64,000 nt of DNA from positions 1,111,501 to 1,175,500 of the forward strand of contig OCMG01000004.1 in assembly GCA_900215285.1 (NCBI GenBank), read 5' to 3'. Origin of the DNA: Ensifer adhaerens. Lineage in GTDB: Bacteria > Pseudomonadota > Alphaproteobacteria > Rhizobiales > Rhizobiaceae. Positions 1 to 64,000 of this stretch are shown piece after piece (position 1 is the stretch's first letter; the number at the start of each line of letters is the position of its first letter). The notes beneath the pieces were generated by a model. It worked only from the letters and a program-made list of their open reading frames with translations, was not told the DNA's origin and searched no databases. The position numbers and the translations under genes are program-made.

Positions 1-139
1 TCCGGCATCTCGTCAGCACGCTATCGCCCCGCAGGCGCGTTGCCGCGATAGCGCCCGTCGATGACGAAGCTGCGCCTTGATTGACGTTTGTTGCGGATGC
101 TAAGAAAGACCGGCTTCAGTCCAGTATAGGCGGATCAAC
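1..139. other. Left-edge non-coding stretch with a hairpin
   Basis: No gene could be supported here. Positions 20-52 form a hairpin with perfect 8-bp arms (GCTATCGC and GCGATAGC). There is no T-run after it, so it could be the end of a transcript arriving from the left or simply structured leader DNA. The rest is the upstream region of the carbonic anhydrase gene. Confidence 0.4.
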
Positions 140-781
140 TTGGCGCAATTTCCTGACGAACTCCTCAGCGGCTATCGTAACTTCATGAGCGGCCGCTATC
201 GCGAAGAGAGCGACCGCTACCAGAACCTGGCGAAGGACGGGCAGAAGCCGAAGGCGATGGTGGTTGCCTGTTGTGATTCCCGTGCGGCACCCGAAACAGT
301 CTTCGATTGCGGACCAGGCGAGCTTTTTGTCGTCCGCAATGTCGCCAATCTCGTTCCGCCCTATGAGCCGGACGGAAACTATCATTCCACGTCCGCGGCT
401 CTGGAATTCGCCGTGCAGGGCTTGAAGATCCGCGACATCATCGTCATGGGCCACGGACGATGCGGTGGTATCAGTGCGGCCCTTTCGCCCTCTTCCGAGC
501 CGCTTTCGCCGGGCGATTTTATCGGCAAGTGGATGGGCCTTCTCGATGAGCCCGCCGAGCAGATCCGCAATGCCGGGATCCTGACGGCGGCCGAACGGCA
601 GCGCGCGCTGGAGCGCGTCTCCGTGCGCAATTCGCTGCAGAACCTGCGTACCTTCCCTTGCGTCAAAATCCTGGAGGATGCAGGCAAGATGCGGCTTCAC
701 GGTGCCTGGTTCGATATTTCGACCGGTGAGCTCTGGATCATGGATTCGGCCAGCGGCGATTTCGTTCGCCCGAAGCTCTGA
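140..781 (+). CDS. Beta-class carbonic anhydrase
   Basis: Zinc enzyme interconverting CO2 and bicarbonate, expected in the cytoplasm. The 213-residue protein has the diagnostic beta-class motifs: C-x-D-S-R at residues 44-48 and H-x-x-C at 105-108, giving the likely zinc ligands Cys44, His105 and Cys108 with Asp46 as partner. Length is normal for the family. The start is a TTG at 140; the next in-frame ATG (residue 16) would remove part of the conserved N-terminal helix. The gene is followed by a terminator and converges on a lytic transglycosylase gene, so it is probably a single transcription unit. Symbol left blank because can/cynT naming cannot be decided from sequence. Confidence 0.93.
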   Translation: MAQFPDELLSGYRNFMSGRYREESDRYQNLAKDGQKPKAMVVACCDSRAAPETVFDCGPGELFVVRNVANLVPPYEPDGNYHSTSAALEFAVQGLKIRDIIVMGHGRCGGISAALSPSSEPLSPGDFIGKWMGLLDEPAEQIRNAGILTAAERQRALERVSVRNSLQNLRTFPCVKILEDAGKMRLHGAWFDISTGELWIMDSASGDFVRPKL

Positions 782-811
782 CCCCATTTCCGTCCCGTCT
801 GGAAAAACAAC

Positions 812-843
812 GCCCGGCGACTTTGGGGTCACCGGGCTTTTTT
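812..843. terminator. Bidirectional intrinsic terminator
   Basis: GC-rich hairpin GCCCGG...CCGGGC followed by six T on the plus strand. On the minus strand a looser T-rich tract follows. It lies between two convergent genes (carbonic anhydrase and lytic transglycosylase). Confidence 0.75.
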
Positions 844-869
844 CTGGCGTCCAGCTGGACCGGACGCGA

Positions 870-1688
870 TCATTTACCTTCGATCTGCTTGCCCATGATG
901 GCAATCGCCTGCTGGTAGACGGTCGCGGCGTTCCAGCCCTGGATGGCGGCGAAGTTCGGCTCGCCCTGCTGATAGCCGGCACCGGCGCGCCACCCATGGC
1001 CCTTCAGGAAGTTTGCGGTCGAGGCCAGGGCATCGGCCTTGGATCCGGCAAGATTGATACGGCCATCGCCATCCCCATCGACGCCATAAAGCAGCACGTT
1101 CTTGGGCAGGAACTGGGTCTGGCCGACTTCGCCATGCGCCGCGCCGCGTGAGCTGGTGGACAGGGTCCCGGCCTGAACAAGCTTCAGCGCTGCATAAAGC
1201 TGGTCGGTGAAATAGTCCTGACGGCGGCAGTCATAGGCCAGGGTGGCAACCGCCGAGAGCGTGTTCTGGTCGCCCATGTAGCTGCCAAAGCCCGTTTCCA
1301 TGCCCCAGATGGCAATCAGCGGTCCGGGGGAAACGCCGAAACGCTGCTGAATGCTGTTAAAAAGAGCCGCGTTGGATTTCAGGATGCTGCGACCGCGGGA
1401 AACGATGGCGGCCGAGCCGCGCTTCTTCATGAAGGCATCGAGCGACAGCTTGAAGCTATGCTGGCCGCGATCGGCGCGAATGGTCGGCACGTTGTAGTGG
1501 ACACTGGAAAAGACATCGTCGAGGACGGATTGCCGGATGCCTGTGCGGGCGGCTTCCGCCTTGAATTCCTGCACCCAGGCCGCAAATCCCGCACTGTTGT
1601 TGCCGCATTTGGCGGCATAGGCAGGATCCGCAACGATGGCCGTCATCGCAAAAGCTGCAGACAGGCCCAACCATTTCGTGAATTTCAT
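870..1688 (-). CDS. Lytic murein transglycosylase, MltB/SLT_2 family
   Basis: Predicted periplasmic enzyme cleaving the glycan strand of peptidoglycan to make 1,6-anhydro-muramyl ends. The 272-residue protein starts with a Sec signal peptide (hydrophobic core at about residues 8-22, cleavage near AYA-AK). The catalytic acid is the Glu131 in an I-W-G-M-E-T-G-F-G block, the signature of MltB-type enzymes. There is no lipobox, so it should be soluble in the periplasm. No C-terminal peptidoglycan-binding domain was seen, which makes it a short form. It is convergent with the carbonic anhydrase gene. Confidence 0.88.
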   Translation of the reverse strand: MKFTKWLGLSAAFAMTAIVADPAYAAKCGNNSAGFAAWVQEFKAEAARTGIRQSVLDDVFSSVHYNVPTIRADRGQHSFKLSLDAFMKKRGSAAIVSRGRSILKSNAALFNSIQQRFGVSPGPLIAIWGMETGFGSYMGDQNTLSAVATLAYDCRRQDYFTDQLYAALKLVQAGTLSTSSRGAAHGEVGQTQFLPKNVLLYGVDGDGDGRINLAGSKADALASTANFLKGHGWRAGAGYQQGEPNFAAIQGWNAATVYQQAIAIMGKQIEGK

Positions 1689-1850
1689 TCAACGCCCCCG
1701 TTTGATGCATGGCGCAGATGCGCGCTGTTTTGCAATGACTTTCAATAAGCCGACTCAAGTTGGTCCGGAAAATACGATGCCTTCATTGAGCGAAAATGGT
1801 GCAATTGCACAGCCGGCCTGTCGGCGACGGCCATCAATTTCATGTGAGGC

Positions 1851-1880
1851 CTGCGCCCCGCGGCCATGCCGGGGGCGCAG
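1851..1880. other. Hairpin downstream of asd
   Basis: Perfect 9-bp arms (CTGCGCCCC and GGGGCGCAG) 18 bases downstream of the asd stop codon. No T-run on either side, so termination by this hairpin alone is uncertain; it may stabilise the 3' end of the asd mRNA. Confidence 0.4.
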
Positions 1881-1897
1881 GCTATCCCATGAACTGA

Positions 1898-2932
1898 TCA
1901 GGCAGCCTTGCGCTTGGCCTTGATCAGACCGCGGTTGACCAGCAGTTCTGCGATCTGGACGGCGTTGAGGGCTGCACCCTTGCGCAGGTTGTCCGAGACC
2001 ACCCACATGTTGAGGCCGTTCTCGATGGTCGCATCCTCGCGGATGCGCGAGATATAGGTCGCGTCTTCGCCGGCGCATTCGTAAGGCGTGATGTAGCCAC
2101 CGTTCTCATGCTTGTCGATGACGAGGCAACCCGGGGCTTCGCGCAGGATTTCGCGGGCCTTTTCAGCCGTGATCTCGTTTTCGAACTCGATGTTGACCGA
2201 TTCGGAATGGCCGATGAATACGGGAACGCGCACCGCCGTGCAGGTCACCTTGATCTTCGGATCGAGCATCTTCTTGGTTTCGGCGAGAACCTTCCACTCT
2301 TCCTTCGTGTAGCCGTCTTCCATGAAGACGTCGATATGGGGAATGACGTTGAAGGCGATGCGCTTGGTGAACTTCTTGTTCTCGATCGGATCGGCGACGA
2401 AGACGGCGCGGGTCTGGTTGAAGAGTTCGTCCATGCCGTCCTTGCCGGCGCCGGAGACCGACTGGTAGGTCGAGACGACGACGCGCTTGATCTTGGCATA
2501 GTCATGCAGCGGCTTCAGCGCGACGACGAGCTGGGCGGTCGAGCAGTTCGGGTTGGCAATGATGTTCTTCTTGGTGAAGCCTTCGACGGCGTCCGGGTTC
2601 ACTTCCGGAACGATCAGCGGCACTTCGGAATCGTAGCGCCAGGCCGAGGAGTTGTCGATGACGACGCAGCCCTGCGCGCCGATCTTCGGGGACATCCGCT
2701 TCGAAACATCGCCACCGGCCGACATCAGGCAGATATCGGTGTCGGAGAAGTCGTAATTCTCAAGATTGGAAACCCGAAGCGTCTTGTCGCCAAAGGAGAC
2801 TTCCGTGCCGACGGAACGGCTCGACGCCAGCGCCACGACCTCATCGGCCGGAAAGCCGCGTTCGGACAGAATGTTGAGCATTTCCCGGCCTACATTGCCG
2901 GTGGCGCCCGCGACTGCAATCTTGAAACCCAT
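1898..2932 (-). CDS. asd: Aspartate-semialdehyde dehydrogenase
   Basis: Reduces aspartyl-4-phosphate to aspartate semialdehyde with NADPH, the branch point to lysine/diaminopimelate, threonine and methionine. The 344-residue protein has the N-terminal dinucleotide-binding glycine motif (G-A-T-G-N-V-G at residues 9-15) and the active-site cysteine Cys130 in N-P-N-C-S-T. Length is typical. The ATG start is supported by the conserved K-I-A-V-A-G-A-T-G beginning. A small ORF lies upstream in the same direction (3041-3157). metA, which uses the same pathway, is about 24 kb away. Confidence 0.96.
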   Translation of the reverse strand: MGFKIAVAGATGNVGREMLNILSERGFPADEVVALASSRSVGTEVSFGDKTLRVSNLENYDFSDTDICLMSAGGDVSKRMSPKIGAQGCVVIDNSSAWRYDSEVPLIVPEVNPDAVEGFTKKNIIANPNCSTAQLVVALKPLHDYAKIKRVVVSTYQSVSGAGKDGMDELFNQTRAVFVADPIENKKFTKRIAFNVIPHIDVFMEDGYTKEEWKVLAETKKMLDPKIKVTCTAVRVPVFIGHSESVNIEFENEITAEKAREILREAPGCLVIDKHENGGYITPYECAGEDATYISRIREDATIENGLNMWVVSDNLRKGAALNAVQIAELLVNRGLIKAKRKAA

Positions 2933-3040
2933 GTCTTCGCTCTCTTTCTTTTCTCTCCTCGTCCGGTGAGGGGGGAACCTGACAGAAATCAGGTTTCCTG
3001 TCCCCGGCCGGGCCGGGGAGAGAGCGGCAGGCCAGAGACG

Positions 3041-3157
3041 TCAGACGGTTTTCGTCGTCGTTTTGGCCTTGGTTTTGGAAACGAAAGAACGGAAGCGTTC
3101 GCAGTCGCAAAGCGCTGCGTCGATCATGCCGGACATGTGATGGTCACACGAAAGCAT
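3041..3157 (-). CDS. Possible 38-residue Cys/His-containing peptide
   Basis: Short ORF upstream of asd in the same orientation. It begins with ATG preceded by a good AAAGGA ribosome-binding site 7 nt upstream. The N-terminus holds the metal-ligand-like residues C-D-H-H-M and later C-D-C (Cys4, His6, His7, Cys17, Cys19); the C-terminal third is Lys/Thr rich (K-T-K-A-K-T-T-T-K). I do not recognise a family. It could be a translated leader, a small metal- or nucleic-acid-binding peptide, or chance. The ribosome-binding site and the non-random composition are the only support. Confidence 0.35.
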   Translation of the reverse strand: MLSCDHHMSGMIDAALCDCERFRSFVSKTKAKTTTKTV

Positions 3158-3220
3158 AGGCCCGTCCTTTTCCGCTGCTGCTCATACGCTCTTTTGGCGA
3201 AGAGTCAATATTTGCGGGCT

Positions 3221-4024
3221 TCAAAATGCGAAGCGGGCGATGACCGGCACATGGTCCGACGGCTGTGTCCAGCCGCGTGCCTCGCGCAGGATTTCGACGT
3301 CGGAGACATGCGGGGCGAGGTCGGGAGACGACCAGATGTGGTCGAGGCGACGACCTTTATCTGCGGCGTCCCAGTCCTTGGCGCGATAGCTCCACCAGGT
3401 GTAGAGCTTCTGCGGCTCGGGGAATTTTTCGCGCATGAGGTCCGACCAGCCGCCCTCGGCGATCACGGCCTTCAGCCCGTCGGTCTCGACCGGCGTGTGG
3501 CTGACGATCTTGAGCAACTGCTTGTGCGACCAGACGTCGTGCTCAAGCGGCGCGATGTTGAGGTCGCCGACGAGGATCGAGGAGCGGCCTGTGCCGTCGA
3601 GCGCGCGCATGGCCCGCATTTCCTCGATGAAGTCGAGCTTGTGGCCGAATTTCGGGTTGATCGTGCGGTCCGGTTCGTCGCCGCCGGCGGGAACGTAGAA
3701 ATTGTGCAGGCGAATATTGCGGCCCGCATGCTCGAAATCGACCGACAGATGTCGCTTGTCGCCGACGCCGCAGAAGTCGCGGGTCTCGTGGATGTCGATC
3801 CTGGCCTTCGCCACGGTCGCCACCCCGTGATAGCCCTTCTGGCCGCTCACCGCCATGTGCACATAGCCGAGTTCGCGGAACGCCTCGTAGGGAAACTCCT
3901 CGTCACGGCACTTGATCTCCTGCAGGCAGAGGATGTCAGGCTGGAAGCGGGTGAGGAATTGCGCAACGATCGGCATTCTCAGCCGCACGGAGTTGATGTT
4001 CCAGGTGGCAAGCGTGAAGGTCAT
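3221..4024 (-). CDS. xthA: Exodeoxyribonuclease III, AP-endonuclease family
   Basis: Base-excision repair nuclease (3'-5' exonuclease and class II AP endonuclease). The 267-residue protein shows family motifs in order: T-W-N-I-N-S-V-R at the N-terminus, L-Q-E-I-K with the metal-binding Glu, the G-D-L-N-I-A-P block, and S-D-H-x-P-V near the C-terminus with the catalytic Asp-His. The start is the ATG at 4024, giving the usual M-T-F-T-L-A-T-W-N beginning; the frame is open further upstream but that extension has no family features. It lies about 80 bp downstream of the lolA-like gene on the same strand. Confidence 0.94.
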   Translation of the reverse strand: MTFTLATWNINSVRLRMPIVAQFLTRFQPDILCLQEIKCRDEEFPYEAFRELGYVHMAVSGQKGYHGVATVAKARIDIHETRDFCGVGDKRHLSVDFEHAGRNIRLHNFYVPAGGDEPDRTINPKFGHKLDFIEEMRAMRALDGTGRSSILVGDLNIAPLEHDVWSHKQLLKIVSHTPVETDGLKAVIAEGGWSDLMREKFPEPQKLYTWWSYRAKDWDAADKGRRLDHIWSSPDLAPHVSDVEILREARGWTQPSDHVPVIARFAF

Positions 4025-4101
4025 AACGAAAAGGTCCTGCAGGGGGTCTCCGGCAGGACCTAATCGGTGATGGCGCTGATGTCCAACAAAATCAAAGCGG
4101 A

Positions 4102-4752
4102 TTACTTGCTCGGTGCGACACCCTTCATCTGGTCGTAGGGCAGCGCGAAGACGCTGTCGGCGAAGTCGACGCCGGCCTTGACGTTGTAGATCATGACCGA
4201 AGTTTCCTTGCCTTGCGCGTCGGTGATCGTCCACTGGCGCAGGTCGTCGGTCGCGGGATCGAACATCATGGTAATCGTCGAATCGCCGAAAACGGATTTG
4301 TCGCCCAGCACAATGGTCACGAGATCCGGATCCTGCTTCACGCTGCGGACCATCTTGCCGGTCAGGTCGATCTTGTCGTCGAGCAGCAGTGCGAGCGGCG
4401 TCTTGGACAGCGGATACTGGTCCCAGGTGCCGAGTTTCATGTTGCCGACCACAAGCGTGCGGCCATCGGAAATGACGCGCATCGGCGAGGGGGCATCATA
4501 GTTGAAGCGCACCTTGCCCGGGCGGGAAATGTAGAACTTGCCACCGGTCTGGTCGCCACGCGGGCCGAACTGCACGAAATCGCCCATCATCGTCTTGATG
4601 CCGGCAAAATGGTTGGCGATTTCCTGAGCCTTGTTGTTCTGCGCGCCGGCGGGCGCGGCCGAGAGGCCTAGCGCCAGGGCAAGTGCGGGAAGGATCATGC
4701 CGAGCGAGCGCTTCGACCTGGCCATGCCCGCTACAACTTTCAGGAATTTCAT
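4102..4752 (-). CDS. lolA: LolA-like outer-membrane lipoprotein carrier protein
   Basis: Predicted periplasmic chaperone that ferries lipoproteins from the inner-membrane LolCDE complex to the outer membrane. The 216-residue protein has a signal peptide with an unusually long basic N-region (residues 1-17, including K-F-L-K and R-S-K-R), a hydrophobic core, and a cleavage site near A-G-A-Q. The mature part has the LolA-fold features: F-x-Q-F near the start, G-K-F-Y-I-S-R-P-G-K-V-R-F-x-Y, and a G-x-x-L-V-V strand. Start chosen at 4752 because GAGGAG lies 8 nt upstream. It sits between ftsK and xthA on the same strand, a common rhizobial order. Confidence 0.85.
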   Translation of the reverse strand: MKFLKVVAGMARSKRSLGMILPALALALGLSAAPAGAQNNKAQEIANHFAGIKTMMGDFVQFGPRGDQTGGKFYISRPGKVRFNYDAPSPMRVISDGRTLVVGNMKLGTWDQYPLSKTPLALLLDDKIDLTGKMVRSVKQDPDLVTIVLGDKSVFGDSTITMMFDPATDDLRQWTITDAQGKETSVMIYNVKAGVDFADSVFALPYDQMKGVAPSK

Positions 4753-4874
4753 TCTCGTCTCCTCGAATTTTCCTTTATCTTTCAGGCAAACGCGGCGCCT
4801 TCAAGGCGGGTTCCCATGCTTTCCGATGCATGAATCGGCCGCATAAGGGCTGCGCATCTTGCGCCGCCTGCCTG

Positions 4875-7544
4875 TCAGACCCCGCCGGTGATGTCGGATT
4901 CGGTCGGCACCAGGATCTCCCGCTTGCCGGCATGATTGGCCGGGCCCACGATACCTTCCTGTTCCATGCGCTCGATGATGGAGGCGGCGCGGTTGTAACC
5001 GATGCCAAGGCGTCGCTGGATATAGGACGTCGAGGCCTTTCCATCCCGCAGCACGACCGCGACTGCCTGGTCATAGGGATCGTCGGAATCGGCCAGGTTC
5101 GACGTGCCGGCCGGACCCCCGCCACCTTCGCCGTCGCCATCCTCATCATCTTCGGTGATGGCGTCGAGATATTGCGGCACCCCTTGTGTCTTCAGATAGG
5201 CGACGATGTCTTCGACTTCGTGGTCGGACACGAAGGGGCCGTGAACGCGCTGGATGCGCCCGCCGCCGGCCATGTAGAGCATGTCGCCCTGGCCGAGGAG
5301 CTGTTCGGCGCCCTGCTCGCCCAGAATGGTGCGGCTGTCGATCTTCGACGTGACCTGGAAGGAAATGCGGGTCGGGAAGTTGGCCTTGATCGTGCCGGTG
5401 ATGACGTCGACCGAGGGGCGCTGCGTGGCCATGATGACGTGGATGCCGGCGGCGCGGGCCATCTGGGCAAGACGCTGCACGGCGCCTTCGATGTCCTTGC
5501 CGGCCACCATCATCAGGTCGGCCATTTCGTCGATGATGACGACGATGTAGGGCAGCGGCTTGAGGGCAAATTCTTCCGTTTCATAGACGGCCTCGCCCGT
5601 TTCGCGGTCAAAGCCGGTCTGGACGGTGCGGGTAATCGCTTCGCCCGACTGCAGCGCCTGCTCGACGCGGGTGTTGAAGCCGTCGATGTTGCGCACACCG
5701 ATCTTCGACATCTTCTTGTAGCGGTCTTCCATCTCGCGCACGGTCCATTTCAGCGCGACGACGGCCTTCTTCGGGTCGGTCACGACCGGCGAGAGGAGAT
5801 GTGGGATTCCGTCATAGACGGAGAGTTCGAGCATCTTCGGGTCGATCATGATCAGGCGGCACTTTTCCGGCGACAGGCGGTAAAGCAGCGACAGGATCAT
5901 CGTATTGATGGCGACAGACTTACCCGAGCCGGTGGTGCCGGCGACGAGCAGGTGTGGCATCTTGGCGAGGTCGGCAATGACCGGTTCGCCGCCGATCGTC
6001 TTGCCGAGCGTCAGCGCCAGCTTGCCCTTGGCGTCGTGGAATTCCTGGTTTTCGATCAGTTCGCGCAGATAGACCATCTCGCGCTTCTGGTTCGGCAGTT
6101 CGATGCCGATCGCGTTGCGGCCCTGTACCACGGCGACACGGGCGGCAATCGCACTCATCGAGCGGGCGATGTCGTCCGCAAGGCCGATGACGCGGGAGGA
6201 TTTGATGCCGGGCGCCGGCTCCAGTTCGTAGAGCGTGACGACGGGACCCGGGCGAACATGGATGATTTCGCCTTTGACGCCGAAATCGTCGAGCACTCCT
6301 TCGAGCAGGCGGGCATTGTGTTCGAGAGCCTCCGGCGAAAGCGTCGCGTCGCGGCCTGTCGATTTCGGCTCCGCCAGGAGTTCGGTAGAGGGCAGCGTGA
6401 AGCCGTCATGACCGCGCGGCGTGGGAGCCGGGGCGCGCAGCGTGGTGCGCATCGGGGCCGGACGGGGCGCTTCGGCAGCCGGCTGGTGTTGCGGCACGGC
6501 GGCTCGCTGTGGCTGCGGCGGCATGGATACCCGGGGAGTGACTGCGGCCGGGCGGCTCTGCGGGACGTCGATATCGAAAGGAGCGTCGTCGTCCTCGTCG
6601 AAATAGGGATCGGCGGGCGGGGCGGCAATGATGCGGCGCTGGACCGCGGGGGCGGCATGCGCCGGACGCTCTTCGTGGGATGCAGAATAGGGCGCTTCAT
6701 CGATCTCGGCTGCCGCCGGGTCGAGGCTCGCATATTCGTCCTCGTTGAAATCGTAGGGCTCTTCGATCTGGCTGCCGCCGCGATTCGATCCGTGGATGCC
6801 GAAGATACGGCGGAAGCGGGCCTGAAGATTGTACCAATGATGCGCAGCGCCGCCAAAGAAGACGGCGATGAGCGAATAGCCTTCGTCCTCGTCTCCGTCA
6901 TCGCGGGCATCCGCCTGGCCTTGCGCCACCGTGCGGGCATTCGAGGCGGCTTTCGGCGCGCGTTCTGGCGGGTTTCGAAGGAGCAGACCGCAGGCGATCA
7001 TCAGCAGCCATGCCGCCGGAACGGCGATCAGGCAGCCGAGAATCAGGCCGAACGTGCCGCTTGGATAGGCGCCTGCAAAAAGAGCCGGCAGGCGCAGAAC
7101 CAGATCGCCTGCAACGCCGCCCGCACCGTTGGGGAGCGGCCATGTGATCGGCGGAGGAATGCAGCCGACCGCGGCGGCAGCAAGAATGGAGCCGCCGAAC
7201 CAGGCGGCAAAGCGCTGCGCGAATCGATTGATCCGGCGATGGAGCATGAGTGCAATGGAGAGCGCCAGCGGCGGCAGCAGTGCAAACACGCTCGCCAGAC
7301 CATAGAGCTGCATGATGATATCGGCAAACACCGCGCCCGGATAACCGAGAATGTTGGTCGCCGGCTTGCCGGTGGCGAAGCTGAGGCTCGGGTCCGTGAC
7401 ATTCCACGTCGACATGGCGGCCACGCCCAGAGCCAGCGATGCGAAAATCGCAATGCCGCCGGCAAGGCTAGCCTGCCTGATGATGAAGGTCGAAAGTGCA
7501 AAGCCCTGCGGCCTGCCGTCCAGCGCTACCGTCGTCCGTGCCAT
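4875..7544 (-). CDS. ftsK: DNA translocase FtsK
   Basis: Divisome-anchored dsDNA pump that clears chromosome ends from the closing septum and activates XerCD at dif. In 889 residues: N-terminal membrane domain with about four transmembrane segments (residues 15-190), an acidic then Pro/Ala-rich linker (about 200-395), and the motor domain with Walker A G-T-T-G-S-G-K-S at 536-543 and Walker B I-I-D-E-M-A-D. A C-terminal winged-helix gamma domain (about 820-889; [16 protein letters not shown]) should read KOPS-type polar sequences. The linker is much shorter than in E. coli FtsK. Start taken at the ATG at 7544. Confidence 0.95.
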
Positions 7545-7696
7545 GGAATCCAGCTCGTCTACTCAAATCACGATCACGCATCGCCGGTCGCAGCGATGCC
7601 ATGTTGAATGGACGTTAGCAGGCGGAGAGTTAAAGCCCCTTTAACCATCCGCCTTCAGAAACTGTTTTCCTTTCGAAAGTCGCGCCTCCTGGAAGA

Positions 7697-8920
7697 TCAG
7701 CGGATTTCGGCCTCCGGCGAGGCGCCGATCCTGTGGATCGAGAGGTCCGCGCCGCGATATTCCTGCTCCTCGTCCAGACGAATGCCGAGCGTCGATTTCA
7801 GGATCCCGTAGACGGCCAGGCCCGCAATCGCGCCGAAGGCGGCGATGAGGAGCGAGCCGACAATCTGTGCGACGGGCGAAACGCCGCCCATGCCGCCGAG
7901 ACGTTCGAGCCCGAAGATGCCGCAGGCTATGCCGCCCCAAAGGCCGCAAAGACCATGCAACGGCCAGACGCCCAGAACGTCGTCGATCCGCAGACGTTCC
8001 TGGCAGATGTGGAAGCCGCGCACGAAGATGATGCCTGCGATGCCGCCGGTGATGAGGGCGCCAATGGGATGAAAGACATCCGATCCCGCGCAGACGGCGA
8101 CGAGGCCGGCGAGCGCGCCGTTGTGAACAAAGCCCGGGTCGTTGCGTCCCGCGATGGCGGCCGCCAGGATCCCGCCCACCATGGCCATCAGCGAATTGAT
8201 GGCGACAAGACCGGACACGCTGTCGAGGGATTGCGCGCTCATGACGTTGAAGCCGAACCAGCCGGTGCAGAGAAGCCAGGAGCCCAGCGAAAGCCAGAGA
8301 ATCGAAGACGGCGGGAAGGGATGCGAACGGCCGTTCGCCGAGTAGCGGCCCTTGCGGGCGCCAAGCGTGATCACGGCGCCGAGGGCGACCCAGCCGCCGA
8401 AGGCGTGGACGACGAGCGAGCCGGCGAAGTCATGGAGCCTGGCGCCAGTCAGCGATTCGATCGTTGCCTGGATGCCATAGTTTCCGTTCCAGACGATGCC
8501 TTCGACCAACGGATAAAGAAGGCCGACAAGCGCAAGCGTGGCGATGCTCTGCGGCAGGAATTTCATGCGCTCCGCGACGCCACCGGAAATGATGGCGGGA
8601 ACAGCTGCCGCGAACGTTGACAGGAAGAAGAACTTCACCAGCGTCACCCCTTGCGCGCCGAAGACGGTTCCACCCGCAAGGCCGGCGAGTTCGTGCGCGT
8701 TGACAAAGAAGGAAATGCCGTAGGCGATCGGAAACCCGACGGCGAAGTAGGCCAGTGTCGACAGTGCGAAATCGACGAGGATCTTCACCAGCGCATTGAC
8801 CTGGTTCTTGTGTCGCACCGTGCCGGCTTCGAGGAATGCAAACCCGCCATGCATGGCGAAGACGAGAATGGCCCCCGTCAGCAGAAAGAAGACGTCGCCG
8901 CCAATATGTAAATGCTCCAT
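7697..8920 (-). CDS. Second ammonium transporter (Amt family)
   Basis: Inner-membrane ammonium channel/transporter of 407 residues with about eleven hydrophobic segments. It keeps the pore histidine pair: the first in D-F-A-G-S-L-V-V-H and the second in W-P-L-H-G-L-C-G, and the Asp preceding the first, so it is probably functional. It differs clearly from its neighbour AmtB: it lacks the Ala-rich N-terminal signal region and is about 50 residues shorter. Its C-terminal tail (D-L-S-I-H-R) resembles that of AmtB (D-L-S-S-H-G), consistent with an old duplication. It lies downstream of amtB beyond a strong terminator and so probably has its own promoter. A sensor-type Amt role is possible but not shown. 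Confidence 0.85.
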   Translation of the reverse strand: MEHLHIGGDVFFLLTGAILVFAMHGGFAFLEAGTVRHKNQVNALVKILVDFALSTLAYFAVGFPIAYGISFFVNAHELAGLAGGTVFGAQGVTLVKFFFLSTFAAAVPAIISGGVAERMKFLPQSIATLALVGLLYPLVEGIVWNGNYGIQATIESLTGARLHDFAGSLVVHAFGGWVALGAVITLGARKGRYSANGRSHPFPPSSILWLSLGSWLLCTGWFGFNVMSAQSLDSVSGLVAINSLMAMVGGILAAAIAGRNDPGFVHNGALAGLVAVCAGSDVFHPIGALITGGIAGIIFVRGFHICQERLRIDDVLGVWPLHGLCGLWGGIACGIFGLERLGGMGGVSPVAQIVGSLLIAAFGAIAGLAVYGILKSTLGIRLDEEQEYRGADLSIHRIGASPEAEIR

Positions 8921-9076
8921 GGTATCCGCCCAAATTTTGTTCTCTTGTTGCAGCGGATGTAATCAAGATGCATGCCAAATGGGCATTGCCTGTAAAACGG
9001 GCGTTGGTGATGCGTCTTCGGCGTTCTCTTGATTATGTTTTGTGCATATCGTGCCGATGGTTTCAGCATGTGCAAA

Positions 9077-9105
9077 TAAAAAAGCCCGGACCATGAGGCC
9101 CGGGC
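9077..9105 (-). terminator. Intrinsic terminator of glnK-amtB
   Basis: On the minus strand, GCCCGGGCC...GGTCCGGGC followed by six T, about 65 bp after the amtB stop codon. It separates amtB from the second Amt gene. Confidence 0.85.
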
Positions 9106-9169
9106 AAACGTGCAATCCGAAGACTGCGACGGGATGGATGGGGCGCGGGGTGTCCCGCGACCCGCGATC

Positions 9170-10534
9170 TCAGTTGTGGTAGGCGGCTTCGCCGTGGGAC
9201 GACAGGTCGAGACCTTCGCGTTCGGCTTCCGGCGAGACGCGCAGGCCGATGATGAGGTCGGTGATCTTGTAGAGGATGATCGAACCGATACCCGTCCAGG
9301 CGATCGTGGTCAGAACGGCTTCGATCTGAACCCAGACCTGATGACCCATGGTCACGCCTTCCGCATAACCGACGCCGCCGAGGCTGGCCGAGGCGAGAAC
9401 GCCCGTGCCGATGGCGCCGAACATGCCGCCGATGCCGTGAACGCCGAAGACGTCTGCGGTGTCGTCATAGCCGAACTTGTTCTTCACGACCGAGACGAAG
9501 AAGAAGCAGAGCGGGGAGACGAGAATGCCGAGGACAATCGCGCCCATCGGACCAGCAATGCCGGCTGCCGGAGTGACGGCAACGAGGCCGGCGACCATGC
9601 CGGAAATGCCGCCGAGCATCGAAGCCTTGCCACGGACGATCTTTTCAACCAGCGACCAGGAGAGCGTTGCTGCGGCCGTTGCCACGAAGGTGTTGACGGT
9701 TGCAAGCATTGCGCCGCCCGAAGCTTCGAGGTTGGAGCCGGCGTTGAAGCCGAACCAGCCGAACCAGAGCATCGCAGCGCCGACCATGGAAAGCGTCAGC
9801 GAGTGCGGAGCCATCATGTCCTTGCCGTAGCCAATGCGCTTGCCGACCATGATTGCGCCCACCAAACCGGCAACACCGGCGTTGATGTGAACGACCGTAC
9901 CGCCGGCGAAGTCGAGCGCGCCAAGCTTGAAGAGCAGGCCGTTGGAATCCCAGACCATGTGAGCGACCGGGAAGTAGACGAATGTTGCCCAGAGGCCGCA
10001 GAAGAGTACGGCTGCGCCGAACTTGATGCGCTCGGCAAAAGCGCCGAGGATCAGGGCAGGCGTGATGGCCGCGAAGGTCATCTGGAAGAGCATGAAGATC
10101 ATTTCAGGAATGACAACGCCCTTGGTGAAGGTGGCGGACGTCGTGGATGTGGTCACGCCGGCCAGGAACATCTTGGCAGTGCCGCCGAAGAAGGCGTTTT
10201 CGCCGCCGCCGAAGGCGAAGGAGTAGCCGTAGAGAACCCAGAGCAGCATGACGGTGCAACCGACCACCGTCGTCTGCATCAGCATCGACAGCATGTTCTT
10301 GCCGCGGATCAGGCCGCCGTAGAACAGGGCCAGGCCCGGAACGATCATGAACAGAACGAGCAGGGTCGAGATGAACATGAAGGCGGTGTCGCCCTTGTTC
10401 GGGATGGGATCGGCAGCGGCAGCCGCCGCGGCGGCAGGCGCTGCTGCATCCTGCGCAAATGCGACGACGGGCGCGAGAAGCACCGTCGCTGCGAGGCCTG
10501 CGCGGCCGAGAATGGAAAGCTTCGAAGAGGACAT
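9170..10534 (-). CDS. amtB: Ammonium transporter AmtB
   Basis: High-affinity ammonium channel partnered by GlnK. The 454-residue protein has a cleavable-looking N-terminal signal (L-L-A-P-V-V-A-F-A-Q), an Ala-rich spacer, then eleven transmembrane segments. Conserved pore elements are visible: A-H-M-V-W, D-F-A-G-G-T-V-V-H-I-N with the first pore His, and D-V-F-G-V-H-G-I-G-G with the second. It follows glnK by 26 bp on the same strand, the classic glnK-amtB operon, so expression should follow nitrogen status through the sigma-54-type promoter at 10990-11005. Confidence 0.95.
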   Translation of the reverse strand: MSSSKLSILGRAGLAATVLLAPVVAFAQDAAAPAAAAAAAADPIPNKGDTAFMFISTLLVLFMIVPGLALFYGGLIRGKNMLSMLMQTTVVGCTVMLLWVLYGYSFAFGGGENAFFGGTAKMFLAGVTTSTTSATFTKGVVIPEMIFMLFQMTFAAITPALILGAFAERIKFGAAVLFCGLWATFVYFPVAHMVWDSNGLLFKLGALDFAGGTVVHINAGVAGLVGAIMVGKRIGYGKDMMAPHSLTLSMVGAAMLWFGWFGFNAGSNLEASGGAMLATVNTFVATAAATLSWSLVEKIVRGKASMLGGISGMVAGLVAVTPAAGIAGPMGAIVLGILVSPLCFFFVSVVKNKFGYDDTADVFGVHGIGGMFGAIGTGVLASASLGGVGYAEGVTMGHQVWVQIEAVLTTIAWTGIGSIILYKITDLIIGLRVSPEAEREGLDLSSHGEAAYHN

Positions 10535-10560
10535 AGATATTAACTCCCTGAACGCAACGC

Positions 10561-10914
<354 letters not shown>

Positions 10915-10989
10915 TCATGTGTACGCCCCAAAGGAGGGGCAAAGCGTCATGCCGCCGGCCGGTTATCCGTCCGGGACCGCAAAGACACA

Positions 10990-11005
10990 TTCAAGGTCCG
11001 TGCCA
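10990..11005 (-). promoter_or_regulatory. Sigma-54 (RpoN) type promoter for glnK
   Basis: On the minus strand the sequence reads TGGCACGGACCTTGAA, matching the -24 element perfectly (TGGCACG) and the -12 element in TTG, with A in place of the usual final C. Spacing is the expected one. Predicted transcription start is roughly 80 nt before the glnK start codon. NtrC sites were not recognised with confidence. Confidence 0.7.
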
Positions 11006-11120
11006 GATTCGAAATTAAGTGGAACTTACTGTTTTTATTAAGAAAAAATGACCGCTTCGGTTCGGGGCCAAAAATTGGCGAAATTGTGGAGCGATTGTCC
11101 GCATAAAAAATAGGCATAAA

Positions 11121-11144
11121 TAAAAAAATGCATAATACTTATGC
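11121..11144 (-). terminator. Terminator overlapping the tesB stop
   Basis: On the minus strand, GCATAA-GTA-TTATGC followed by a run of seven T. The stem is AT-rich and begins at the tesB stop codon, so it is compact but plausible. Confidence 0.55.
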
Positions 11145-12023
11145 AGTTGCACGTTTCCGAATCAAACCTTCCTGTGCCACCGAAGCGATCAGCACGCCTG
11201 AGCGGTCATAGAGGCTGCCGCGTGTCATGCCCCGCGCGCCAGAAGCGCTCGGGCTGTCCTGCACGTAGAGCAGCCAGTCATCCAGCGAGAAATCCCGGTG
11301 GAACCACATGGCGTGGTCGAGGCTCGCGACCTGAAGCCTGCTGTCGAAGACCGAGGTTCCATGTGCGTAAAGCGAGGTGTCGAGCAGGGTCATGTCGGAC
11401 AGATAGGCGAGGATCGCCGCGCGCAGGCGGCGGTCGTCCGGCGAAGGGCCGGTCGTGCGCACCCAGACATTCTGCACCGGCTCCAGCTGCTGGCGATTGA
11501 AATAGTCCTCCGGATAGGCGGGGCAGAATTCGATCGGGCGGGGGCGCAGCCAGTAACGGCGGATTGCTTCCGGCGCATTCTCGACGTAGCGCGACACGAT
11601 GTCGCCCTCACCGCCCAGCTGTTCCGGCGTCGGCACCGGAGGAATGGTCTGCTGATGCTCGAAGCCGTCCTCGTCTTCCTGGAAGGAGGCGGACAGCGAG
11701 AAGATCGCCTTGCCGTGCTGAACCGCGACGACGCGGCGCGTGGTGAAGCTCTTGCCGTCGCGGATGCGGTCTACCTCATAGACGATCGGGATCGAGGGGT
11801 CGCCGGGGCGCATGAAGTAGGCGTGCAGCGAGTGCACGAAGCGGTTCTCGTCGACGGTGCGCTGGGCGGCAACGAGCGCCTGCGCGATCACCTGTCCGCC
11901 GAACACGCGCTGCCAGCCGACCTGGGGGCTCGTGCCGCGAAACAGGTTTTCCTCCAGCTTTTCCAGATCGAGCGTTGCGATCAGTTCCTGCATGGGCGAA
12001 AAATTGCCTGCTTCGGCCGACAT
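11139..12023 (-). CDS. tesB: Acyl-CoA thioesterase II
   Basis: Hydrolyses medium- and long-chain acyl-CoA to free acid and CoA. The 294-residue protein is the normal double-hotdog TesB length. N-terminal hotdog has the F-G-G-Q-V-I-A-Q-A-L helix and the R-P-G-D-P-x-x-P-I motif; the C-terminal repeat has L-D-T-S-L and S-L-D-H-A-M-W-F-H. It is transcribed divergently from the UbiH-like gene, with about 110 bp between start codons. Confidence 0.93.
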   Translation of the reverse strand: MSAEAGNFSPMQELIATLDLEKLEENLFRGTSPQVGWQRVFGGQVIAQALVAAQRTVDENRFVHSLHAYFMRPGDPSIPIVYEVDRIRDGKSFTTRRVVAVQHGKAIFSLSASFQEDEDGFEHQQTIPPVPTPEQLGGEGDIVSRYVENAPEAIRRYWLRPRPIEFCPAYPEDYFNRQQLEPVQNVWVRTTGPSPDDRRLRAAILAYLSDMTLLDTSLYAHGTSVFDSRLQVASLDHAMWFHRDFSLDDWLLYVQDSPSASGARGMTRGSLYDRSGVLIASVAQEGLIRKRATA

Positions 12024-12136
12024 GTTTGATCCTTCTCAATGTTATGAATGGGCTCAAAGGTAGGAATGGCGTTTTCCATCCTCTATATAGGTCACGAAGT
12101 TTGCTCAAGGGCAGGAATACCAGCGAGGTTGGTGCG

Positions 12137-13351
12137 ATGATCGATATCTTTGTTGCGGGCGGGGGATATGTCGGGCTTTCGCTCGCGGTCGCGGTGAAGT
12201 CGGCCGCGCCGCATCTGGATGTGCGCGTGTATGACGCGGCGCCGGAAGGTGTCTGGGAGAAGGACGAGCGCGCCTCGGCGATTGCTGCCGGTGCAAAGCG
12301 CCTGCTCACCGTGCTGGGTGCCTGGGACGAGATCGCGCCGGAATCCGAACCGATCCGCAAGATGATCATCACCGATTCGAAAACCGCCGATCCGGTCCGG
12401 CCGGTGTTCCTGACATTCGATGGCGAGGCGGAGGCCGGCGAGCCCTTCGCCTATATGGTGCCCAACCCGGCCATGGTCCGGTCGCTGCGAAAGCGGGCCG
12501 ATGCCTTGGGCGTGGAAATCCACCAGGGCGTTTCGGCGGTCGACTTCAAGACGGGGGATGCTTGGCAGACGGTGACGCTATCGAATGGCGAAACCGTCGA
12601 TGCGCGGTTGCTGGTCGCCTGTGACGGCGTGCGCTCAAAGCTTCGCGACATTGCCGGCATCAAGACCGTGCGTTTCGACTACGGCCAGTCGGGCATCGTC
12701 ACGACGATCGAGCACGAGCGGCCGCATGAGGGCGTGGCGGAAGAGCATTTCCTCCCCGCCGGTCCCTTTGCGACGCTGCCGCTCAAGAACAACCGCTCGT
12801 CTCTCGTGTGGAACGAGCGCACGGCGGATGCCGACGCCCTGCTGAAGGCGGACGATCTGGTGTTCGAGGAAGAGCTGGAGCGCCGCTTCGGCCACAAGCT
12901 GGGCGCGATCAAGGTCGTCGGCGGCAAGCGCGCGTTCCCCTTTGCGCTGACGCTGGCACGGGATTTCGTGGCGCCACGTTTCGCACTCGCCGGCGATGCC
13001 GCCCATGGCATCCATCCGATTTCCGGCCAGGGCCTCAATCTCGGCTTCAAGGATGTGGCGGCGCTGGCCGAAACCATTGTCGAGGCCGACCGGCTGGGGC
13101 TGGATTTCGGCCAGCTCAACATTCTGGAACGCTATCAGGAGTGGCGGCGTTTCGACACGTTCCGCATGGGCGTCACGACAGATGTGCTGAACCGCATGTT
13201 CTCGAACGATTTCACGCCGATGCGGATGGCCCGAGATTTCGGCCTGAGTGTTGTGGATCGCCTGCCGGGGCTGAAGAATTTCTTTATCCGCCAGGCGTCA
13301 TCCGTGGGCGGTTCGGGCGACCCCAGGCTCCTGGGTGGCCAGCCGATCTGA
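12137..13351 (+). CDS. FAD-dependent monooxygenase, UbiH/UbiF/VisC family
   Basis: Likely a ubiquinone-pathway hydroxylase or related aromatic hydroxylase. The 404-residue protein begins with the Rossmann motif G-G-G-Y-V-G and carries the second FAD motif A-L-A-G-D-A-A-H-x-x-x-P-x-x-G-Q-G-L-N-L-G, characteristic of ubiquinone hydroxylases. Start is the ATG at 12137, which places the FAD motif near residue 8; the frame remains open further upstream but that part overlaps the start of tesB on the other strand. Which carbon of the ubiquinone ring it modifies cannot be told from sequence. It converges with the UPF0434 gene with only 10 bp between stops. Confidence 0.85.
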   Translation: MIDIFVAGGGYVGLSLAVAVKSAAPHLDVRVYDAAPEGVWEKDERASAIAAGAKRLLTVLGAWDEIAPESEPIRKMIITDSKTADPVRPVFLTFDGEAEAGEPFAYMVPNPAMVRSLRKRADALGVEIHQGVSAVDFKTGDAWQTVTLSNGETVDARLLVACDGVRSKLRDIAGIKTVRFDYGQSGIVTTIEHERPHEGVAEEHFLPAGPFATLPLKNNRSSLVWNERTADADALLKADDLVFEEELERRFGHKLGAIKVVGGKRAFPFALTLARDFVAPRFALAGDAAHGIHPISGQGLNLGFKDVAALAETIVEADRLGLDFGQLNILERYQEWRRFDTFRMGVTTDVLNRMFSNDFTPMRMARDFGLSVVDRLPGLKNFFIRQASSVGGSGDPRLLGGQPI

Positions 13352-13361
13352 TCGCTGACAA

Positions 13362-13550
13362 TCAGTCCAGAATCTTGCGGGCTTCCGACATCAGCATGAT
13401 CGGAATCCCATCACGCACGGGATAGGCGAGCTTCGCCTTTTCCGAGACAAGTTCGTTGCGCTCGGCGTCGAAGCTCAGCCGGCCCTTGGTGAGCGGGCAG
13501 ACGAGCAGTTCCAGCATTTTCGGATCGATGCCGCTGGTGCGCGCGCTCAT
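13362..13550 (-). CDS. UPF0434/Trm112-like small protein
   Basis: A 62-residue protein of the YcaR/Trm112 family, with the typical L-L-V-C-P-L-x-K-G core and [11 protein letters not shown] end. Eukaryotic Trm112 activates methyltransferases; the bacterial role is not established. Only one of the family's zinc-type cysteines is visible. It lies 9 bp after the LON-domain gene, probably co-transcribed. Confidence 0.88.
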
Positions 13551-13559
13551 GGCCGCCTC

Positions 13560-14228
13560 TTACTGCAAGGTGCTGCCGCTGCCATCGGATCCGGCCTTGG
13601 CCAGCGCGATTTCGGTAATGGCAATAAGGGTTTCAGCCCGCGTCTTCAGGTCCGGCGCTTCCAGCAGCGCCTGCTTTTCCGCCGGGCCGTAGGGCGACAT
13701 CATCGACATGGAATTGACGAGCGTCGCATTGCTGGCGCGGGCGATGTTGTCCCAGTCGGCTTCCAGACTGTTGGCGTCGAGATAGTCACGGAAGGCCTGC
13801 AGCAGACCCTTGCGGTCGACACTTTCCTCGTCCACGGGCTCGAGATCGGTCAGGAATGGCGCAAGCTTGACCTGCCGGTAAGGTGTCATGACAGACAGTT
13901 CTTCCAGCACGCGGAAACGCGTCACGCCGGTCAGCGACAGGATATAGCGCCCGTCGCCCGTCTCGCCGAAGGAGGTGATGCGGCCGATGCAGCCGACCTT
14001 CGCCAGTTCCGGCTTCGGATCGGCCTCGGATGCATCCAGCGCCGGCTGGATCATGCCGATGAGCCTATGGCTCGCCAGTGCATCGTCGAACATCGCCAGA
14101 TAGCGCGGCTCGAAGATGTTGAGCGGCAGTTGAGCACCCGGCAGAAGCAACGCGCCGGCGAGTGGAAACACGGCCAGCGTCTTCGGAAGATCGTTTTCGG
14201 TCAGATAGCGTGCGTTACCGACTTGCAT
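13560..14228 (-). CDS. LON substrate-binding (N-terminal) domain protein
   Basis: A 222-residue stand-alone version of the Lon protease N-terminal domain, without ATPase or protease parts. The motif P-L-x-G-A-x-L-L-P-G-x-x-L-P-L-x-I-F-E-P-R-Y near the start and G-C-x-G-R-I mid-protein are diagnostic. Function is not established; it may bind unfolded polypeptides. Start set at the ATG at 14228 with AGGAG 6 nt upstream rather than the GTG two codons earlier. It lies between the CnoX-like gene and the UPF0434 gene, all co-directional and closely spaced. Confidence 0.9.
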   Translation of the reverse strand: MQVGNARYLTENDLPKTLAVFPLAGALLLPGAQLPLNIFEPRYLAMFDDALASHRLIGMIQPALDASEADPKPELAKVGCIGRITSFGETGDGRYILSLTGVTRFRVLEELSVMTPYRQVKLAPFLTDLEPVDEESVDRKGLLQAFRDYLDANSLEADWDNIARASNATLVNSMSMMSPYGPAEKQALLEAPDLKTRAETLIAITEIALAKAGSDGSGSTLQ

Positions 14229-14268
14229 CGTCACTCCTCACTACGCCCGGCTCCGAAATGGAGAGGCG

Positions 14269-15249
14269 TCAGGAAAACAGGATCGAGGACATCTTGCGCC
14301 GTGCGTAAGCCGTCGCGGGCTCCTTCGGTCCCCAAACATCGAAGAAATTCAACAGTTCCCGCCGGGCGCCGTCATCTTCGAAGGTGCGGTCCTTCTTCAT
14401 GATGTAGAGAAGGTGGTCGGCGGCGTCCTGGCGGTTGCCCTGCACATTGGCAATCTTGGCGAGCTTCATGCGCGCCTCGTGATTGTCCGGGTTCAGCGAC
14501 AACTCGTGCTCCAGGGCCTGCGGATCGCCGAGCTTGCGCGCTTCCTCATATTGTTCCAGCGACTTGCGCACTGCAACGATGGCCGGATCGGCCTTCTTCT
14601 CGTCGTCGAGACTGTCGATGAGGCCGAGCGCGCGGTCGTGCTGGCCGGCGAGGATCATGCATTGCGCCATGCCGGCAAGGGCCGCGATGTTTTCCGGATC
14701 GGCCTGCAGCACGGCGGCATAAAGCGAGGCGGCACCGCTGGCATCGCGGGCGGCGAGCAGTTCTCCGGCCTGCACGAGCGTTTCGGCAATCGCTTCGGCC
14801 TGATCGTCGCCGGGGGCGGCGCCTGCGATCTTGTCGATGAACTGGCGGATCTGGCTTTCGGGAATAGCGCCCATGAAGCCATCGGCCGGGCGGCCGTTGA
14901 CGAAGGCAACCACGGCCGGGATGGATTGGATGCCCATCTGGCCGGCATATTCCGGGTGGTCGTCGATGTTCATCTTGACGAGCTTCACGCGGCCGCCGGC
15001 TTCCTTGACGACCTTCTCGATGATAGGGGTCAGCTGGCGGCAGGGGCCGCACCAAGGGGCCCAGAAATCGACGAGAACCGGCTGGTTCTTCGATTCCTCG
15101 ATGACATCGCGCGGGAAGGCCGCCGTCGTCGTCTCCTTGATAAGGTCGCCGCCACCGGCAGCGGGTGCTGCGGGTTTGCCGCCAAAGGATGCGGAACCGC
15201 TCATCGTGCCGCCGTAAGAAGAACCGTAAGGATTATAATCGCCGCTCAT
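14269..15249 (-). CDS. CnoX/YbbN-like thioredoxin-TPR co-chaperone
   Basis: A 326-residue protein combining an N-terminal Gly/Ser-rich stretch, a thioredoxin domain (about 40-150) with the redox site W-C-G-P-C (Cys67, Cys70), and a C-terminal TPR region (about 160-326). This architecture is that of CnoX, which protects proteins from chlorine or heat damage and hands them to GroEL. Unlike E. coli CnoX (S-x-x-C), this copy keeps both cysteines, so it may also act as a thiol reductase. First gene of a probable operon with the LON-domain and UPF0434 genes. Confidence 0.9.
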   Translation of the reverse strand: MSGDYNPYGSSYGGTMSGSASFGGKPAAPAAGGGDLIKETTTAAFPRDVIEESKNQPVLVDFWAPWCGPCRQLTPIIEKVVKEAGGRVKLVKMNIDDHPEYAGQMGIQSIPAVVAFVNGRPADGFMGAIPESQIRQFIDKIAGAAPGDDQAEAIAETLVQAGELLAARDASGAASLYAAVLQADPENIAALAGMAQCMILAGQHDRALGLIDSLDDEKKADPAIVAVRKSLEQYEEARKLGDPQALEHELSLNPDNHEARMKLAKIANVQGNRQDAADHLLYIMKKDRTFEDDGARRELLNFFDVWGPKEPATAYARRKMSSILFS

Positions 15250-15306
15250 CGAAGTGCTCCCTCCGCGCCCGTTGACGCAGACATTTGTCGTCCTACAAAT
15301 CGTATG

Positions 15307-15813
15307 TCACTCGGTGACTTTCAAGACAATGGCTTCATGCCCCGTCACTTCCATGAATCGCAGCAAATCGTCCCGCTTGATCGAGGTCGTGGCGCTGTTG
15401 CGCAGCGGATGGCAATTAATGATCTCGCTCTGCATCAGATCGGCATCGAGAATGAACGTCACCTGATGCTCGGTATCATTGATTGCGCCCAGCGCCGTCA
15501 CCGAGCCCGGCACGACGCCGAGATATTCCATCAGCTTTTCCGCCGAGCCGAAGGAGACGCGGCCCGAACCGCCGATCAGGTTATGGACCGATTTCAGGTC
15601 CACCGTCGCATGCTCCTCGACGGTCAGCAGGAAATAGCGGCTCTTCTTGTCCTTGATGAAGAGGTTCTTTGTATGCCCGCCGGGGATCGCGTCGCGCAGG
15701 TCCTGGCCCTCGGCGACGGTGAAGACCGGCCGGTGCTCGTGGTTGACATAGTCGATGCCAAGGCCGTCGAGAAATTCGAACAGGTCCTTGTCGGTTTTCG
15801 GCGTGCCGCTCAT
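15307..15813 (-). CDS. YbaK/ProX-type aminoacyl-tRNA deacylase
   Basis: A 168-residue stand-alone editing domain (INS superfamily), expected to hydrolyse mischarged Ala-tRNA(Pro). Visible features: the conserved lysine in K-N-L-F-I-K-D-K and the H-P-L-R-N motif with the G-x-x-T-P-like end. Start set at the ATG at 15813 (M-S-G-T-P-K-T-D-K-D), which fits the family length; the frame stays open 26 codons upstream without family resemblance. Specificity is inferred from family only. Confidence 0.87.
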   Translation of the reverse strand: MSGTPKTDKDLFEFLDGLGIDYVNHEHRPVFTVAEGQDLRDAIPGGHTKNLFIKDKKSRYFLLTVEEHATVDLKSVHNLIGGSGRVSFGSAEKLMEYLGVVPGSVTALGAINDTEHQVTFILDADLMQSEIINCHPLRNSATTSIKRDDLLRFMEVTGHEAIVLKVTE

Positions 15814-16061
15814 CAATGAAGTCCCGCGCATGAGGTTTGGAATGGAAGCATCCCCAATAGGCCGCAAAGCCTTTTGATGCAATCGTTCCAAGCCTCACCC
15901 GGTTGCCCTTGATCTTCCTTCACAAATCGCTCGCGTCAAAAAATCTTCACCGAAAGCAATTTTCCCTGTTGCAATTGAAAAGGCCTTGGGTCATATAGCG
16001 CCCGTCGCCGCAAGTCGGGGACGCTTCCACGGCCACTTACTTACCCAGGCCGTTTGGTTGA

Positions 16062-16136
16062 GCGGGTGTAGCTCAGGGGTAGAGCACAACCTTGCCAAGG
16101 TTGGGGTCGAGGGTTCGAATCCCTTCGCCCGCTCCA
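16062..16136 (+). tRNA. tRNA-Gly (anticodon GCC)
   Basis: The acceptor arms GCGGGTG and CGCCCGC pair (one G-T). The D-arm is GCTC...GAGC, the anticodon stem CAACC/GGTTG carries GCC, and the T-arm has GGTTCGAATCC. CCA is encoded. No other tRNA was seen in the window. Confidence 0.97.
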
Positions 16137-16323
16137 ATTTTCCTAGCAGTGAGAATAACTTTGAAGAAGCATCCGGGCGCATCTCGGTCTTCAACTCTTT
16201 TTCGAACACCGAAACTCCGGCTTTCGTCTGCGCTTCTTCTGTTGTGGGTGACGGTAGCGATTGAAATGGACCATTGACTGGTCTAATTTCCTCTCGTTGA
16301 TCACGCGACACCGAGGAACCGTC

Positions 16324-16581
16324 ATGCAAATTTCCGTTTCTGATGCCAAGGGTCAGTTGACCGAACTTGTTCGCCGAGCAGAGGCGGGAGAAGATGTGGT
16401 TCTGACGCGGCACGGCCGCGCGACGGCGCGACTGGTGGCCGTTCATCGTTCGCCGGATGCCGCCGAGCGGCGCGCGCTGATGGAAGAATTGCGCAGGATC
16501 GGAACGAGAAAGGTCGCAACCGGTCCTGATGCGGCGCGCAGCCAAGACGAACTTTATGGTGAGGACGGGATGCCGCGATGA
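16324..16581 (+). CDS. Antitoxin, Phd/YefM family
   Basis: An 85-residue antitoxin for the PIN-domain toxin that follows. The N-terminus (I-S-V-S-D-A-K-G-Q-L-T-E-L-V) is the Phd/YefM DNA-binding fold, followed by the A-G-E-D-V-V-L-T-R-H-G strand; the C-terminal tail is charged and probably threads the toxin active site. Start is the ATG at 16324 with GAGGA upstream. Its stop overlaps the toxin start by 4 bp (ATGA), indicating translational coupling. The pair probably represses its own promoter just downstream of tRNA-Gly. Confidence 0.88.
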   Translation: MQISVSDAKGQLTELVRRAEAGEDVVLTRHGRATARLVAVHRSPDAAERRALMEELRRIGTRKVATGPDAARSQDELYGEDGMPR

Positions 16582-16961
16582 TCGTCGTGGATACATCCGC
16601 GCTTATGGCGATCCTTCTGGGTGAAGCCGATTCAGATGCCTGCATGGATGTTCTGGAGGGAGCCGAGGCGCTTGCGATTTCAGCCGGGACGGTGGCTGAG
16701 GCCCTGATTGTTGCCGATCGCCGCGGCTTGGGTGAGGAAATGCGCCGACTGCTTGACGGTCTCGGCTTCGAAATCGCCCCTGTCACGCCCGCATCTGCGC
16801 GGTTTGTCGCCGATGCCTATACGCGCTGGGGCAAGGGTGCTCATCGCGCAGGTCTGAATTTCGGCGACTGTTTCGCCTATGCCTTGGCCAACGCGCGGGC
16901 GGTGCCGCTGCTTTATGTGGGCGACGATTTTGCCCAGACCGACATTTCGTCGGCTCGCTAA
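16578..16961 (+). CDS. PIN-domain ribonuclease toxin, VapC-like
   Basis: A 127-residue PIN-fold RNase. The acidic metal site is intact: Asp5 in V-V-D-T-S, a central Glu in T-V-A-E-A, and C-terminal Asp residues in N-F-G-D-C-F and Y-V-G-D-D-F. VapC-family toxins usually cut initiator tRNA or rRNA; the target here is unknown. Paired with a Phd-type rather than VapB-type antitoxin, a frequent combination in rhizobia. Converges with the cupin regulator gene (10 bp between stops). Confidence 0.9.
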   Translation: MIVVDTSALMAILLGEADSDACMDVLEGAEALAISAGTVAEALIVADRRGLGEEMRRLLDGLGFEIAPVTPASARFVADAYTRWGKGAHRAGLNFGDCFAYALANARAVPLLYVGDDFAQTDISSAR

Positions 16962-16971
16962 CCAATCCCTA

Positions 16972-17790
16972 TCAGAACGACGCCGGTGTATTGATCCACA
17001 GCAGCACCGTCTCCCCCTCGCTCAGGTTCCGCCACGAATGCGGCCTCCTGCTTTCAAAATAAAAGCTGTCGCCTTCGGAGAGGACGAAGAAGCGGTCGTC
17101 GTCGAGGACGATTTCCATGGAGCCGGTGAGGACATGGATGAATTCCTCGCCCTCGTGGGCATAGGCGCCTTCGCTGGTGGCGCCGGGGGCGAGCACGAAG
17201 CGGTGACAGTCCATCATGTTGCGGCCTTCGGCCAGGACCTGGACGCTAACGCCCGTGGTCGTGGCCGGCCATGAGGTCCAGCGGCCGTTGCGGATCAGCG
17301 ATTCGCTCGTGCGCGTGCCGCCGGTGCCGCTCAGCGCCGAAAAGGACGTGCCGAAATGGTGGGCGAGGTCGTGCAGGGATTTCAGCGACAGGCCCTGCGA
17401 CGTGCGCTCGAAGGTCGAGAGCAGGGAGGCGGAGATGCCGGTCTCCTGCGAGACCCTGTCCAGCGTTTCGCCGGCGTCGCGGCGCAGCTTGCGGATCTTG
17501 GCGCCCATCTGCTGGGCCGGTGCGCGGCGCGGGGATTTCCTGGGCTTTACCGGCTGCGGGTCTTCTGCGGCGAGATTGTCGCGGATGGCGGCGGGATTGA
17601 TGCCCTTTTCCGATCTCAGCCAGCTGATCTTCTTGAGCCGGTCGATATGGGTCTGCTCGTAGAGGCGCTGGCCGGTTTCCGTGCGCACCGGGTCAATGAG
17701 CCCCTGGCTTTCCCACAGGCGCAGGGTCGAGGCTGAAACGCCGGCCATGCGGGCCGCCTCGGCAATCTTGAATCGCACCGTCTCTGTCAT
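16972..17790 (-). CDS. MerR-XRE-cupin fusion transcriptional regulator
   Basis: A 272-residue regulator with three parts: an N-terminal MerR-type winged helix (about 7-75; F-K-I-A-E-A-A-x-M-A-G-V-S-A-S-T-L-R-L-W-E), an XRE helix-turn-helix (about 95-150; I-R-K-L-R-R-D...S-Q-E-T-G-I-S-A-S-L-L-S-T-F-E-R), and a C-terminal cupin (about 190-270; H-E-G-E-E-F-I-H-V-L-T-G-S-M-E). Two DNA-binding domains in one chain is uncommon. It is divergent from gabT-gabD with 135 bp between start codons, so it very likely controls GABA catabolism, with the cupin sensing a small ligand. An imperfect inverted repeat in the intergenic region is a candidate operator. Confidence 0.88.
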   Translation of the reverse strand: MTETVRFKIAEAARMAGVSASTLRLWESQGLIDPVRTETGQRLYEQTHIDRLKKISWLRSEKGINPAAIRDNLAAEDPQPVKPRKSPRRAPAQQMGAKIRKLRRDAGETLDRVSQETGISASLLSTFERTSQGLSLKSLHDLAHHFGTSFSALSGTGGTRTSESLIRNGRWTSWPATTTGVSVQVLAEGRNMMDCHRFVLAPGATSEGAYAHEGEEFIHVLTGSMEIVLDDDRFFVLSEGDSFYFESRRPHSWRNLSEGETVLLWINTPASF

Positions 17791-17800
17791 TTCGCCGCCT

Positions 17801-17843
17801 CGGTTGTCCGATACCCTCTACGGGAAAAATATCGTTCGGACCA
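17801..17843. promoter_or_regulatory. Candidate operator between the cupin regulator and gabT
   Basis: Imperfect inverted repeat: TTGTCCGATA on the left and TATCGTTCGGACCA on the right, about 20 bp apart. It lies in the divergent promoter region and is a plausible site for the MerR-XRE-cupin protein. This is inference from position and symmetry only. Confidence 0.35.
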
Positions 17844-17925
17844 TATTGCAAGTCTACAGAAAAAATGCAAAGTTTTTGTCGCGCCGAGGAGGCGACAAGA
17901 TTTCCCCATCCGTTTGGAGACGACG

Positions 17926-19206
17926 ATGCAGAATTCCGAAGTTGCGGCCCGCCGGGCTGATGCCATTTCGCGCGGCGTGGGCGTGACCACGCAGGTCTAT
18001 GCCCAGAAGGCAGAAAATGCCGAGATCTGGGACATCGAGGGCCGCCGCTACATCGACTTCGCCGCCGGCATCGCCGTCGTCAACACGGGCCACCGCCATC
18101 CGCGCGTCATCGAGGCCGTCAAGGCGCAGCTCGACAGCTTCACGCATACCTGCCACCAGGTCGTGCCTTACGAGAACTATGTCGAACTGGCCGAACGTCT
18201 GAACGATGCCGTTCCGGGCAATTTCAAGAAAAAGACGATCTTCGTGACGACGGGTGCCGAAGCGGTCGAAAACGCCGTGAAGATTGCCCGCGCCGCCACG
18301 AACCGCTCGGCCATCATTGCCTTCACGGGCGCCTTCCATGGCCGCACCTTCATGGGCATGACGCTGACCGGCAAGGTGCAGCCCTACAAGGTCGGCTTCG
18401 GCGCCATGATGCCCGATGTCTTCCACGTTCCCTTCCCGCTCGAGCTGCATGGCACGACGATCGAGGATTCGCTTGGCGTGCTCGAAAAGCTCTTCAAGGC
18501 CGATGTCGATCCGAGCCGTGTTGCTGCCTTCATCGTCGAGCCGGTTCAGGGCGAGGGCGGTTTCTATGAAGTGCCGCGCGCCTTCATGGTCAAGCTGCGC
18601 GAAATCGCCGACAAGTACGGCATCGTGCTGATCGCCGACGAAGTGCAGACCGGCTTTGCCCGCACCGGCGCGCTGTTCGCCATGGAGCACCATGGCGTCG
18701 TGGCCGACATCACCACCATGGCCAAGGGCCTCGGTGGCGGCTTCCCGATTGCAGCCGTCACCGGCCGCGCCGATCTCATGGATGCGCCCGGCCCCGGCGG
18801 CCTCGGCGGCACCTATGGCGGCAACCCGATCGGCGTTGCTGCCGGTCTTGCCGTTCTCGATGTCATCAAGGACGAGAACCTGTGCGAACGTGCCACCCAG
18901 CTTGGCAACCGCCTCAAGCAGCGCTTGTCGTCGCTGTCGTCGTCTGTTCCGCAGATCGCCGACATCCGCGGTCCGGGCTTCATGAATGCCGTCGAGTTCA
19001 ACGTCGCCGGAACGAAGACGCCTAGCCCGGAGTTCACCAACAAGGTGCGCGAGAAGGCGCTGGAAAAGGGACTGATCCTCTTGACCTGCGGCGTTTATGG
19101 CAATGTCATCCGCTTCCTGGCACCACTGACCATTCCGGACGATGTCTTCGCCGAAGCGCTCGACATTCTGGAAACCACTCTCATCGAATGCGCGAAGGAG
19201 GCGTGA
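17926..19206 (+). CDS. gabT: 4-aminobutyrate aminotransferase
   Basis: PLP enzyme transferring the amino group of GABA to 2-oxoglutarate, giving succinate semialdehyde and glutamate. The 426-residue class-III aminotransferase has G-A-E-A-V-E-N-A-V-K-I-A-R, the F-H-G-R-T motif, D-E-V-Q-T-G-F-A-R-T-G, and the PLP lysine in M-A-K-G-L-G-G-G-F-P. Start set at the ATG at 17926, with GGAG 6 nt upstream; a TTG four codons earlier lies inside that ribosome-binding site. First gene of gabTD, 4 bp before gabD. Confidence 0.94.
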   Translation: MQNSEVAARRADAISRGVGVTTQVYAQKAENAEIWDIEGRRYIDFAAGIAVVNTGHRHPRVIEAVKAQLDSFTHTCHQVVPYENYVELAERLNDAVPGNFKKKTIFVTTGAEAVENAVKIARAATNRSAIIAFTGAFHGRTFMGMTLTGKVQPYKVGFGAMMPDVFHVPFPLELHGTTIEDSLGVLEKLFKADVDPSRVAAFIVEPVQGEGGFYEVPRAFMVKLREIADKYGIVLIADEVQTGFARTGALFAMEHHGVVADITTMAKGLGGGFPIAAVTGRADLMDAPGPGGLGGTYGGNPIGVAAGLAVLDVIKDENLCERATQLGNRLKQRLSSLSSSVPQIADIRGPGFMNAVEFNVAGTKTPSPEFTNKVREKALEKGLILLTCGVYGNVIRFLAPLTIPDDVFAEALDILETTLIECAKEA

Positions 19207-19210
19207 ATAG

Positions 19211-20689
19211 ATGGCGATTTCAGACAAGCTGATTGCCAAGCTGAAGGATGCGAGCCTTGTCACCGACAAGGCCGTCATCGGCGGCGAATGGCTGGCGAAG
19301 AGCGATAGCGGCAAGACCTTCGATGTGACGAACCCGTCGACGGGCGAACATGTCGCGACGCTGCCCGACATGGGTCGCGCTGAGGCCTCGCGCGCGGTCG
19401 ATGCCGCCTACAAGGCGCAGAAGGCCTGGGCGAAGAAGACGGGCAAGGAGCGCGCGGCGGTGCTGCGCAAGCTCTTCGATCTGATGGTCGCCAATGCCGA
19501 CGATCTGGCCACGATCCTGACCATGGAAATGGGCAAGCCGTGGGCCGAAGCGCGCGGCGAAATCCTCTATGGCGCTTCTTACGTCGAATGGTTCGGCGAA
19601 GAGGCCAAGCGCGTCTATGGCGACACCATCCCCGGCCACCAGGGCGACAAGCGGATCATCATCATCAAGCAGCCGGTCGGCGTCGTGGCCTCCATCACGC
19701 CGTGGAACTTCCCGAATGCGATGCTGGCTCGCAAGATGGCGCCCGCCGTTGCGGTCGGCTGCGCCATGGTGTCGAAGCCGGCTGCCGAAACGCCGCTTTC
19801 GGCGCTGTCGCTGGCGATCCTTGCCGAGCGCGCAGGCGTGCCGGCCGGCATCTTCAACGTCGTCACGGGCACCGATTCCTCGTCGATCGGCAAGGAGTTC
19901 ACCGAGAATGACAAGGTGCGCAAGCTGACCTTTACTGGTTCGACCAATGTTGGCCGTATCCTGATGCGTCAGGCTGCCGACCAGATCATGAAGCTCGGCC
20001 TCGAGCTTGGTGGCAATGCACCGTTCATCGTGTTCGACGACGCCGATCTCGACGCCGCTGTCGAAGGCGCGATCGTGTCGAAGTATCGCAACAACGGCCA
20101 GACCTGCGTCTGTGCCAACCGGCTCTACGTCCAGTCGGGCGTTTATGATGCCTTTGCCGAAAAGCTGGCCGCCCGCGTCTCGCAGATCAAGGTCGGCGAC
20201 GGCTTCGAAGAAGGCGTCAATGCTGGTCCGCTGATCACCGAAAAGGCGATGGAAAAGGTCGAGGATCACATTGCGGATGCGCTGTCCAAGGGTGCTTCCG
20301 TCAAGCTCGGCGGCAAGCCGGATGCGCGTGGCGGCCTCTTCTTCCAGCCGACGGTTCTCACCGGTGTGACCACGGACATGAAGATCGCCCGCGAAGAGAC
20401 CTTCGGTCCCGTCGCGCCGCTCTTCAAGTTCGAGACGGAAGACGATGTGATCGAGATGGCGAACAATACCGAGTTCGGTCTCGCCTCCTATTTCTATTCC
20501 AAGGATGTCTCGAAGATCTTCCGCGTCGCGGAAGCCCTGGAATATGGCATGGTCGGCATCAATACCGGCCTGATTTCCACGGAAGTCGCACCTTTCGGCG
20601 GCGTCAAGCAGTCGGGCCAGGGCCGTGAAGGTTCCAAATACGGCATCGACGACTATACCGAGATCAAGTATCTCTGCCTCAGCATCTGA
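19211..20689 (+). CDS. gabD: Succinate-semialdehyde dehydrogenase (NADP+)
   Basis: Oxidises succinate semialdehyde to succinate, finishing the GABA shunt into the TCA cycle. The 492-residue aldehyde dehydrogenase has T-P-W-N-F-P, the K-P-A-A-E-T-P cofactor-binding lysine, the catalytic Glu in L-E-L-G-G-N-A-P-F and the catalytic Cys in N-N-G-Q-T-C-V-C-A-N-R. The C-x-C pair is typical of GabD and is linked in the family to redox control. It follows gabT by 4 bp and is followed by a terminator. Confidence 0.94.
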   Translation: MAISDKLIAKLKDASLVTDKAVIGGEWLAKSDSGKTFDVTNPSTGEHVATLPDMGRAEASRAVDAAYKAQKAWAKKTGKERAAVLRKLFDLMVANADDLATILTMEMGKPWAEARGEILYGASYVEWFGEEAKRVYGDTIPGHQGDKRIIIIKQPVGVVASITPWNFPNAMLARKMAPAVAVGCAMVSKPAAETPLSALSLAILAERAGVPAGIFNVVTGTDSSSIGKEFTENDKVRKLTFTGSTNVGRILMRQAADQIMKLGLELGGNAPFIVFDDADLDAAVEGAIVSKYRNNGQTCVCANRLYVQSGVYDAFAEKLAARVSQIKVGDGFEEGVNAGPLITEKAMEKVEDHIADALSKGASVKLGGKPDARGGLFFQPTVLTGVTTDMKIAREETFGPVAPLFKFETEDDVIEMANNTEFGLASYFYSKDVSKIFRVAEALEYGMVGINTGLISTEVAPFGGVKQSGQGREGSKYGIDDYTEIKYLCLSI

Positions 20690-20712
20690 GGCAAGATCAG
20701 GTCCCCGACAAG

Positions 20713-20744
20713 AGCCGGCTTGCTGCGATGCAGGTCGGCTTTTT
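20713..20744 (+). terminator. Terminator of gabTD
   Basis: Hairpin AGCCGGCTTGC...GCAGGTCGGCT (two mismatches in an 11-bp stem) followed by five T, about 25 bp after the gabD stop codon. Confidence 0.7.
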
Positions 20745-20760
20745 CAATTTTTGCCTTATC

Positions 20761-20804
20761 GCAATTCCGGACCGAAAACCGGTTCCCACTTTTCCTGGAA
20801 TTGC
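20761..20804 (-). repeat. Stop-proximal palindromic repeat, copy 1
   Basis: A 44-bp element with outer stem GCAATTCC/GGAATTGC and an inner part with AAAACCGGTTCCCACTTTT. It lies 1 nt downstream of the stop codon of the minus-strand ParB-like gene. Related copies at 28300-28343 and 40262-40306 share the inner sequence and have compensated stem changes. Confidence 0.85.
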
Positions 20805-20805
20805 T

Positions 20806-21420
20806 TCAGCCCCCCTCGACCCAGCCGGGCAAGTGCTTGGCATCCTTGCTGCGCGAAAGCCTGATTGCCTTCTCAGCGGCATCGTCGAACTCGTCGTCGG
20901 TCTCAGGCCGCTTCATGCGACGCCGATAGAAGTCGGCCCAGAGAAATTCCGTGTAGGGCGTGTCGACCTTGGCATAGCCTCCGGCCTCGCGGACCGCGCC
21001 GGCCAGCGAGCGGAACGGGTCGTCCTTGAGATCCCAGATTCGCTTCGGCAGGTCCTTGAGAGGGCGGCGCGCGCCTAGCTCATCGAAGGCATGAAGCCAG
21101 TAGCGATTTTCCATGAAGGTCAGGAATTCGTCCTTGCCGAGATCGCTCAGGTCCGCGATCGTCGAGACGAGAACGCGTTTCACACCCTCCTTGTGCAGCG
21201 CCAGTGCCAGATGATGGTGATCGACGATCCAGAAGCGCTGCTTGGGGCCTATGACGGCCGGCAACATGTGGTGGCCGAGGAAATCGGCATCCTCGCCGGG
21301 TGCCATGTCCCGCCATTCGCGGCGCTTGCGGTAGACTTCGCGCATGCCGACCGTCATTTGCGTCGGGCGGATGTCTTCGATCGGGACGGGGTGGAGCCTG
21401 GGTTCGAAATTACGGCTCAT
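20806..21420 (-). CDS. ParB-like nuclease-fold protein
   Basis: A 204-residue protein of the ParBc_2-type family, a single-domain relative of the ParB/Srx fold. The N-terminal block L-H-P-V-P-I-E-D-I-R-P-T-Q and the W-I-V-D-H-H-H-L-A-L-A-L core are the recognisable features. There is no helix-turn-helix or C-terminal dimer domain, so it is not a chromosome-partition ParB. The molecular role is not established. Its start overlaps the end of the SulP gene by 11 bp, so the two are probably co-translated. Confidence 0.75.
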   Translation of the reverse strand: MSRNFEPRLHPVPIEDIRPTQMTVGMREVYRKRREWRDMAPGEDADFLGHHMLPAVIGPKQRFWIVDHHHLALALHKEGVKRVLVSTIADLSDLGKDEFLTFMENRYWLHAFDELGARRPLKDLPKRIWDLKDDPFRSLAGAVREAGGYAKVDTPYTEFLWADFYRRRMKRPETDDEFDDAAEKAIRLSRSKDAKHLPGWVEGG

Positions 21421-23074
21421 GGCGCAATGTCTCCGTGACGATCTTGCGGGCGGCCTCGGCCGTATCCTCGACGCTGTAATAGGCCCGGCTGACGAGAGTG
21501 TCAGCCCCGGCGGCGGTCAGGATATCGCGCACCGGGTCGCGGGCGCGGGCCAGAAGAAAGGTGCGGCCGGAGGCGGCAATCCGCTTGTCCGTCTCCTGGA
21601 TCGCTTCCAACGCCGTGCTGTCGAGATTGATGGTTTCCTCGAGGCTGAGCACGACCACGCGAATCGCAGGGTCAGCTTCCGCCTGTTCGGCAATCGTGGC
21701 CAGCGTGCGTTCGGCATTGGCGAAGAAGAGCGCCTCGGAGGGGCGCCAGATGCCGACATGTTCGGGCACCTGTGCTTCCGGATGGCGGGCGATGTCGGCG
21801 AAGTCATGGGTTCCGGGCAGGCGGCCAAGCCTTGCGATCTGCGGCAGCGCCAGCCGGCTCATGAGCGCGGCCACCGAAAGGGCAACCGCGAGCAGCATGC
21901 CGTTGACGACGCCGAAGACAAGAACACCTGCGGCGGCGGCGAGTGCGATCCATTGGTCGCGATCGATCTTCCATAGGCGGATCAGCGGCGAGGGATCGAG
22001 CGCGTGGGCCAATGCTGAAATGACGATGGCGGCGAGCACAGCTTCCGGCAGATGGGCTATCAGCCCGGAGGCGACGACGACCAGAACGGCCAGCGCACCG
22101 GCGGCAATCAGGCTCGACCAGCGGCTCTGTGCACCGGCCGCCTCATTGGCGTTGCCGGCCGAAAAGCCAGCACCGACCGGCATGCCCTGAACGAGCGCTG
22201 CTGCGAGGTTGGAAACGCCGAGCGCTGCCAGTTCGCGATCCGGCGCGATGGCATCGCCGTGACGCAGGCCCAGCGCGCGCATTGTGCCCCAGCTCTCGGC
22301 AAAGAGAATGAGCACCAGGGGCAGCGTCAACTGGACCAGTCGGGAGAGATCGGCGAGCCCCAGGTTCGGCCAATGCGGCCATTCCAGTGTGAGCGACAGC
22401 GCGCCTGTGTCCTTAAGCCCGTATTGGGGAAGGTTGAATGCGAGCGAGAGACTCGCGCCGACGATCACCACGGCGAAGGCGGCGGGAAAGAGCGGCCAGC
22501 GGCGCGTGCCGAACAGGACGGCCAGAGACAGGCCCGCCGCAACGAGGCCGGCGGGTTTCCACTCCGGAGCGCTTCTCAGGAGCCCCGCGACAAAATCGAA
22601 AATATCATCCGCCTTGACCGCCACACCGGTGATCGACGGCAATTGATGCAGGATGATCGAGACGGCCAGGCCAAACGCGAAGCCGCGCAACACGGGCCTT
22701 GCGATGAAGCCGGTGAGCAGGCCGAGCCGCAAAGCCCAGGCGATCAGAAAGACGAGACCGGCAATGGCGATGGCCAGCGTCGCCAGCACGGATTTCGTCG
22801 CCGCGTCGCCCGGAAAGGTGGCCAGCATGGCGGCGAGGATCGCCGCCGAGGAAGAGGTGGCGGAGACGACGGCGAAGCGGCTTCGTCCGATGAAGGCATA
22901 GACGAAGCAGCCCGCCACCGCCGCATAGACAGCGCGGCCCGGCGGCAGTCCTGCGATGGTTGCATAGGCGACGGCTTCCGGAAGCAGCAGGCCGGCGACG
23001 GACAGACCTGCGACGATGTCGCGGCTGGCCGGTTTTGAGAGATTGCCGCCGGCGCTCGTTGCTGCTTCGCCCAT
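21410..23074 (-). CDS. SulP-family anion permease with STAS domain
   Basis: Inner-membrane transporter of the SulP family (sulfate, bicarbonate or other anions; substrate not decidable from sequence). The N-terminal part has the family motif P-E-A-V-A-Y-A-T-I-A-G-L-P-P within about 10-12 transmembrane segments (residues 20-420). A cytoplasmic STAS domain occupies the last 120 residues (V-V-L-S-L-E-E-T-I-N-L-D-S-T-A-L-E-A-I). Start at the ATG at 23074; a GTG three codons upstream (23083) is also possible. It lies 12 bp after galM and overlaps the ParB-like gene. Confidence 0.85.
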   Translation of the reverse strand: MGEAATSAGGNLSKPASRDIVAGLSVAGLLLPEAVAYATIAGLPPGRAVYAAVAGCFVYAFIGRSRFAVVSATSSSAAILAAMLATFPGDAATKSVLATLAIAIAGLVFLIAWALRLGLLTGFIARPVLRGFAFGLAVSIILHQLPSITGVAVKADDIFDFVAGLLRSAPEWKPAGLVAAGLSLAVLFGTRRWPLFPAAFAVVIVGASLSLAFNLPQYGLKDTGALSLTLEWPHWPNLGLADLSRLVQLTLPLVLILFAESWGTMRALGLRHGDAIAPDRELAALGVSNLAAALVQGMPVGAGFSAGNANEAAGAQSRWSSLIAAGALAVLVVVASGLIAHLPEAVLAAIVISALAHALDPSPLIRLWKIDRDQWIALAAAAGVLVFGVVNGMLLAVALSVAALMSRLALPQIARLGRLPGTHDFADIARHPEAQVPEHVGIWRPSEALFFANAERTLATIAEQAEADPAIRVVVLSLEETINLDSTALEAIQETDKRIAASGRTFLLARARDPVRDILTAAGADTLVSRAYYSVEDTAEAARKIVTETLRHEP

Positions 23075-23086
23075 CTCAGGCACCGG

Positions 23087-24100
23087 TCAGGCGCTTTTCT
23101 GGAAAACGTAATCCGTTTCCTGCCGCAGCACCTCGCCGGGACGGAGGATGGCATTGGGGAAATTCGCGTGGTTGACGGCATCCGGCCAGACCTGCGTTTC
23201 CATGCAGAGCCCGGCATAGGGGCCATAATGGCGGCCGCCGAGACCAGGGACAGGGACGTGGAGCTTGAAGGCAGCGTAGACCTGAACGCCCGGTTCCGTT
23301 GTCAGCACATCCATGGAGACGCCGGATTTCGCGCTCTTCAGCGTCGCGACCTTGCGCTTGGCGAGGCGCTCCTTGGAGAGGCAGAAATTGTGGTCATAGA
23401 GGACCTGCTCGCCGTTCTCGACTTTGCGGATCGGGCGAAGGCTACGGAAATCATAGCCTGTGCCGGCAATGTCCGGCGTCTCGCCGGTCGGGATCTGCGC
23501 GGCGTCGGTGGGCAAATAGCTGTAGGCATCTATCTGCAGTTCGTGATCGATGATTGTTTCGCCGCCATCGAGATTGAAATAGCTGTGATTGCAGATGTTG
23601 ATCGGGGTGGGTGCATCGGTCGTCGATTCATAGACGATGGAGAGGCAGCCGCCCTCCTTGAGTGTGAAAATCGCCTTGATCGTTGCGTTGCCGGGATAGC
23701 CGGCGCGGCCATCGGGATCGACGATGCTGAGCGTGACGCTGTTGGCAGTCACCTCGTCGATCGTCCAGATGCGCTTCGCGATCCCGTCCGAGCCGCCATG
23801 CAGGTGGCCGATGCCCTTTTCGTTCTTTTCGAGCTGAATCGTCTTGCCGTCGAGCGTGAATTTGCCCTCCGCGATGCGGTTGGAGCAGCGGCCGGGCGTT
23901 GCGCCAAAATAGGAGGAATGCAGCGGATAGTCCTCGAACTTCTCGAAGCCGAGCGACAGCGGCGCATCGTGGCCTGCAAGGCGCAGGTCCTGGATCACCG
24001 CGCCCCAGGTGAGCACATGCGCCGTCAACCCGCCGCCGGAAATGGTGACGCGGTGCACGTCTTCGCCCTTGGCCGTCTTGCCGAACAGTTCAGCGTCCAT
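23087..24100 (-). CDS. galM: Aldose 1-epimerase
   Basis: Mutarotase interconverting alpha and beta anomers of aldohexoses. The 337-residue protein has family motifs N-R-I-A-x-G-x-F near residue 80, H-x-H-G-G mid-protein (L-H-G-G-S-D-G), N-H-S-Y-F-N-L with the catalytic His, and C-M-E-T-Q near the C-terminus. Start set at the ATG at 24100 (M-D-A-E-L-F-G); the open frame upstream overlaps the VWA gene and has no family resemblance. Confidence 0.92.
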   Translation of the reverse strand: MDAELFGKTAKGEDVHRVTISGGGLTAHVLTWGAVIQDLRLAGHDAPLSLGFEKFEDYPLHSSYFGATPGRCSNRIAEGKFTLDGKTIQLEKNEKGIGHLHGGSDGIAKRIWTIDEVTANSVTLSIVDPDGRAGYPGNATIKAIFTLKEGGCLSIVYESTTDAPTPINICNHSYFNLDGGETIIDHELQIDAYSYLPTDAAQIPTGETPDIAGTGYDFRSLRPIRKVENGEQVLYDHNFCLSKERLAKRKVATLKSAKSGVSMDVLTTEPGVQVYAAFKLHVPVPGLGGRHYGPYAGLCMETQVWPDAVNHANFPNAILRPGEVLRQETDYVFQKSA

Positions 24101-24129
24101 ATCGATCGTTCCTTGAATGAATTGAAAAC

Positions 24130-25317
24130 TTAACGGGAGAGTTCGCGGGTGGCGTTTTCCAGCCCGCCGAGGGTCAGCGGGTACATGCGGCCATTCATCA
24201 GCGTTCGCAGCATCTGGGTCGACTGGCTGTAACCCCAATACTCTTCCTTCACGGGGTTGATCCAGACGCTCTTTGTGAAATGGCTGGTCAGCCGGTCGAG
24301 CCAGACGGCCCCGGCTTCCGCATTCCAGTGCTCTACCGAGCCGCCGGGATGGGAAATCTCGTAAGGCGCCATTGCGGCATCGCCGACGAAGATCGCCTTG
24401 TAGTCGGAGCCGAAGGTGCGGATGACGTCGAAGGTCGATGTCACATCGACGCGGCGGCGCTTGTTGTCCTTCCACACGCCCTCATAGACGCAATTGTGGA
24501 AGTAGAAATATTCCATGTGCTTGAATTCGGACTTTGCCGCCGAAAACAGCTCTTCTGCCACCTTGATGTGGTCGTCCATCGAGCCGCCGATATCGAAGAA
24601 CATGAGCAGCTTGACCGCATTGCGCCGCTCGGGGCGCGTCTTCACATCGAGATAGCCGTGTTCGGCGGTGGAGCGGATGGTGCCGCCGAGATCGAGTTCC
24701 TCGTCGGCCCCCTGCCGGATCCATTTGCGCAGGCGCTTCAGCGCCACCTTGATGTTGCGCGTGCCGATCTCGACATTGTCGTCCAGGTTCTTGAAGTCGC
24801 GGCGGTCCCAGACCTTCACGGCGCGGCGGTTACGCGACTTGTCCTGGCCGATACGCACGCCTTCCGGGTTATAGCCATAGGCGCCGAAGGGGGAGATGCC
24901 GGCCGTGCCGATCCATTTGCTGCCGCCCTGATGGCGGCCCTGCTGTTCGGCGAGGCGCTGTTTCAGCGTCTCCATCAGCGCCTCGAAACCGCCGAGCGAT
25001 TTCACCAGTTCCTTTTCCTCCTCCGTCAGGAATTTCTCCGCCATGCGGCGCAGCCATTCGTCGGGAATATCCGTGGGATCGACGGCGTCGGCGCTTCCGG
25101 AAACGGCCTCAAGGCCCTTGAAGACGTGCGCGAAGACCTGGTCGAAGCGATCGATGAAGCGCTCGTCTTTCACCAGCGTGGCGCGGGAGAGGTAGTAGAA
25201 GCCCTCGACATCGAAATCTACGAGCCCCGTCTCCATGCCTTCCAGCAGCGTCAGATATTCCCGAAGCGAAACGGGAACCTTGGCGGCCTTCAGTTCGAGG
25301 AAGAAGGGGATGAACAT
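24130..25317 (-). CDS. CoxE-like VWA-domain protein
   Basis: A 395-residue protein with a C-terminal von Willebrand A domain. The MIDAS-like site reads L-M-F-F-D-I-G-G-S-M-D-D: Gly-Gly replaces the usual D-x-S-x-S spacing, but the Ser and second Asp are kept. The N-terminal half (F-F-L-E-L-K-A-A-K-V-P-V-S-L-R-E-Y-L) is the CoxE/YehP-type region. Such proteins usually work with a MoxR AAA+ ATPase; here a MoxR gene lies 3 kb upstream on the same strand, separated by brnTA, metA and a membrane-protein pair. Client unknown. Confidence 0.87.
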   Translation of the reverse strand: MFIPFFLELKAAKVPVSLREYLTLLEGMETGLVDFDVEGFYYLSRATLVKDERFIDRFDQVFAHVFKGLEAVSGSADAVDPTDIPDEWLRRMAEKFLTEEEKELVKSLGGFEALMETLKQRLAEQQGRHQGGSKWIGTAGISPFGAYGYNPEGVRIGQDKSRNRRAVKVWDRRDFKNLDDNVEIGTRNIKVALKRLRKWIRQGADEELDLGGTIRSTAEHGYLDVKTRPERRNAVKLLMFFDIGGSMDDHIKVAEELFSAAKSEFKHMEYFYFHNCVYEGVWKDNKRRRVDVTSTFDVIRTFGSDYKAIFVGDAAMAPYEISHPGGSVEHWNAEAGAVWLDRLTSHFTKSVWINPVKEEYWGYSQSTQMLRTLMNGRMYPLTLGGLENATRELSR

Positions 25318-25361
25318 GCGAGGCGTTCCCTTGCCGTATCGGACGTATTCCCGGACTTGAA

Positions 25362-25685
25362 CTAGAGCCCGGCGGCCTTCCTCAAGGCATCGTTGATCCT
25401 CGATTGCCAGCCTTTGCCGGTCGATTTGTAGTGCGCCAGGACGTCCGGGTCCAGCCGGATCGACACCTGCCGGCGCGGATTTTCAACCGGCGGCCGGCCG
25501 CGGCGAGACAGCTCCCGGTCGATGGCGGCGGCGAGGTCGGGAAAGGCCTCGCGGAAGGGGCGCAAGTTTGCGATTTGCTCGTCGGTCAGCTCGGGATTGT
25601 CCGGATCTGAGGCGATCATGCGCTGGATTTCAGCCTCTTCTTCGTCGGTCAGCGGACGCTTCGAGGAAAATTTTACTGGCATCAT
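25362..25685 (-). CDS. brnA: BrnA antitoxin
   Basis: A 107-residue antitoxin of the BrnA family. The C-terminal half is a ribbon-helix-helix domain (Q-V-S-I-R-L-D-P-D-V-L-A-H-Y-K), which both neutralises BrnT and represses the operon. The N-terminal extension (T-D-E-E-E-A-E-I-Q-R-M) is acidic. Its start overlaps the brnT stop by 4 bp, in the usual toxin-first order. Confidence 0.92.
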   Translation of the reverse strand: MMPVKFSSKRPLTDEEEAEIQRMIASDPDNPELTDEQIANLRPFREAFPDLAAAIDRELSRRGRPPVENPRRQVSIRLDPDVLAHYKSTGKGWQSRINDALRKAAGL

Positions 25686-25927
25686 CGCATCCTTTCCCGC
25701 TTGCTCGCCGGTCGCATAGAAATAACCGATATTGCTTCCACGCCCAGCGGGCGGAATATCACGGCAATGACCGTGCGCCCGTCGAGTTCGCCTACGGCCA
25801 CCAATCGGCCGTGTTTTACCCGGCCTAATCCGGCGGCGGCGAAAAACTCCAGCGTCAAATCCGCAAAATCCAGCCCGTGCTTGGCCAGATTGCTGCGTCG
25901 CTTGTTTTCATCCCAGACGATCTTCAA
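25682..25927 (-). CDS. brnT: BrnT toxin
   Basis: An 81-residue RelE-like ribonuclease toxin that stops translation. Family features are W-D-E-N-K-R-x-S-N-L-A-K-H-G-L-D-F at the start and the R-x-x-S-K-R-E-R catalytic basic end. Length is normal for BrnT although slightly short. It precedes brnA; a perfect 5-bp-arm palindrome upstream (25959-25969) is a candidate operator. Confidence 0.92.
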   Translation of the reverse strand: MKIVWDENKRRSNLAKHGLDFADLTLEFFAAAGLGRVKHGRLVAVGELDGRTVIAVIFRPLGVEAISVISMRPASKRERMR

Positions 25928-25958
25928 TTTAATGTATCACATTTAATCGCGCAATACG

Positions 25959-25969
25959 ATCACTGTGAT
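25959..25969. promoter_or_regulatory. Candidate BrnA operator
   Basis: Perfect palindrome ATCAC-T-GTGAT located 32 bp upstream of the brnT start in an AT-rich gap between metA and brnT. A second GTATCAC motif lies nearer the gene. Autoregulation by BrnA at such sites is known for the family; this assignment is inference. Confidence 0.4.
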
Positions 25970-25996
25970 GTAAATTGGAGCGCTATACAACCAGGA

Positions 25997-26935
25997 TCAA
26001 TATCCGGGGTTGTGCTCGACCTCACCGATCTTCGTCATGTCATAGGGCGTCGTCTGGTAGATGTTGTTGATCCAGTTGCCAAAAAGCAGATGGGCATGGC
26101 TCTTCCAGCGGTTAAGCGGCTTCTTCGCCGGGTCATCCTCGGGGAAGTAGTTGTGCGGCACTTCGATGCCCGAGCCCGCCTGGACGTCGCGGAAATATTC
26201 ATCTGCCAGCGTCGTGGAATCATATTCGATGTGGTTGAACACATAGAGCCGGTTGCACTTGCGCTCATGCACGATGCAGACGCCGGTTTCCGGTGATTCC
26301 ATCAGGATTTCGAGGCCCGGCACCTTTTCGATATCGGCGCGGCGCACCTCGGTCCAGCGGGAGACGGGGATCTGGAAATCGTCCGAGAAGCCGTTCAGAT
26401 AGGGCGAGGCGGGCGCAAGATTGCGGTGGCGATAGACGCCGAAGGCCTTCTTGTCGAGCGTGTATTTGGGCACGCGGTTGAAGTGCCAGATGGCGGCCAT
26501 GCCGCCCCAGCAGATATTCATGGTCGAGTGGACGTTCGTTTCCGTCCAGTCGAGGATCTGCTCCATCTCGTTCCAGTAGGTCACATCCTGGAATTCCAGC
26601 GTCTCGATGGGCGCGCCGGTGATGATGAAGCCGTCGAACTTCTGGTCCTTCACCTCTTCCCAGGTATCATAGAAGGCGAGCAGATGCTCTTCCGACGTGT
26701 TCTTGGCCTTGTGGCCGCCGACGCGGACGAGCTTCAGCTCGATCTGCAGGGGCGAAGCGCCAAGCAGGCGGGCGAATTGCAGCTCGGTCTTGATCTTGTT
26801 GGGCATGAGATTGAGCAGGCCGAAGCGAAGCGGGCGGATGTCCTGACGGATGGCCACAGCCTCCGTCATCACGCGCACGCCTTCTTTCACAAGGGTTTCC
26901 TGGGCGGGCAATCCATCGGGAATCTTGATCGGCAT
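25997..26935 (-). CDS. metA: Homoserine O-acetyltransferase (MetA family)
   Basis: Acylates homoserine in the first committed step of methionine synthesis. In the 312-residue protein (start at the ATG at 26935, [10 protein letters not shown]) the nucleophile is Cys142 (N-I-C-W), and His235 and Glu237 (N-H-I-E) complete the site. Residue 111 is glutamate (G-A-P-I-E), the residue that favours acetyl-CoA; E. coli MetA has glycine there and uses succinyl-CoA. So O-acetylhomoserine is the probable product despite the common annotation as succinyltransferase. Preceded by a SAM-II riboswitch and a terminator hairpin. Confidence 0.94.
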
Positions 26936-26956
26936 GGTCTTCTCTCTTCCAAAACG

Positions 26957-26988
26957 CAAAAAACCGGCGGCGAAATCGCTACCGGTTC
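26957..26988 (-). terminator. Attenuator terminator between the SAM-II riboswitch and metA
   Basis: On the minus strand AACCGG...CCGGTT followed by six T, about 20 nt downstream of the riboswitch and 22 nt before the metA start codon. Its position suggests that SAM binding causes premature termination of metA transcription. Confidence 0.8.
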
Positions 26989-27009
26989 CAGACTGGACAG
27001 TCATCTGGG

Positions 27010-27065
27010 CCCATTTTAGCGACTTCTTTTACGTGGCTGCAAGCCGGCCGGCAAATCACCACGGG
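27010..27065 (-). promoter_or_regulatory. SAM-II riboswitch
   Basis: On the minus strand the conserved blocks appear in the right order: CGTGGTGATTTG, then GCTTGCAGCCACG, then AAGTCGCTAAAA. CGTGG pairs with CCACG to form P1, and the pseudoknot can form with the downstream AAGTCGC part. This matches the SAM-II (metA) element of alphaproteobacteria. It should turn metA off when S-adenosylmethionine is plentiful. Confidence 0.95.
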
Positions 27066-27130
27066 ACGTGTAGTATCTAGTTCCTTTCGATTTCAGAATC
27101 AATTCACGAAATCGGACATGCCGACATGCG

Positions 27131-27158
27131 AACGGCCGCCCCTTGCGGAGCGGCCGTT
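27131..27158. other. Hairpin after the membrane-protein gene
   Basis: Perfect 9-bp arms AACGGCCGC/GCGGCCGTT, 26 bp after the stop of the minus-strand membrane protein gene. No T-run follows, so it is a probable 3' stabilising hairpin or weak terminator. Confidence 0.5.
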
Positions 27159-27183
27159 GGTCTCAATGTGCGTCCGTGCAGAC

Positions 27184-28074
27184 TTACCGAACGACGAGCA
27201 GGTCTTCTTCCTCGTCGCGCTGCGATCCCCCGAGCGCTGCGGCGGCGGACGCGATGAAGGCTCCCACCAGAAGCGAGGCTGCCGCGATCAGAGAAGCCGT
27301 CGCCGCTGCCTTGCGCGCCTTTTCAGCGGCAGCCTTGGCGGTCTCCTTTGCGTCGTCAATGCGCTTCAGGACCGTGTTGACGCGGGCGGTCGCTTCCTCC
27401 TGCGAAAGCCCCGTCTGCGAAGCGACAACACTTGCCAGATAGGCCTTGTCTTCGTCGGGGATCTGGCCATTTGCAGCGCCGTTCAGCAGGATGTTCGTGA
27501 CGCTTGCGGACACTGCCGCGCCATTCGCGTTGGCAGGGGCGGGTTTGTTCGGGGCAGGTCTCAGCAACAATTCGCTGAAGTAGTTCGTCGACATGTCGTT
27601 GCTGCCCGGCTGGGCGGCGCTGACTGCCGCTGCACCCGCTGCGCCGGCGGTGTTCGCCGCAACGGTTGCACCGGCGCCCAGAAGAGCGCCCATCGAGGTC
27701 GAGAGAAACCCGACGACGAAGACGGTGGCGATGGCCCAGCTCAGGAAGCCATGCGCAGTGTCGCGGAAGAAGACTTCGTCGGTATGCACCGCGGCCCACT
27801 TCGTGCGCAGCCGCCCCGTCAGGTAGCCGCCGAGCGCAGAGGAGAGCCATTGCACCACCACGAACCAGATGGCGGCCGTGACGCCCAGCGTGGCGAGGCT
27901 GAAGCCCTTGTCGGATGTGGGCGAGACCATCGTCAGGCCCACGCCGGAGCCGAGAAAGAGGAGGATGAGGCTGGTGGCGACGGAGGCAAATGCGCCGCCA
28001 ATGACCGGTCCCCAGGCGAGCGCCGACCGGCTCGATTCGATCGGGGCGGCGGTTGCGAAATCGGTGGATGTCAT
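27184..28074 (-). CDS. Multi-pass membrane protein of unknown function
   Basis: A 296-residue protein with three clear transmembrane segments in the first 150 residues (G-P-V-I-G-G-A-F-A-S-V-A-T-S-L; I-W-F-V-V-V-Q-W-L-S-S-A-L-G-G-Y-L; I-A-T-V-F-V-V-G-F-L) and an Ala-rich C-terminal helix near residues 260-285. The motif W-L-S-S-A-L-G-G-Y-L-x-G-R-L-R-T-K-W is shared with rhizobial proteins that are sometimes labelled PhnA-like; I do not assign a function. Start set at the ATG at 28074, directly after a tiny membrane-peptide gene (8 nt gap), so the two are probably co-expressed. Confidence 0.7.
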   Translation of the reverse strand: MTSTDFATAAPIESSRSALAWGPVIGGAFASVATSLILLFLGSGVGLTMVSPTSDKGFSLATLGVTAAIWFVVVQWLSSALGGYLTGRLRTKWAAVHTDEVFFRDTAHGFLSWAIATVFVVGFLSTSMGALLGAGATVAANTAGAAGAAAVSAAQPGSNDMSTNYFSELLLRPAPNKPAPANANGAAVSASVTNILLNGAANGQIPDEDKAYLASVVASQTGLSQEEATARVNTVLKRIDDAKETAKAAAEKARKAAATASLIAAASLLVGAFIASAAAALGGSQRDEEEDLLVVR

Positions 28075-28082
28075 GACACCAC

Positions 28083-28160
28083 CTATCGCATGAAGAGGAC
28101 GAGCAGGATGACGAGCGGCAGGGGAATGCCAAGAAGCCAGAGAAGAATACCGCGACCCAT
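28083..28160 (-). CDS. 25-residue single-span membrane peptide
   Basis: A very short ORF with a consensus GGAGGT ribosome-binding site 5 nt before its ATG. It encodes a hydrophobic helix starting M-G-R-G-I-L-L-W-L-L-G-I-P and ending F-M-R, with positive residues at both ends. The strong ribosome-binding site, coding-like composition and 8-nt gap to the following membrane protein gene argue that it is real. Likely a partner or modulator of that protein in the inner membrane. Confidence 0.7.
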   Translation of the reverse strand: MGRGILLWLLGIPLPLVILLVLFMR

Positions 28161-28299
28161 AGTTACCTCCATGATTGTTCAGGACGGAAGATGGGCGTTT
28201 GGTGCGATGTCCCCCAAAGCCTCTCTCCGCGCAATTCAAGTTGCGGAGATGTAACTTCGGGCGCGGTACTTGGTTCCCTGGCTAGTTCTGTGCTTTGGC

Positions 28300-28343
28300 G
28301 CATTTCCGGACGGAAAACCGGTTCCCACTTTTCCTGGAAATGC
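28300..28343 (-). repeat. Stop-proximal palindromic repeat, copy 2
   Basis: A 44-bp element directly abutting the stop codon of the minus-strand MoxR gene (28344). Outer stem GCATTTCC/GGAAATGC; inner stem GGAAAA/TTTTCC around CCGGTTCCCAC. Compared with copy 1, the A-T to T-A change in the outer stem is compensated on the other arm. Confidence 0.85.
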
Positions 28344-29189
<846 letters not shown>

Positions 29190-29214
29190 GCGATTTTGCT
29201 CTCCATATCTGAGG

Positions 29215-29360
29215 TCAGAGCAAGCTGCCCCTCACCCCGCCTCCGCTTTGCTCGGCGGACCTCTCCCCGGAGGGGCGAGGATGTCCGCGCCGTTGCGGTT
29301 TGCTCCCTCTTCTCCCCGCCGGGGAGAAGGTGGCCCGCAGGGCCGGATGAGGGGGCGCTC
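29215..29360. repeat. Rhizobial intergenic palindromic (RIME-like) element
   Basis: The gap between MoxR and the ABC-F gene holds C/T- and G/A-rich palindromes such as CCTCTCCCCGGAGGGGCGAGG and CTTCTCCCCGCCGGGGAGAAG, followed by GGGCCGGATGAGGGGG. The same word set recurs at 52595-52715 in reverse orientation and, in related form, at 31985-33085. No ORF is credible here. Confidence 0.7.
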
Positions 29361-29437
29361 CAAATGCTGCCCTCTAATGGGTTCAGCGTAAACAGCGCGC
29401 CCAATTTGTGCAAGCTTGAACGAATGAAGCCTCCGCT

Positions 29438-31261
<1,824 letters not shown>

Positions 31262-31262
31262 C

Positions 31263-31907
31263 TTAGCCTCCAGACATGTCTGCGGGCCTTGCGATCACCA
31301 TCGCGCGGCCGGATTGAAGCGTAATCGTCACCGGACCTTCGGCGACATTGGAAACGGTGCGCGACGAGCCATTGTCAATCTCGGCGTGGTCTAGCGGGTA
31401 GCGCGCGCCCTCGATCGTGAGGCCCGACAGCGCGGAAAAGGGCAGGATCGAGAAGAGCGCGCCCTTCGGCAGGTCGAGGCGCATCCGCCCGCCGAGATGG
31501 GCGCGGGCCTCTTCCTCGCCACTCGTCAGCAGCGTCGGGATGCCGCGTTCGGTGAGCGAAAGCGCCAGCAGAAGGTGCATAACGGCATGATCGGTGCGTT
31601 CGCCGCCGAGAGCGCCTGCAATCACCAGTGATGTCGCGCCACGCACGATCGCGGTATCGACCGCGATCTCGCCATCGGTGGCATTCTTGGCGCGCGGATA
31701 GGGCTGGCGCTCGATGCCCTGCCATTCGTCAAGTAGTGCTTCGGGGGCGGAATCGAAATCACCGACCCAGAGTTCCGGTGTGATCTTCAACGCCTGTGCA
31801 TGCCGCATGCCGCCATCGGCCGCGATCACGCGCGTGCCGGCCACTTGGGCAGCCAGTCGGTCGGTGATGGCGAGATCGCCGGCAAGAAGAAGGGTAAAAA
31901 GGCTCAT
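31263..31907 (-). CDS. thiN: Thiamine pyrophosphokinase
   Basis: Transfers pyrophosphate from ATP to thiamine, making the coenzyme TPP directly. The 214-residue protein has A-A-D-G-G-M-R-H-A near the N-terminus, the G-D-F-D-S motif, the D-G-E-I-A-V-D block and the family's G-A-L-G-G-E-R-T-D-H motif. It lies about 1.4 kb upstream of the divergent, TPP-riboswitch-controlled thiBPQ transporter, so uptake and activation of thiamine are encoded side by side. Confidence 0.9.
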   Translation of the reverse strand: MSLFTLLLAGDLAITDRLAAQVAGTRVIAADGGMRHAQALKITPELWVGDFDSAPEALLDEWQGIERQPYPRAKNATDGEIAVDTAIVRGATSLVIAGALGGERTDHAVMHLLLALSLTERGIPTLLTSGEEEARAHLGGRMRLDLPKGALFSILPFSALSGLTIEGARYPLDHAEIDNGSSRTVSNVAEGPVTITLQSGRAMVIARPADMSGG

Positions 31908-31984
31908 GGCTGGGCTGATAGCGGAAAACCTCGCGGCCCGGAAGGGTAAAGCGTGATCTGGATTGATCAGGGGGTGCCACCGTC

Positions 31985-32255
31985 AATCTCCCCCCTTGTG
32001 GGGGAGAAAGCAAAATCACGGTCTTAGCCGCAGGCTAAATCGTAGATTTTGCCAGAGAGGGGGCTGATGGCGGGGGCATCCTCTCCCCTTGTGGGAGAGG
32101 ATAGCTCGCCCCAAGAGCCGAAGGCGATTGGTTTGGCGAGCTTGGTGAGGGGGTAAACTGCGGGGACAAATTTGCCCCCTCACCTGGAAAATCTAGCACT
32201 TAGCTTTCAGCTAAGATGCTGATTTTCCTTCCTCTCCCACCAGGGGAGAGGCTAA
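31985..32255. repeat. Repeat nest, part 1: three palindromic elements
   Basis: Three adjacent palindromic elements. The first (about 31985-32075) has CTCCCCCCTTGTGGGGGAGA and an inner GCAAAATC/GATTTTGC pair. The second (about 32085-32185) has CCTCTCCCCTTGTGGGAGAGG and ends near TTTGCCCCCTCACC. The third (about 32186-32255) has GGAAAATC...GATTTTCC around a TTAGCTTTCAGCTAA core and ends in CCTCTCCCACCAGGGGAGAGG. They look like rhizobial intergenic mosaic elements; no ORF is credible. Confidence 0.75.
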
Positions 32256-32274
32256 CCCGGCCGCACCCTCTCCG

Positions 32275-32382
32275 CCGTCATCCTCGGGCCTGTCCCGAGG
32301 ATCTGCTACGGACGAGATTCTGCTGCACCCTCAATTGCTTGGCTTCGGCAGCAGATGGTCGGGACAGGCCCGACCATGACGG
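32275..32382. repeat. Dispersed repeat D, copy 1
   Basis: About 108 bp, starting GTCATCCTCG and ending CCCGACCATGACG, with two internal palindromes: CCTCGGGCCTGTCCCGAGG and GGTCGGGACAGGCCCGACC. A second copy is at 44697-44804. Both are intergenic. Confidence 0.85.
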
Positions 32383-32904
32383 CCTTGGAGGTTGTTCCAA
32401 GGGTGCCGCAAGTGAACTTCGGGAGAAAAATTTCATCCCCCAATTTCCTCGCCTACCGAAATCTGTCTTATCCTGAACCCCTCCCGCCACCGGATGGGCC
32501 AGCGACGGTTGGCTCAGGCGGGAGGAGAGCTTGGTGATACCCTTCGTAACGTGCGGTGGATGTCATCAGGGGGCGCGGGCGGCATTGAGACAAAAACCTC
32601 AATGAAACGACTCCCCCGATGGGCTGCGAATAGCTCGGCGGCCTGGCAACGCCAGAGAACCCGTCTGCCTCCGCAGACGGTTTAGCGAGGCGGCCCGCGC
32701 TTGAGGAATGGAGTCGGATGAGGCTCCCCTTGCAAATCTCGACGGGTCGCGCTGGCGCTCCGCCGTATTTTTAAACTACCAATCGGGGCGGCGCGTCAGC
32801 GTGGCTCTCCGGAAGTTTTTGGCCCGGAGACAGGGGCGAGAACGCCAGACCGGAGGATAACTCGGGAGAGGTTTTTTCCCGAGGGTTTTGGCGTGCCGCA
32901 GCTT
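32383..32904. other. Non-coding stretch within the repeat nest
   Basis: No convincing gene. There are short symmetric words (for example CATTGAG...CTCAATG near 32583-32604 and CCGTCTGCC...GCAGACGG near 32660-32681), which suggest decayed palindromic elements. Codon use in the short ORFs here is not gene-like. Confidence 0.5.
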
Positions 32905-33085
32905 CTTCCTCTCCCCTTGTGGGAGAGGATAGTAAGCCCGTGCGAGCCGCAGGCGAGTGCTGGGCGCACTTGGTGAGGGGGAGTTCCGATCTGCGCCGTT
33001 GCAATGCCCCCTCACCAAGCCCGCCAAGCCAATCGCCTGCGGCTCTTGGGGCAGGCTATCCTCTCCCACAAGGGGAGAGGATGGG
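32905..33085. repeat. Repeat nest, part 2: head-to-head composite palindrome
   Basis: Two divergent copies of one element face each other. The left arm runs from CCTCTCCCCTTGTGGGAGAGG to TTGGTGAGGGGG; the right arm runs from CCCCCTCACCAAG back to CCTCTCCCACAAGGGGAGAGG. The spacer is a short unique segment near 32980-33007. The left element also resembles the one at about 32085-32155. Confidence 0.8.
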
Positions 33086-33145
33086 CCGCCCCCGCCCCAC
33101 AAAAACCTTGTCACAATTCCCGCCAACCCTTAAATGTCAACCTGC

Positions 33146-33237
33146 TCTAACGGGGTGCTGTTTCGACAGAAATGGCTGAGAGGCTTCAGTGCCAACCCGA
33201 AGAACCTGATCCGGTTAGCACCGGCGGAGGGATTAGA
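33146..33237 (+). promoter_or_regulatory. TPP riboswitch (THI element)
   Basis: TCTAA (33146-33150) pairs with TTAGA (33233-33237) to close P1. CTGAGA (33176-33181) and the CTGATCCGGTTAGCACCGG segment (33206-33224), followed by GCGGAGGGA, are the conserved TPP-binding elements. It ends 53 nt before thiB. No strong terminator hairpin was recognised in between, so translational control of thiB is a reasonable inference. Confidence 0.95.
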
Positions 33238-33290
33238 CGGCTCGAGATCAAGCGCCTCTTCCCCTGTATTTGAAACGCAAGGAGGCGCAG

Positions 33291-34295
33291 ATGCGCAAGA
33301 CCATTCTTCTGGCGGCCGTGGCCGCTCTTCTTTCCTCGACATCCGCATTCGCGGCCGACAAGACCCTGACCGTCTATACCTATGAAAGCTTCACGGCCGA
33401 GTGGGGCCCGGGGCCGAAGGTCAAGGCGGCGTTCGAGAAGACCTGCGGCTGCACGGTCAACTATGTTTCGGTGGAAGATGGCGTGGCGCTGCTCAACCGG
33501 CTGAAGCTGGAAGGCAAGGACACCAAGGCCGATGTCGTGCTGGGTCTCGATACCGGTCTCGTGGCGGATGCCAAGGCGACGGGGCTTTTCGCGCCGAGCG
33601 GCATTGACGCCTCCGCCGTCAAGGTGCCGGGCGATTTCAAGGATGATGTCTTTGTGCCCTACGATTACGGCCATTTCGCCGTGGTCTACGACACCGAAAA
33701 GCTGAAGACGCCGCCCAAGAGCCTCGATGAACTGGTCAACGGCAATCCGGACGAGAAGATCGTCATTGAAGACCCGCGCACCTCGACGCCGGGGCTTGGT
33801 CTGTTGCTCTGGATGAAGTCGGTCTATGGCGACAAGGCAAGCGACGCCTGGAAGAAACTCTCCAAGCGCGTGCTGACCGTCACGCCCGGCTGGTCGGAAG
33901 CCTATGGACTCTTCACCAAGGGCGAAGCGCCGATGGTGCTGTCCTACACGACCTCGCCGGCCTATCACGAGATGGAAGAAAAGACCTCGCGCTATCAGGC
34001 GGCGAGCTTCTCGGAAGGCCATTACATCCAGGTCGAGGTGGCCGGCATGACCGCGACCTCGAAGGATCCGGCGCTCGCGAAGTCCTTCCTCGCCTTCATG
34101 GTGAGCCCGGCCTTCCAGGACATCATCCCGACGACCAACTGGATGCTGCCGGCGGCCAAGATGGACCAGCCGCTTCCCGACGCCTTCAACAAGCTCGTGC
34201 AGCCGGCCAAGACCTTCTTGATGTCCCCGGATGAGGTTCAGAAGAACCGCAAGGCCTGGGTGGATGAATGGGTCGCCGCCATGGGCGCCAAGTAA
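33291..34295 (+). CDS. thiB: Thiamine ABC transporter, substrate-binding protein
   Basis: Periplasmic thiamine/TPP-binding protein. The 334-residue protein has a clear signal peptide ([16 protein letters not shown]) and the ThiB features [23 protein letters not shown], and T-T-N-W-M-L-P near the end. Start chosen at the ATG at 33291, with AAGGAGG 6 nt upstream; an in-frame TTG at 33270 is not needed. First gene of thiBPQ under the TPP riboswitch. Confidence 0.95.
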
Positions 34296-34304
34296 GGATC
34301 GTCG

Positions 34305-35900
34305 ATGAATGCGTGGCGCGGCATAAGCGGGGAGCGGATCGGCGGGGCTCTGGCGCTCGCCTTCATCCTCGGCTTTGTCGCGCTGGCGCTGGCGCCGCTC
34401 TTCCGCTTCGGCGGGGCCGGCGGGTTCGATCCGCAGCTCGCCGGCGTGCTGCAATTCACGCTGTGGCAGGCTGCGCTTTCGACGCTGCTTTCGGTCTTCT
34501 TCGGGGGGCTTGTGGCGCTGTCCGTGGCGCGGCGTCCGGGGCTTGCGGGCCGCGTCTGGCTGTTGCGCTTCATGGCCGCGCCCATGGGGCTTCCGGCGCT
34601 GGCGGCCGCGTTCGGTGTCCTCGCCGTCTGGGGCCGGGAAGGTCTATTCAATAGCGTGCTATCGTTTCTAGGCATCGCGACCAAGTTCGATGTTTACGGC
34701 CTGACCGGCATCCTGATCGCGCACACATTCTTCAACATTCCGCTGGCCGCGCGGCTGTTCACGGCGGCGCTGGATCGTTTCCCGCCGACCTACTGGAAGC
34801 TGGCGGCCAATCTGGGGCTCGGGCGCATCTCGCTCTTTCGTTTCGTGGAAGGGCCGGCGCTGATGGCGGCGTTGCCGGGGGCCGCAGGGCTGATCTTCAT
34901 GCTCTGCGCCACGAGTTTCACGCTGGTGCTGACGCTAGGCGGTGGGCCGGCGGCGACCACGCTGGAAGTCGCCATCTATCAGGCGCTGAAGTTCGATTTC
35001 GAGCCGGGCCGGGCGGTGTTTCTGGTTCTGGTGCAGATGGTGTTGACGGGGCTGGTCCTGCTCTTCCTCGCGACCTTCCCGACGCCCGCGGAAGAGCGGG
35101 CGCTGCAGGGGGTGACGGTGCGCCGCTTCGACGGCGGCTCGCTCGCCTCGAAGCTCTGGGATAGCGCAGTCATTCTCGTCTTTCTCATCTTTTGCGGCGC
35201 GCCCTTCTTGGCGATCCTGGTCGATGGTCTGCGCGCCGATTTCCCGCATCTTCTCGCCGATCGCCTCTTCTGGCGGGCGCTGGCGACCAGCGTGGGTCTC
35301 GGCTTGTCGGCGGCGCTGCTGGCGCTTCTCCTCTCCTGGCTGATTGCCATGGCGCGGGTCTCGACCCGTTCCCGCCTCTTTGCAGGCGGGCTCGATGCCG
35401 GTGGATCGCTGATCCTGCTGACGCCGCCCATCGTGCTTTCGACCGGCTGGTTCCTATGGTTGAAGGGCGGCAGCGGGTTTGCGCCATACCTGCTTGTTGG
35501 GATCATCAATGCGCTGATGGCACTGCCCTTTTCCCTGCGTGTCCTGCAGCCGGCGGTGCGCAGCCATATCGAGCGGACGCGGCGGCTGTCGCAGAGCCTT
35601 GGCCTTGCCGGCCTCCAGCGGCTTCGCATCATCGATGCGCCGGCGCTGGCGCGGCCGGTTCTGATGGCCTTCTTTTTCGCGTTTTCCTTGTCGCTGGGCG
35701 ATCTCGGCGCGGTGGCGCTGTTTGGCGGCGATGGGTTCGTCACGCTGCCGTGGCTGATTTACGCGCGGCTCGGCAGCTATCGGACGACAGATGCGGCCGC
35801 GTTGACGCTGATTCTCGCTGTGGTCTGCATGGTCTTTGCCGTGCTGGGCACACCCTCGGAGCGGCGGCAGGGGAGGTGGCGCGATGAAGCAGGCCATTGA
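34305..35900 (+). CDS. thiP: Thiamine ABC transporter, permease
   Basis: Inner-membrane permease of 531 residues, a fused two-module type with about 12 transmembrane segments. Each half carries an EAA-type coupling loop: the first near S-L-F-R-F-V-E-G-P-A-L, the second near L-Q-R-L-R-I-I-D-A-P-A-L-A-R-P. It starts 9 bp after thiB and its end overlaps thiQ by 17 bp, so translation is likely coupled. Confidence 0.94.
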   Translation: MNAWRGISGERIGGALALAFILGFVALALAPLFRFGGAGGFDPQLAGVLQFTLWQAALSTLLSVFFGGLVALSVARRPGLAGRVWLLRFMAAPMGLPALAAAFGVLAVWGREGLFNSVLSFLGIATKFDVYGLTGILIAHTFFNIPLAARLFTAALDRFPPTYWKLAANLGLGRISLFRFVEGPALMAALPGAAGLIFMLCATSFTLVLTLGGGPAATTLEVAIYQALKFDFEPGRAVFLVLVQMVLTGLVLLFLATFPTPAEERALQGVTVRRFDGGSLASKLWDSAVILVFLIFCGAPFLAILVDGLRADFPHLLADRLFWRALATSVGLGLSAALLALLLSWLIAMARVSTRSRLFAGGLDAGGSLILLTPPIVLSTGWFLWLKGGSGFAPYLLVGIINALMALPFSLRVLQPAVRSHIERTRRLSQSLGLAGLQRLRIIDAPALARPVLMAFFFAFSLSLGDLGAVALFGGDGFVTLPWLIYARLGSYRTTDAAALTLILAVVCMVFAVLGTPSERRQGRWRDEAGH

Positions 35901-36564
35901 GCTTTCGGGCGTCGGTCTCAGGCTTGGCGACCACCGGTTTGGTTTCGACCTGACAGCTCCAGAAGGAGCCTTCGTGGCCGTGACGGGCCCCTCCGGATCC
36001 GGAAAGAGCACGCTTTTCAACGTTATCGCGGGCTTTGAAACGCCGGAATCAGGCCGCGTGCTTCTCGGCGGCAAAGACATGTCGACGGTCGCGCCAGGGG
36101 AGCGCCCGATCTCGCTGGTCTTCCAGGACAATAATCTCTTCGCCCATCTCGACATTTTCACCAATGTCGCGCTGGGTGTCAGCGCTTCGCTGCGGCTGGA
36201 TGGCGCGGCGCGGGCGGCTGTCTCCTCCGCGCTTTCCCGCGTCGGACTGGCCGGCTTCGAAAGGCGCATGCCGGCGACCCTTTCGGGTGGCGAGAGGCAG
36301 CGCGTGGCCTTTGCCCGGGCGCTTGTGCGCAAGCGGCCCATCATGCTGCTGGACGAGCCCTTTGCCGCGCTCGATCCGGAGCTTCGGCAGCAGATGGGCG
36401 ATCTGCTTGCTGCGCTCCATCGCGACGAAGGCTTCACGGTGCTGATGATCACGCATGATCCCGAGGAGGCAGCCCGCCTCGCCGACCGAATTGCCGTGAT
36501 CGAGGCTGGCCACGTTGCAGCGCAAGGCACCATTGACCTTCTGCGGGCGGCGCGCGCCCGCTGA
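35884..36564 (+). CDS. thiQ: Thiamine ABC transporter, ATP-binding protein
   Basis: Cytoplasmic ATPase of the thiamine importer, 226 residues. Walker A is G-P-S-G-S-G-K-S-T, the signature is L-S-G-G-E-R-Q-R, Walker B is I-M-L-L-D-E-P-F-A-A-L-D, and the switch His is in I-T-H-D. Start set at the ATG at 35884, inside the end of thiP; no other ribosome-binding site is better. Last gene of the thiBPQ operon. Confidence 0.95.
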   Translation: MKQAIELSGVGLRLGDHRFGFDLTAPEGAFVAVTGPSGSGKSTLFNVIAGFETPESGRVLLGGKDMSTVAPGERPISLVFQDNNLFAHLDIFTNVALGVSASLRLDGAARAAVSSALSRVGLAGFERRMPATLSGGERQRVAFARALVRKRPIMLLDEPFAALDPELRQQMGDLLAALHRDEGFTVLMITHDPEEAARLADRIAVIEAGHVAAQGTIDLLRAARAR

Positions 36565-36755
36565 CGCGTCACAATTCCGACAGGGTGCAATGCGATGCGG
36601 CTCTGCAACAGCGAGCAAATCTGCGGCATCTTTCTGTGCAAAAGTCTATGCAACCGAGGGTCAATCGGCTAGACCGGGCTTGCCATGCTGCGAAAGCGAA
36701 GACGGCGCCAACAGGGTCAAAGGCAAGCCGGCTTCAGGCGGGAATGCGGAACGAG

Positions 36756-38279
36756 ATGAGCAAAGCTTTGTTTTTGTTTGCTGAAGCTGTCAAGGCGCGT
36801 CACCTGCCCGCAGGCCTCGCCAGGCGGACGCCGCTTGCCGCGATGTTGTCGCTCAGCATTGCCCTGTCTTCCTGCCAGAGCATCGTCGAAGACACCAATG
36901 CCGGTGCCATCGGCCCGTCGTCGAACCCGCAAGTCTTCTCCGAAGCACAGAAGAACGATCCGAATGCCTCGATGGGTGCACGCGAGCACCCGCGGATACT
37001 GGCTACCTACGGTGGCGAGTATAATGATGAAAAGACCGAGAAGCTGGTTGCCCGCATTGCCGGATCGTTGACCGCCGTTTCTGAAAATCCGAAGCAGTCT
37101 TATCGCATCACCATTCTGAATTCTCCGGCCATCAACGCCTTTGCACTGCCGGGCGGTTACCTCTACGTGACGCGCGGGCTGTTGGCCCTGGCCAATGACG
37201 CATCGGAAGTGGCGGCCGTTCTCGCGCATGAAATGGGCCATGTGACAGCCAATCACGGAATCCTGCGCCAGCAGAAGGAAGAGGCCGAGCAGATTGCCAG
37301 CCAGGTTGTCTCGGAGGTCCTGCAAAACGATGTGGCGGGCCAGCAGGCGATCGCGCGCGGCAAGCTGCGCCTTGCCGCCTTCTCGCGCAATCAGGAACTC
37401 CAGGCCGACGAAATCGGTGTGCGCATGCTGGGCGAGGCAGGTTACGATCCGTATGCGGCGGCTCGCTTCCTGACCTCGATGGAAAATTACAGCCGCTTTA
37501 CGGCGGTGAACGGCGAGGACCAGACGCTTGACTTTCTGTCCAGCCACCCGAGTGCGCCGCAGCGCGTGGAACTGGCGCGCCAGCATGCTCGCGCATTTGG
37601 CCAGGAGGGAACGGTCGGAGACAGGGGGCGCGACTATTATCTCGCCGGCATAGACGGCCTTCTCTTCGGCGACAGTCCCAAGGAAGGATATGTTCGCGGC
37701 ACGACCTTCCTGCATGCCAATCTCGGCATTCGCTTCGATGTGCCGGAAGGGTTCCAGATCGACAACAAGGCGGAAGCCGTGCTGGCGACCGGTCCCGGCG
37801 ACATCGCCGTGCGCTTCGACGGCGTATCCGGCCAGCAGCAGATCTCGCTCACGGACTATATCGCCAGCGGCTGGGTCACCGGGCTCGACAAGGCCTCGAT
37901 CCGCTCGATCAAGGTCAATGGCATGGATGCCGCGACGGCGCGGGCCTCGGCGCAGAAATGGGATTTCGACGTCACCGTCATCCGGTCCGGCACCCAGATC
38001 TATCGGTTCCTCACCGCGGTTCCCAAGGGTTATCCGAAGCTCGAGGACGTCGCCGGCGAAATCCGCCAGTCCTTCCGTCGCATGACGCCGAGCGAGATCG
38101 CCTCGCTCAAGCCATTGCGCGTGCGTGTGGTGACAGCGGGGCCGAAGGATACGGTGCAGACGCTGTCGGACCGCATGATGGGTACGGATCGCAAGGAGGA
38201 CCTGTTCCGGCTTCTCAACGCGATGACGCCCTTCAGCCCCGTGCGCCCGGGCGACAAGTTCAAGATCATTTCCGAATAA
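36756..38279 (+). CDS. M48-family metalloprotease lipoprotein (BepA-like)
   Basis: A 507-residue zinc protease expected on the periplasmic side of a membrane. The N-terminus ends in a lipobox (L-S-S-C, lipidated Cys40). The catalytic motif is H-E-M-G-H (His158, Glu159, His162), preceded by A-F-A-L-P-G-G and followed by the third ligand region E-L-Q-A-D-E-I-G. The C-terminal half has a LysM-like end (T-V-Q-T-L-S-D-R-M...V-R-P-G-D-K-F-K-I-I). BepA relatives handle outer-membrane protein assembly; the LysM-like part suggests peptidoglycan contact. Start at the ATG at 36756; an ATG four codons earlier is also possible. Confidence 0.88.
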   Translation: MSKALFLFAEAVKARHLPAGLARRTPLAAMLSLSIALSSCQSIVEDTNAGAIGPSSNPQVFSEAQKNDPNASMGAREHPRILATYGGEYNDEKTEKLVARIAGSLTAVSENPKQSYRITILNSPAINAFALPGGYLYVTRGLLALANDASEVAAVLAHEMGHVTANHGILRQQKEEAEQIASQVVSEVLQNDVAGQQAIARGKLRLAAFSRNQELQADEIGVRMLGEAGYDPYAAARFLTSMENYSRFTAVNGEDQTLDFLSSHPSAPQRVELARQHARAFGQEGTVGDRGRDYYLAGIDGLLFGDSPKEGYVRGTTFLHANLGIRFDVPEGFQIDNKAEAVLATGPGDIAVRFDGVSGQQQISLTDYIASGWVTGLDKASIRSIKVNGMDAATARASAQKWDFDVTVIRSGTQIYRFLTAVPKGYPKLEDVAGEIRQSFRRMTPSEIASLKPLRVRVVTAGPKDTVQTLSDRMMGTDRKEDLFRLLNAMTPFSPVRPGDKFKIISE

Positions 38280-38314
38280 CGAAACTTGCTGGCTGGCTCG
38301 CAGCGCAGGCAAGC

Positions 38315-38341
38315 AAAAGCCCCGGCCTTGCGACCGGGGCT
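38315..38341. terminator. Bidirectional terminator
   Basis: AGCCCCGG...CCGGGGCT hairpin between the convergent M48 protease and carD genes. On the minus strand it is followed by TTTTG, and on the plus strand by CTTG, so it serves mainly carD. Confidence 0.65.
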
Positions 38342-38373
38342 CTTGAACTCTTTCGAAAGAGAAGACGCGCAGA

Positions 38374-38952
38374 TTATGCGGCTTCTTCTTCCTCCTGCGT
38401 CTCGTCCTCTTCGACAGCCTTGCCGCGCTTCGGGCCCTTGTTGAGGTTGGCCTCGACCAGGCGCACGGCCTCCGTTTCGGAGGTGCGGTTCACGGCGGCG
38501 ATTTCGCGTGCCATGCGGTCAAGAGCCGCTTCATAAAGCTGACGCTCGGAATAGGACTGCTCCGGCTGGTTTTCAGCACGGTACAGGTCGCGCACGACTT
38601 CGGCGATCGCGATCAGGTCGCCGGAATTGATCTTTGCATCGTATTCCTGTGCGCGACGCGACCACATGGTACGCTTGACGCGGGCCTTGCCCTGAACGAC
38701 CTTCAGAGCCTTGTCGACGCTGTCGTTCTCGGAAAGCTTGCGCATGCCGATGCTCACGGCCTTGGCGACCGGAACCTTCAGCCGCATCTTGTCCTTCTCG
38801 AAATCGATGACAAAAAGTTCGAGCTTCATGCCCGCGACTTCCTGCTCTTCAATAGTCACAATCTGGCCGACGCCGTGGGCGGGATATACGATGGACTCGC
38901 CCGTCTTGAAGCCGTGTCTGATTGCTGCCGGTTTTTTCTGCTGGATCGTCAT
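38374..38952 (-). CDS. carD: CarD-family RNA polymerase-binding regulator
   Basis: A 192-residue transcription factor that binds the RNA polymerase beta subunit and stabilises open complexes, especially at rRNA promoters. The N-terminal CarD/TRCF RID domain (about 15-75; V-Y-P-A-H-G-V-G-x-I) is followed by a helical DNA-binding part (about 80-165) with W-S-R-R-A-Q-E-Y-D-A-K and R-D-L-Y-R. The C-terminus is highly acidic (E-E-D-E-T-Q-E-E-E-E). It lies downstream of fdxA on the same strand, a conserved order in alphaproteobacteria. Confidence 0.94.
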   Translation of the reverse strand: MTIQQKKPAAIRHGFKTGESIVYPAHGVGQIVTIEEQEVAGMKLELFVIDFEKDKMRLKVPVAKAVSIGMRKLSENDSVDKALKVVQGKARVKRTMWSRRAQEYDAKINSGDLIAIAEVVRDLYRAENQPEQSYSERQLYEAALDRMAREIAAVNRTSETEAVRLVEANLNKGPKRGKAVEEDETQEEEEAA

Positions 38953-39342
38953 GCGTCAAAAAAACTCCCTGTTTTCCCCCGGGCCTCGTCAGAAGCCCAA
39001 GGCCGGGTCAGTTCGGCCCGGGTAGACGGCAAGGCCGTCGTTGGCACTGGCTGGCCCATCAGCCGGGCGCAAAAACAAAATCCCTCAACGCAAAAACACG
39101 TTAAGCAACGCGAAGGTTGCTGTTCAGATGTTTGATCGCGTTTTCAGGATCAGTGCTTTCGTGGTGGTTGGCGCGTTCAAAAGGCACGCGTTTGGGTCAG
39201 TATTGATACCCTATCATAAAAAACTGAGGAAATCAACGATTTGATATGGCAAGACCGCAGCAGCTGGGGCAGCCGCTCTCAATCCCGCGGCACCCTCGCT
39301 CATTTGCATCGTCTGTTTGGAGGCAGCTTTCCGGTCTGCGGA
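38953..39342. other. Non-coding region between carD and fdxA
   Basis: About 390 bp, with no convincing ORF. It holds a small hairpin AGCAAC-GCGAAG-GTTGCT (39104-39121) and an AT-rich stretch near 39195-39250. It should contain the carD promoter (minus strand) and the fdxA 3' end. A 37-codon plus-strand ORF near 39128 lacks a ribosome-binding site and is not called. Confidence 0.5.
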
Positions 39343-39681
39343 TCAGTTGCCCTGACCCGGCTCCGGCGAGAAGTATTTCTCGAACTTGCCTTCTTCGCCG
39401 TCGTACTTTTCGGCTTCCGGCATCGGGTCGCGCTTGACCGTGATATTCGGCCAGATGGACGCGAATTCGGTATTCACCTTCAGCCACTTTTCCATGCCCG
39501 GTTCCGTATCGGGCTTGATGGCCTCGGCCGGACATTCCGGCTCGCACACGCCACAGTCGATGCATTCGTCGGGATGGATGACGAGGAAATTCTCGCCTTC
39601 ATAGAAGCAATCGACCGGGCAAACTTCGACGCAATCTGTATATTTGCAGCGAACGCAATTGTCAGTCACGACATAGGTCAT
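39343..39681 (-). CDS. fdxA: Seven-iron ferredoxin (FdxA)
   Basis: A 112-residue 3Fe-4S/4Fe-4S ferredoxin, an electron carrier in the cytoplasm. Cluster motifs at the N-terminus: [18 protein letters not shown], then [12 protein letters not shown]. The residues I-R-C-E-Y...F-Y-E-G correspond to the Azotobacter-type ferredoxin I. Start is the ATG at 39681 (M-T-Y-V-V-T-D-N-C), which gives the family length. It lies between the S4-domain protein and carD. Confidence 0.95.
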
Positions 39682-39821
39682 GCGGCACTCCAGTTCCACG
39701 GGCGGATCGACAAATCAATCGACGCCATCTTTCTCGAAACGTCAGGTATCGGCTTTGAAATGCCATTGCAAGCGCAAAACCTGCTGAATTTTGCCGCAGC
39801 GAAAGCAAGATTTTTCAATCG

Positions 39822-40232
39822 TCAATCAGCATCCGGAAGGCCGCGCATCAAGCGGTCGATGGCGCGACGATCCTTCTTTTCGGGCCGTCCGGTTCCGACA
39901 GCGCGCTGGGCCTGTTCGAAGGGCGTCATCGTGTCTTTGGGCGGGGGAGGCGGTGAGAGGTCTTCGTAGAGGAGCTTCGCCTCTTCGTACGGTCCCCGCC
40001 GGTCGCCGGGGGCGATGACCTTCAGCACGATGTCACGCCGCTCGAGCGTGACGGCGATCATGTCGCCCGGCTTGACCTGAACGGAGGCTTGCGCGATGCG
40101 CTGGCCGTTCACCGTCACCTTGCCGCCGGAGACGAGCGTCTGGGCAAGCGAACGTGACTTGGCGACACGCGTGAAAAACAGCCACTTGTCGATGCGCTGG
40201 CGCGCGGCAACGAGAGGCTGGTTCTCAGGCAT
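39822..40232 (-). CDS. S4-domain RNA-binding protein (HslR/Hsp15-like)
   Basis: A 136-residue protein with an N-terminal S4 domain (about 10-75: R-I-D-K-W-L-F-F-T-R-V-A-K-S-R-S-L-A, then G-x-V-x-V-N-G). Hsp15 rescues stalled 50S subunits carrying nascent tRNA; that role is inferred from family only. The tail is Pro-rich then basic. It lies downstream of the Suv3-like helicase gene, so both probably act on RNA. Confidence 0.88.
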   Translation of the reverse strand: MPENQPLVAARQRIDKWLFFTRVAKSRSLAQTLVSGGKVTVNGQRIAQASVQVKPGDMIAVTLERRDIVLKVIAPGDRRGPYEEAKLLYEDLSPPPPPKDTMTPFEQAQRAVGTGRPEKKDRRAIDRLMRGLPDAD

Positions 40233-40261
40233 GCCTAGTCGACCTCATGTTTTTGTTCCAT

Positions 40262-40306
40262 GCATGTCGTGACCGCAAAACCGCTGAACACTTTTGCGCG
40301 ACATGC
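40262..40306 (-). repeat. Stop-proximal palindromic repeat, copy 3
   Basis: A 45-bp element 1 nt after the helicase stop codon. Outer stem GCATGTCG/CGACATGC and inner stem CGCAAAA/TTTTGCG around CCGCTGAACAC. Both stems are perfect. Its stems differ from copies 1 and 2 but pair internally, while the AAAACCG...CACTTTT core is kept. Confidence 0.88.
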
Positions 40307-40307
40307 T

Positions 40308-43300
40308 TTATTTCTTCATCTGGTCCTTGAGGATCGCGAGCTTGGCGAAGGGCGAATCCGGATCGATCGGCTTTTCCTTGCGGGGCGGGGCCGCACTCAT
40401 CGACTTGTTGCGGTCATTGCGATCATGCTGGGGCTTGCCGCCGCCATGACGGTTCTCGTCGCGGTCGCGATGCGACTTGCCACCCGGCTTGCCGCCAAAG
40501 CGCTGCTCCTTGCGGTCGCCCTGGTTGCGGTCGCCTTGCGGACGTTCTCCTTGGGCGCGATCGCGGTTGCCTCCACGGTTGGCACCCTGGTTGCGATCGC
40601 CCCGGCCTTCGCCTCTGCCTTCGCCGCGATTTTCACCACGGTTCTGGTCGCGATTTTGATCACGGGGACCACGGTTGTCGCGGCGCGGACCGGCGTTCTG
40701 GCGCGGTTCGCGCTCGTGACGGCCACCCGGACGCCACAGGAGAACCGGCTTGGGGGCTGCTTCTTCGGCGGGCGCTTCGGCCGTTGCCACAGCTTCGGCG
40801 GGAGCTGCTTCGGCAGCGGCTGCCTCGACTGGAGCGACTTCCGCGGGAGCGGCGGCGGCCTCTGCCGGCTGTTCTTCATGTTCTTGGCCAGCATCGCTGT
40901 CGGCGGTGTCGTCCTCTGCTGCTGCTTCCGCAGCGGCGGGAGCGGCGGCGCCTTCTGCCGGTGCGGACTTGGCGTCCTGTGCGGCAAGGTAGGTCGCGGC
41001 TTCTTCGGCCGTCACGCTGTCGGCGCGATAACCGAGGCCCTTGAGGATCTCTTCCATATCGTCCGGCGTTGCGCCGAGGATCGACAGCATGGCCGGTGTC
41101 GTCACGAAGCGGCGGCCGTCATAGGCGCCGTCTGGACGCTTGCCCGTTTCCGGCTTCCACTGCAGGAGCGGACGGATGAGGTCGGCGAGGCGTTCCAGAA
41201 TGTCGATGCGCACGGCGCGCTTGCCGAGGAAGCGGAAGCCGGCGAGGCGGTAGAAATTGCGCTCGATGGCGTGGTCGGTCACGACCGAGGTGCGGCCGGC
41301 GGCGAGAACCGGGATCAGGTCGCCATAGCCGGGCTTGTCCATCGCGTCGTTCTTCAGCGCCCAGAGGAGCGTGATGAGTTCGGCCGGTGCCGGCTTGAGG
41401 AGAGCCGGCATGAAGACATGGTAGGCGCCGAAGCGGACACCGAGCTTGCGGAGTGCCGCGCGATGCTCCTGGCTCAGCGACTTCACCTCTTCGGCGACGT
41501 CGCGGCGGAAGAGCACGCCGAGATTCTCGACCAGCTGGAAGGCAAGGCCCTTGGCGAGACCTTCGAGGTCTTCAGCGCGGGACAGGTCGTCGAGCGGCTT
41601 CAGGACCGTTGCGATGTGATGATTGACGAAGCGCTCGATGCGGGCGGCGACGTGATCGCGCGCCGGACCGGTCAGCTGCTCGTCGGCCAGAAGGATGACG
41701 CGCGGATGCAGGATATGATCGGTGGAGACGAGACGCGCGACGGGATCGCCGAGCCAGCGCACGACGCCTTCCGAGGTCAGCGCCAGATCGCCATTCCCGG
41801 CAGCGTGCAGCCGAGCGGCGCGCGCTTCGAATTCCAGCGCGAGCGCCTTCTGCGCTGCCGACAGCATCGCCTTGGCTTCCTGGCCTTCCGCCGCATTTGC
41901 CAGCGTGAACCGGAACCCGGCCAGCTGCCCGACGTGGTGGCCTTCGACGAAGACGTCACCGTTTACACTGATTTCTGCTTCCAGCATCGCATTCTCTCTC
42001 AAGCGCTTCATGAGCACAGATGTCCTGCGATCAACAAAGCGTTTCGTCAACCTCTCATGCAGCGCGTCGGATAGCCTATCCTCGATTTCGCGCGTCTTTT
42101 CTTGCCAGTGTGTCGGATCGGCAAGCCATCCCGGACGGTTCGACACATAGGTCCAAGTTCTGATTTGCGCAATGCGCGCCGATAAACTGTCGATTTCCCC
42201 GTCCGTGCGGTCCGCGCGGCGAACCTGTTCGGCCATGTAGTCCTCGTTGACATGGCCGCGGCGGACCAGATCGGAATAAATGGTCGAAATGATGTCGGCA
42301 TGCTGCGCGGGGGCAATCCTGCGATAGTCGGGAAGGGCGCAGGCCTCCCAAAGCGTCTCGACGCGGGCCGGGCGATCTGCCAGATCACGGATCTCGGGAA
42401 GTGCGGCGAGGAAGTCGAGCGCCTGCAGGTCGACGGCCGGCAGAGCCCGCGTCAGACCGCTGACGGTTGGGGCGGCGTTGAGGCTTTCCTGCAGCGCGCG
42501 GATGGTGGAATAGTCCACCGCCTTGGAGCGCCATTGCAGGACCTTCACCGGGTCAAAGACATGCGCCTCGATGCGCTCCACCAGCTCGTCGTCGAAGGGG
42601 GCGACCTGGCCTGTCACGCCAAAGGTGCCGTCATTGAGATGGCGGCCGGCGCGGCCGGCGATCTGGCCGATCTCGCCGGGATTGAGATTGCGATACTGGT
42701 AACCGTCGAACTTGCGGTCCTGAGCGAAGGCGACATGGCCGACATCGAGGTTGAGGCCCATGCCGATGGCGTCGGTGGCGACGAGAAAATCGACGTCGCC
42801 GGACTGGTAGAGGCCGACCTGGGCGTTGCGGGTGCGGGGGCTCAGTGCCCCGAGCACGACAGCGGCGCCGCCGCGCTGGCGGCGGATGAGTTCGGCGATC
42901 GCATAGACCTCTTCCGCCGAGAAGGCGACGATGGCCGAGCGGGCGGGAAGGCGGGTGATCTTCTTCTGGCCCGCATAGAGAAGCTGCGACAGGCGCGGGC
43001 GCTCGACGATGGTGATTCCTGGCAGGAGGTGACTGAGGATGGGGGCCATGGTCGCGGCCCCGAGGAACAGCGTTTCTTCGCGGCCGCGCAAATGGAGGAT
43101 ACGATCCGTGAAGATATGGCCGCGCTCGAGATCGCCGGCGAGCTGGACTTCATCGATCGCGGCAAAGGCCGCCTTCGTCTCGCGCGGCATGGCCTCGACC
43201 GTGCAGACCGTGAAGCGCGCGCCGGGTGGGGAGATCTTCTCCTCGCCGGTGACCAGCGCGACATTGGCCACGCCGACGCGTTCGGCCACACGCGTGTAAA

Positions 43301-43451
43301 CCTCACGCGCCAGCAGCCGCAGCGGCAGGCCGATGACGCCTGAGCCATGGGCAACCATGCGCTCGATGGCGAAATGGGTTTTGCCGGTATTGGTCGGTCC
43401 AAGCACCGCGGTCACGCCGCGGCCGCTCAGGATCATGGGCTGGATGGTCAC
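40308..43451 (-). CDS. Suv3-like superfamily 2 RNA helicase with RGG-type tail
   Basis: A 1047-residue helicase. The N-terminal motor has Walker A G-P-T-N-T-G-K-T (about 18-25), motif II I-D-E-V-Q and the I-A-G-R-A-G-R motif VI, as in mitochondrial Suv3/MgpS-type helicases. The middle (about 350-860) is helical. The last 200 residues are low-complexity: Ala/Glu/Pro-rich (A-E-A-A-A-A-P-A), then Arg/Gly/Asn/Gln-rich with G-E-G-R-G-D-R-N, then a Lys-rich end (I-L-K-D-Q-M-K-K). Such RGG tails bind RNA and can drive condensate formation. Likely a degradosome-type RNA helicase; substrate unknown. Confidence 0.9.
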   Translation of the reverse strand: MTIQPMILSGRGVTAVLGPTNTGKTHFAIERMVAHGSGVIGLPLRLLAREVYTRVAERVGVANVALVTGEEKISPPGARFTVCTVEAMPRETKAAFAAIDEVQLAGDLERGHIFTDRILHLRGREETLFLGAATMAPILSHLLPGITIVERPRLSQLLYAGQKKITRLPARSAIVAFSAEEVYAIAELIRRQRGGAAVVLGALSPRTRNAQVGLYQSGDVDFLVATDAIGMGLNLDVGHVAFAQDRKFDGYQYRNLNPGEIGQIAGRAGRHLNDGTFGVTGQVAPFDDELVERIEAHVFDPVKVLQWRSKAVDYSTIRALQESLNAAPTVSGLTRALPAVDLQALDFLAALPEIRDLADRPARVETLWEACALPDYRRIAPAQHADIISTIYSDLVRRGHVNEDYMAEQVRRADRTDGEIDSLSARIAQIRTWTYVSNRPGWLADPTHWQEKTREIEDRLSDALHERLTKRFVDRRTSVLMKRLRENAMLEAEISVNGDVFVEGHHVGQLAGFRFTLANAAEGQEAKAMLSAAQKALALEFEARAARLHAAGNGDLALTSEGVVRWLGDPVARLVSTDHILHPRVILLADEQLTGPARDHVAARIERFVNHHIATVLKPLDDLSRAEDLEGLAKGLAFQLVENLGVLFRRDVAEEVKSLSQEHRAALRKLGVRFGAYHVFMPALLKPAPAELITLLWALKNDAMDKPGYGDLIPVLAAGRTSVVTDHAIERNFYRLAGFRFLGKRAVRIDILERLADLIRPLLQWKPETGKRPDGAYDGRRFVTTPAMLSILGATPDDMEEILKGLGYRADSVTAEEAATYLAAQDAKSAPAEGAAAPAAAEAAAEDDTADSDAGQEHEEQPAEAAAAPAEVAPVEAAAAEAAPAEAVATAEAPAEEAAPKPVLLWRPGGRHEREPRQNAGPRRDNRGPRDQNRDQNRGENRGEGRGEGRGDRNQGANRGGNRDRAQGERPQGDRNQGDRKEQRFGGKPGGKSHRDRDENRHGGGKPQHDRNDRNKSMSAAPPRKEKPIDPDSPFAKLAILKDQMKK

Positions 43452-43570
43452 GTCGTTCTTGTTCCCGGCTTGGCCGGCCTTGCTTTTCTCGTGCCCAGAG
43501 ACATGCCCGCTCGGGCGTGGAAGTGCAAGGGCGAAGGTGATTGGGACAGGTCTGGCAGATGGTGTTTCAA

Positions 43571-43599
43571 ACGCTGTTCCGCAAGCCTCGGAACAGCGT
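43571..43599. other. Perfect 11-bp-arm hairpin
   Basis: ACGCTGTTCCG and CGGAACAGCGT with a 7-nt loop CAAGCCT, immediately before the first GANTC pair. There is no T-run, so it is not an ordinary terminator. It may be a protein-binding or structural element of the block. Confidence 0.7.
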
Positions 43600-43827
43600 G
43601 CGAACGAATCGGAGACGAATCGATGACTCCATGTCGTTCTTTATTTGTTCTATACCATATCTAGTCGGATTCACAGAATCATCTCCACATCATGAATCTC
43701 GCGGTGGAATCCGGATTCGTGTCGCGGAGGGTCCGGGGAATCGCTCGTGCGTGTTGGCAAGCGGCTTTGGAGATTATGGTTAACAGATTGCTAATTCTGG
43801 CTAATTTCTCCCCATTTTGCCGTCTCC

Positions 43828-44127
43828 GTTAACATCTCGATCAAAGCCGGAACGAATCATCGACGAATCAGAGATGTGTTTCCGTTGCGGATCTGTTCTC
43901 CACAAGATGTGGTGGGTCTTGTGGCGCGCGGCGCATAGAACCGATTCGGGCGCGTTCCGTTTTTCGATGTGCTCGACGTCAGCGTTAACGATTGGCGGGC
44001 GGGTGTTTATGAATCGGTAAGCCTTGGCGGATGTTAACTTTTGCCGCGTCGAACCAAAGCGGGAACGAATCATCGACGAATCACCGACCTTGTCGTCTTC
44101 CCGGTTTGTTCACCGCAATATGTGGTG
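43828..44127. repeat. Two-copy diverged tandem unit with a GANTC pair
   Basis: Units at 43828-43912 and 44033-44127 share the same order: GTTAAC, then GGAACGAATCATCGACGAAT, then a dyad around ATGTGGTG (CCACA-AGA-TGTGG at 43900-43912; CACCGCA-ATA-TGTGGTG at 44111-44127). A third GANTC pair with the same flanks (GAACGAATCGGAGACGAATC) is at 43603-43621 but lacks the GTTAAC. Spacing between the GANTC pair and the dyad is conserved to within 1-2 bp. Confidence 0.65.
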
Positions 44128-44270
44128 CAAAAACAATTTGTTAACCATAGATATGAGTGCGCACAAAGCCTCTTGACCGCGCTTTTGTTAACCTTTGCGC
44201 TTGCGGGCGGGAACGTTCTGTTTTCTGGTTGGGCTGCAAGGAATCAGAATGAATTTGAGGGGAGGGAGTG

Positions 44271-44684
44271 ATGGAACTCGTCACCTATCGCGGTGTCGTC
44301 TATCCTGTTCAATGCGACGTCATGGGGCATATGAATGTGCAGCATTATATCGGCGCGTTCGATCAGGCCGGATGGCATCTGGTCGCCGCCATCGGCTACA
44401 AGCCGACCTGGCTGAAGGAGCGCAACTGGGGCTGGGCGGACCGGCGCTACGAGATCGACTTCATTGATGAGCTGCCGGTGGGGAGCCTCTTCGAAGTGCG
44501 CAGCCGGTTCCTGAAGGTCGGGCGCACGTCTCTAACGACGCATCATGCGATGTACAATTCGGAGAAAGGGACGCTGTCCGCGGAAATCACCGCCGTGACG
44601 ATCCTGTTCGATCTCGTGGCGCGCAAGTCGACGCCGCTGCCGCCGGAGATGGTCGAGGGAGCGAAGGCTTATCTGGCTGAGTGA
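44271..44684 (+). CDS. Acyl-CoA thioesterase (4HBT hotdog family)
   Basis: A 137-residue single-hotdog thioesterase. The N-terminal motif Q-C-D-V-M-G-H-M-N-V-Q-H-Y places the catalytic-type Asp next to the helix start, as in YbgC/4-hydroxybenzoyl-CoA thioesterases. The substrate is not known. Start is the ATG at 44271 with GGGGAGGGAG upstream; an in-frame GTG one codon before is unnecessary. Its promoter must lie in the GANTC-rich block. Confidence 0.85.
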   Translation: MELVTYRGVVYPVQCDVMGHMNVQHYIGAFDQAGWHLVAAIGYKPTWLKERNWGWADRRYEIDFIDELPVGSLFEVRSRFLKVGRTSLTTHHAMYNSEKGTLSAEITAVTILFDLVARKSTPLPPEMVEGAKAYLAE

Positions 44685-44696
44685 GCTACACTCTCG

Positions 44697-44804
44697 ACGT
44701 CATCCTCGCCCTTGTGGCGAGGATCTACGGACGAGCCCGAGCAATCGAAGGTGCGGCAGGAAGCAGACGTAGCAGATGGTCGGGACAAGCCCGACCATGA
44801 CGAC
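44697..44804. repeat. Dispersed repeat D, copy 2
   Basis: Intergenic element starting GACGTCATCCTCG and ending CCCGACCATGACGACGT, with the palindromes CCTCGCCCTTGTGGCGAGG and GGTCGGGACAAGCCCGACC. It matches copy 1 at 32275-32382. It lies between the thioesterase and phbB genes, which are convergent. Confidence 0.85.
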
Positions 44805-44861
44805 GTTTGGGGTTTGCGGCTTGATGGGGCCGTGCCTTAAAGCCCGGCCCAGGCTCGTCAA

Positions 44862-45587
44862 TCAGGCGAAATACTGTCCGCCATTGGCGGTGATGGTCGA
44901 GCCGGTGATGAAGCCGGCGTCGTCGTTGACTAGGAAGACCACGCAGCGGGCGATTTCTTCCGGTTCGCCGAGGCGGCCGACCGGGATCTGCGGGATGATG
45001 CGTTCGTTGAGCACCTTTTCCGGCACCGCACGCACCATTTCCGTGCCGATATAGCCCGGGCAGATGGCGTTGACGGTGATGTTCTTCATCGCGCCTTCCT
45101 GGGCGAGCGCCTTGGTGAAGCCGATGTCGCCGGCCTTGGCGGCGGAATAGTTCGCCTGACCCGCCTGACCCTTCTGGCCGTTGATCGAGGAGATGTTGAC
45201 GATGCGGCCGAAGGCGCGGTCGCGCATGCCGCCCCAGACCTGATGTGTCATGTTGAACAGGCCGGTGAGGTTGGTGTCGATGACTTCCTTCCACTGCTGC
45301 GGCGTCATCTTGTGGAACATGGCGTCACGCGTGATGCCGGCATTGTTGACGAGAATATCGACGGGGCCGAGTTCTGCCTCGACCTTGGCAATGCCGTGGC
45401 CGCAGGCTTCGTAGTCAGAAACGTCCCACTTGAAGGTGTGAATGCCGGTCACCTTGGTGAAATCGGCGGCGGCTTCGTCATTGCCCGCATAGGTGGCGGC
45501 AACCTTGTAGCCAGCATTCTTGAGAGCGATGGAAATGGCCGCGCCAATGCCGCGCGAGCCCCCTGTGACGAGTGCGACTCTGCTCAT
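44862..45587 (-). CDS. phbB: Acetoacetyl-CoA reductase
   Basis: NADPH-dependent reduction of acetoacetyl-CoA to (R)-3-hydroxybutyryl-CoA, the second step of poly-3-hydroxybutyrate synthesis. The 241-residue short-chain dehydrogenase has the N-terminal T-G-G-S-R-G-I-G motif, N-N-A-G, the catalytic Ser in I-S-S-I-N-G-Q-K-G-Q-x-G-Q and Y-S-A-A-K. Length is typical. It follows phbA by 89 bp on the same strand. A PHB synthase gene (phbC) is not in this window. Confidence 0.96.
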   Translation of the reverse strand: MSRVALVTGGSRGIGAAISIALKNAGYKVAATYAGNDEAAADFTKVTGIHTFKWDVSDYEACGHGIAKVEAELGPVDILVNNAGITRDAMFHKMTPQQWKEVIDTNLTGLFNMTHQVWGGMRDRAFGRIVNISSINGQKGQAGQANYSAAKAGDIGFTKALAQEGAMKNITVNAICPGYIGTEMVRAVPEKVLNERIIPQIPVGRLGEPEEIARCVVFLVNDDAGFITGSTITANGGQYFA

Positions 45588-45676
45588 GTTTGTCCTCCGG
45601 AAGCTTATGGATTTTGTTATATCCCGCGACCTTCCCGGGGCCGCGGGCCTGTCAGTCGAGCCGGTTTATCGGCCGA

Positions 45677-46858
45677 TCACATCGCCTCGACGCACATGGC
45701 GACGCCCATGCCGCCACCGATGCAGAGCGTGGCGAGGCCCTTCTTGGAGCCGCGGCGGGCCATTTCGAAGAGCAGCGTGTTGAGGATGCGGGCGCCCGAT
45801 GCGCCGATCGGATGGCCGATGGCAATGGCGCCGCCGTTGACGTTCACGATGGACGGATCCCAGCCAAGGTCCTTGTTGACGGCGCAGGCCTGTGCGGCAA
45901 AGGCTTCGTTGGCCTCGACGAGGTCGAGATCGTTGATCGACCAGCCGGCCTTTTCAAGCGCCTTGCGCGAGGCCGGGATCGGGCCGGTGCCCATGATGCG
46001 CGGATCGACGCCGGCGGTGGCCCAGGAGACGATGCGGGCCATCGGCTTGATGCCGCGACGTCCGGCTTCAGCTTCCGACATGAGAACCGTGGCGGCTGCG
46101 CCGTCGTTGAGGCCGGAGGCGTTGCCGGCTGTGACCGTGCCTTCCTTGTCGAAGGCGGGCTTCAGCTTGGTCATGCCGTCAAGGGTCGCACCGGCGCGGA
46201 TATATTCGTCGGCGTCAACGATGATGTCGCCCTTGCGGGTGGAGATGGTAAAGGGGACTATCTCGTCCTTGAAACGGCCGGCCTTCTGGGCTGCTTCCGC
46301 CTTGTTCTGTGAGGAGACGGCGAACTCATCCTGGTCGTTGCGGGTCAGCTGCCACTGCTTGGCAATGTTTTCCGCCGTGTTGCCCATGTGATAGCCGTAG
46401 AAGGCATCGGTCAAGCCGTCCTTGATCATCGTGTCGATGAGCTTGAAATCGCCCATCTTGGTGCCGCCGCGCAGATGCCCGCAATGCGGGGCCATGGACA
46501 TGGATTCCATTCCGCCGGCGACGATGATCGAGGCATCGCCGGTGGCGATCTGCTGCATGCCAAGCGCCACGGCGCGCAGGCCCGAGCCGCAAAGCTGGTT
46601 GAGGCCCCAGGCTGTGGCCTCCTGCGGAATGCCGGCCTTCATGGCGGCCTGGCGGGCCGGGTTCTGGCCTTCGCCCGCGGGCAGAACCTGCCCCATGATG
46701 ACTTCGTTGACTTCGGAAGCGGAGACGCCGGCGCGCTCGAGCGCTGCCTTGATCGCCGCAGCGCCCAGTTCGTGCGCCGGAGTGTTGGCGAAAGCGCCGT
46801 TGAAGGAACCGACGGCAGTGCGGGCTGCGCTGGCGATGACGATGGATGGTGTGCTCAC
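45677..46858 (-). CDS. phbA: Acetyl-CoA acetyltransferase (beta-ketothiolase)
   Basis: Condenses two acetyl-CoA to acetoacetyl-CoA, first step of PHB synthesis. The start is a GTG at 46858 with GGAG 8 nt upstream, giving 393 residues, the usual PhbA length. The nucleophilic cysteine is in N-Q-L-C-G-S-G, the active-site motif G-H-P-I-G-A-S-G is present, and the second cysteine is in C-I-G-G-G-M-G near the C-terminus. The open frame continues upstream to 46957, but that part has no thiolase resemblance. Confidence 0.96.
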
Positions 46859-47156
46859 GGCTTGGTCTCCTCGCGTCCTGTTGGCAGGGTTGCCTTTTGC
46901 GTCTTTTACGTGAGCCTGACAAACCCGTCGAGAGGAGTCAAATGCGATTTCTCGCAATCGGAGAATGAGCCGTTCCGGTTGAGACCGCTCAGTTGCGCGG
47001 CCCCAACAAGCAGTCCTGTCTGTATTGTAATCAATGTCTTACATTCAGCGCCGGCGGATAGCTCATCGGGATGAAACATTTCTGGGTCGGTTTTCCGAAC
47101 CATTGAAAAACAGCCGGCTTCCCGGAATATTCCCCGTGTAATTCTGGGGGTTTCTC

Positions 47157-47531
47157 ATGTTCAGACTTCATTTTGCAGCGCTTTCTCTCGCAGTCCTGTT
47201 CTCGTCGGGTGCACTCGTCGAGGCGCGGGCGGACAATCACGGTGCCATTGCCTATTCGCCTGAAACGGGTGCTGCGGGCTGGTCCTATGATCATCCGTCG
47301 CGGCGTCGGGCGGAGCGCGTGGCGATGGGCAATTGCCTCGCCTATGCAGATGATTGCCGGATCGCCACCTATTTCAGCAACGCCTGCGGCGCGGTGGCCA
47401 AGGCTTCCAACGGCGGATGGGGCGCCGACTGGGGCTACGACCGGCGCGATGCCGAGAGAAATGCCCTGGCGGCATGCTACGATCAAGGCGACAATTGTCG
47501 GGTCGTTCGCTGGCAGTGCACGAGCCGTTGA
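47157..47531 (+). CDS. DUF4189 secreted protein
   Basis: A 124-residue protein of the DUF4189 family. A Sec signal peptide (L-A-V-L-F-S-S-G-A-L-V-E-A-R-A) gives a mature domain of about 98 residues with six cysteines (likely disulfides) and repeated A-x-G-x-W-x-Y/W-G-A-D-W-G-Y motifs. Function is unknown. Positioned between phbA and phaR, but nothing visible links it to PHB granules; it may act in the periplasm or be released. Confidence 0.8.
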   Translation: MFRLHFAALSLAVLFSSGALVEARADNHGAIAYSPETGAAGWSYDHPSRRRAERVAMGNCLAYADDCRIATYFSNACGAVAKASNGGWGADWGYDRRDAERNALAACYDQGDNCRVVRWQCTSR

Positions 47532-47699
47532 GGTGTAGGCGAAGGGTGGGAAAAGCGTCAGTTTTTACTTACGAAATGGCCATTTTTGCGCAACGTCCGC
47601 CTTTTCGCGGCGTTGCACAAAATCGTTTGCGTTCGGCCCGTTTCTCCGCTTAATCTCTTCTTTGGCAGCGCAACAGACGCTGGAGGTGAGGAGGATTGC

Positions 47700-48284
47700 A
47701 TGGCGAAGAACGACGGCGAGATTGTCATCAAGAAATACGCCAACCGGCGGCTCTACAATACCGGCACCAGCACCTATGTCACGCTTGACGACCTTGCCGG
47801 CATGGTCAAGCGAGGCGAGGATTTTGTCGTTCAGGATGCGAAGTCCGGCGAGGACATCACGCATTCGGTTCTGACGCAGATCATCTTCGAGCAGGAGTCC
47901 AAGACGGGCAACACGCTGCTCCCGATCTCTTTCCTGCGCCAGCTGATCTCCTATTACGGCGACCAGATGCAGATGGTGGTTCCGAGTTTCCTGGAACATT
48001 CTATGCAATCCTTTGCCGAGCAGCAGGCTCAGATGCAGGAGCAGATCACCAGGGCGTTCGGTGAAACGCCGCTTTCGAAGAACCTGCAGCTGCCCATGCA
48101 ACTCGTCGAAGAGCAGGTGCGGCGCAATACCGAAATCTTTCAGAACGCGATGAAGATGTTCTCGCCCTTCTCCGCTGTTCCGCAGGCGGAAGCCGCAAAG
48201 CCGGCCAAAAAGGCCGAGCCTTCCGACATCGAAGAGTTGAAGCAGCAGCTGAAGGCGCTGCAGACCAAGCTCGACAGTCTCTGA
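47700..48284 (+). CDS. phaR: Polyhydroxyalkanoate synthesis repressor PhaR
   Basis: Represses phasin and PHB genes and senses PHB granules directly. The 194-residue protein has the N-terminal PHB/DNA-binding region (V-I-K-K-Y-A-N-R-R-L-Y-N-T, then Y-V-T-L-D-D-L-A), a central helical PHB_acc domain and a charged coiled-coil C-terminus (E-E-L-K-Q-Q-L-K-A-L-Q-T-K). Start is the ATG at 47700 with GGAGG upstream. It is close to, but on the opposite strand from, phbAB. An imperfect GCAACG/CGTTGC repeat at 47590-47616 could be a self-binding site. Confidence 0.93.
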   Translation: MAKNDGEIVIKKYANRRLYNTGTSTYVTLDDLAGMVKRGEDFVVQDAKSGEDITHSVLTQIIFEQESKTGNTLLPISFLRQLISYYGDQMQMVVPSFLEHSMQSFAEQQAQMQEQITRAFGETPLSKNLQLPMQLVEEQVRRNTEIFQNAMKMFSPFSAVPQAEAAKPAKKAEPSDIEELKQQLKALQTKLDSL

Positions 48285-48331
48285 GTCTCGGCAGTTTTCT
48301 CTGCGGGGCCTCAGAGCCTCCGGGTTTTCCA

Positions 48332-48364
48332 AGGGCGCCTCCATTGGCTGGATGCGCCCTTTTT
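48332..48364 (+). terminator. Terminator of phaR
   Basis: AGGGCGC...GCGCCCT stem followed by five T, about 50 bp after the phaR stop. It separates phaR from the DUF1127 gene. Confidence 0.8.
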
Positions 48365-48568
48365 CGCGCCACGCGCCCCCGGGGGGCGAGCTTTCTGGTG
48401 GCGCCGCAAGGAGAGTCCTGCCTCATATTTGCGCTATTTGCATAGGTGCTGTGCAGCATAAGCACTTTTTATGAGCGCTGGGCGGGACTATATCAGCGTT
48501 ATCGAAAAGACGCCGGGACTTGAAGTGAAGCCGCTGACGTCAAAAAAGACCTCGGAAAGGAAACACCC
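48365..48568. other. Upstream region of the DUF1127 gene
   Basis: Non-coding. Contains dyads such as GTGCT...AGCAC (48449-48467) and TGCT-GTGC-AGCA, then a CTTGAAGTG segment near 48519. A stress sigma-factor promoter is plausible here because DUF1127 genes with downstream CcsR RNAs are under RpoH control in Rhodobacter, but no unambiguous -35/-10 pair could be named. Confidence 0.35.
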
Positions 48569-48715
48569 ATGAACCTCGCTCGCTCTTTCAATGAATGGCG
48601 CAAATATCGTCAGACCGTCAACGAACTCGGCCGCATGAGCCACCGGGAGCTTCAGGACCTCGGCCTGACCCGCGCTGATATTCCGCGCGTTGCCCGCGGC
48701 GGCTCGATTCGCTGA
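48569..48715 (+). CDS. DUF1127 small protein (CcaF1-like)
   Basis: A 48-residue Arg-rich protein of the DUF1127 family. It has the W-R-K-Y-R...L-x-x-M-S-x-R-E-L-Q-D-L-G-L-T-R-A-D-I helix characteristic of the family and is preceded by an AAGGAA ribosome-binding site. In Rhodobacter sphaeroides a DUF1127 protein (CcaF1) is co-transcribed with CcsR small RNAs and helps mature them. Here an RNA with four CCTCCTCCC hairpins follows about 170 bp downstream, so an equivalent module is likely. Confidence 0.9.
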   Translation: MNLARSFNEWRKYRQTVNELGRMSHRELQDLGLTRADIPRVARGGSIR

Positions 48716-48742
48716 TCGATCTTGCCTTTGACTGGCATTGCA

Positions 48743-48774
48743 AGAGGCGCTGTCTCCGATGGAGCGGCGCCTTG
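48743..48774 (+). other. Hairpin between the DUF1127 gene and the small-RNA array
   Basis: AGGCGC...GCGCCT stem with an inner CTCCGATGGAG, followed by TTGTTC. It may be a weak terminator or an RNase processing site separating the DUF1127 mRNA from the downstream RNA. Confidence 0.4.
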
Positions 48775-48887
48775 TTCGCATCTTGAAGGGTCATTCATCC
48801 TTCGCAGTTGCGATATGCATTTCCTGCATAGCTGCACTGCAGCAAAATGGCTTTAATACGAAGCTGAAATCACTATTATGAGACTCA

Positions 48888-49041
48888 TCGAAGCGATGCA
48901 CCTCCTCCCGCAGAGCTTCGAGTTGACCGGGTCCTACTCCTCCTCCCAGGGACCCCGTCGGAACAGCGGCACTCCTCCTCCCAGTCGCTGTTCGGTTCTT
49001 TTCGAAAAGCCTGCCGCACCTCCTCCCGCGGCAGGCTTTTT
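48888..49041 (+). ncRNA. Anti-SD RNA array: four CCTCCTCCC hairpins (CcsR/'cuckoo'-like)
   Basis: Four successive hairpins, each with CCTCCTCCC in the loop: loop starts at 48901, 48939, 48974 and 49019. Stems: TCGAAGC/GCTTCGA (48888-48921), CGGGTCC/GGACCC (48928-48957), GAACAGCG/CGCTGTTC (48961-48993), and AAAAGCCTGCCGC/GCGGCAGGCTTTT (49005-49041), the last ending in a T-run that also makes it a terminator. The loop matches the 16S rRNA anti-Shine-Dalgarno sequence, so these RNAs should bind Shine-Dalgarno regions of mRNAs. The layout mirrors the CcsR1-4 stress RNAs behind a DUF1127 gene in Rhodobacter. Whether it is one RNA or four processed RNAs is unknown. Confidence 0.85.
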
Positions 49042-49177
49042 CGATTCCGGAGGACTTTTCTCTCTTCCCGCCCGAAAGCATGCGGCCCGCCTGAGACGAC
49101 GGACGCCGAGGCGCAAAAAAACGCGGCCTCTTCTCGGAACAAGCCGCGCCTGATGTCTTGGAGACTGTGCTCCCCGT

Positions 49178-50404
49178 CTATTCCTTGTTCTCTTCCACGA
49201 TCATGGCCGTCAGGCTGCCATTTGCGGGGAAGAGCGGGATTAGGCAGGCCTGGAAGGCATGGTAGATGTCGGGCTTGCCGATGAAGAGGTCTTCTTCGGG
49301 CTGGAGTTCCTCCGTCAATTCCGGCATCCAGCCGCCGAAATCCTGGTCGATCAGGTTGGAGGCGGCGAAGTCCCAGAGCTTGCGATACCATTCCTCATGG
49401 AAATCCGAAGGCGCATGGGCATTCAGGAAGGCTGCCGCGCCAATGCCTTCCGAAATCGGCCACCAGAGCTTTTCGCGGCGCTTCGGATTGTTGTCCCAAT
49501 CGAGCGTATAGAAGAAGCCACCATACGTCTTGTCCCAGCCGAGATCGATCGAGGTCTTGAAGAGCGCAATGGCCGCGTCCTTCAGCCAGTCGAGCTTCTT
49601 ATCCCCCAGCACCCAGAGCTGGAGGCACAGGCGTGCCCATTCCAGCCAGTGGCCGGGCGTGGAGCCCGAGGGGCGGAACATCTCGTTGCCCGAATAGTCG
49701 TTGTCTAGGCTCCAGTCGGCGTGGAAATGTTCGGCCACGCGATAGCCGAGCGAACGGGCATGTTTGTCGATGATCAGCGAGGCGATCCGCTCGGCGCGCG
49801 TCAGATAAAGCCGCTCGCCGGTTGCTTCGTACGCTGCCATGAGCGCTTCGGTCAGATGCATGTTGGAGTTCTGGCCACGATAGTCGGAAATCGGAGACCA
49901 GTCGCGCTTGTATTCTTCCGACACCGCGCCGTTGGACTCTTCCCAGAAGCGCTTGTCGAGCACTTCCGACACGTCCGCCAAGATTTCCTTGGCGAGCGGA
50001 TGGCCGATGAGGCTGGCACTGGAGGCCGCGAGCAGCACGAAGGCGTGGCCATAGGCCTGCTTCGTATCGTCCTTCGGCTGACCGTCTTCCAGCGACCACA
50101 TATAGCCGCCGAACTTGTCGTCGCGATGGCCCTTCTTGAGGAAGTTCATGCCGTGGTCGATCATCTCGGCGGAGCCCGGACGGCCGAGCAGGTGGCCGAC
50201 GACGTGGCAATGGACCATGCGGGTCGTCGCATGCAGGGCCTTCGGCCCTTCCATCGGCTCGCCCTCGCGATCCAGATCGTAGAATCCGCCCGCAGGGTCA
50301 ATCGTGTTGAGGCTGAAGAAATCGAGCAGGTTGACCGCTTCTGCCGCCAGCCAGTCGCGATGAAACGGTCTCTTCTGCCAGCCGTTGCCGAGCGTTGCAG
50401 ACAT
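49178..50404 (-). CDS. AGE-family sugar epimerase/isomerase
   Basis: A 408-residue (alpha/alpha)6-barrel enzyme of the N-acylglucosamine 2-epimerase superfamily. Motifs: F-Y-D-L-D near the N-terminus, T-T-R-M-V-H-C-H, and R-x-x-E-K-L-W-W-P-I-S-E-G in the last third, with the family's catalytic-type histidines in E-H-F-H-A-D-W and P-G-H-W-L-E-W. Proteins of this length in rhizobia include mannose isomerases and other aldose-ketose isomerases; the substrate cannot be fixed from sequence. No sugar transporter is adjacent. Confidence 0.82.
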   Translation of the reverse strand: MSATLGNGWQKRPFHRDWLAAEAVNLLDFFSLNTIDPAGGFYDLDREGEPMEGPKALHATTRMVHCHVVGHLLGRPGSAEMIDHGMNFLKKGHRDDKFGGYMWSLEDGQPKDDTKQAYGHAFVLLAASSASLIGHPLAKEILADVSEVLDKRFWEESNGAVSEEYKRDWSPISDYRGQNSNMHLTEALMAAYEATGERLYLTRAERIASLIIDKHARSLGYRVAEHFHADWSLDNDYSGNEMFRPSGSTPGHWLEWARLCLQLWVLGDKKLDWLKDAAIALFKTSIDLGWDKTYGGFFYTLDWDNNPKRREKLWWPISEGIGAAAFLNAHAPSDFHEEWYRKLWDFAASNLIDQDFGGWMPELTEELQPEEDLFIGKPDIYHAFQACLIPLFPANGSLTAMIVEENKE

Positions 50405-50606
50405 TGTCTCTCTCCCTTTGAATTGCAGGTGACGCGATACATGCCGGAAACCGGCGGCGATCTCAATCGATTAAATGGCAAGTTTGACAAGAGCGTGATG
50501 ACGGTCTCGATCGAGTTGGCGGGGCGCATCCGCGCCTCCTCTTGTCGATGCCCTCAAAAGGTGTTTTCATGAGTTGATTCTTGTTCAGATTGCATATGGA
50601 GGGGGC

Positions 50607-51422
50607 ATGGCCAAGAAAGTCATTTTCATCACCATCCATGGAATGGGAGAGGTGGACGACAACTATTATCTCGACATGAAGACGGGCGTGAAGGCGCGTC
50701 TCAAGACAAAATGGGACAATGTCGAATTCCGGGCGATCCAGTATCAGCGGGTCCTGCAGCCAAACGAGGATCAATATCTCGGCGCGGTCCAGAATCTCAT
50801 CTCGGGCCATTGGTTGCGCAAGCTGATGATCAACGGCTTTGCTGATGCCGGCAGTCTCGAATATTCGCGTTCGACGCCGGGCGGGCCCTACCAGCAGGTG
50901 CAGAAGATCATTTTCGATGAGCTGGGATCGGCCTATGGCGCGGTGGGCAAGAGCGCTCTGCCGGTGGTATTCCTCGCCCATTCGCTTGGCTGCGAGGTTC
51001 TCTCCAACTACATCTGGGACGGCAACAAGCCGGATGATGGCAAGAAGCATGGGGTCTGGTTCGACGTCCCCGAAACCAGTTCTGCCGCGGACCTCGAGTT
51101 CCGCAAGCTGAAGACGTTACGGACACTGGTGACGACGGGATGCAACATTCCGGTTTTCACCACCGGCCTCGCCTATGGGGAGCGCTATCCGATCAAACGG
51201 CCGAACGACAAGTTCGTCTGGGAAAACTATTATGACAAGGACGATGTGCTCGGATATCCGCTGCAGCAGCTCTCCGAGGGCTACAAGGCGTTGGTCAAGG
51301 ATGTGCCGGTTTCGGTCGGCAATCTTTTTACCGGCTGGAATCCCATGAGCCATACGGCCTATTGGGAAAACAGCCACATCCAGGACATTGTGGCCAATCA
51401 TCTGCTCGATGCGATGACATAG
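50607..51422 (+). CDS. Alpha/beta-hydrolase-like protein, substrate unknown
   Basis: A 271-residue protein with an N-terminal I-F-I-T-I-H-G-M-G-E strand (oxyanion-type) and the nucleophile elbow A-H-S-L-G-C, Ser126, resembling eukaryotic PGAP1/lipase-type hydrolases. No signal peptide. The catalytic Asp/His could not be assigned with certainty; candidates are near D-K-D-D-V and S-H-T-A-Y-W-E. Start is the ATG at 50607 with GGAGGGGG upstream; an alternative ATG 11 codons earlier has no ribosome-binding site. It is divergent from the sugar isomerase gene. Possibly an esterase or lipase; function not established. Confidence 0.65.
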   Translation: MAKKVIFITIHGMGEVDDNYYLDMKTGVKARLKTKWDNVEFRAIQYQRVLQPNEDQYLGAVQNLISGHWLRKLMINGFADAGSLEYSRSTPGGPYQQVQKIIFDELGSAYGAVGKSALPVVFLAHSLGCEVLSNYIWDGNKPDDGKKHGVWFDVPETSSAADLEFRKLKTLRTLVTTGCNIPVFTTGLAYGERYPIKRPNDKFVWENYYDKDDVLGYPLQQLSEGYKALVKDVPVSVGNLFTGWNPMSHTAYWENSHIQDIVANHLLDAMT

Positions 51423-51456
51423 GCGACATTCATTCGGCGCGCGGCAGGTCGGGCCC

Positions 51457-52515
51457 TCAGCCCGTCTTGCCGATGCGCCGCACGCCGGACAGAAGCGCTC
51501 CGGCGTGTTTCAGCGACACGCCGGTTGCGTTCAGCATCTGCGGCACGACCAGCCACTCCAGCGTCCAGGCGGCGCCAGAGCGCTCCTGCTCGTGCACAAG
51601 CGATTGGTGCAGGGCAGAGACCTGCGTGGCGTTGAAGCGGGCGAGGCTCACCAGGACTTCGGCGCGCACGGGGTTCTGCTTGTGCGGCATGGCGGAGGAT
51701 GCGCCGCCGCCGGAGAGCGCGATTTCGCCCATTTCGTTCTGCGCCATCAGCGCCACGTCCTGGCCGATCTTGCCGAGTGCGCCGGTGACACGGGAGAGCC
51801 AGCTTCCAAGGTCCGCGATGCGGCCGCGGGCGGCGTGCGGGACGTAGACCGGAACAGTGAGGCCGAGGTTGCCGGCGAGGTCTTCGCGGACCGCGCCGAT
51901 CCTGTCGCCATATTTCTCTGCCGTGCCGGCGGCACCGGCGAGCGAGAGGATCAGGTTCTCCCGGCGAACGGCTTCAAGAGCGCCCAGCGCCTGCGAGACG
52001 CCCGCGCGCCAGACGCGGAGCCGGTCGGCGGCCGTGATGGGTATGGCCGACTGCATGCGGGTGCGACCGGGGATTACGGCGGTGCCGAAGCTTTCGATCA
52101 GCCCTTCCAGCAAAGCCGCGATGCCGGTCAGCCGCGCCTCGAAGAGATCGAACACGTCGCGCAGCTTCAGCACCAGCGCCGTGTCGATCACGTCCTGGCT
52201 GGTCGCGCCGAAATGGACGGATTTGGCCGCTTCGCCGCCGACATGGGCGCGGAGTTGCCGGACATAGTCCGGGATGACCACGCCGTCCTTGAGGGTGGCG
52301 GTTTGCAGAGAGAGGAGGTCTGGCGCGAAACTCGCAGACTTTTCGGCAAGCTCGCGGGCGTGCTCCTGGGGGATGAAGCCGTTCTTCGCCGCAGCCTCGC
52401 CAAGCGCGACCTCAAACGCGAGCATCGCCTTCAGGTCTGCATCCGTGCCGATGAGTTCCGACACTTCCGGGTCGAAGAGCAGGTCGTTGAGGAAGGCGGG
52501 GAAGAATTCGGTCAT
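51457..52515 (-). CDS. pcaB: 3-carboxy-cis,cis-muconate cycloisomerase
   Basis: Converts 3-carboxymuconate to 4-carboxymuconolactone in the protocatechuate branch. The 352-residue fumarase/aspartase-family protein has A-A-K-N-G-F-I-P and A-T-S-Q-D-V-I-D (the S-Q-D motif) in the N-terminal half, and the signature G-G-G-A-S-S-A-M-P-H-K-Q-N-P-V with the catalytic Ser. It is about 100 residues shorter than Pseudomonas PcaB, normal for rhizobia. It is separated from pcaF by a repeat of about 200 bp and is not next to pcaDCHG, where rhizobia often place it. Confidence 0.93.
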   Translation of the reverse strand: MTEFFPAFLNDLLFDPEVSELIGTDADLKAMLAFEVALGEAAAKNGFIPQEHARELAEKSASFAPDLLSLQTATLKDGVVIPDYVRQLRAHVGGEAAKSVHFGATSQDVIDTALVLKLRDVFDLFEARLTGIAALLEGLIESFGTAVIPGRTRMQSAIPITAADRLRVWRAGVSQALGALEAVRRENLILSLAGAAGTAEKYGDRIGAVREDLAGNLGLTVPVYVPHAARGRIADLGSWLSRVTGALGKIGQDVALMAQNEMGEIALSGGGASSAMPHKQNPVRAEVLVSLARFNATQVSALHQSLVHEQERSGAAWTLEWLVVPQMLNATGVSLKHAGALLSGVRRIGKTG

Positions 52516-52594
52516 GGGAGGGTCCTAGAGGGACGTCGGCTGCAGATATACCGGGAAGATGTCATGAAGCAGGCGGGGTCGCAATGTGGGCGCG

Positions 52595-52715
52595 GCCTCT
52601 TCTCCCCTCGGGGAGAAGTGGCGAGCGGCGCGAGGCGATGTGGGGGTTCTCACATCGCTGAAGGATAGACCCCTCATCCGGCCCTTCGGGCCACCTTCTC
52701 CCCAAGGGGAGAAGG
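52595..52715. repeat. RIME-like intergenic palindrome between pcaF and pcaB
   Basis: Palindromes CTTCTCCCCTCGGGGAGAAG and CCTTCTCCCCAAGGGGAGAAGG flank a segment containing CCCCTCATCCGGCCCTTCGGGCC and GCGATGTGGGGGTTCTCACATCGC. It shares word order with 29215-29360 in reverse orientation. No ORF is credible. Confidence 0.75.
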
Positions 52716-52720
52716 GCAGA

Positions 52721-53926
52721 TCACACCCGCTCGAGCGCCACCGCGATGCCCTGGCCGACGCCGATGCACATGGTGGAGAGCGAGTAGCGGCCGCCGTTGA
52801 GCGCCAGTTCCAGCGCCGCTGTGCCTGTGATGCGTGCGCCGGACATGCCGAGAGGGTGACCGAGCGCGATGGCGCCGCCATTGATGTTGACGCGCGGGTC
52901 GTCGTCGGCAATGCCGAGGTCGCGCAGCGTCGCAAGGCCCTGGGAGGCGAAGGCTTCATTGAGTTCGATGACGTCGAACTGCTCCTGCTTGAGGCCGAGG
53001 CGCGCCATCAACTTCTTGGAGGCCGGTGCGGGGCCGAAGCCCATGATGCGCGGCGGAACACCCGCCGTCGCACCGCCGAGAACGCGAGCGATGGGCGTCA
53101 GGCCGTGCTTCTTCGCGGCCGCTTCCGAGGCAATGATGAGGGCTGCGGCGCCATCATTGACGCCCGAGGCGTTGCCGGCCGTGACCGTGCCGCCTTCGAT
53201 CTTGTTCACCGGCTTCAGCTTGGCGAGCGCTTCCATCGACGTCGCGCGCGGATGCTCGTCGCGGTCTACGACGATCGGGTCGCCCTTTCGCTGCGGCACG
53301 CTGACGGGCGTGATTTCCTTGGCGAGGCGGCCGTTGCCTTGCGCTTCCGCCGCGCGGGCCTGGCTGCGGACGGCAAAAGCGTCCTGATCCTCGCGGGAGA
53401 TCTTGAAGTCGATGGCGACGTTGTCACCGGTTTCCGGCATGGAATCGACGCCATACTGCTTCTTCATCAGCGGGTTGACGAAGCGCCAGCCGATCGTGGT
53501 GTCGTAAATTTCCGCATTGCGCGAGAAGGCGGTTTCGGCCTTCGGCATGACGAAGGGCGCGCGGCTCATCGATTCGACCCCGCCGGCGATCATCAGCTCG
53601 GCCTCGCCGGCCTTGATGGCGCGCGCGGCTGTGATGATGGCATCCATGCCGGAGCCGCAGAGGCGGTTGATCGTGGTGCCCGTCACGGACACGGGCAAGC
53701 CCGCGAGCAGCAGCGACATGCGCGCGACGTTGCGATTGTCTTCGCCGGCCTGGTTGGCGCAGCCGTAGATGACGTCATCAATGGCTTCGAAATCGACGGT
53801 CGGATATTGCGCCATCAGGGCTTTGAGCGGTACGGCGCCCAGATCGTCGGCTCGGACGGAGGAAAGCGAGCCGCCGAAACGACCGATGGGGGTGCGGATA
53901 TAGGCGCAGATAAAGGCTTCGGTCAT
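52721..53926 (-). CDS. pcaF: 3-oxoadipyl-CoA thiolase
   Basis: Splits 3-oxoadipyl-CoA with CoA into acetyl-CoA and succinyl-CoA, the last step of the beta-ketoadipate pathway. The 401-residue thiolase starts M-T-E-A-F-I-C-A-Y-I-R-T-P-I-G (ATG at 53926). The active-site Cys is in N-R-L-C-G-S-G-M, the H-P-L-G-M-S-G motif is present, and C-I-G-V-G-Q-G near the C-terminus. It follows pcaJ by 11 bp. Confidence 0.94.
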   Translation of the reverse strand: MTEAFICAYIRTPIGRFGGSLSSVRADDLGAVPLKALMAQYPTVDFEAIDDVIYGCANQAGEDNRNVARMSLLLAGLPVSVTGTTINRLCGSGMDAIITAARAIKAGEAELMIAGGVESMSRAPFVMPKAETAFSRNAEIYDTTIGWRFVNPLMKKQYGVDSMPETGDNVAIDFKISREDQDAFAVRSQARAAEAQGNGRLAKEITPVSVPQRKGDPIVVDRDEHPRATSMEALAKLKPVNKIEGGTVTAGNASGVNDGAAALIIASEAAAKKHGLTPIARVLGGATAGVPPRIMGFGPAPASKKLMARLGLKQEQFDVIELNEAFASQGLATLRDLGIADDDPRVNINGGAIALGHPLGMSGARITGTAALELALNGGRYSLSTMCIGVGQGIAVALERV

Positions 53927-53937
53927 GACGATCCTCT

Positions 53938-54639
53938 TCAAACTTCAGGTACGACGAGATCGGCCACGGGGCCGTCCGTGTGCAGCTTCGCGCCGGTCAT
54001 GGCCTGAAGCTCGTCCATCGTCATGGCGGCGAGCTTTTCACGAACCACGAACTTGCCGTCCTTGATGTCAATCACGGCATGGCTGGTATAGACGCGGGTG
54101 ATGCAGCCGACGCCGGTCAGCGGGAAGGTGCAGCGCTCGACGAGCTTCGGCTTGCCGTCCTTGGTGACGTGTTCGGTGATGACGACGACCTGCTTGGCGC
54201 CGTGCACGAGGTCCATCGCGCCGCCGACGGCGGGCACGCCCTTGGAACCGACGCGCCAGTTGGCGAGGTCGCCGTTTTCGGCCACCTGATAGGCGCCGAG
54301 GATCGCGACATCGAGGTGGCCGCCGCGCACCATGGCGAAGCTGTCGGCATGGTGGAAGAAGGCGGCACCCGGCTTCAGCGTGATCGCCTTCTTGCCGGCA
54401 TTGATGAGATCCCAGTCTTCCTTGCCGGCAGCGGGGGCTTCACCGAAGTTCAGCACGCCGTTTTCGGTGTGGAAGATCGCCTCGCGGCCGGGTGGCTGGA
54501 ACTTGGCCACCATTTCCGGAAAGCCGATGCCGAGGTTCACATAGGCGCCGTCGGCGATGTCCTGGGCTGCGCGCCAGGCGATCTGGGCGTTGGAGAGCTT
54601 GATGTCTTCGCGGGTGTTGATCGTGGGTGCGTCGGTCAT
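53938..54639 (-). CDS. pcaJ: 3-oxoadipate CoA-transferase subunit B
   Basis: Transfers CoA from succinyl-CoA to 3-oxoadipate together with PcaI. The 233-residue protein has the catalytic glutamate in the E-N-G motif (T-E-N-G-V-L-N-F-G-E). The ATG at 54639 overlaps the pcaI stop by 4 bp, indicating coupled translation. Confidence 0.94.
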   Translation of the reverse strand: MTDAPTINTREDIKLSNAQIAWRAAQDIADGAYVNLGIGFPEMVAKFQPPGREAIFHTENGVLNFGEAPAAGKEDWDLINAGKKAITLKPGAAFFHHADSFAMVRGGHLDVAILGAYQVAENGDLANWRVGSKGVPAVGGAMDLVHGAKQVVVITEHVTKDGKPKLVERCTFPLTGVGCITRVYTSHAVIDIKDGKFVVREKLAAMTMDELQAMTGAKLHTDGPVADLVVPEV

Positions 54640-55343
54640 GCGTAGGCCACTCCGGCTCGGATGAGCTCTTCTTCCTGTTGCGGATTGGCGACTTCGACGA
54701 CGCCATCGACGAAAATGCCGGGGGTGATCACCTGTTCGGGATCGATCCCGCCAGGCTTTACGATCTTCGAGACCTGGGCGATCGTCTTCGCGGCGGCCAT
54801 GCACATCAGCGGGTTGAAGTTGCGGCCGGCCATGCGGTAGGTCAGGTTGCCCATCGTGTCGCCGAGATGCGCCTTGACGATGGCGAAGTCGGCCTTCAGC
54901 CAACGCTCCTGCACATATTTGCGGCCGTCGAATTCGGCAATCACCTTGCCGTCTGCAAGCTCGGTGCCGAACCCGGTCGGCGTGTAGAAAGCCGGGATGC
55001 CGGCGCCGCCGGCGCGGATACGCTCGGCCAGCGTCCCCTGCGGCACCAGTTCCAGCTCGATTTCACCGGCGAGATAACGGTCGGTGAAGGCGCGTGGATC
55101 GGAGGAGCGCGGGAAGGAGCAGATCATCTTCTTGACCATGCCCGCGTCGATCATTGCGGCAATGCCGATGCGGCCGTTGCCGGCATTGTTGTTGATCACG
55201 GTCAGGCCTTTCGGCCCCTTGTCGATGAGCGCGTGAATGAGCTCGATCGGCGCGCCGGAGCCGCCGAAACCGCCGATCATGACAGTTGCGCCGTCGCCGA
55301 TATCGGCCACCGCCTCCGCCAGACTTCCAATCGTCTTGTCCAT
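54636..55343 (-). CDS. pcaI: 3-oxoadipate CoA-transferase subunit A
   Basis: First subunit of the CoA-transferase. In 235 residues it has the G-G-F-G-G-S-G-A-P glycine-rich motif and N-N-A-G-N-G. Start is the ATG at 55343 with GGAGG upstream (rather than the long open frame into the pcaR promoter region). First gene of pcaIJF, divergent from pcaR. Confidence 0.94.
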   Translation of the reverse strand: MDKTIGSLAEAVADIGDGATVMIGGFGGSGAPIELIHALIDKGPKGLTVINNNAGNGRIGIAAMIDAGMVKKMICSFPRSSDPRAFTDRYLAGEIELELVPQGTLAERIRAGGAGIPAFYTPTGFGTELADGKVIAEFDGRKYVQERWLKADFAIVKAHLGDTMGNLTYRMAGRNFNPLMCMAAAKTIAQVSKIVKPGGIDPEQVITPGIFVDGVVEVANPQQEEELIRAGVAYA

Positions 55344-55430
55344 CAAATCCTCCGTCGCGGTCGGCCAAGTTTTCCCGACCCATCGTCGGGAGAAGGGATA
55401 AGACGAATCCCGCTCGACGGCAAATAATTT

Positions 55431-55463
55431 GTGCGTTATACGATATTTGTTCGAATATCGCAC
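55431..55463. promoter_or_regulatory. PcaR operator candidate
   Basis: Inverted repeat in the pcaI-pcaR intergenic space: outer GTGCG/CGCAC and inner CGATATT-TGTTCG-AATATCG (7-bp arms). It overlaps the likely pcaR leader and lies 14 bp before pcaR. A reasonable site for the IclR-type regulator PcaR. Confidence 0.6.
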
Positions 55464-55476
55464 AAGAGGAAACGGG

Positions 55477-56238
55477 ATGGCGGTGCAGGAACGGGACCTG
55501 ATGGGCGGGCTCATGAAGGGGCTGAAGGTGATCGAGGCCTTCAGCGCAGATCGCCCAAGGCTTTCCATTGCCGAGGCCGCGGAGCTCGCGGGGCTCGACC
55601 GCGCCACGACACGGCGCTGTCTTCTGACGCTCTCGGAAGGCGGTTATGCGGATTATGACGGCAAGTTCTTCACGCTGACGCCGCGCGTCCTGCGCCTTGG
55701 CGTGGGCTGTCTGGCGGCCATGCCACTGCCGCGCGTGGTGCAGCCGCTGCTGGATGCGCTGTCGCAGGAGATCGGCGAGAGCACGTCAGTCTCCATTCTG
55801 GATGGGGCAGAAATCGTTTATGTGGCGCGCGCGGCGCAGCGCCGGGTGATGTCGATCGCACTGATGCCCGGCTCCCGGCTGCCGGCCTATTGCACGTCCA
55901 TGGGGCGGGTGCTGCTTGCCGCACTCGATCCCTCCGAGGCGCGCGACGTTCTGGCGAGCCATCCGCGTCCTGCACGCACCGACCGGACGGTGACGGAGAT
56001 CGACGCGATCCTGGAAATTCTTCTCGAGACGGCGGCGCGTGGCTATGCCTTTATCGATCAGGAGGTCGAAATCGGGCTGCGGTCGCTTGCCGTGCCGCTT
56101 GTCAATGGGCGGGGTGCGACGGTTGCGGCCCTGAATGTCGGCCTGGCAGCGAGCGGTGAAACGCGTGAGTCGGTGGTCGAGCGTCTGTTGCCTTCACTGC
56201 TCAAAGCTCGAAGCGAATTCAGGCGTCTTTCTCTGTAA
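55477..56238 (+). CDS. pcaR: IclR-family regulator of the pca genes
   Basis: A 253-residue IclR protein: N-terminal winged helix-turn-helix (L-S-I-A-E-A-A-E-L-A-G-L-D-R-A-T-T-R-R-C-L) and the C-terminal effector domain with A-Y-C-T-S-M-G-R-V-L-L-A and G-Y-A-F-I-D-Q-E-V-E-I-G-L-R. In rhizobia and pseudomonads PcaR activates pcaIJF in response to beta-ketoadipate. Start at the ATG at 55477 with AGAGGA upstream. Divergent from pcaI. Confidence 0.92.
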   Translation: MAVQERDLMGGLMKGLKVIEAFSADRPRLSIAEAAELAGLDRATTRRCLLTLSEGGYADYDGKFFTLTPRVLRLGVGCLAAMPLPRVVQPLLDALSQEIGESTSVSILDGAEIVYVARAAQRRVMSIALMPGSRLPAYCTSMGRVLLAALDPSEARDVLASHPRPARTDRTVTEIDAILEILLETAARGYAFIDQEVEIGLRSLAVPLVNGRGATVAALNVGLAASGETRESVVERLLPSLLKARSEFRRLSL

Positions 56239-56549
56239 TCACTAAAGTCCTGCAAGGAATTCTCGCCTGTTTCCTAGGTCTCTGGCTAAACTGTCGCATC
56301 ATTGAGACATATTTGTATTTGATTTTTGTCAAAACATTGAGATTTATATCAATGCTTTCAGTATTTGTTCTGATAATTCCCTGGAAATACATATTATATC
56401 ACTATATATGAATGTCCTTGTTAAGGAATGAGAAAATCGGAGTTGAGAGCATTCCCCTCAGAATCGTGGGGTTATCGGCTGCCTGACCCGCAACGCCACG
56501 TATTCATTCGCGCGATCGAAGAGGTCGCATCGGGGCTTTGGGGGTATTC
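56239..56549. other. AT-rich upstream region of the chemoreceptor gene
   Basis: About 310 bp; markedly AT-rich between about 56280 and 56420. Several TATAT and TTGAT-like motifs are visible, but no recognised operator. This should hold the promoter of the methyl-accepting chemotaxis gene. No small ORF or RNA was recognised. Confidence 0.5.
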
Positions 56550-58961
56550 ATGCAATTCAAATCCATCAAATCGAAGATCGCGGTCCTGTCGGGCCTCTGC
56601 GTTCTGACAGCCGTGGGCGGCGTCCTTGGCTACGGAGTTTTCTCGGCCAACAACCGTCAGACATTCGTGACGGAAAATGTTTCATCCCTGACGGAAGATC
56701 TGACGAAGGACGGCCTGAAGCGGCTTGCTTCGACACAGGCCGGGATCATTCGTGCATCGCTGGACGAGGCGTTCGGCGCGGCGCGCAACATGGCGCGGAG
56801 TTTTGAAATCGCCGCCTCGCAAAAGGACGGCGCTCCCGCCAATCTGCGCCGAGCGCAGTTCAATGAGATCCTTTTGAACGTGTTGAAGGACAATCCGGGC
56901 TTCAATGGCACCTACAGCGCTTGGGAGCCGAACGCCATCGATGGAAACGATGCGGGCTTCAAGAACAATGCCGCCGCAGGTTCCGATTCGACCGGGCGCT
57001 TCCTGCCCTATTGGACGCGGGCTGCCGATGGGAAGATCGCCATCCAGCCGCTGGTCGAATATGACAGCAACGCCACCCATCCGAACGGGCTGGTCAAGGG
57101 CGGCTGGTACATCGGCCCATCGACGACGGGCAAGGAGAGCCTGCTCGCGCCGCTGCCCTATATCGTGCAGGGCAAAAACGTCTATCTCGCCACGATGTCG
57201 GTTCCGATTGTCGTTGACGGCAAGTTTGTCGGCGTTGCCGGCGCGGACTTCGATCTCGCCTTCGTTCAGAAACTTGCGACAAGCGTCAAGGCATCGATCT
57301 ATGACGGCAAGGCCTCGGTGGACATCGTGACCTCGGCGGGTCTGGTGGTGGCGTCCAGCGAACATCCGGACAAGATCGGCGGCAGCTATTCGGCGATCCG
57401 GGGCGATGCGCCCAAGGTCATCGCGGATATTGCCAAGGGTGCGGAGGCGGTTCTGGCTGACGACAAGGCCTTTACCGCGCTGGCGCCCATCGTCAACGGA
57501 CGCACGCAGGCTACGTGGTCCGTGGTGGTTGAAGTCCCGCGCGCCATAGCGCTTGCCAAGGCGGACGCCCTTCGTGACGCACTCTCCGCCCGCAGCCAGC
57601 AGGACACGACCCTGCAGCTGATCGTCTCGGCGGTCATGGGTCTGGCCGGCATTATCGCCATGTGGTTCGTTGCCGGTGGCATTGCGGGGCCGATCGGCGC
57701 CATGACCGCCGCCATGCGCCGGCTGGCCGGCGGCGATCTCGAAGTCGCCGTGCCGGGCGAGGGCCGCATCGACGAAATCGGCGCGATGGCAGGTGCCGTC
57801 GTCGTCTTCCGGGAAAATGCCATCGCGAACCGTCAGCTTGAGGCGGACGCCACATCGCAGCGGCAGATGTCCGAAGCCGAACGTCAACGCGTGGCTGATG
57901 CCGAGCACCGCAAGGCGGCCGAAACGACGCATGCGACCATGCAGATCGGTCTCGGCCTGCAACATCTCTCCGACGGCGATCTTGGCTTCCGGCTGACCGA
58001 GCCCTTCGCGGCTGATTTCGAACAGTTGCGGCAGGATTTCAACCGCTCGCTCTCCCAACTGGCGCAGGCCATGTCGGCGGTAGCGACCTCTGCCGAATCC
58101 ATCGACGGGGGCTCTCGCGAAATCAGCCGCAGCGCGGATGATCTGTCGCGGCGCACCGAACAGCAGGCGGCGTCGCTGGAAGAGACCGCTGCGGCGCTCG
58201 ACGAGATCACCGCCAATGTCAACAATTCCTCGCAGCGCGCCGAAGAAGCCCGCAAGATTGCCGCCCGCGCCAATGTCAGCGCAACGGAGTCCGGACGCGT
58301 CGTCGCCGGTGCGGTGGATGCCATCCATCGCATCGAGCAATCCTCGTCGCAGATCGCCAATATTATCGGCGTCATTGACGAAATTGCCTTCCAGACCAAC
58401 CTTCTGGCGCTGAATGCAGGCGTCGAGGCGGCACGCGCCGGCGATGCCGGCAAGGGCTTTGCCGTCGTGGCGCAGGAGGTCCGCGAACTGGCGCAGCGGT
58501 CCGCACAGGCCGCCCGCGAGATCAAGGCGCTGATCCAGTCCTCGGCGGAAGAGGTGGGCCATGGAGTCAAGCTGGTGAGCGAAACGGGTGAGGCGCTGAA
58601 GACGATCGCCGACTATGTCATCAACATCAACCACCATATGGACGCGATCGCCACGTCGGCACGTGAACAGGCAGTCGGGCTTTCTGAGGTCAACACCGCC
58701 GTCAACCAGATGGATCAGGTGACCCAGCAGAATGCCGCCATGGTGGAAGAGGCCAACGCGGCCAGCGGCGCGCTGGCGGATGAATCCCATACACTGAAGG
58801 AGCTGATCGCCCGCTTCAAGCTCGATCATTCGGCCGGAATGCAGGCCGAGGCGCTGCGCCAGACGGCGCGCGCCATGGCGCCGAAGGCGGTTGCACCGGC
58901 GGCGCGTCCGAAGCTTGCCGCCAATGGCGGTCGCGTCACCCAGGAATGGACCGAGTTCTGA
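56550..58961 (+). CDS. Methyl-accepting chemotaxis protein with Cache-type sensor
   Basis: A chemoreceptor of 803 residues. Two transmembrane segments (about 9-30 and 350-375) bracket a periplasmic dCache-type ligand domain (about 35-345) containing Y-S-A-W-E-P-N and Y-W-T-R. A HAMP domain follows (about 370-430), then the cytoplasmic signalling domain with the hairpin tip [29 protein letters not shown]. The last five residues E-W-T-E-F fit the x-W-x-x-F tether for CheR/CheB. It sits between two pca operons, so an aromatic acid ligand is a reasonable guess. Start at the ATG at 56550; an in-frame TTG four codons upstream exists. Confidence 0.92.
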
Positions 58962-59058
58962 GCTCAAGCATTCGGGTTTCCGCCCCTCCGGAAATCCGAA
59001 CGGCCGGCGCGCCCGCCCCTCTCTCCGCGGCGCGCCGGTCAAATCTTTCGGAGCGTGT

Positions 59059-59604
59059 CTAAAGCTCCCATTTGCCGCCCGTGGCGGACAGGCGGATTTC
59101 GACCGGGTTGCCCACCACCTCGACCCTTGGACCGCCGAGGTCATTCCAGCGAAACAGATCGAGATGCCAGCCGCCGGGAATGTTGCGGGACGGATCGATC
59201 AGGCCGTCGGCTCCTGCGGCTCGCGCAATGTCGGAGGTCTGCCATGACGGTGGCTCGCCACCCGCCTCCAGGGCCGTTCGCCAGGAGGTGTCCGACCGCG
59301 ACCGGTCGATGCCCAGCCGATCGCACAGGGTCTGGTCATGCTGATCGAGAACATATGCCTCGTTCACCATAACCGGCACCAGAACCCGTGCCTTGCCATC
59401 CTCCCGCATATAGCCGGAAATTGCCCGGATCGCCCATTCCGGCTCCGGGCTCATGTAAAGCGCCGGCTGGCCGTGACGGTGATAGCGCCCGGCGCTTTTC
59501 GGGGAGGGTGGGTCGAGAACATTGTCGATACGCTCGACGAGGACCGCGCGGTAGAAGCGGCCGCTAATTGCGCGGAAGATGTGGGGAATGGTGTTGGCTG
59601 GCAT
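59059..59604 (-). CDS. RES-domain protein (orphan toxin-like)
   Basis: A 181-residue RES-domain protein. Members act as toxins that destroy NAD+. The family's Arg/Glu/Ser positions appear in G-R-Y-H-R-x-G-x-P-A-L-Y-M-S (Arg and Ser) and E-W-A-I-R-A-I (Glu). RES toxins are normally encoded with an Xre-type antitoxin directly upstream, but no such gene is adjacent on this strand, so this copy is orphaned or its partner lies elsewhere. The start has only a weak ribosome-binding site. Confidence 0.75.
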   Translation of the reverse strand: MPANTIPHIFRAISGRFYRAVLVERIDNVLDPPSPKSAGRYHRHGQPALYMSPEPEWAIRAISGYMREDGKARVLVPVMVNEAYVLDQHDQTLCDRLGIDRSRSDTSWRTALEAGGEPPSWQTSDIARAAGADGLIDPSRNIPGGWHLDLFRWNDLGGPRVEVVGNPVEIRLSATGGKWEL

Positions 59605-59752
59605 CTAAGGACTCTAAAGCGATCGTTACATATAGGACAGGGCCTGACATGGGAGAGTTTTGCACCCCGTGGTGACGGTGTGATGGCAAATGGTTCATGC
59701 GTTGCGCCTCCGCCTGCGCAAGCCGGTCTCGATTCCAGCATTGAACGTCCGA

Positions 59753-59785
59753 ATATTTATTGACTGACTATTAGTCAATAAATAT
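59753..59785. promoter_or_regulatory. Perfect 33-bp palindrome before dinB-tetR
   Basis: Two perfect 13-bp arms (ATATTTATTGACT and AGTCAATAAATAT) with a 7-bp spacer, 24 bp upstream of the dinB-family start codon. It also contains the core TTGACTGACTATTAGTCAA. This is the likely operator for the TetR regulator encoded by the second gene. Confidence 0.75.
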
Positions 59786-59808
59786 GATCGCCGAAAAGGA
59801 GTTGCTTC

Positions 59809-60324
59809 ATGACACCGTCCATCCTGATTTCGCTTTTTCACTACAAGGCCTCCGCCGGGCGCGAACTCTTTAATGCGCTAAGGGGCGCGGAAGCGAGCAT
59901 ACCCGTCGATAATTTGCGGCGGGCGCTGCGCATCCTCAATCACGCGCATATCGTTGATCGCATTTTTCTCGCTCACCTGGAGGGCCAGTCCCATGCTTAT
60001 GCTGCGAGTTGGGAGGCCGATGCGCCGGCGCTTCCCGCGCTTGCGCAATCGACGGCGGACGTCGATGCACGTTACATATTGCTTCTTGCGACGTTTGACG
60101 ATGATGCGTTGGAGGAGGCGATCGACTTCACCTTTACCGACGGGCAGGAGGGTCGGATGACACGGGCGGAGATGTTACTTCATGTCGCGACCCATGCCGG
60201 CTATCACCGCGGCGAGGCGGGATGTCTTGTGCCGGAGGTTCAAGCGGCGTCCATGCGCGACGTGTTCGCGGGTTATCTGCATCGTGCGGAACCGGTGCGC
60301 CGCGAGAGGAGCGTGGCATCGTGA
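59809..60324 (+). CDS. DinB-like metal-binding protein
   Basis: A 171-residue four-helix DinB/YfiT-type protein. Candidate metal ligands are His46 or His48 in L-N-H-A-H-I-V-D and the H-V-A-T-H-A-G-Y-H-R-G-E block near residue 125. DinB relatives often have thiol- or cofactor-linked roles; the function here is not established. It forms an operon with a TetR regulator (4-bp overlap). Confidence 0.8.
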   Translation: MTPSILISLFHYKASAGRELFNALRGAEASIPVDNLRRALRILNHAHIVDRIFLAHLEGQSHAYAASWEADAPALPALAQSTADVDARYILLLATFDDDALEEAIDFTFTDGQEGRMTRAEMLLHVATHAGYHRGEAGCLVPEVQAASMRDVFAGYLHRAEPVRRERSVAS

Positions 60325-60917
60325 AACAGCCAGGCAGGCCCCGCACGAAGCCCGCTCTGGAGCGGCGGGAAGATATCATGAGGGCTGCCGAGCAGGTTTT
60401 CCTCATCAAGGGATTCGAAAGCGCGACGATTGAGGACATCTCCAAAGGGGCCGACATCTCCAAGGGGGCCTTCTATTTGCATTTCACCACGAAAGTCGAG
60501 GTCGCGGAGGCGCTGCGCGACCGTTTCGTGGAACATCTTCTGAAAGAGATCACGAGAGATGTCGAGACAGAGCCGGCAGCAGACTTTCGAGCCCGCTTAC
60601 AGACTTGGTCGAGAGCCTGCGCCAAGGGTTACATCACCGCCGCAGCGGCGCACAAATTGGCATTTTCGGCTGTGCCGCCACCGAAGGACGGTCTGACAAA
60701 CAATATTCTGATCGATGATCTGAGGCACCTGCTGTTGGCCGGACAATCGGCGGGCGTCTGGTGTGTCGACAATCCTGCCCTGACAGCTATTTTCCTGTTC
60801 AATGCCTTGCATGGTGCCATTGGCATGAGTGTGCTGGAAGCTGATAGTTTCGCCCGTGATGCGCTTCTCGATGCGCTGTCGGCGCATTTTCTGCGTGCGG
60901 TGGGCATCGGGACCTAA
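60321..60917 (+). CDS. TetR-family regulator
   Basis: A 198-residue TetR protein with the N-terminal helix-turn-helix (I-M-R-A-A-E-Q-V-F-L-I-K-G-F-E-S-A-T-I-E-D-I-S-K-G-A-D-I-S-K-G-A-F-Y). The C-terminal ligand domain has no recognised relatives. The start is a GTG at 60321, overlapping the DinB stop as GTGA, with GAGGAG 10 nt upstream. It probably represses its own operon through the 33-bp palindrome at 59753-59785. Confidence 0.87.
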   Translation: MKQPGRPRTKPALERREDIMRAAEQVFLIKGFESATIEDISKGADISKGAFYLHFTTKVEVAEALRDRFVEHLLKEITRDVETEPAADFRARLQTWSRACAKGYITAAAAHKLAFSAVPPPKDGLTNNILIDDLRHLLLAGQSAGVWCVDNPALTAIFLFNALHGAIGMSVLEADSFARDALLDALSAHFLRAVGIGT

Positions 60918-60923
60918 AATCAA

Positions 60924-60958
60924 AAGACCGCCGCATCCTCTCGGGCGGCGGCGGTCTT
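60924..60958. terminator. Bidirectional terminator between tetR and pcaG
   Basis: Stem AAGACCGCCGC/GCGGCGGTCTT between two convergent genes, with TTGTCTTG after it on the plus strand and TTTTG on the minus strand. Confidence 0.7.
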
Positions 60959-60977
60959 GTCTTGAGAGATCAATTGC

Positions 60978-61595
60978 TCAGATGTCGAAGAACACCGTTT
61001 CGTTCTCACCCTGGAGATGGATGTTGAACGTGTAAGTACTGCCGTCCTTCTTGGCGATCAGGGTCGGCACGCGGACGCGGTGTTCGATGCGGCCGAGGAT
61101 CGGGTCGGCGGCGTTGGCCTCTTCCTCCTCGGGGAAGTACATGCGCGTCTGCAGGCCGATATTGATGCCGCGCGCGACCACCCAGAAGGTGATGTGCGGG
61201 GCCATCCAGCGGCCGCCCTTGAACGGGACCTTGCCAGGCTTGATCGTCTCGAAGACGAACTCGCCGGTCGACATGTCGCCGGGCGTGCGGCCCCAGCCGA
61301 GGAAGTTCGGATCCGCCGAGCCGCGCGTTTCCGATGGGCTGTTGTAGAGCCCGTCGGCGTCGGCCTGCCAGATCTCGATCAGGGCGTCCTTGAGCGGGGT
61401 GCCCGAGCCATCGATGACGAAGCCGCGCACGGTGATGCGCTCGCCCTTGGTCTTGTCGTTATAGAGCGGGCCGGAGCCCAGATCGGTCTCGAAGACGCCT
61501 TCGATGCCGGAGAAATTTGGCGTGCAGCCGATATGAACATAGGGACCTGCCGTCTGCGAGGCGGATTCCTTCAGGTAACCGAGCGGTTGGACCAT
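60978..61595 (-). CDS. pcaG: Protocatechuate 3,4-dioxygenase alpha subunit
   Basis: Structural partner of PcaH. The 205-residue protein has the dioxygenase fold with G-P-Y and W-Q-A-D-A-x-G-x-Y, but lacks the full Tyr/His iron ligand set, as expected for alpha. Start at the ATG at 61595, 1 nt after the pcaH stop (TGAC-ATG), so the subunits should be made in equal amounts. Last gene of the pcaDCHG operon in this direction; pcaB is not adjacent. Confidence 0.93.
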   Translation of the reverse strand: MVQPLGYLKESASQTAGPYVHIGCTPNFSGIEGVFETDLGSGPLYNDKTKGERITVRGFVIDGSGTPLKDALIEIWQADADGLYNSPSETRGSADPNFLGWGRTPGDMSTGEFVFETIKPGKVPFKGGRWMAPHITFWVVARGINIGLQTRMYFPEEEEANAADPILGRIEHRVRVPTLIAKKDGSTYTFNIHLQGENETVFFDI

Positions 61596-61596
61596 G

Positions 61597-62337
61597 TCAG
61601 TTGCCCTCCTTGCGGTTTTCGAACAGGGTGGAGCGGCGGCCACGCAGCACGATGTCGAACTTGTAGGCGCGCATGTCGTGCGGGATCGTGTTGTTCATGT
61701 CGAGCGGGGCGACAAGGCGCTTGATCGCCTCTTCGTCCGGGATCGTCTTGACGATGGGACACATCCAGATCAGCGGGTCACCCTCGAAATACATCTGCGT
61801 GATCAGGCGCTGGGCAAAGCCGTGGCCGAAGATCGAGAAGTGGATATGGGCGGGACGCCAGTCGTTGACGCCGTTCGGCCACGGGTACGGGCCGGGCTTG
61901 ATCGTCTTGAACCAGTAATAGCCGTTCTCGTCGGTGATGGTGCGGCCGACGCCGCCGAAATTCGGGTCGAGCGGGGCGAGATAGGTTTCCTTCTTGTGGC
62001 GGTAGCGGCCGCCGGCATTGGCCTGCCAGAATTCCACCAGCGCGCCGGGAACGCCAACGCTACGTTCGTCAAGCACGCGGCCATGAACCAGAATCCGCTG
62101 GCCGATCGGCATTTCGCCCGGCTTGGCATAGTTCAGGATCAGGTCGTTATCGAGCTCGTTGAGCATGTTGTGGCCGAAGACCGGGCCGGTGATCTCGCTC
62201 TTGGTGCCTTCCAGCGAGATCAACGCGCGCTGCGGCGAGCGCAGCACGGTCGTCTTGTACCATGGCGTATAGGCTGGCGGATGCATGTCGCGGTCACGCG
62301 CAAAAAATCCGCCGGTTTCGGGCTGAAAATTGGTCAT
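61597..62337 (-). CDS. pcaH: Protocatechuate 3,4-dioxygenase beta subunit
   Basis: Non-heme iron(III) intradiol dioxygenase that opens protocatechuate to 3-carboxy-cis,cis-muconate. In 246 residues the iron ligands are Tyr112 (G-G-R-Y-R-H), Tyr151 (G-P-Y-P-W), His164 and His166 (R-P-A-H-I-H-F), matching Tyr108/Tyr147/His160/His162 of the Pseudomonas enzyme with an offset of four. Starts 4 bp inside pcaC. Confidence 0.95.
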
Positions 62338-62762
62338 TTCCCTTCCTCCGGTTGGGTAGCTTGAATGTGCATCTTCTCCAGCACGTCTTTTATGATCTTG
62401 ATATTATGATTGGCTGCCGGCACGCCGGCATAGATCGCCACATGCAGCATGACTTCCATCAGGTCGTCGGGCGTCGCGCCCGTATTGGCCGTGGCGCGGG
62501 TATGCATGGCGACCTCGTCGTGATGTCCAAGGGCGGCCAGCAGCGCGATGGTGATCAGCGAGCGCTCGCGCTTCGTCAGCCCCGGGCGCGACCAGACGTG
62601 GCCCCATGCGCTCTCCGTGATCAGCGTCTGGAACGGCTCGTCGAAGGCGGTCTTCATCTTTTCCGCACGGTCGACATGGGCATCGCCCAGAACCGACCGG
62701 CGGGTCTTCATGCCCTGTTCAAAACGTTCCGAACGCTGATTGCTCAACTTTTTAGTCTCCAA
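62334..62762 (-). CDS. pcaC: 4-carboxymuconolactone decarboxylase
   Basis: Decarboxylates gamma-carboxymuconolactone to the enol-lactone. The 142-residue AhpD-like protein has the family's [17 protein letters not shown] motif and [13 protein letters not shown]. It overlaps the pcaD end by about 11 bp and the pcaH start by 4 bp. In some bacteria it is fused to pcaD; here it is separate. Confidence 0.93.
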
Positions 62763-63546
62763 GTCTCGACAGGAAGCGCGAGATCAGCCGGGCAAGCGCC
62801 TCGGGCTGTTCCACGCAAGGAATATGGCCGCAGCCCTTGATGATTTCGAAGGCGGCGCCGTCAATGAGATCGGCCGTGGCGCGCACGAGATCCGGCGGCG
62901 TCGAGCCGTCCTGGTCGCCGACGACCACGAGGGCCGGCACATTAATGGTTGCCGTGGAGGCGGTGAAATCAGCATCGCGGATCGCGGCGCAAACGCCATT
63001 GTAGCCGGCGACGGGCTGACGCTCGAGCATCTGGCGGTAGCCTTCCAGATCGGTCGCGCGCTCCTTGAAGAACTTCGGCGTGAACCAGCGCTCCAGAACG
63101 GGCGTCGAAAGCGAGGCGATGCCGTTGGCCTCGATGGCGGCGATGCGGCCGTTCCACATGTCGGCGGTGCCGATCTTGGCGGCGGTGTCGCAGAGGATGA
63201 TGGCTTCGACCAGTGCCGGCTTCAGTTTCCAGATGCCTTGCGCGATCAGGCCGCCGACGGAGAGGCCGCAGATGACGGCCTTGTCGATGCCCAGCATGGC
63301 GCAAAGGTCGATCACGTCCTGTGCATGGTCCTCGATGGACGACGGCTGCTTGCCGAGGCCGGAAAGGCCATGCCCGCGCTTGTCATAGAGCAGGATGGCG
63401 ATGTCGTCGTCGAGCTCGTCAAAGACCGGCAACCAGATACGGAAATCGGTGCCGAGCGAGTTGGCGAACACGATGGTGCGGTCGGCCTCCGGATCGCCCA
63501 GAAGTTCGTAATGCAGTACCGTTCCGCCGATTTCAGCAAAAGCCAT
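62752..63546 (-). CDS. pcaD: 3-oxoadipate enol-lactonase
   Basis: Hydrolyses 3-oxoadipate enol-lactone to 3-oxoadipate. The 264-residue alpha/beta-hydrolase has the nucleophile elbow C-G-L-S-V-G-G with the catalytic Ser, the N-terminal F-A-N-S-L-G-T oxyanion loop, and the catalytic His in C-G-H-I-P-C. Start set at the ATG at 63546; the open frame upstream crosses into pcaQ and has no family resemblance. First gene of pcaDCHG, divergent from pcaQ. Confidence 0.94.
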   Translation of the reverse strand: MAFAEIGGTVLHYELLGDPEADRTIVFANSLGTDFRIWLPVFDELDDDIAILLYDKRGHGLSGLGKQPSSIEDHAQDVIDLCAMLGIDKAVICGLSVGGLIAQGIWKLKPALVEAIILCDTAAKIGTADMWNGRIAAIEANGIASLSTPVLERWFTPKFFKERATDLEGYRQMLERQPVAGYNGVCAAIRDADFTASTATINVPALVVVGDQDGSTPPDLVRATADLIDGAAFEIIKGCGHIPCVEQPEALARLISRFLSRLGD

Positions 63547-63614
63547 GATGTCCTCCGTAAGGGTGTGATAAATGCTGTGTTTTGTTTGGTAAAATGATAT
63601 TTCTGGCTCAATCG

Positions 63615-63630
63615 ATAACGGGATGGTTAT
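63615..63630. promoter_or_regulatory. PcaQ-box candidate
   Basis: ATAACGGGATGGTTAT in the pcaD-pcaQ gap, close to the known PcaQ motif ATAACC-N4-GGTTAW of rhizobia (one arm G in place of C). It is 68 bp before the pcaD start and 3 bp before pcaQ, so it fits dual autorepression and pcaD activation. Confidence 0.8.
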
Positions 63631-63633
63631 GAA

Positions 63634-64000
63634 TTGGACAGTCGCATCAAGTTCCGCCACTTGCAGGTGCTGATAGAAGTCGCACGTCACAAAAGCGTGG
63701 GCAAGGCAGCCGAGGCGCTTCATGTCACGCAACCGGCCGTGACGCGCACGATGCGGGAGCTCGAAGACATTCTGGAGACGGCGCTTGTGGAAAAGGACGG
63801 GCGCGGCATTCGGCTCTCCCATGCCGGCGAGATTTTCCTGCGCCATGCGGGGGAGAGCGTGGCGTCGGTGCGGCGCGGGTTCGATTCTATTTCGCAGGCG
63901 CTGAAGGAGGAGGGGCCGCCGGTGCGGATCGGCGCGTTGCCAACGGTTTCGGCGACTGTCATGCCGGATGTGGCGGCGGATTTTCTGGCGCTGAGGACCG
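63634..64000 (+). CDS. pcaQ: LysR-family regulator PcaQ (partial, right edge)
   Basis: LysR activator of pcaDCHG that responds to beta-carboxymuconate-type effectors in related rhizobia. The start is a TTG at 63634; the first 122 codons are seen, and the gene runs past the window end. The N-terminal winged helix is clear: F-R-H-L-Q-V-L-I-E-V-A-R-H-K-S-V-G-K-A-A-E-A-L-H-V-T-Q-P-A-V-T-R. Divergent from pcaD with an 87-bp gap holding a PcaQ box. Confidence 0.9.
   Translation, partial: MDSRIKFRHLQVLIEVARHKSVGKAAEALHVTQPAVTRTMRELEDILETALVEKDGRGIRLSHAGEIFLRHAGESVASVRRGFDSISQALKEEGPPVRIGALPTVSATVMPDVAADFLALRT

Follow-up and report, generated by a model that had tools for sequence, protein, structure and literature searches.

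An 816-bp non-coding block is flanked by a helicase gene (minus strand) that we take to be SUV3-like and by a thioesterase-like gene (plus strand), with phaB and phaA beyond the latter. The block is made up of three copies of a module of about 84 bp with nearly fixed spacing. With a probability of roughly 0.48, we read it as a tandem CcrM/GcrA methylation-responsive regulatory region, mainly of the helicase gene and possibly SOS-modulated. Many rhizobia and related bacteria have retained the module, frequently in duplicate or triplicate and in most cases next to one helicase gene. Among the roles that a first-pass annotation had offered for this block, a promoter region read by its methylation state is now the best reading. 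That annotation mentioned neither the repeating module nor the YGATTCG context of its sites, nor the resemblance to SOS boxes or the link to the helicase. Features are collected in Table 1.

Table 1. The module array and its surroundings; positions are those of the window, the whole 64-kb stretch of DNA analysed (G000:C4:1111501-1175500; source genome 5.19 Mb in 6 contigs)
Feature	Position	Strand	Basis or remark
SUV3-like helicase, likely regulated gene	40308..43451	-	homologue comparison
Module copy 1, nearest helicase	43581..43664	+	core GANTC 43606, 43617; further GANTC 43625; model R1 match 43583-43665, 62.5 bits
GAACN7GAAC, SOS-box-like pair, left flank of module 1	43591..43605	+	motif search
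GTTCTTTATTTGTTC, SOS-box-like	43636..43650	+	identical 15-mer between ssb and uvrA, same genome
TTATGGTTAACAG... block between modules 1 and 2, CtrA-like (TTAACC half-site)	43775..43797	.	sequence count and genus alignment
Module copy 2	43829..43912	+	core GANTC 43854, 43865; holds TTCTCCACA 43896-43904; model R1 match 43828-43913, 63.4 bits
Module copy 3	44042..44125	+	core GANTC 44067, 44078; model R1 match 44049-44126, 65.5 bits
Thioesterase-like gene	44268..44684	+	beside array solely in loci of source genus, among loci compared
phaB (acetoacetyl-CoA reductase)	44862..45587	-	other-side neighbour kept in many relatives

The array is a real outlier in GANTC density for its contig. A recount agrees with the 16 sites in 640 bp first reported and places them at 43606-44245; the window holds 102 in all, and its second-densest 640-bp stretch has 4 (20-bp grid). 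The excess over chance stands, but the expectation of 2.5 sites given with it was too low, as 3000 first-order Markov simulations of 819 bp gave a mean of 4.8 and a maximum of 13. GANTC is far sparser elsewhere, with 531 sites and at most 7 per 640 bp in twenty 20-kb stretches of the same contig, and those 400 kb contain no GANTC pair spaced by 11 bp, versus the three in the array, which had been noticed from the start and are the core sites of the three modules. The six GTTAAC words are likewise there, the only ones in the window and all inside the array (43779-44192), as are the two octamers, TTAACCAT at 44141 (+) and its other-strand form ATGGTTAA at 43776, and the DnaA-box-like word in module 2. 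The hairpin at 43571-43599 does have perfect 11-bp arms, and was also scored with longer imperfect arms in an inverted-repeat listing, but by eye it is not kept in every member of the genus alignment.

Merging modules at least 85% alike reduced 254 copies to 178, whose consensus is TTAAC-N5-GNAC-N6-GGAACGAATCGGCGACGAATC-N3-GAC-N9-TTC-N4-TTTGTTCAC-N2-CNANATNTNG, with few gaps and a strongest internal lag of 11 bp. One exact core-pattern match in Paraburkholderia antibiotica (L132, 2044), which has no helicase and is probably due to chance, was left out; later module statistics refer to 177 modules from 102 loci, and an earlier tally of 317 had counted some modules one repeat out of register. 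Copies of the type that is usually helicase-proximal bear extra GANTC sites, giving recurring spacings of 8, 10 and 11. At one extra site, unused for selection, the single-letter variants of GAGTC fall solely at the free base (22 GAGTC and 5 GACTC of 71), a pattern expected if methylation were the conserved property; at another (position 34) the variants fall elsewhere, and 43 of 71 copies have GATTC.

The presence of the module in relatives was examined in several samples of loci and genomes. Of 58 family relatives with a match to the helicase, the best-scoring 29 gave loci picked by protein rather than by motif, and 24 of these have at least one module (L011, L027, L028, L030 and L031 have none). 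In these protein-picked loci the 11-bp pair is found in 40 of 47 modules, with both sites fitting YGAKTCK in 39, so the idea that the sites are conserved across family relatives holds. A model, R1, built from 45 modules (including some loci later scanned with it) finds the module in 225 of 297 genomes of the family, spread over 85 of 109 genera, in 210 of 297 genomes of the order (86 of 123 genera) and in 17 of 190 genomes of the class (15 of 168 genera), 14 of the last outside the order. Where checked, these modules mostly lie upstream of the helicase gene. The family and order samples overlap, and these many-genome searches used stricter filters. In the source genome the core word occurs at the array locus, plus one three-mismatch match elsewhere. 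The close relative Rhizobium sp. C4 (L047) has a helicase start that is 99% identical. In Rhizobium sp. NLR16a the helicase-array-phaB-phaA-phaR block is on a record labelled as plasmid p3 (L155), so part of the chromosome may have moved there or been mislabelled.

Linkage to the helicase gene is close. Among the matches listed, the helicase is present in 107 of 119 stretches picked by exact pattern (L036-L154, in which at least two contigs each gave two adjoining stretches); of the remaining 12, 11 stop within roughly 1 kb on the side where the helicase is expected and one is the Paraburkholderia stretch. In 10 of 11 loci from the class search, two of which are inside the order, the helicase lies about 90-480 bp from the module. 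The protein has no NCBIfam match. We take its S. meliloti counterpart to be SMc03877 (mgpS), and PMC4941405 names SMc03877 as an RNA helicase. Mesorhizobium loci (e.g. L039, L042) have a further block, GGAACATTCCGCTTTCGCTTCGCG...TATGTGTCG, about 70-130 bp before the helicase start and kept in 17 species, which is possibly the helicase's own promoter.

The sequence around the core sites resembles a GcrA motif. Read towards the helicase, the core GANTC is YGATTCG, which fits YGAKTCK, the motif given for GcrA activation in Caulobacter in PMC7987155, and methylated GANTC is bound in vitro by the GcrA orthologues of S. meliloti and Brucella according to PMC3667746. Within the window, 7 of 18 minus-strand YGAKTCK words are in the block, facing the helicase, versus 1 of 15 on the plus strand. 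In pattern-picked loci the middle A of each core GANTC was preset by the search pattern, which leaves only the purines after the two sites free; these purines, which give the Y and belong to no search pattern, are conserved in 176 and 177 of 177 modules. All 47 modules in the loci of the 24 relatives have one core GANTC that reads YGATTCG towards the helicase, and every order-level module checked (31 of 31) and every class-search locus (11 of 11) has at least one CGAATC[AG]. The deepest invariant is a single GANTC. The second core site, at a distance of one helical turn, is frequent just within the family: the 11-bp pair is retained by only 8 of the 31 order-level modules and 4 of the 11 loci from the class search, which counts against the favoured reading. 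So does the Brevundimonas GcrA, for which PMC7987155 reports no extended motif; according to the same paper such motifs are common. All 18 of the 18 module-bearing genomes tested have GcrA itself, as do 32 of 42 genomes that have no module (one below the cut-off), and the ten genomes that lack GcrA all lack the module (one-sided Fisher p = 0.02, ignoring shared descent). The co-occurrence counts for the favoured reading, its confounding by descent against it; one archaeal control was matched by the GcrA family model as well. A sigma70-type promoter scan found 1 site versus 0.8 in shuffles, using an E. coli-type consensus.

The sites, their geometry and conservation, the motif match and the helicase linkage are observed; from them we infer methylation, binding of GcrA and LexA, and an effect on transcription, which could work together as follows. 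Each module would present towards the helicase a CcrM site with the GcrA-type surroundings YGATTCG, accompanied as a rule within the family by a second site exactly one helical turn away. Passage of the replication fork would leave the core GANTC hemimethylated until CcrM acts, so the binding of GcrA with sigma70 RNA polymerase, and hence helicase transcription, would change with the cell cycle. SOS-box-like half-sites on both flanks might let LexA, or a protein of similar specificity, modulate that transcription. The array resembles the CcrM/GcrA promoters of Caulobacter ctrA, mipZ and ftsZ and of Agrobacterium gcrA (the last with 6 GANTC in 250 bp according to PMC11514494) in its clustered GANTC upstream of a gene and their YGAKTCK context. 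It differs from them in that the module is long, has a nearly fixed geometry and an 11-bp pair, occurs in two or three tandem copies and is found at one locus across an order; its GcrA binding is putative.

We found no description of this locus in the literature (titles and the starts of abstracts), and supplements such as the table of S. meliloti hypomethylated GANTC sites or the Brucella GcrA peaks may hold it. Hypomethylated promoters and the CcrM and GcrA regulons are described in PMC5172544 and PMC8725594 as overlapping little between alphaproteobacterial species. A module of CcrM sites that stays at a single locus throughout an order, and in parts of further orders, would stand out as an uncommon stable target. 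With it one could test directly whether rhizobia read hemimethylation, and it may connect the timing set by GcrA/CcrM with the SOS response and with a little-studied helicase.

Several loci depart from the usual arrangement and count against control of the helicase. A helicase match is absent from 3 of the 18 module-bearing genomes tested (G010, G091 and G644), some modules sit between gene ends, and no gene was seen in the helicase-like direction of the module in G010, in L228 and L233 or on the plasmid of L156. Outer module copies also persist where other genes are inserted between them and the helicase. These exceptions, together with the lack of an excess in the promoter scan, would also be compatible with a movable regulatory module or with a stand-alone element. 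The latter, which is the main rival, would be a cis-acting DNA locus and not a promoter, whose modules bind a replication or segregation protein (titrating DnaA, for example, or sensing fork passage via hemimethylation) and which keeps its place next to the helicase by conserved gene order, much as oriC does next to hemE. The occurrence of DnaA-box-like words in some regions would suit it, as would a module on the 3' side of hemE in 42 of 43 tabulated rows, the 25 of known size having it at 0.01-0.58 of the arm, in a raw tally that has no neutral gene-order baseline (one module locus per genome, with G064 and G106 apparently a single genome and G120, G283 and nine others left out). We nevertheless consider it unlikely. 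The helicase linkage is close and constant in direction across orders, and in some genomes a module elsewhere again precedes another gene in the helicase-like direction: pmbA in G091, a secreted-protein gene in G644, and a small secreted protein gene at the second module copy of two family f35 genomes. In L232 a module precedes a TetR-type gene. The distance from module to hemE varies from 37 kb to 2.3 Mb (a second f35 locus is at about 3.1 Mb), and in the same 43 rows the helicase points towards hemE in 18 and away from it in 25. DnaA-type boxes (TT[AC]TCCACA) are found in only 23 of 114 regions, with no consistent cluster, so the role for DnaA that the first-pass annotation had raised is weak.

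DnaA-titrating and DnaA-reactivating loci are known in E. coli as datA and DARS. By analogy, the array could be likened to them as repeated non-coding sites away from the origin with methylation sites, but its modules have no consistent DnaA boxes and are usually linked to one gene. We note that the stretch with the orphan module on plasmid p2 of Sinorhizobium sp. B11 (L156, 3995-4075), between a LysR-type gene and paoA, has no helicase, that CRISPR-like repeats, recognised from repeated peptide strings in translations, lie between the two modules of G010 (L234, about 9562-11839), and that two modules in G388 (L233, 5305-7010) are near chromosomal-type parA and parB and a DUF3108 gene. A broader proposal, which seems to us quite unlikely, is that the module is a dedicated DNA element of the order and some neighbouring orders, not tied to one gene, in which CcrM sites between facing half-sites would form a nucleoprotein switch that registers the passing fork by way of hemimethylation and links DNA-damage signals with transcription in the cell cycle or with initiation.

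The alphaproteobacterial SOS box bound by LexA is GTTCN7GTTC, and the module flanks share its half-sites and 11-bp spacing. The left flank has GAACN7GAAC in 91 of 177 modules, and the right flank GTTCN7GTTC in 29 and TTCN7GTTC in 156, the flanking pairs facing each other about 45 bp apart. In 114 regions, many of them pattern-selected, GAACN7GAAC occurs 1.10 times and GTTCN7GTTC 0.33 times per region versus 0.018 in Markov-simulated controls. One exact copy in the array is common to the ssb/uvrA intergenic region of the same genome, a similar site precedes dinB, and another lies immediately 3' of ruvC and ahead of a small gene pair (gene names were assigned by eye from the translations); GTTCN5TTGTTC is present nine times in the source genome, against five for the reversed control. 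The block could then be under mainly SOS control, with LexA on the flanking GAAC/GTTC pairs repressing the helicase until DNA is damaged and the GANTC sites secondary. This is improbable, as an exact box on either strand is found on at least one flank in just 103 of 177 modules (which counts against the SOS part of the favoured reading as well), the half-sites are often degenerate and form facing pairs around GANTC, the deepest invariant is the GANTC site, and the remainder of the module is missing at ordinary SOS boxes of the source genome. Additional SOS-box-like sites there stand before uncharacterised or radical-SAM-like genes (L163, L158, L159).

That the block is the promoter region or body of an unannotated small RNA, as its non-coding, repeated nature and sometime lack of a target gene might suggest, is very improbable: Rfam gave no match at gathering scores and none credible below them, the consensus fold has -0.5 and -2.7 kcal/mol on the two strands versus 0.0 in column shuffles, with a mean single-sequence z of -0.8, and terminator-like sites number 2 versus 1.3 in shuffles, so an RNA element was rejected. 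An OmpR/PhoB-type regulator (ChvI/BvrR) was considered as a candidate binder from the 11-bp head-to-tail spacing. GGAAC is the ECF -35 consensus word, and was rejected because by eye it has no partner at the right distance. CtrA had also been suggested, and TTAACC-type half-sites are indeed frequent, but full TTAA-N7-TTAA dyads are found in just 7 of 114 regions, and a CtrA array was rejected for that reason. In four relatives (L003-L006) the CtrA-type dyad TTAA-N7-TTAACC is complete at the place where the window, at 43775-43797, departs from it by one mismatch.

The Caulobacter origin combines GANTC, GTTAAC and a DnaA-box-like word, as does the array, and the alphaproteobacterial oriC beside hemE has GANTC, TTAAC-type words and a DnaA-box-like word. 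That the array is a chromosomal origin is nevertheless scarcely credible, and the origin-like role first entertained falls with it, because sampled GC skew flips near hemE (-0.012 at 1.00 Mb, +0.026 at 1.06 Mb) and is positive through the window on both sides of the array, and the module-hemE distance varies widely. As the first-pass annotation had said, hemE is not here; it lies at 1,047,664, some 107 kb from the array. DnaA-box-like words also occur upstream of hemE, and beside them, outside the 400 kb sampled for GANTC, lies one 11-bp GANTC pair (G000:C4 1,047,460/1,047,471; L166 7461 and 7472).
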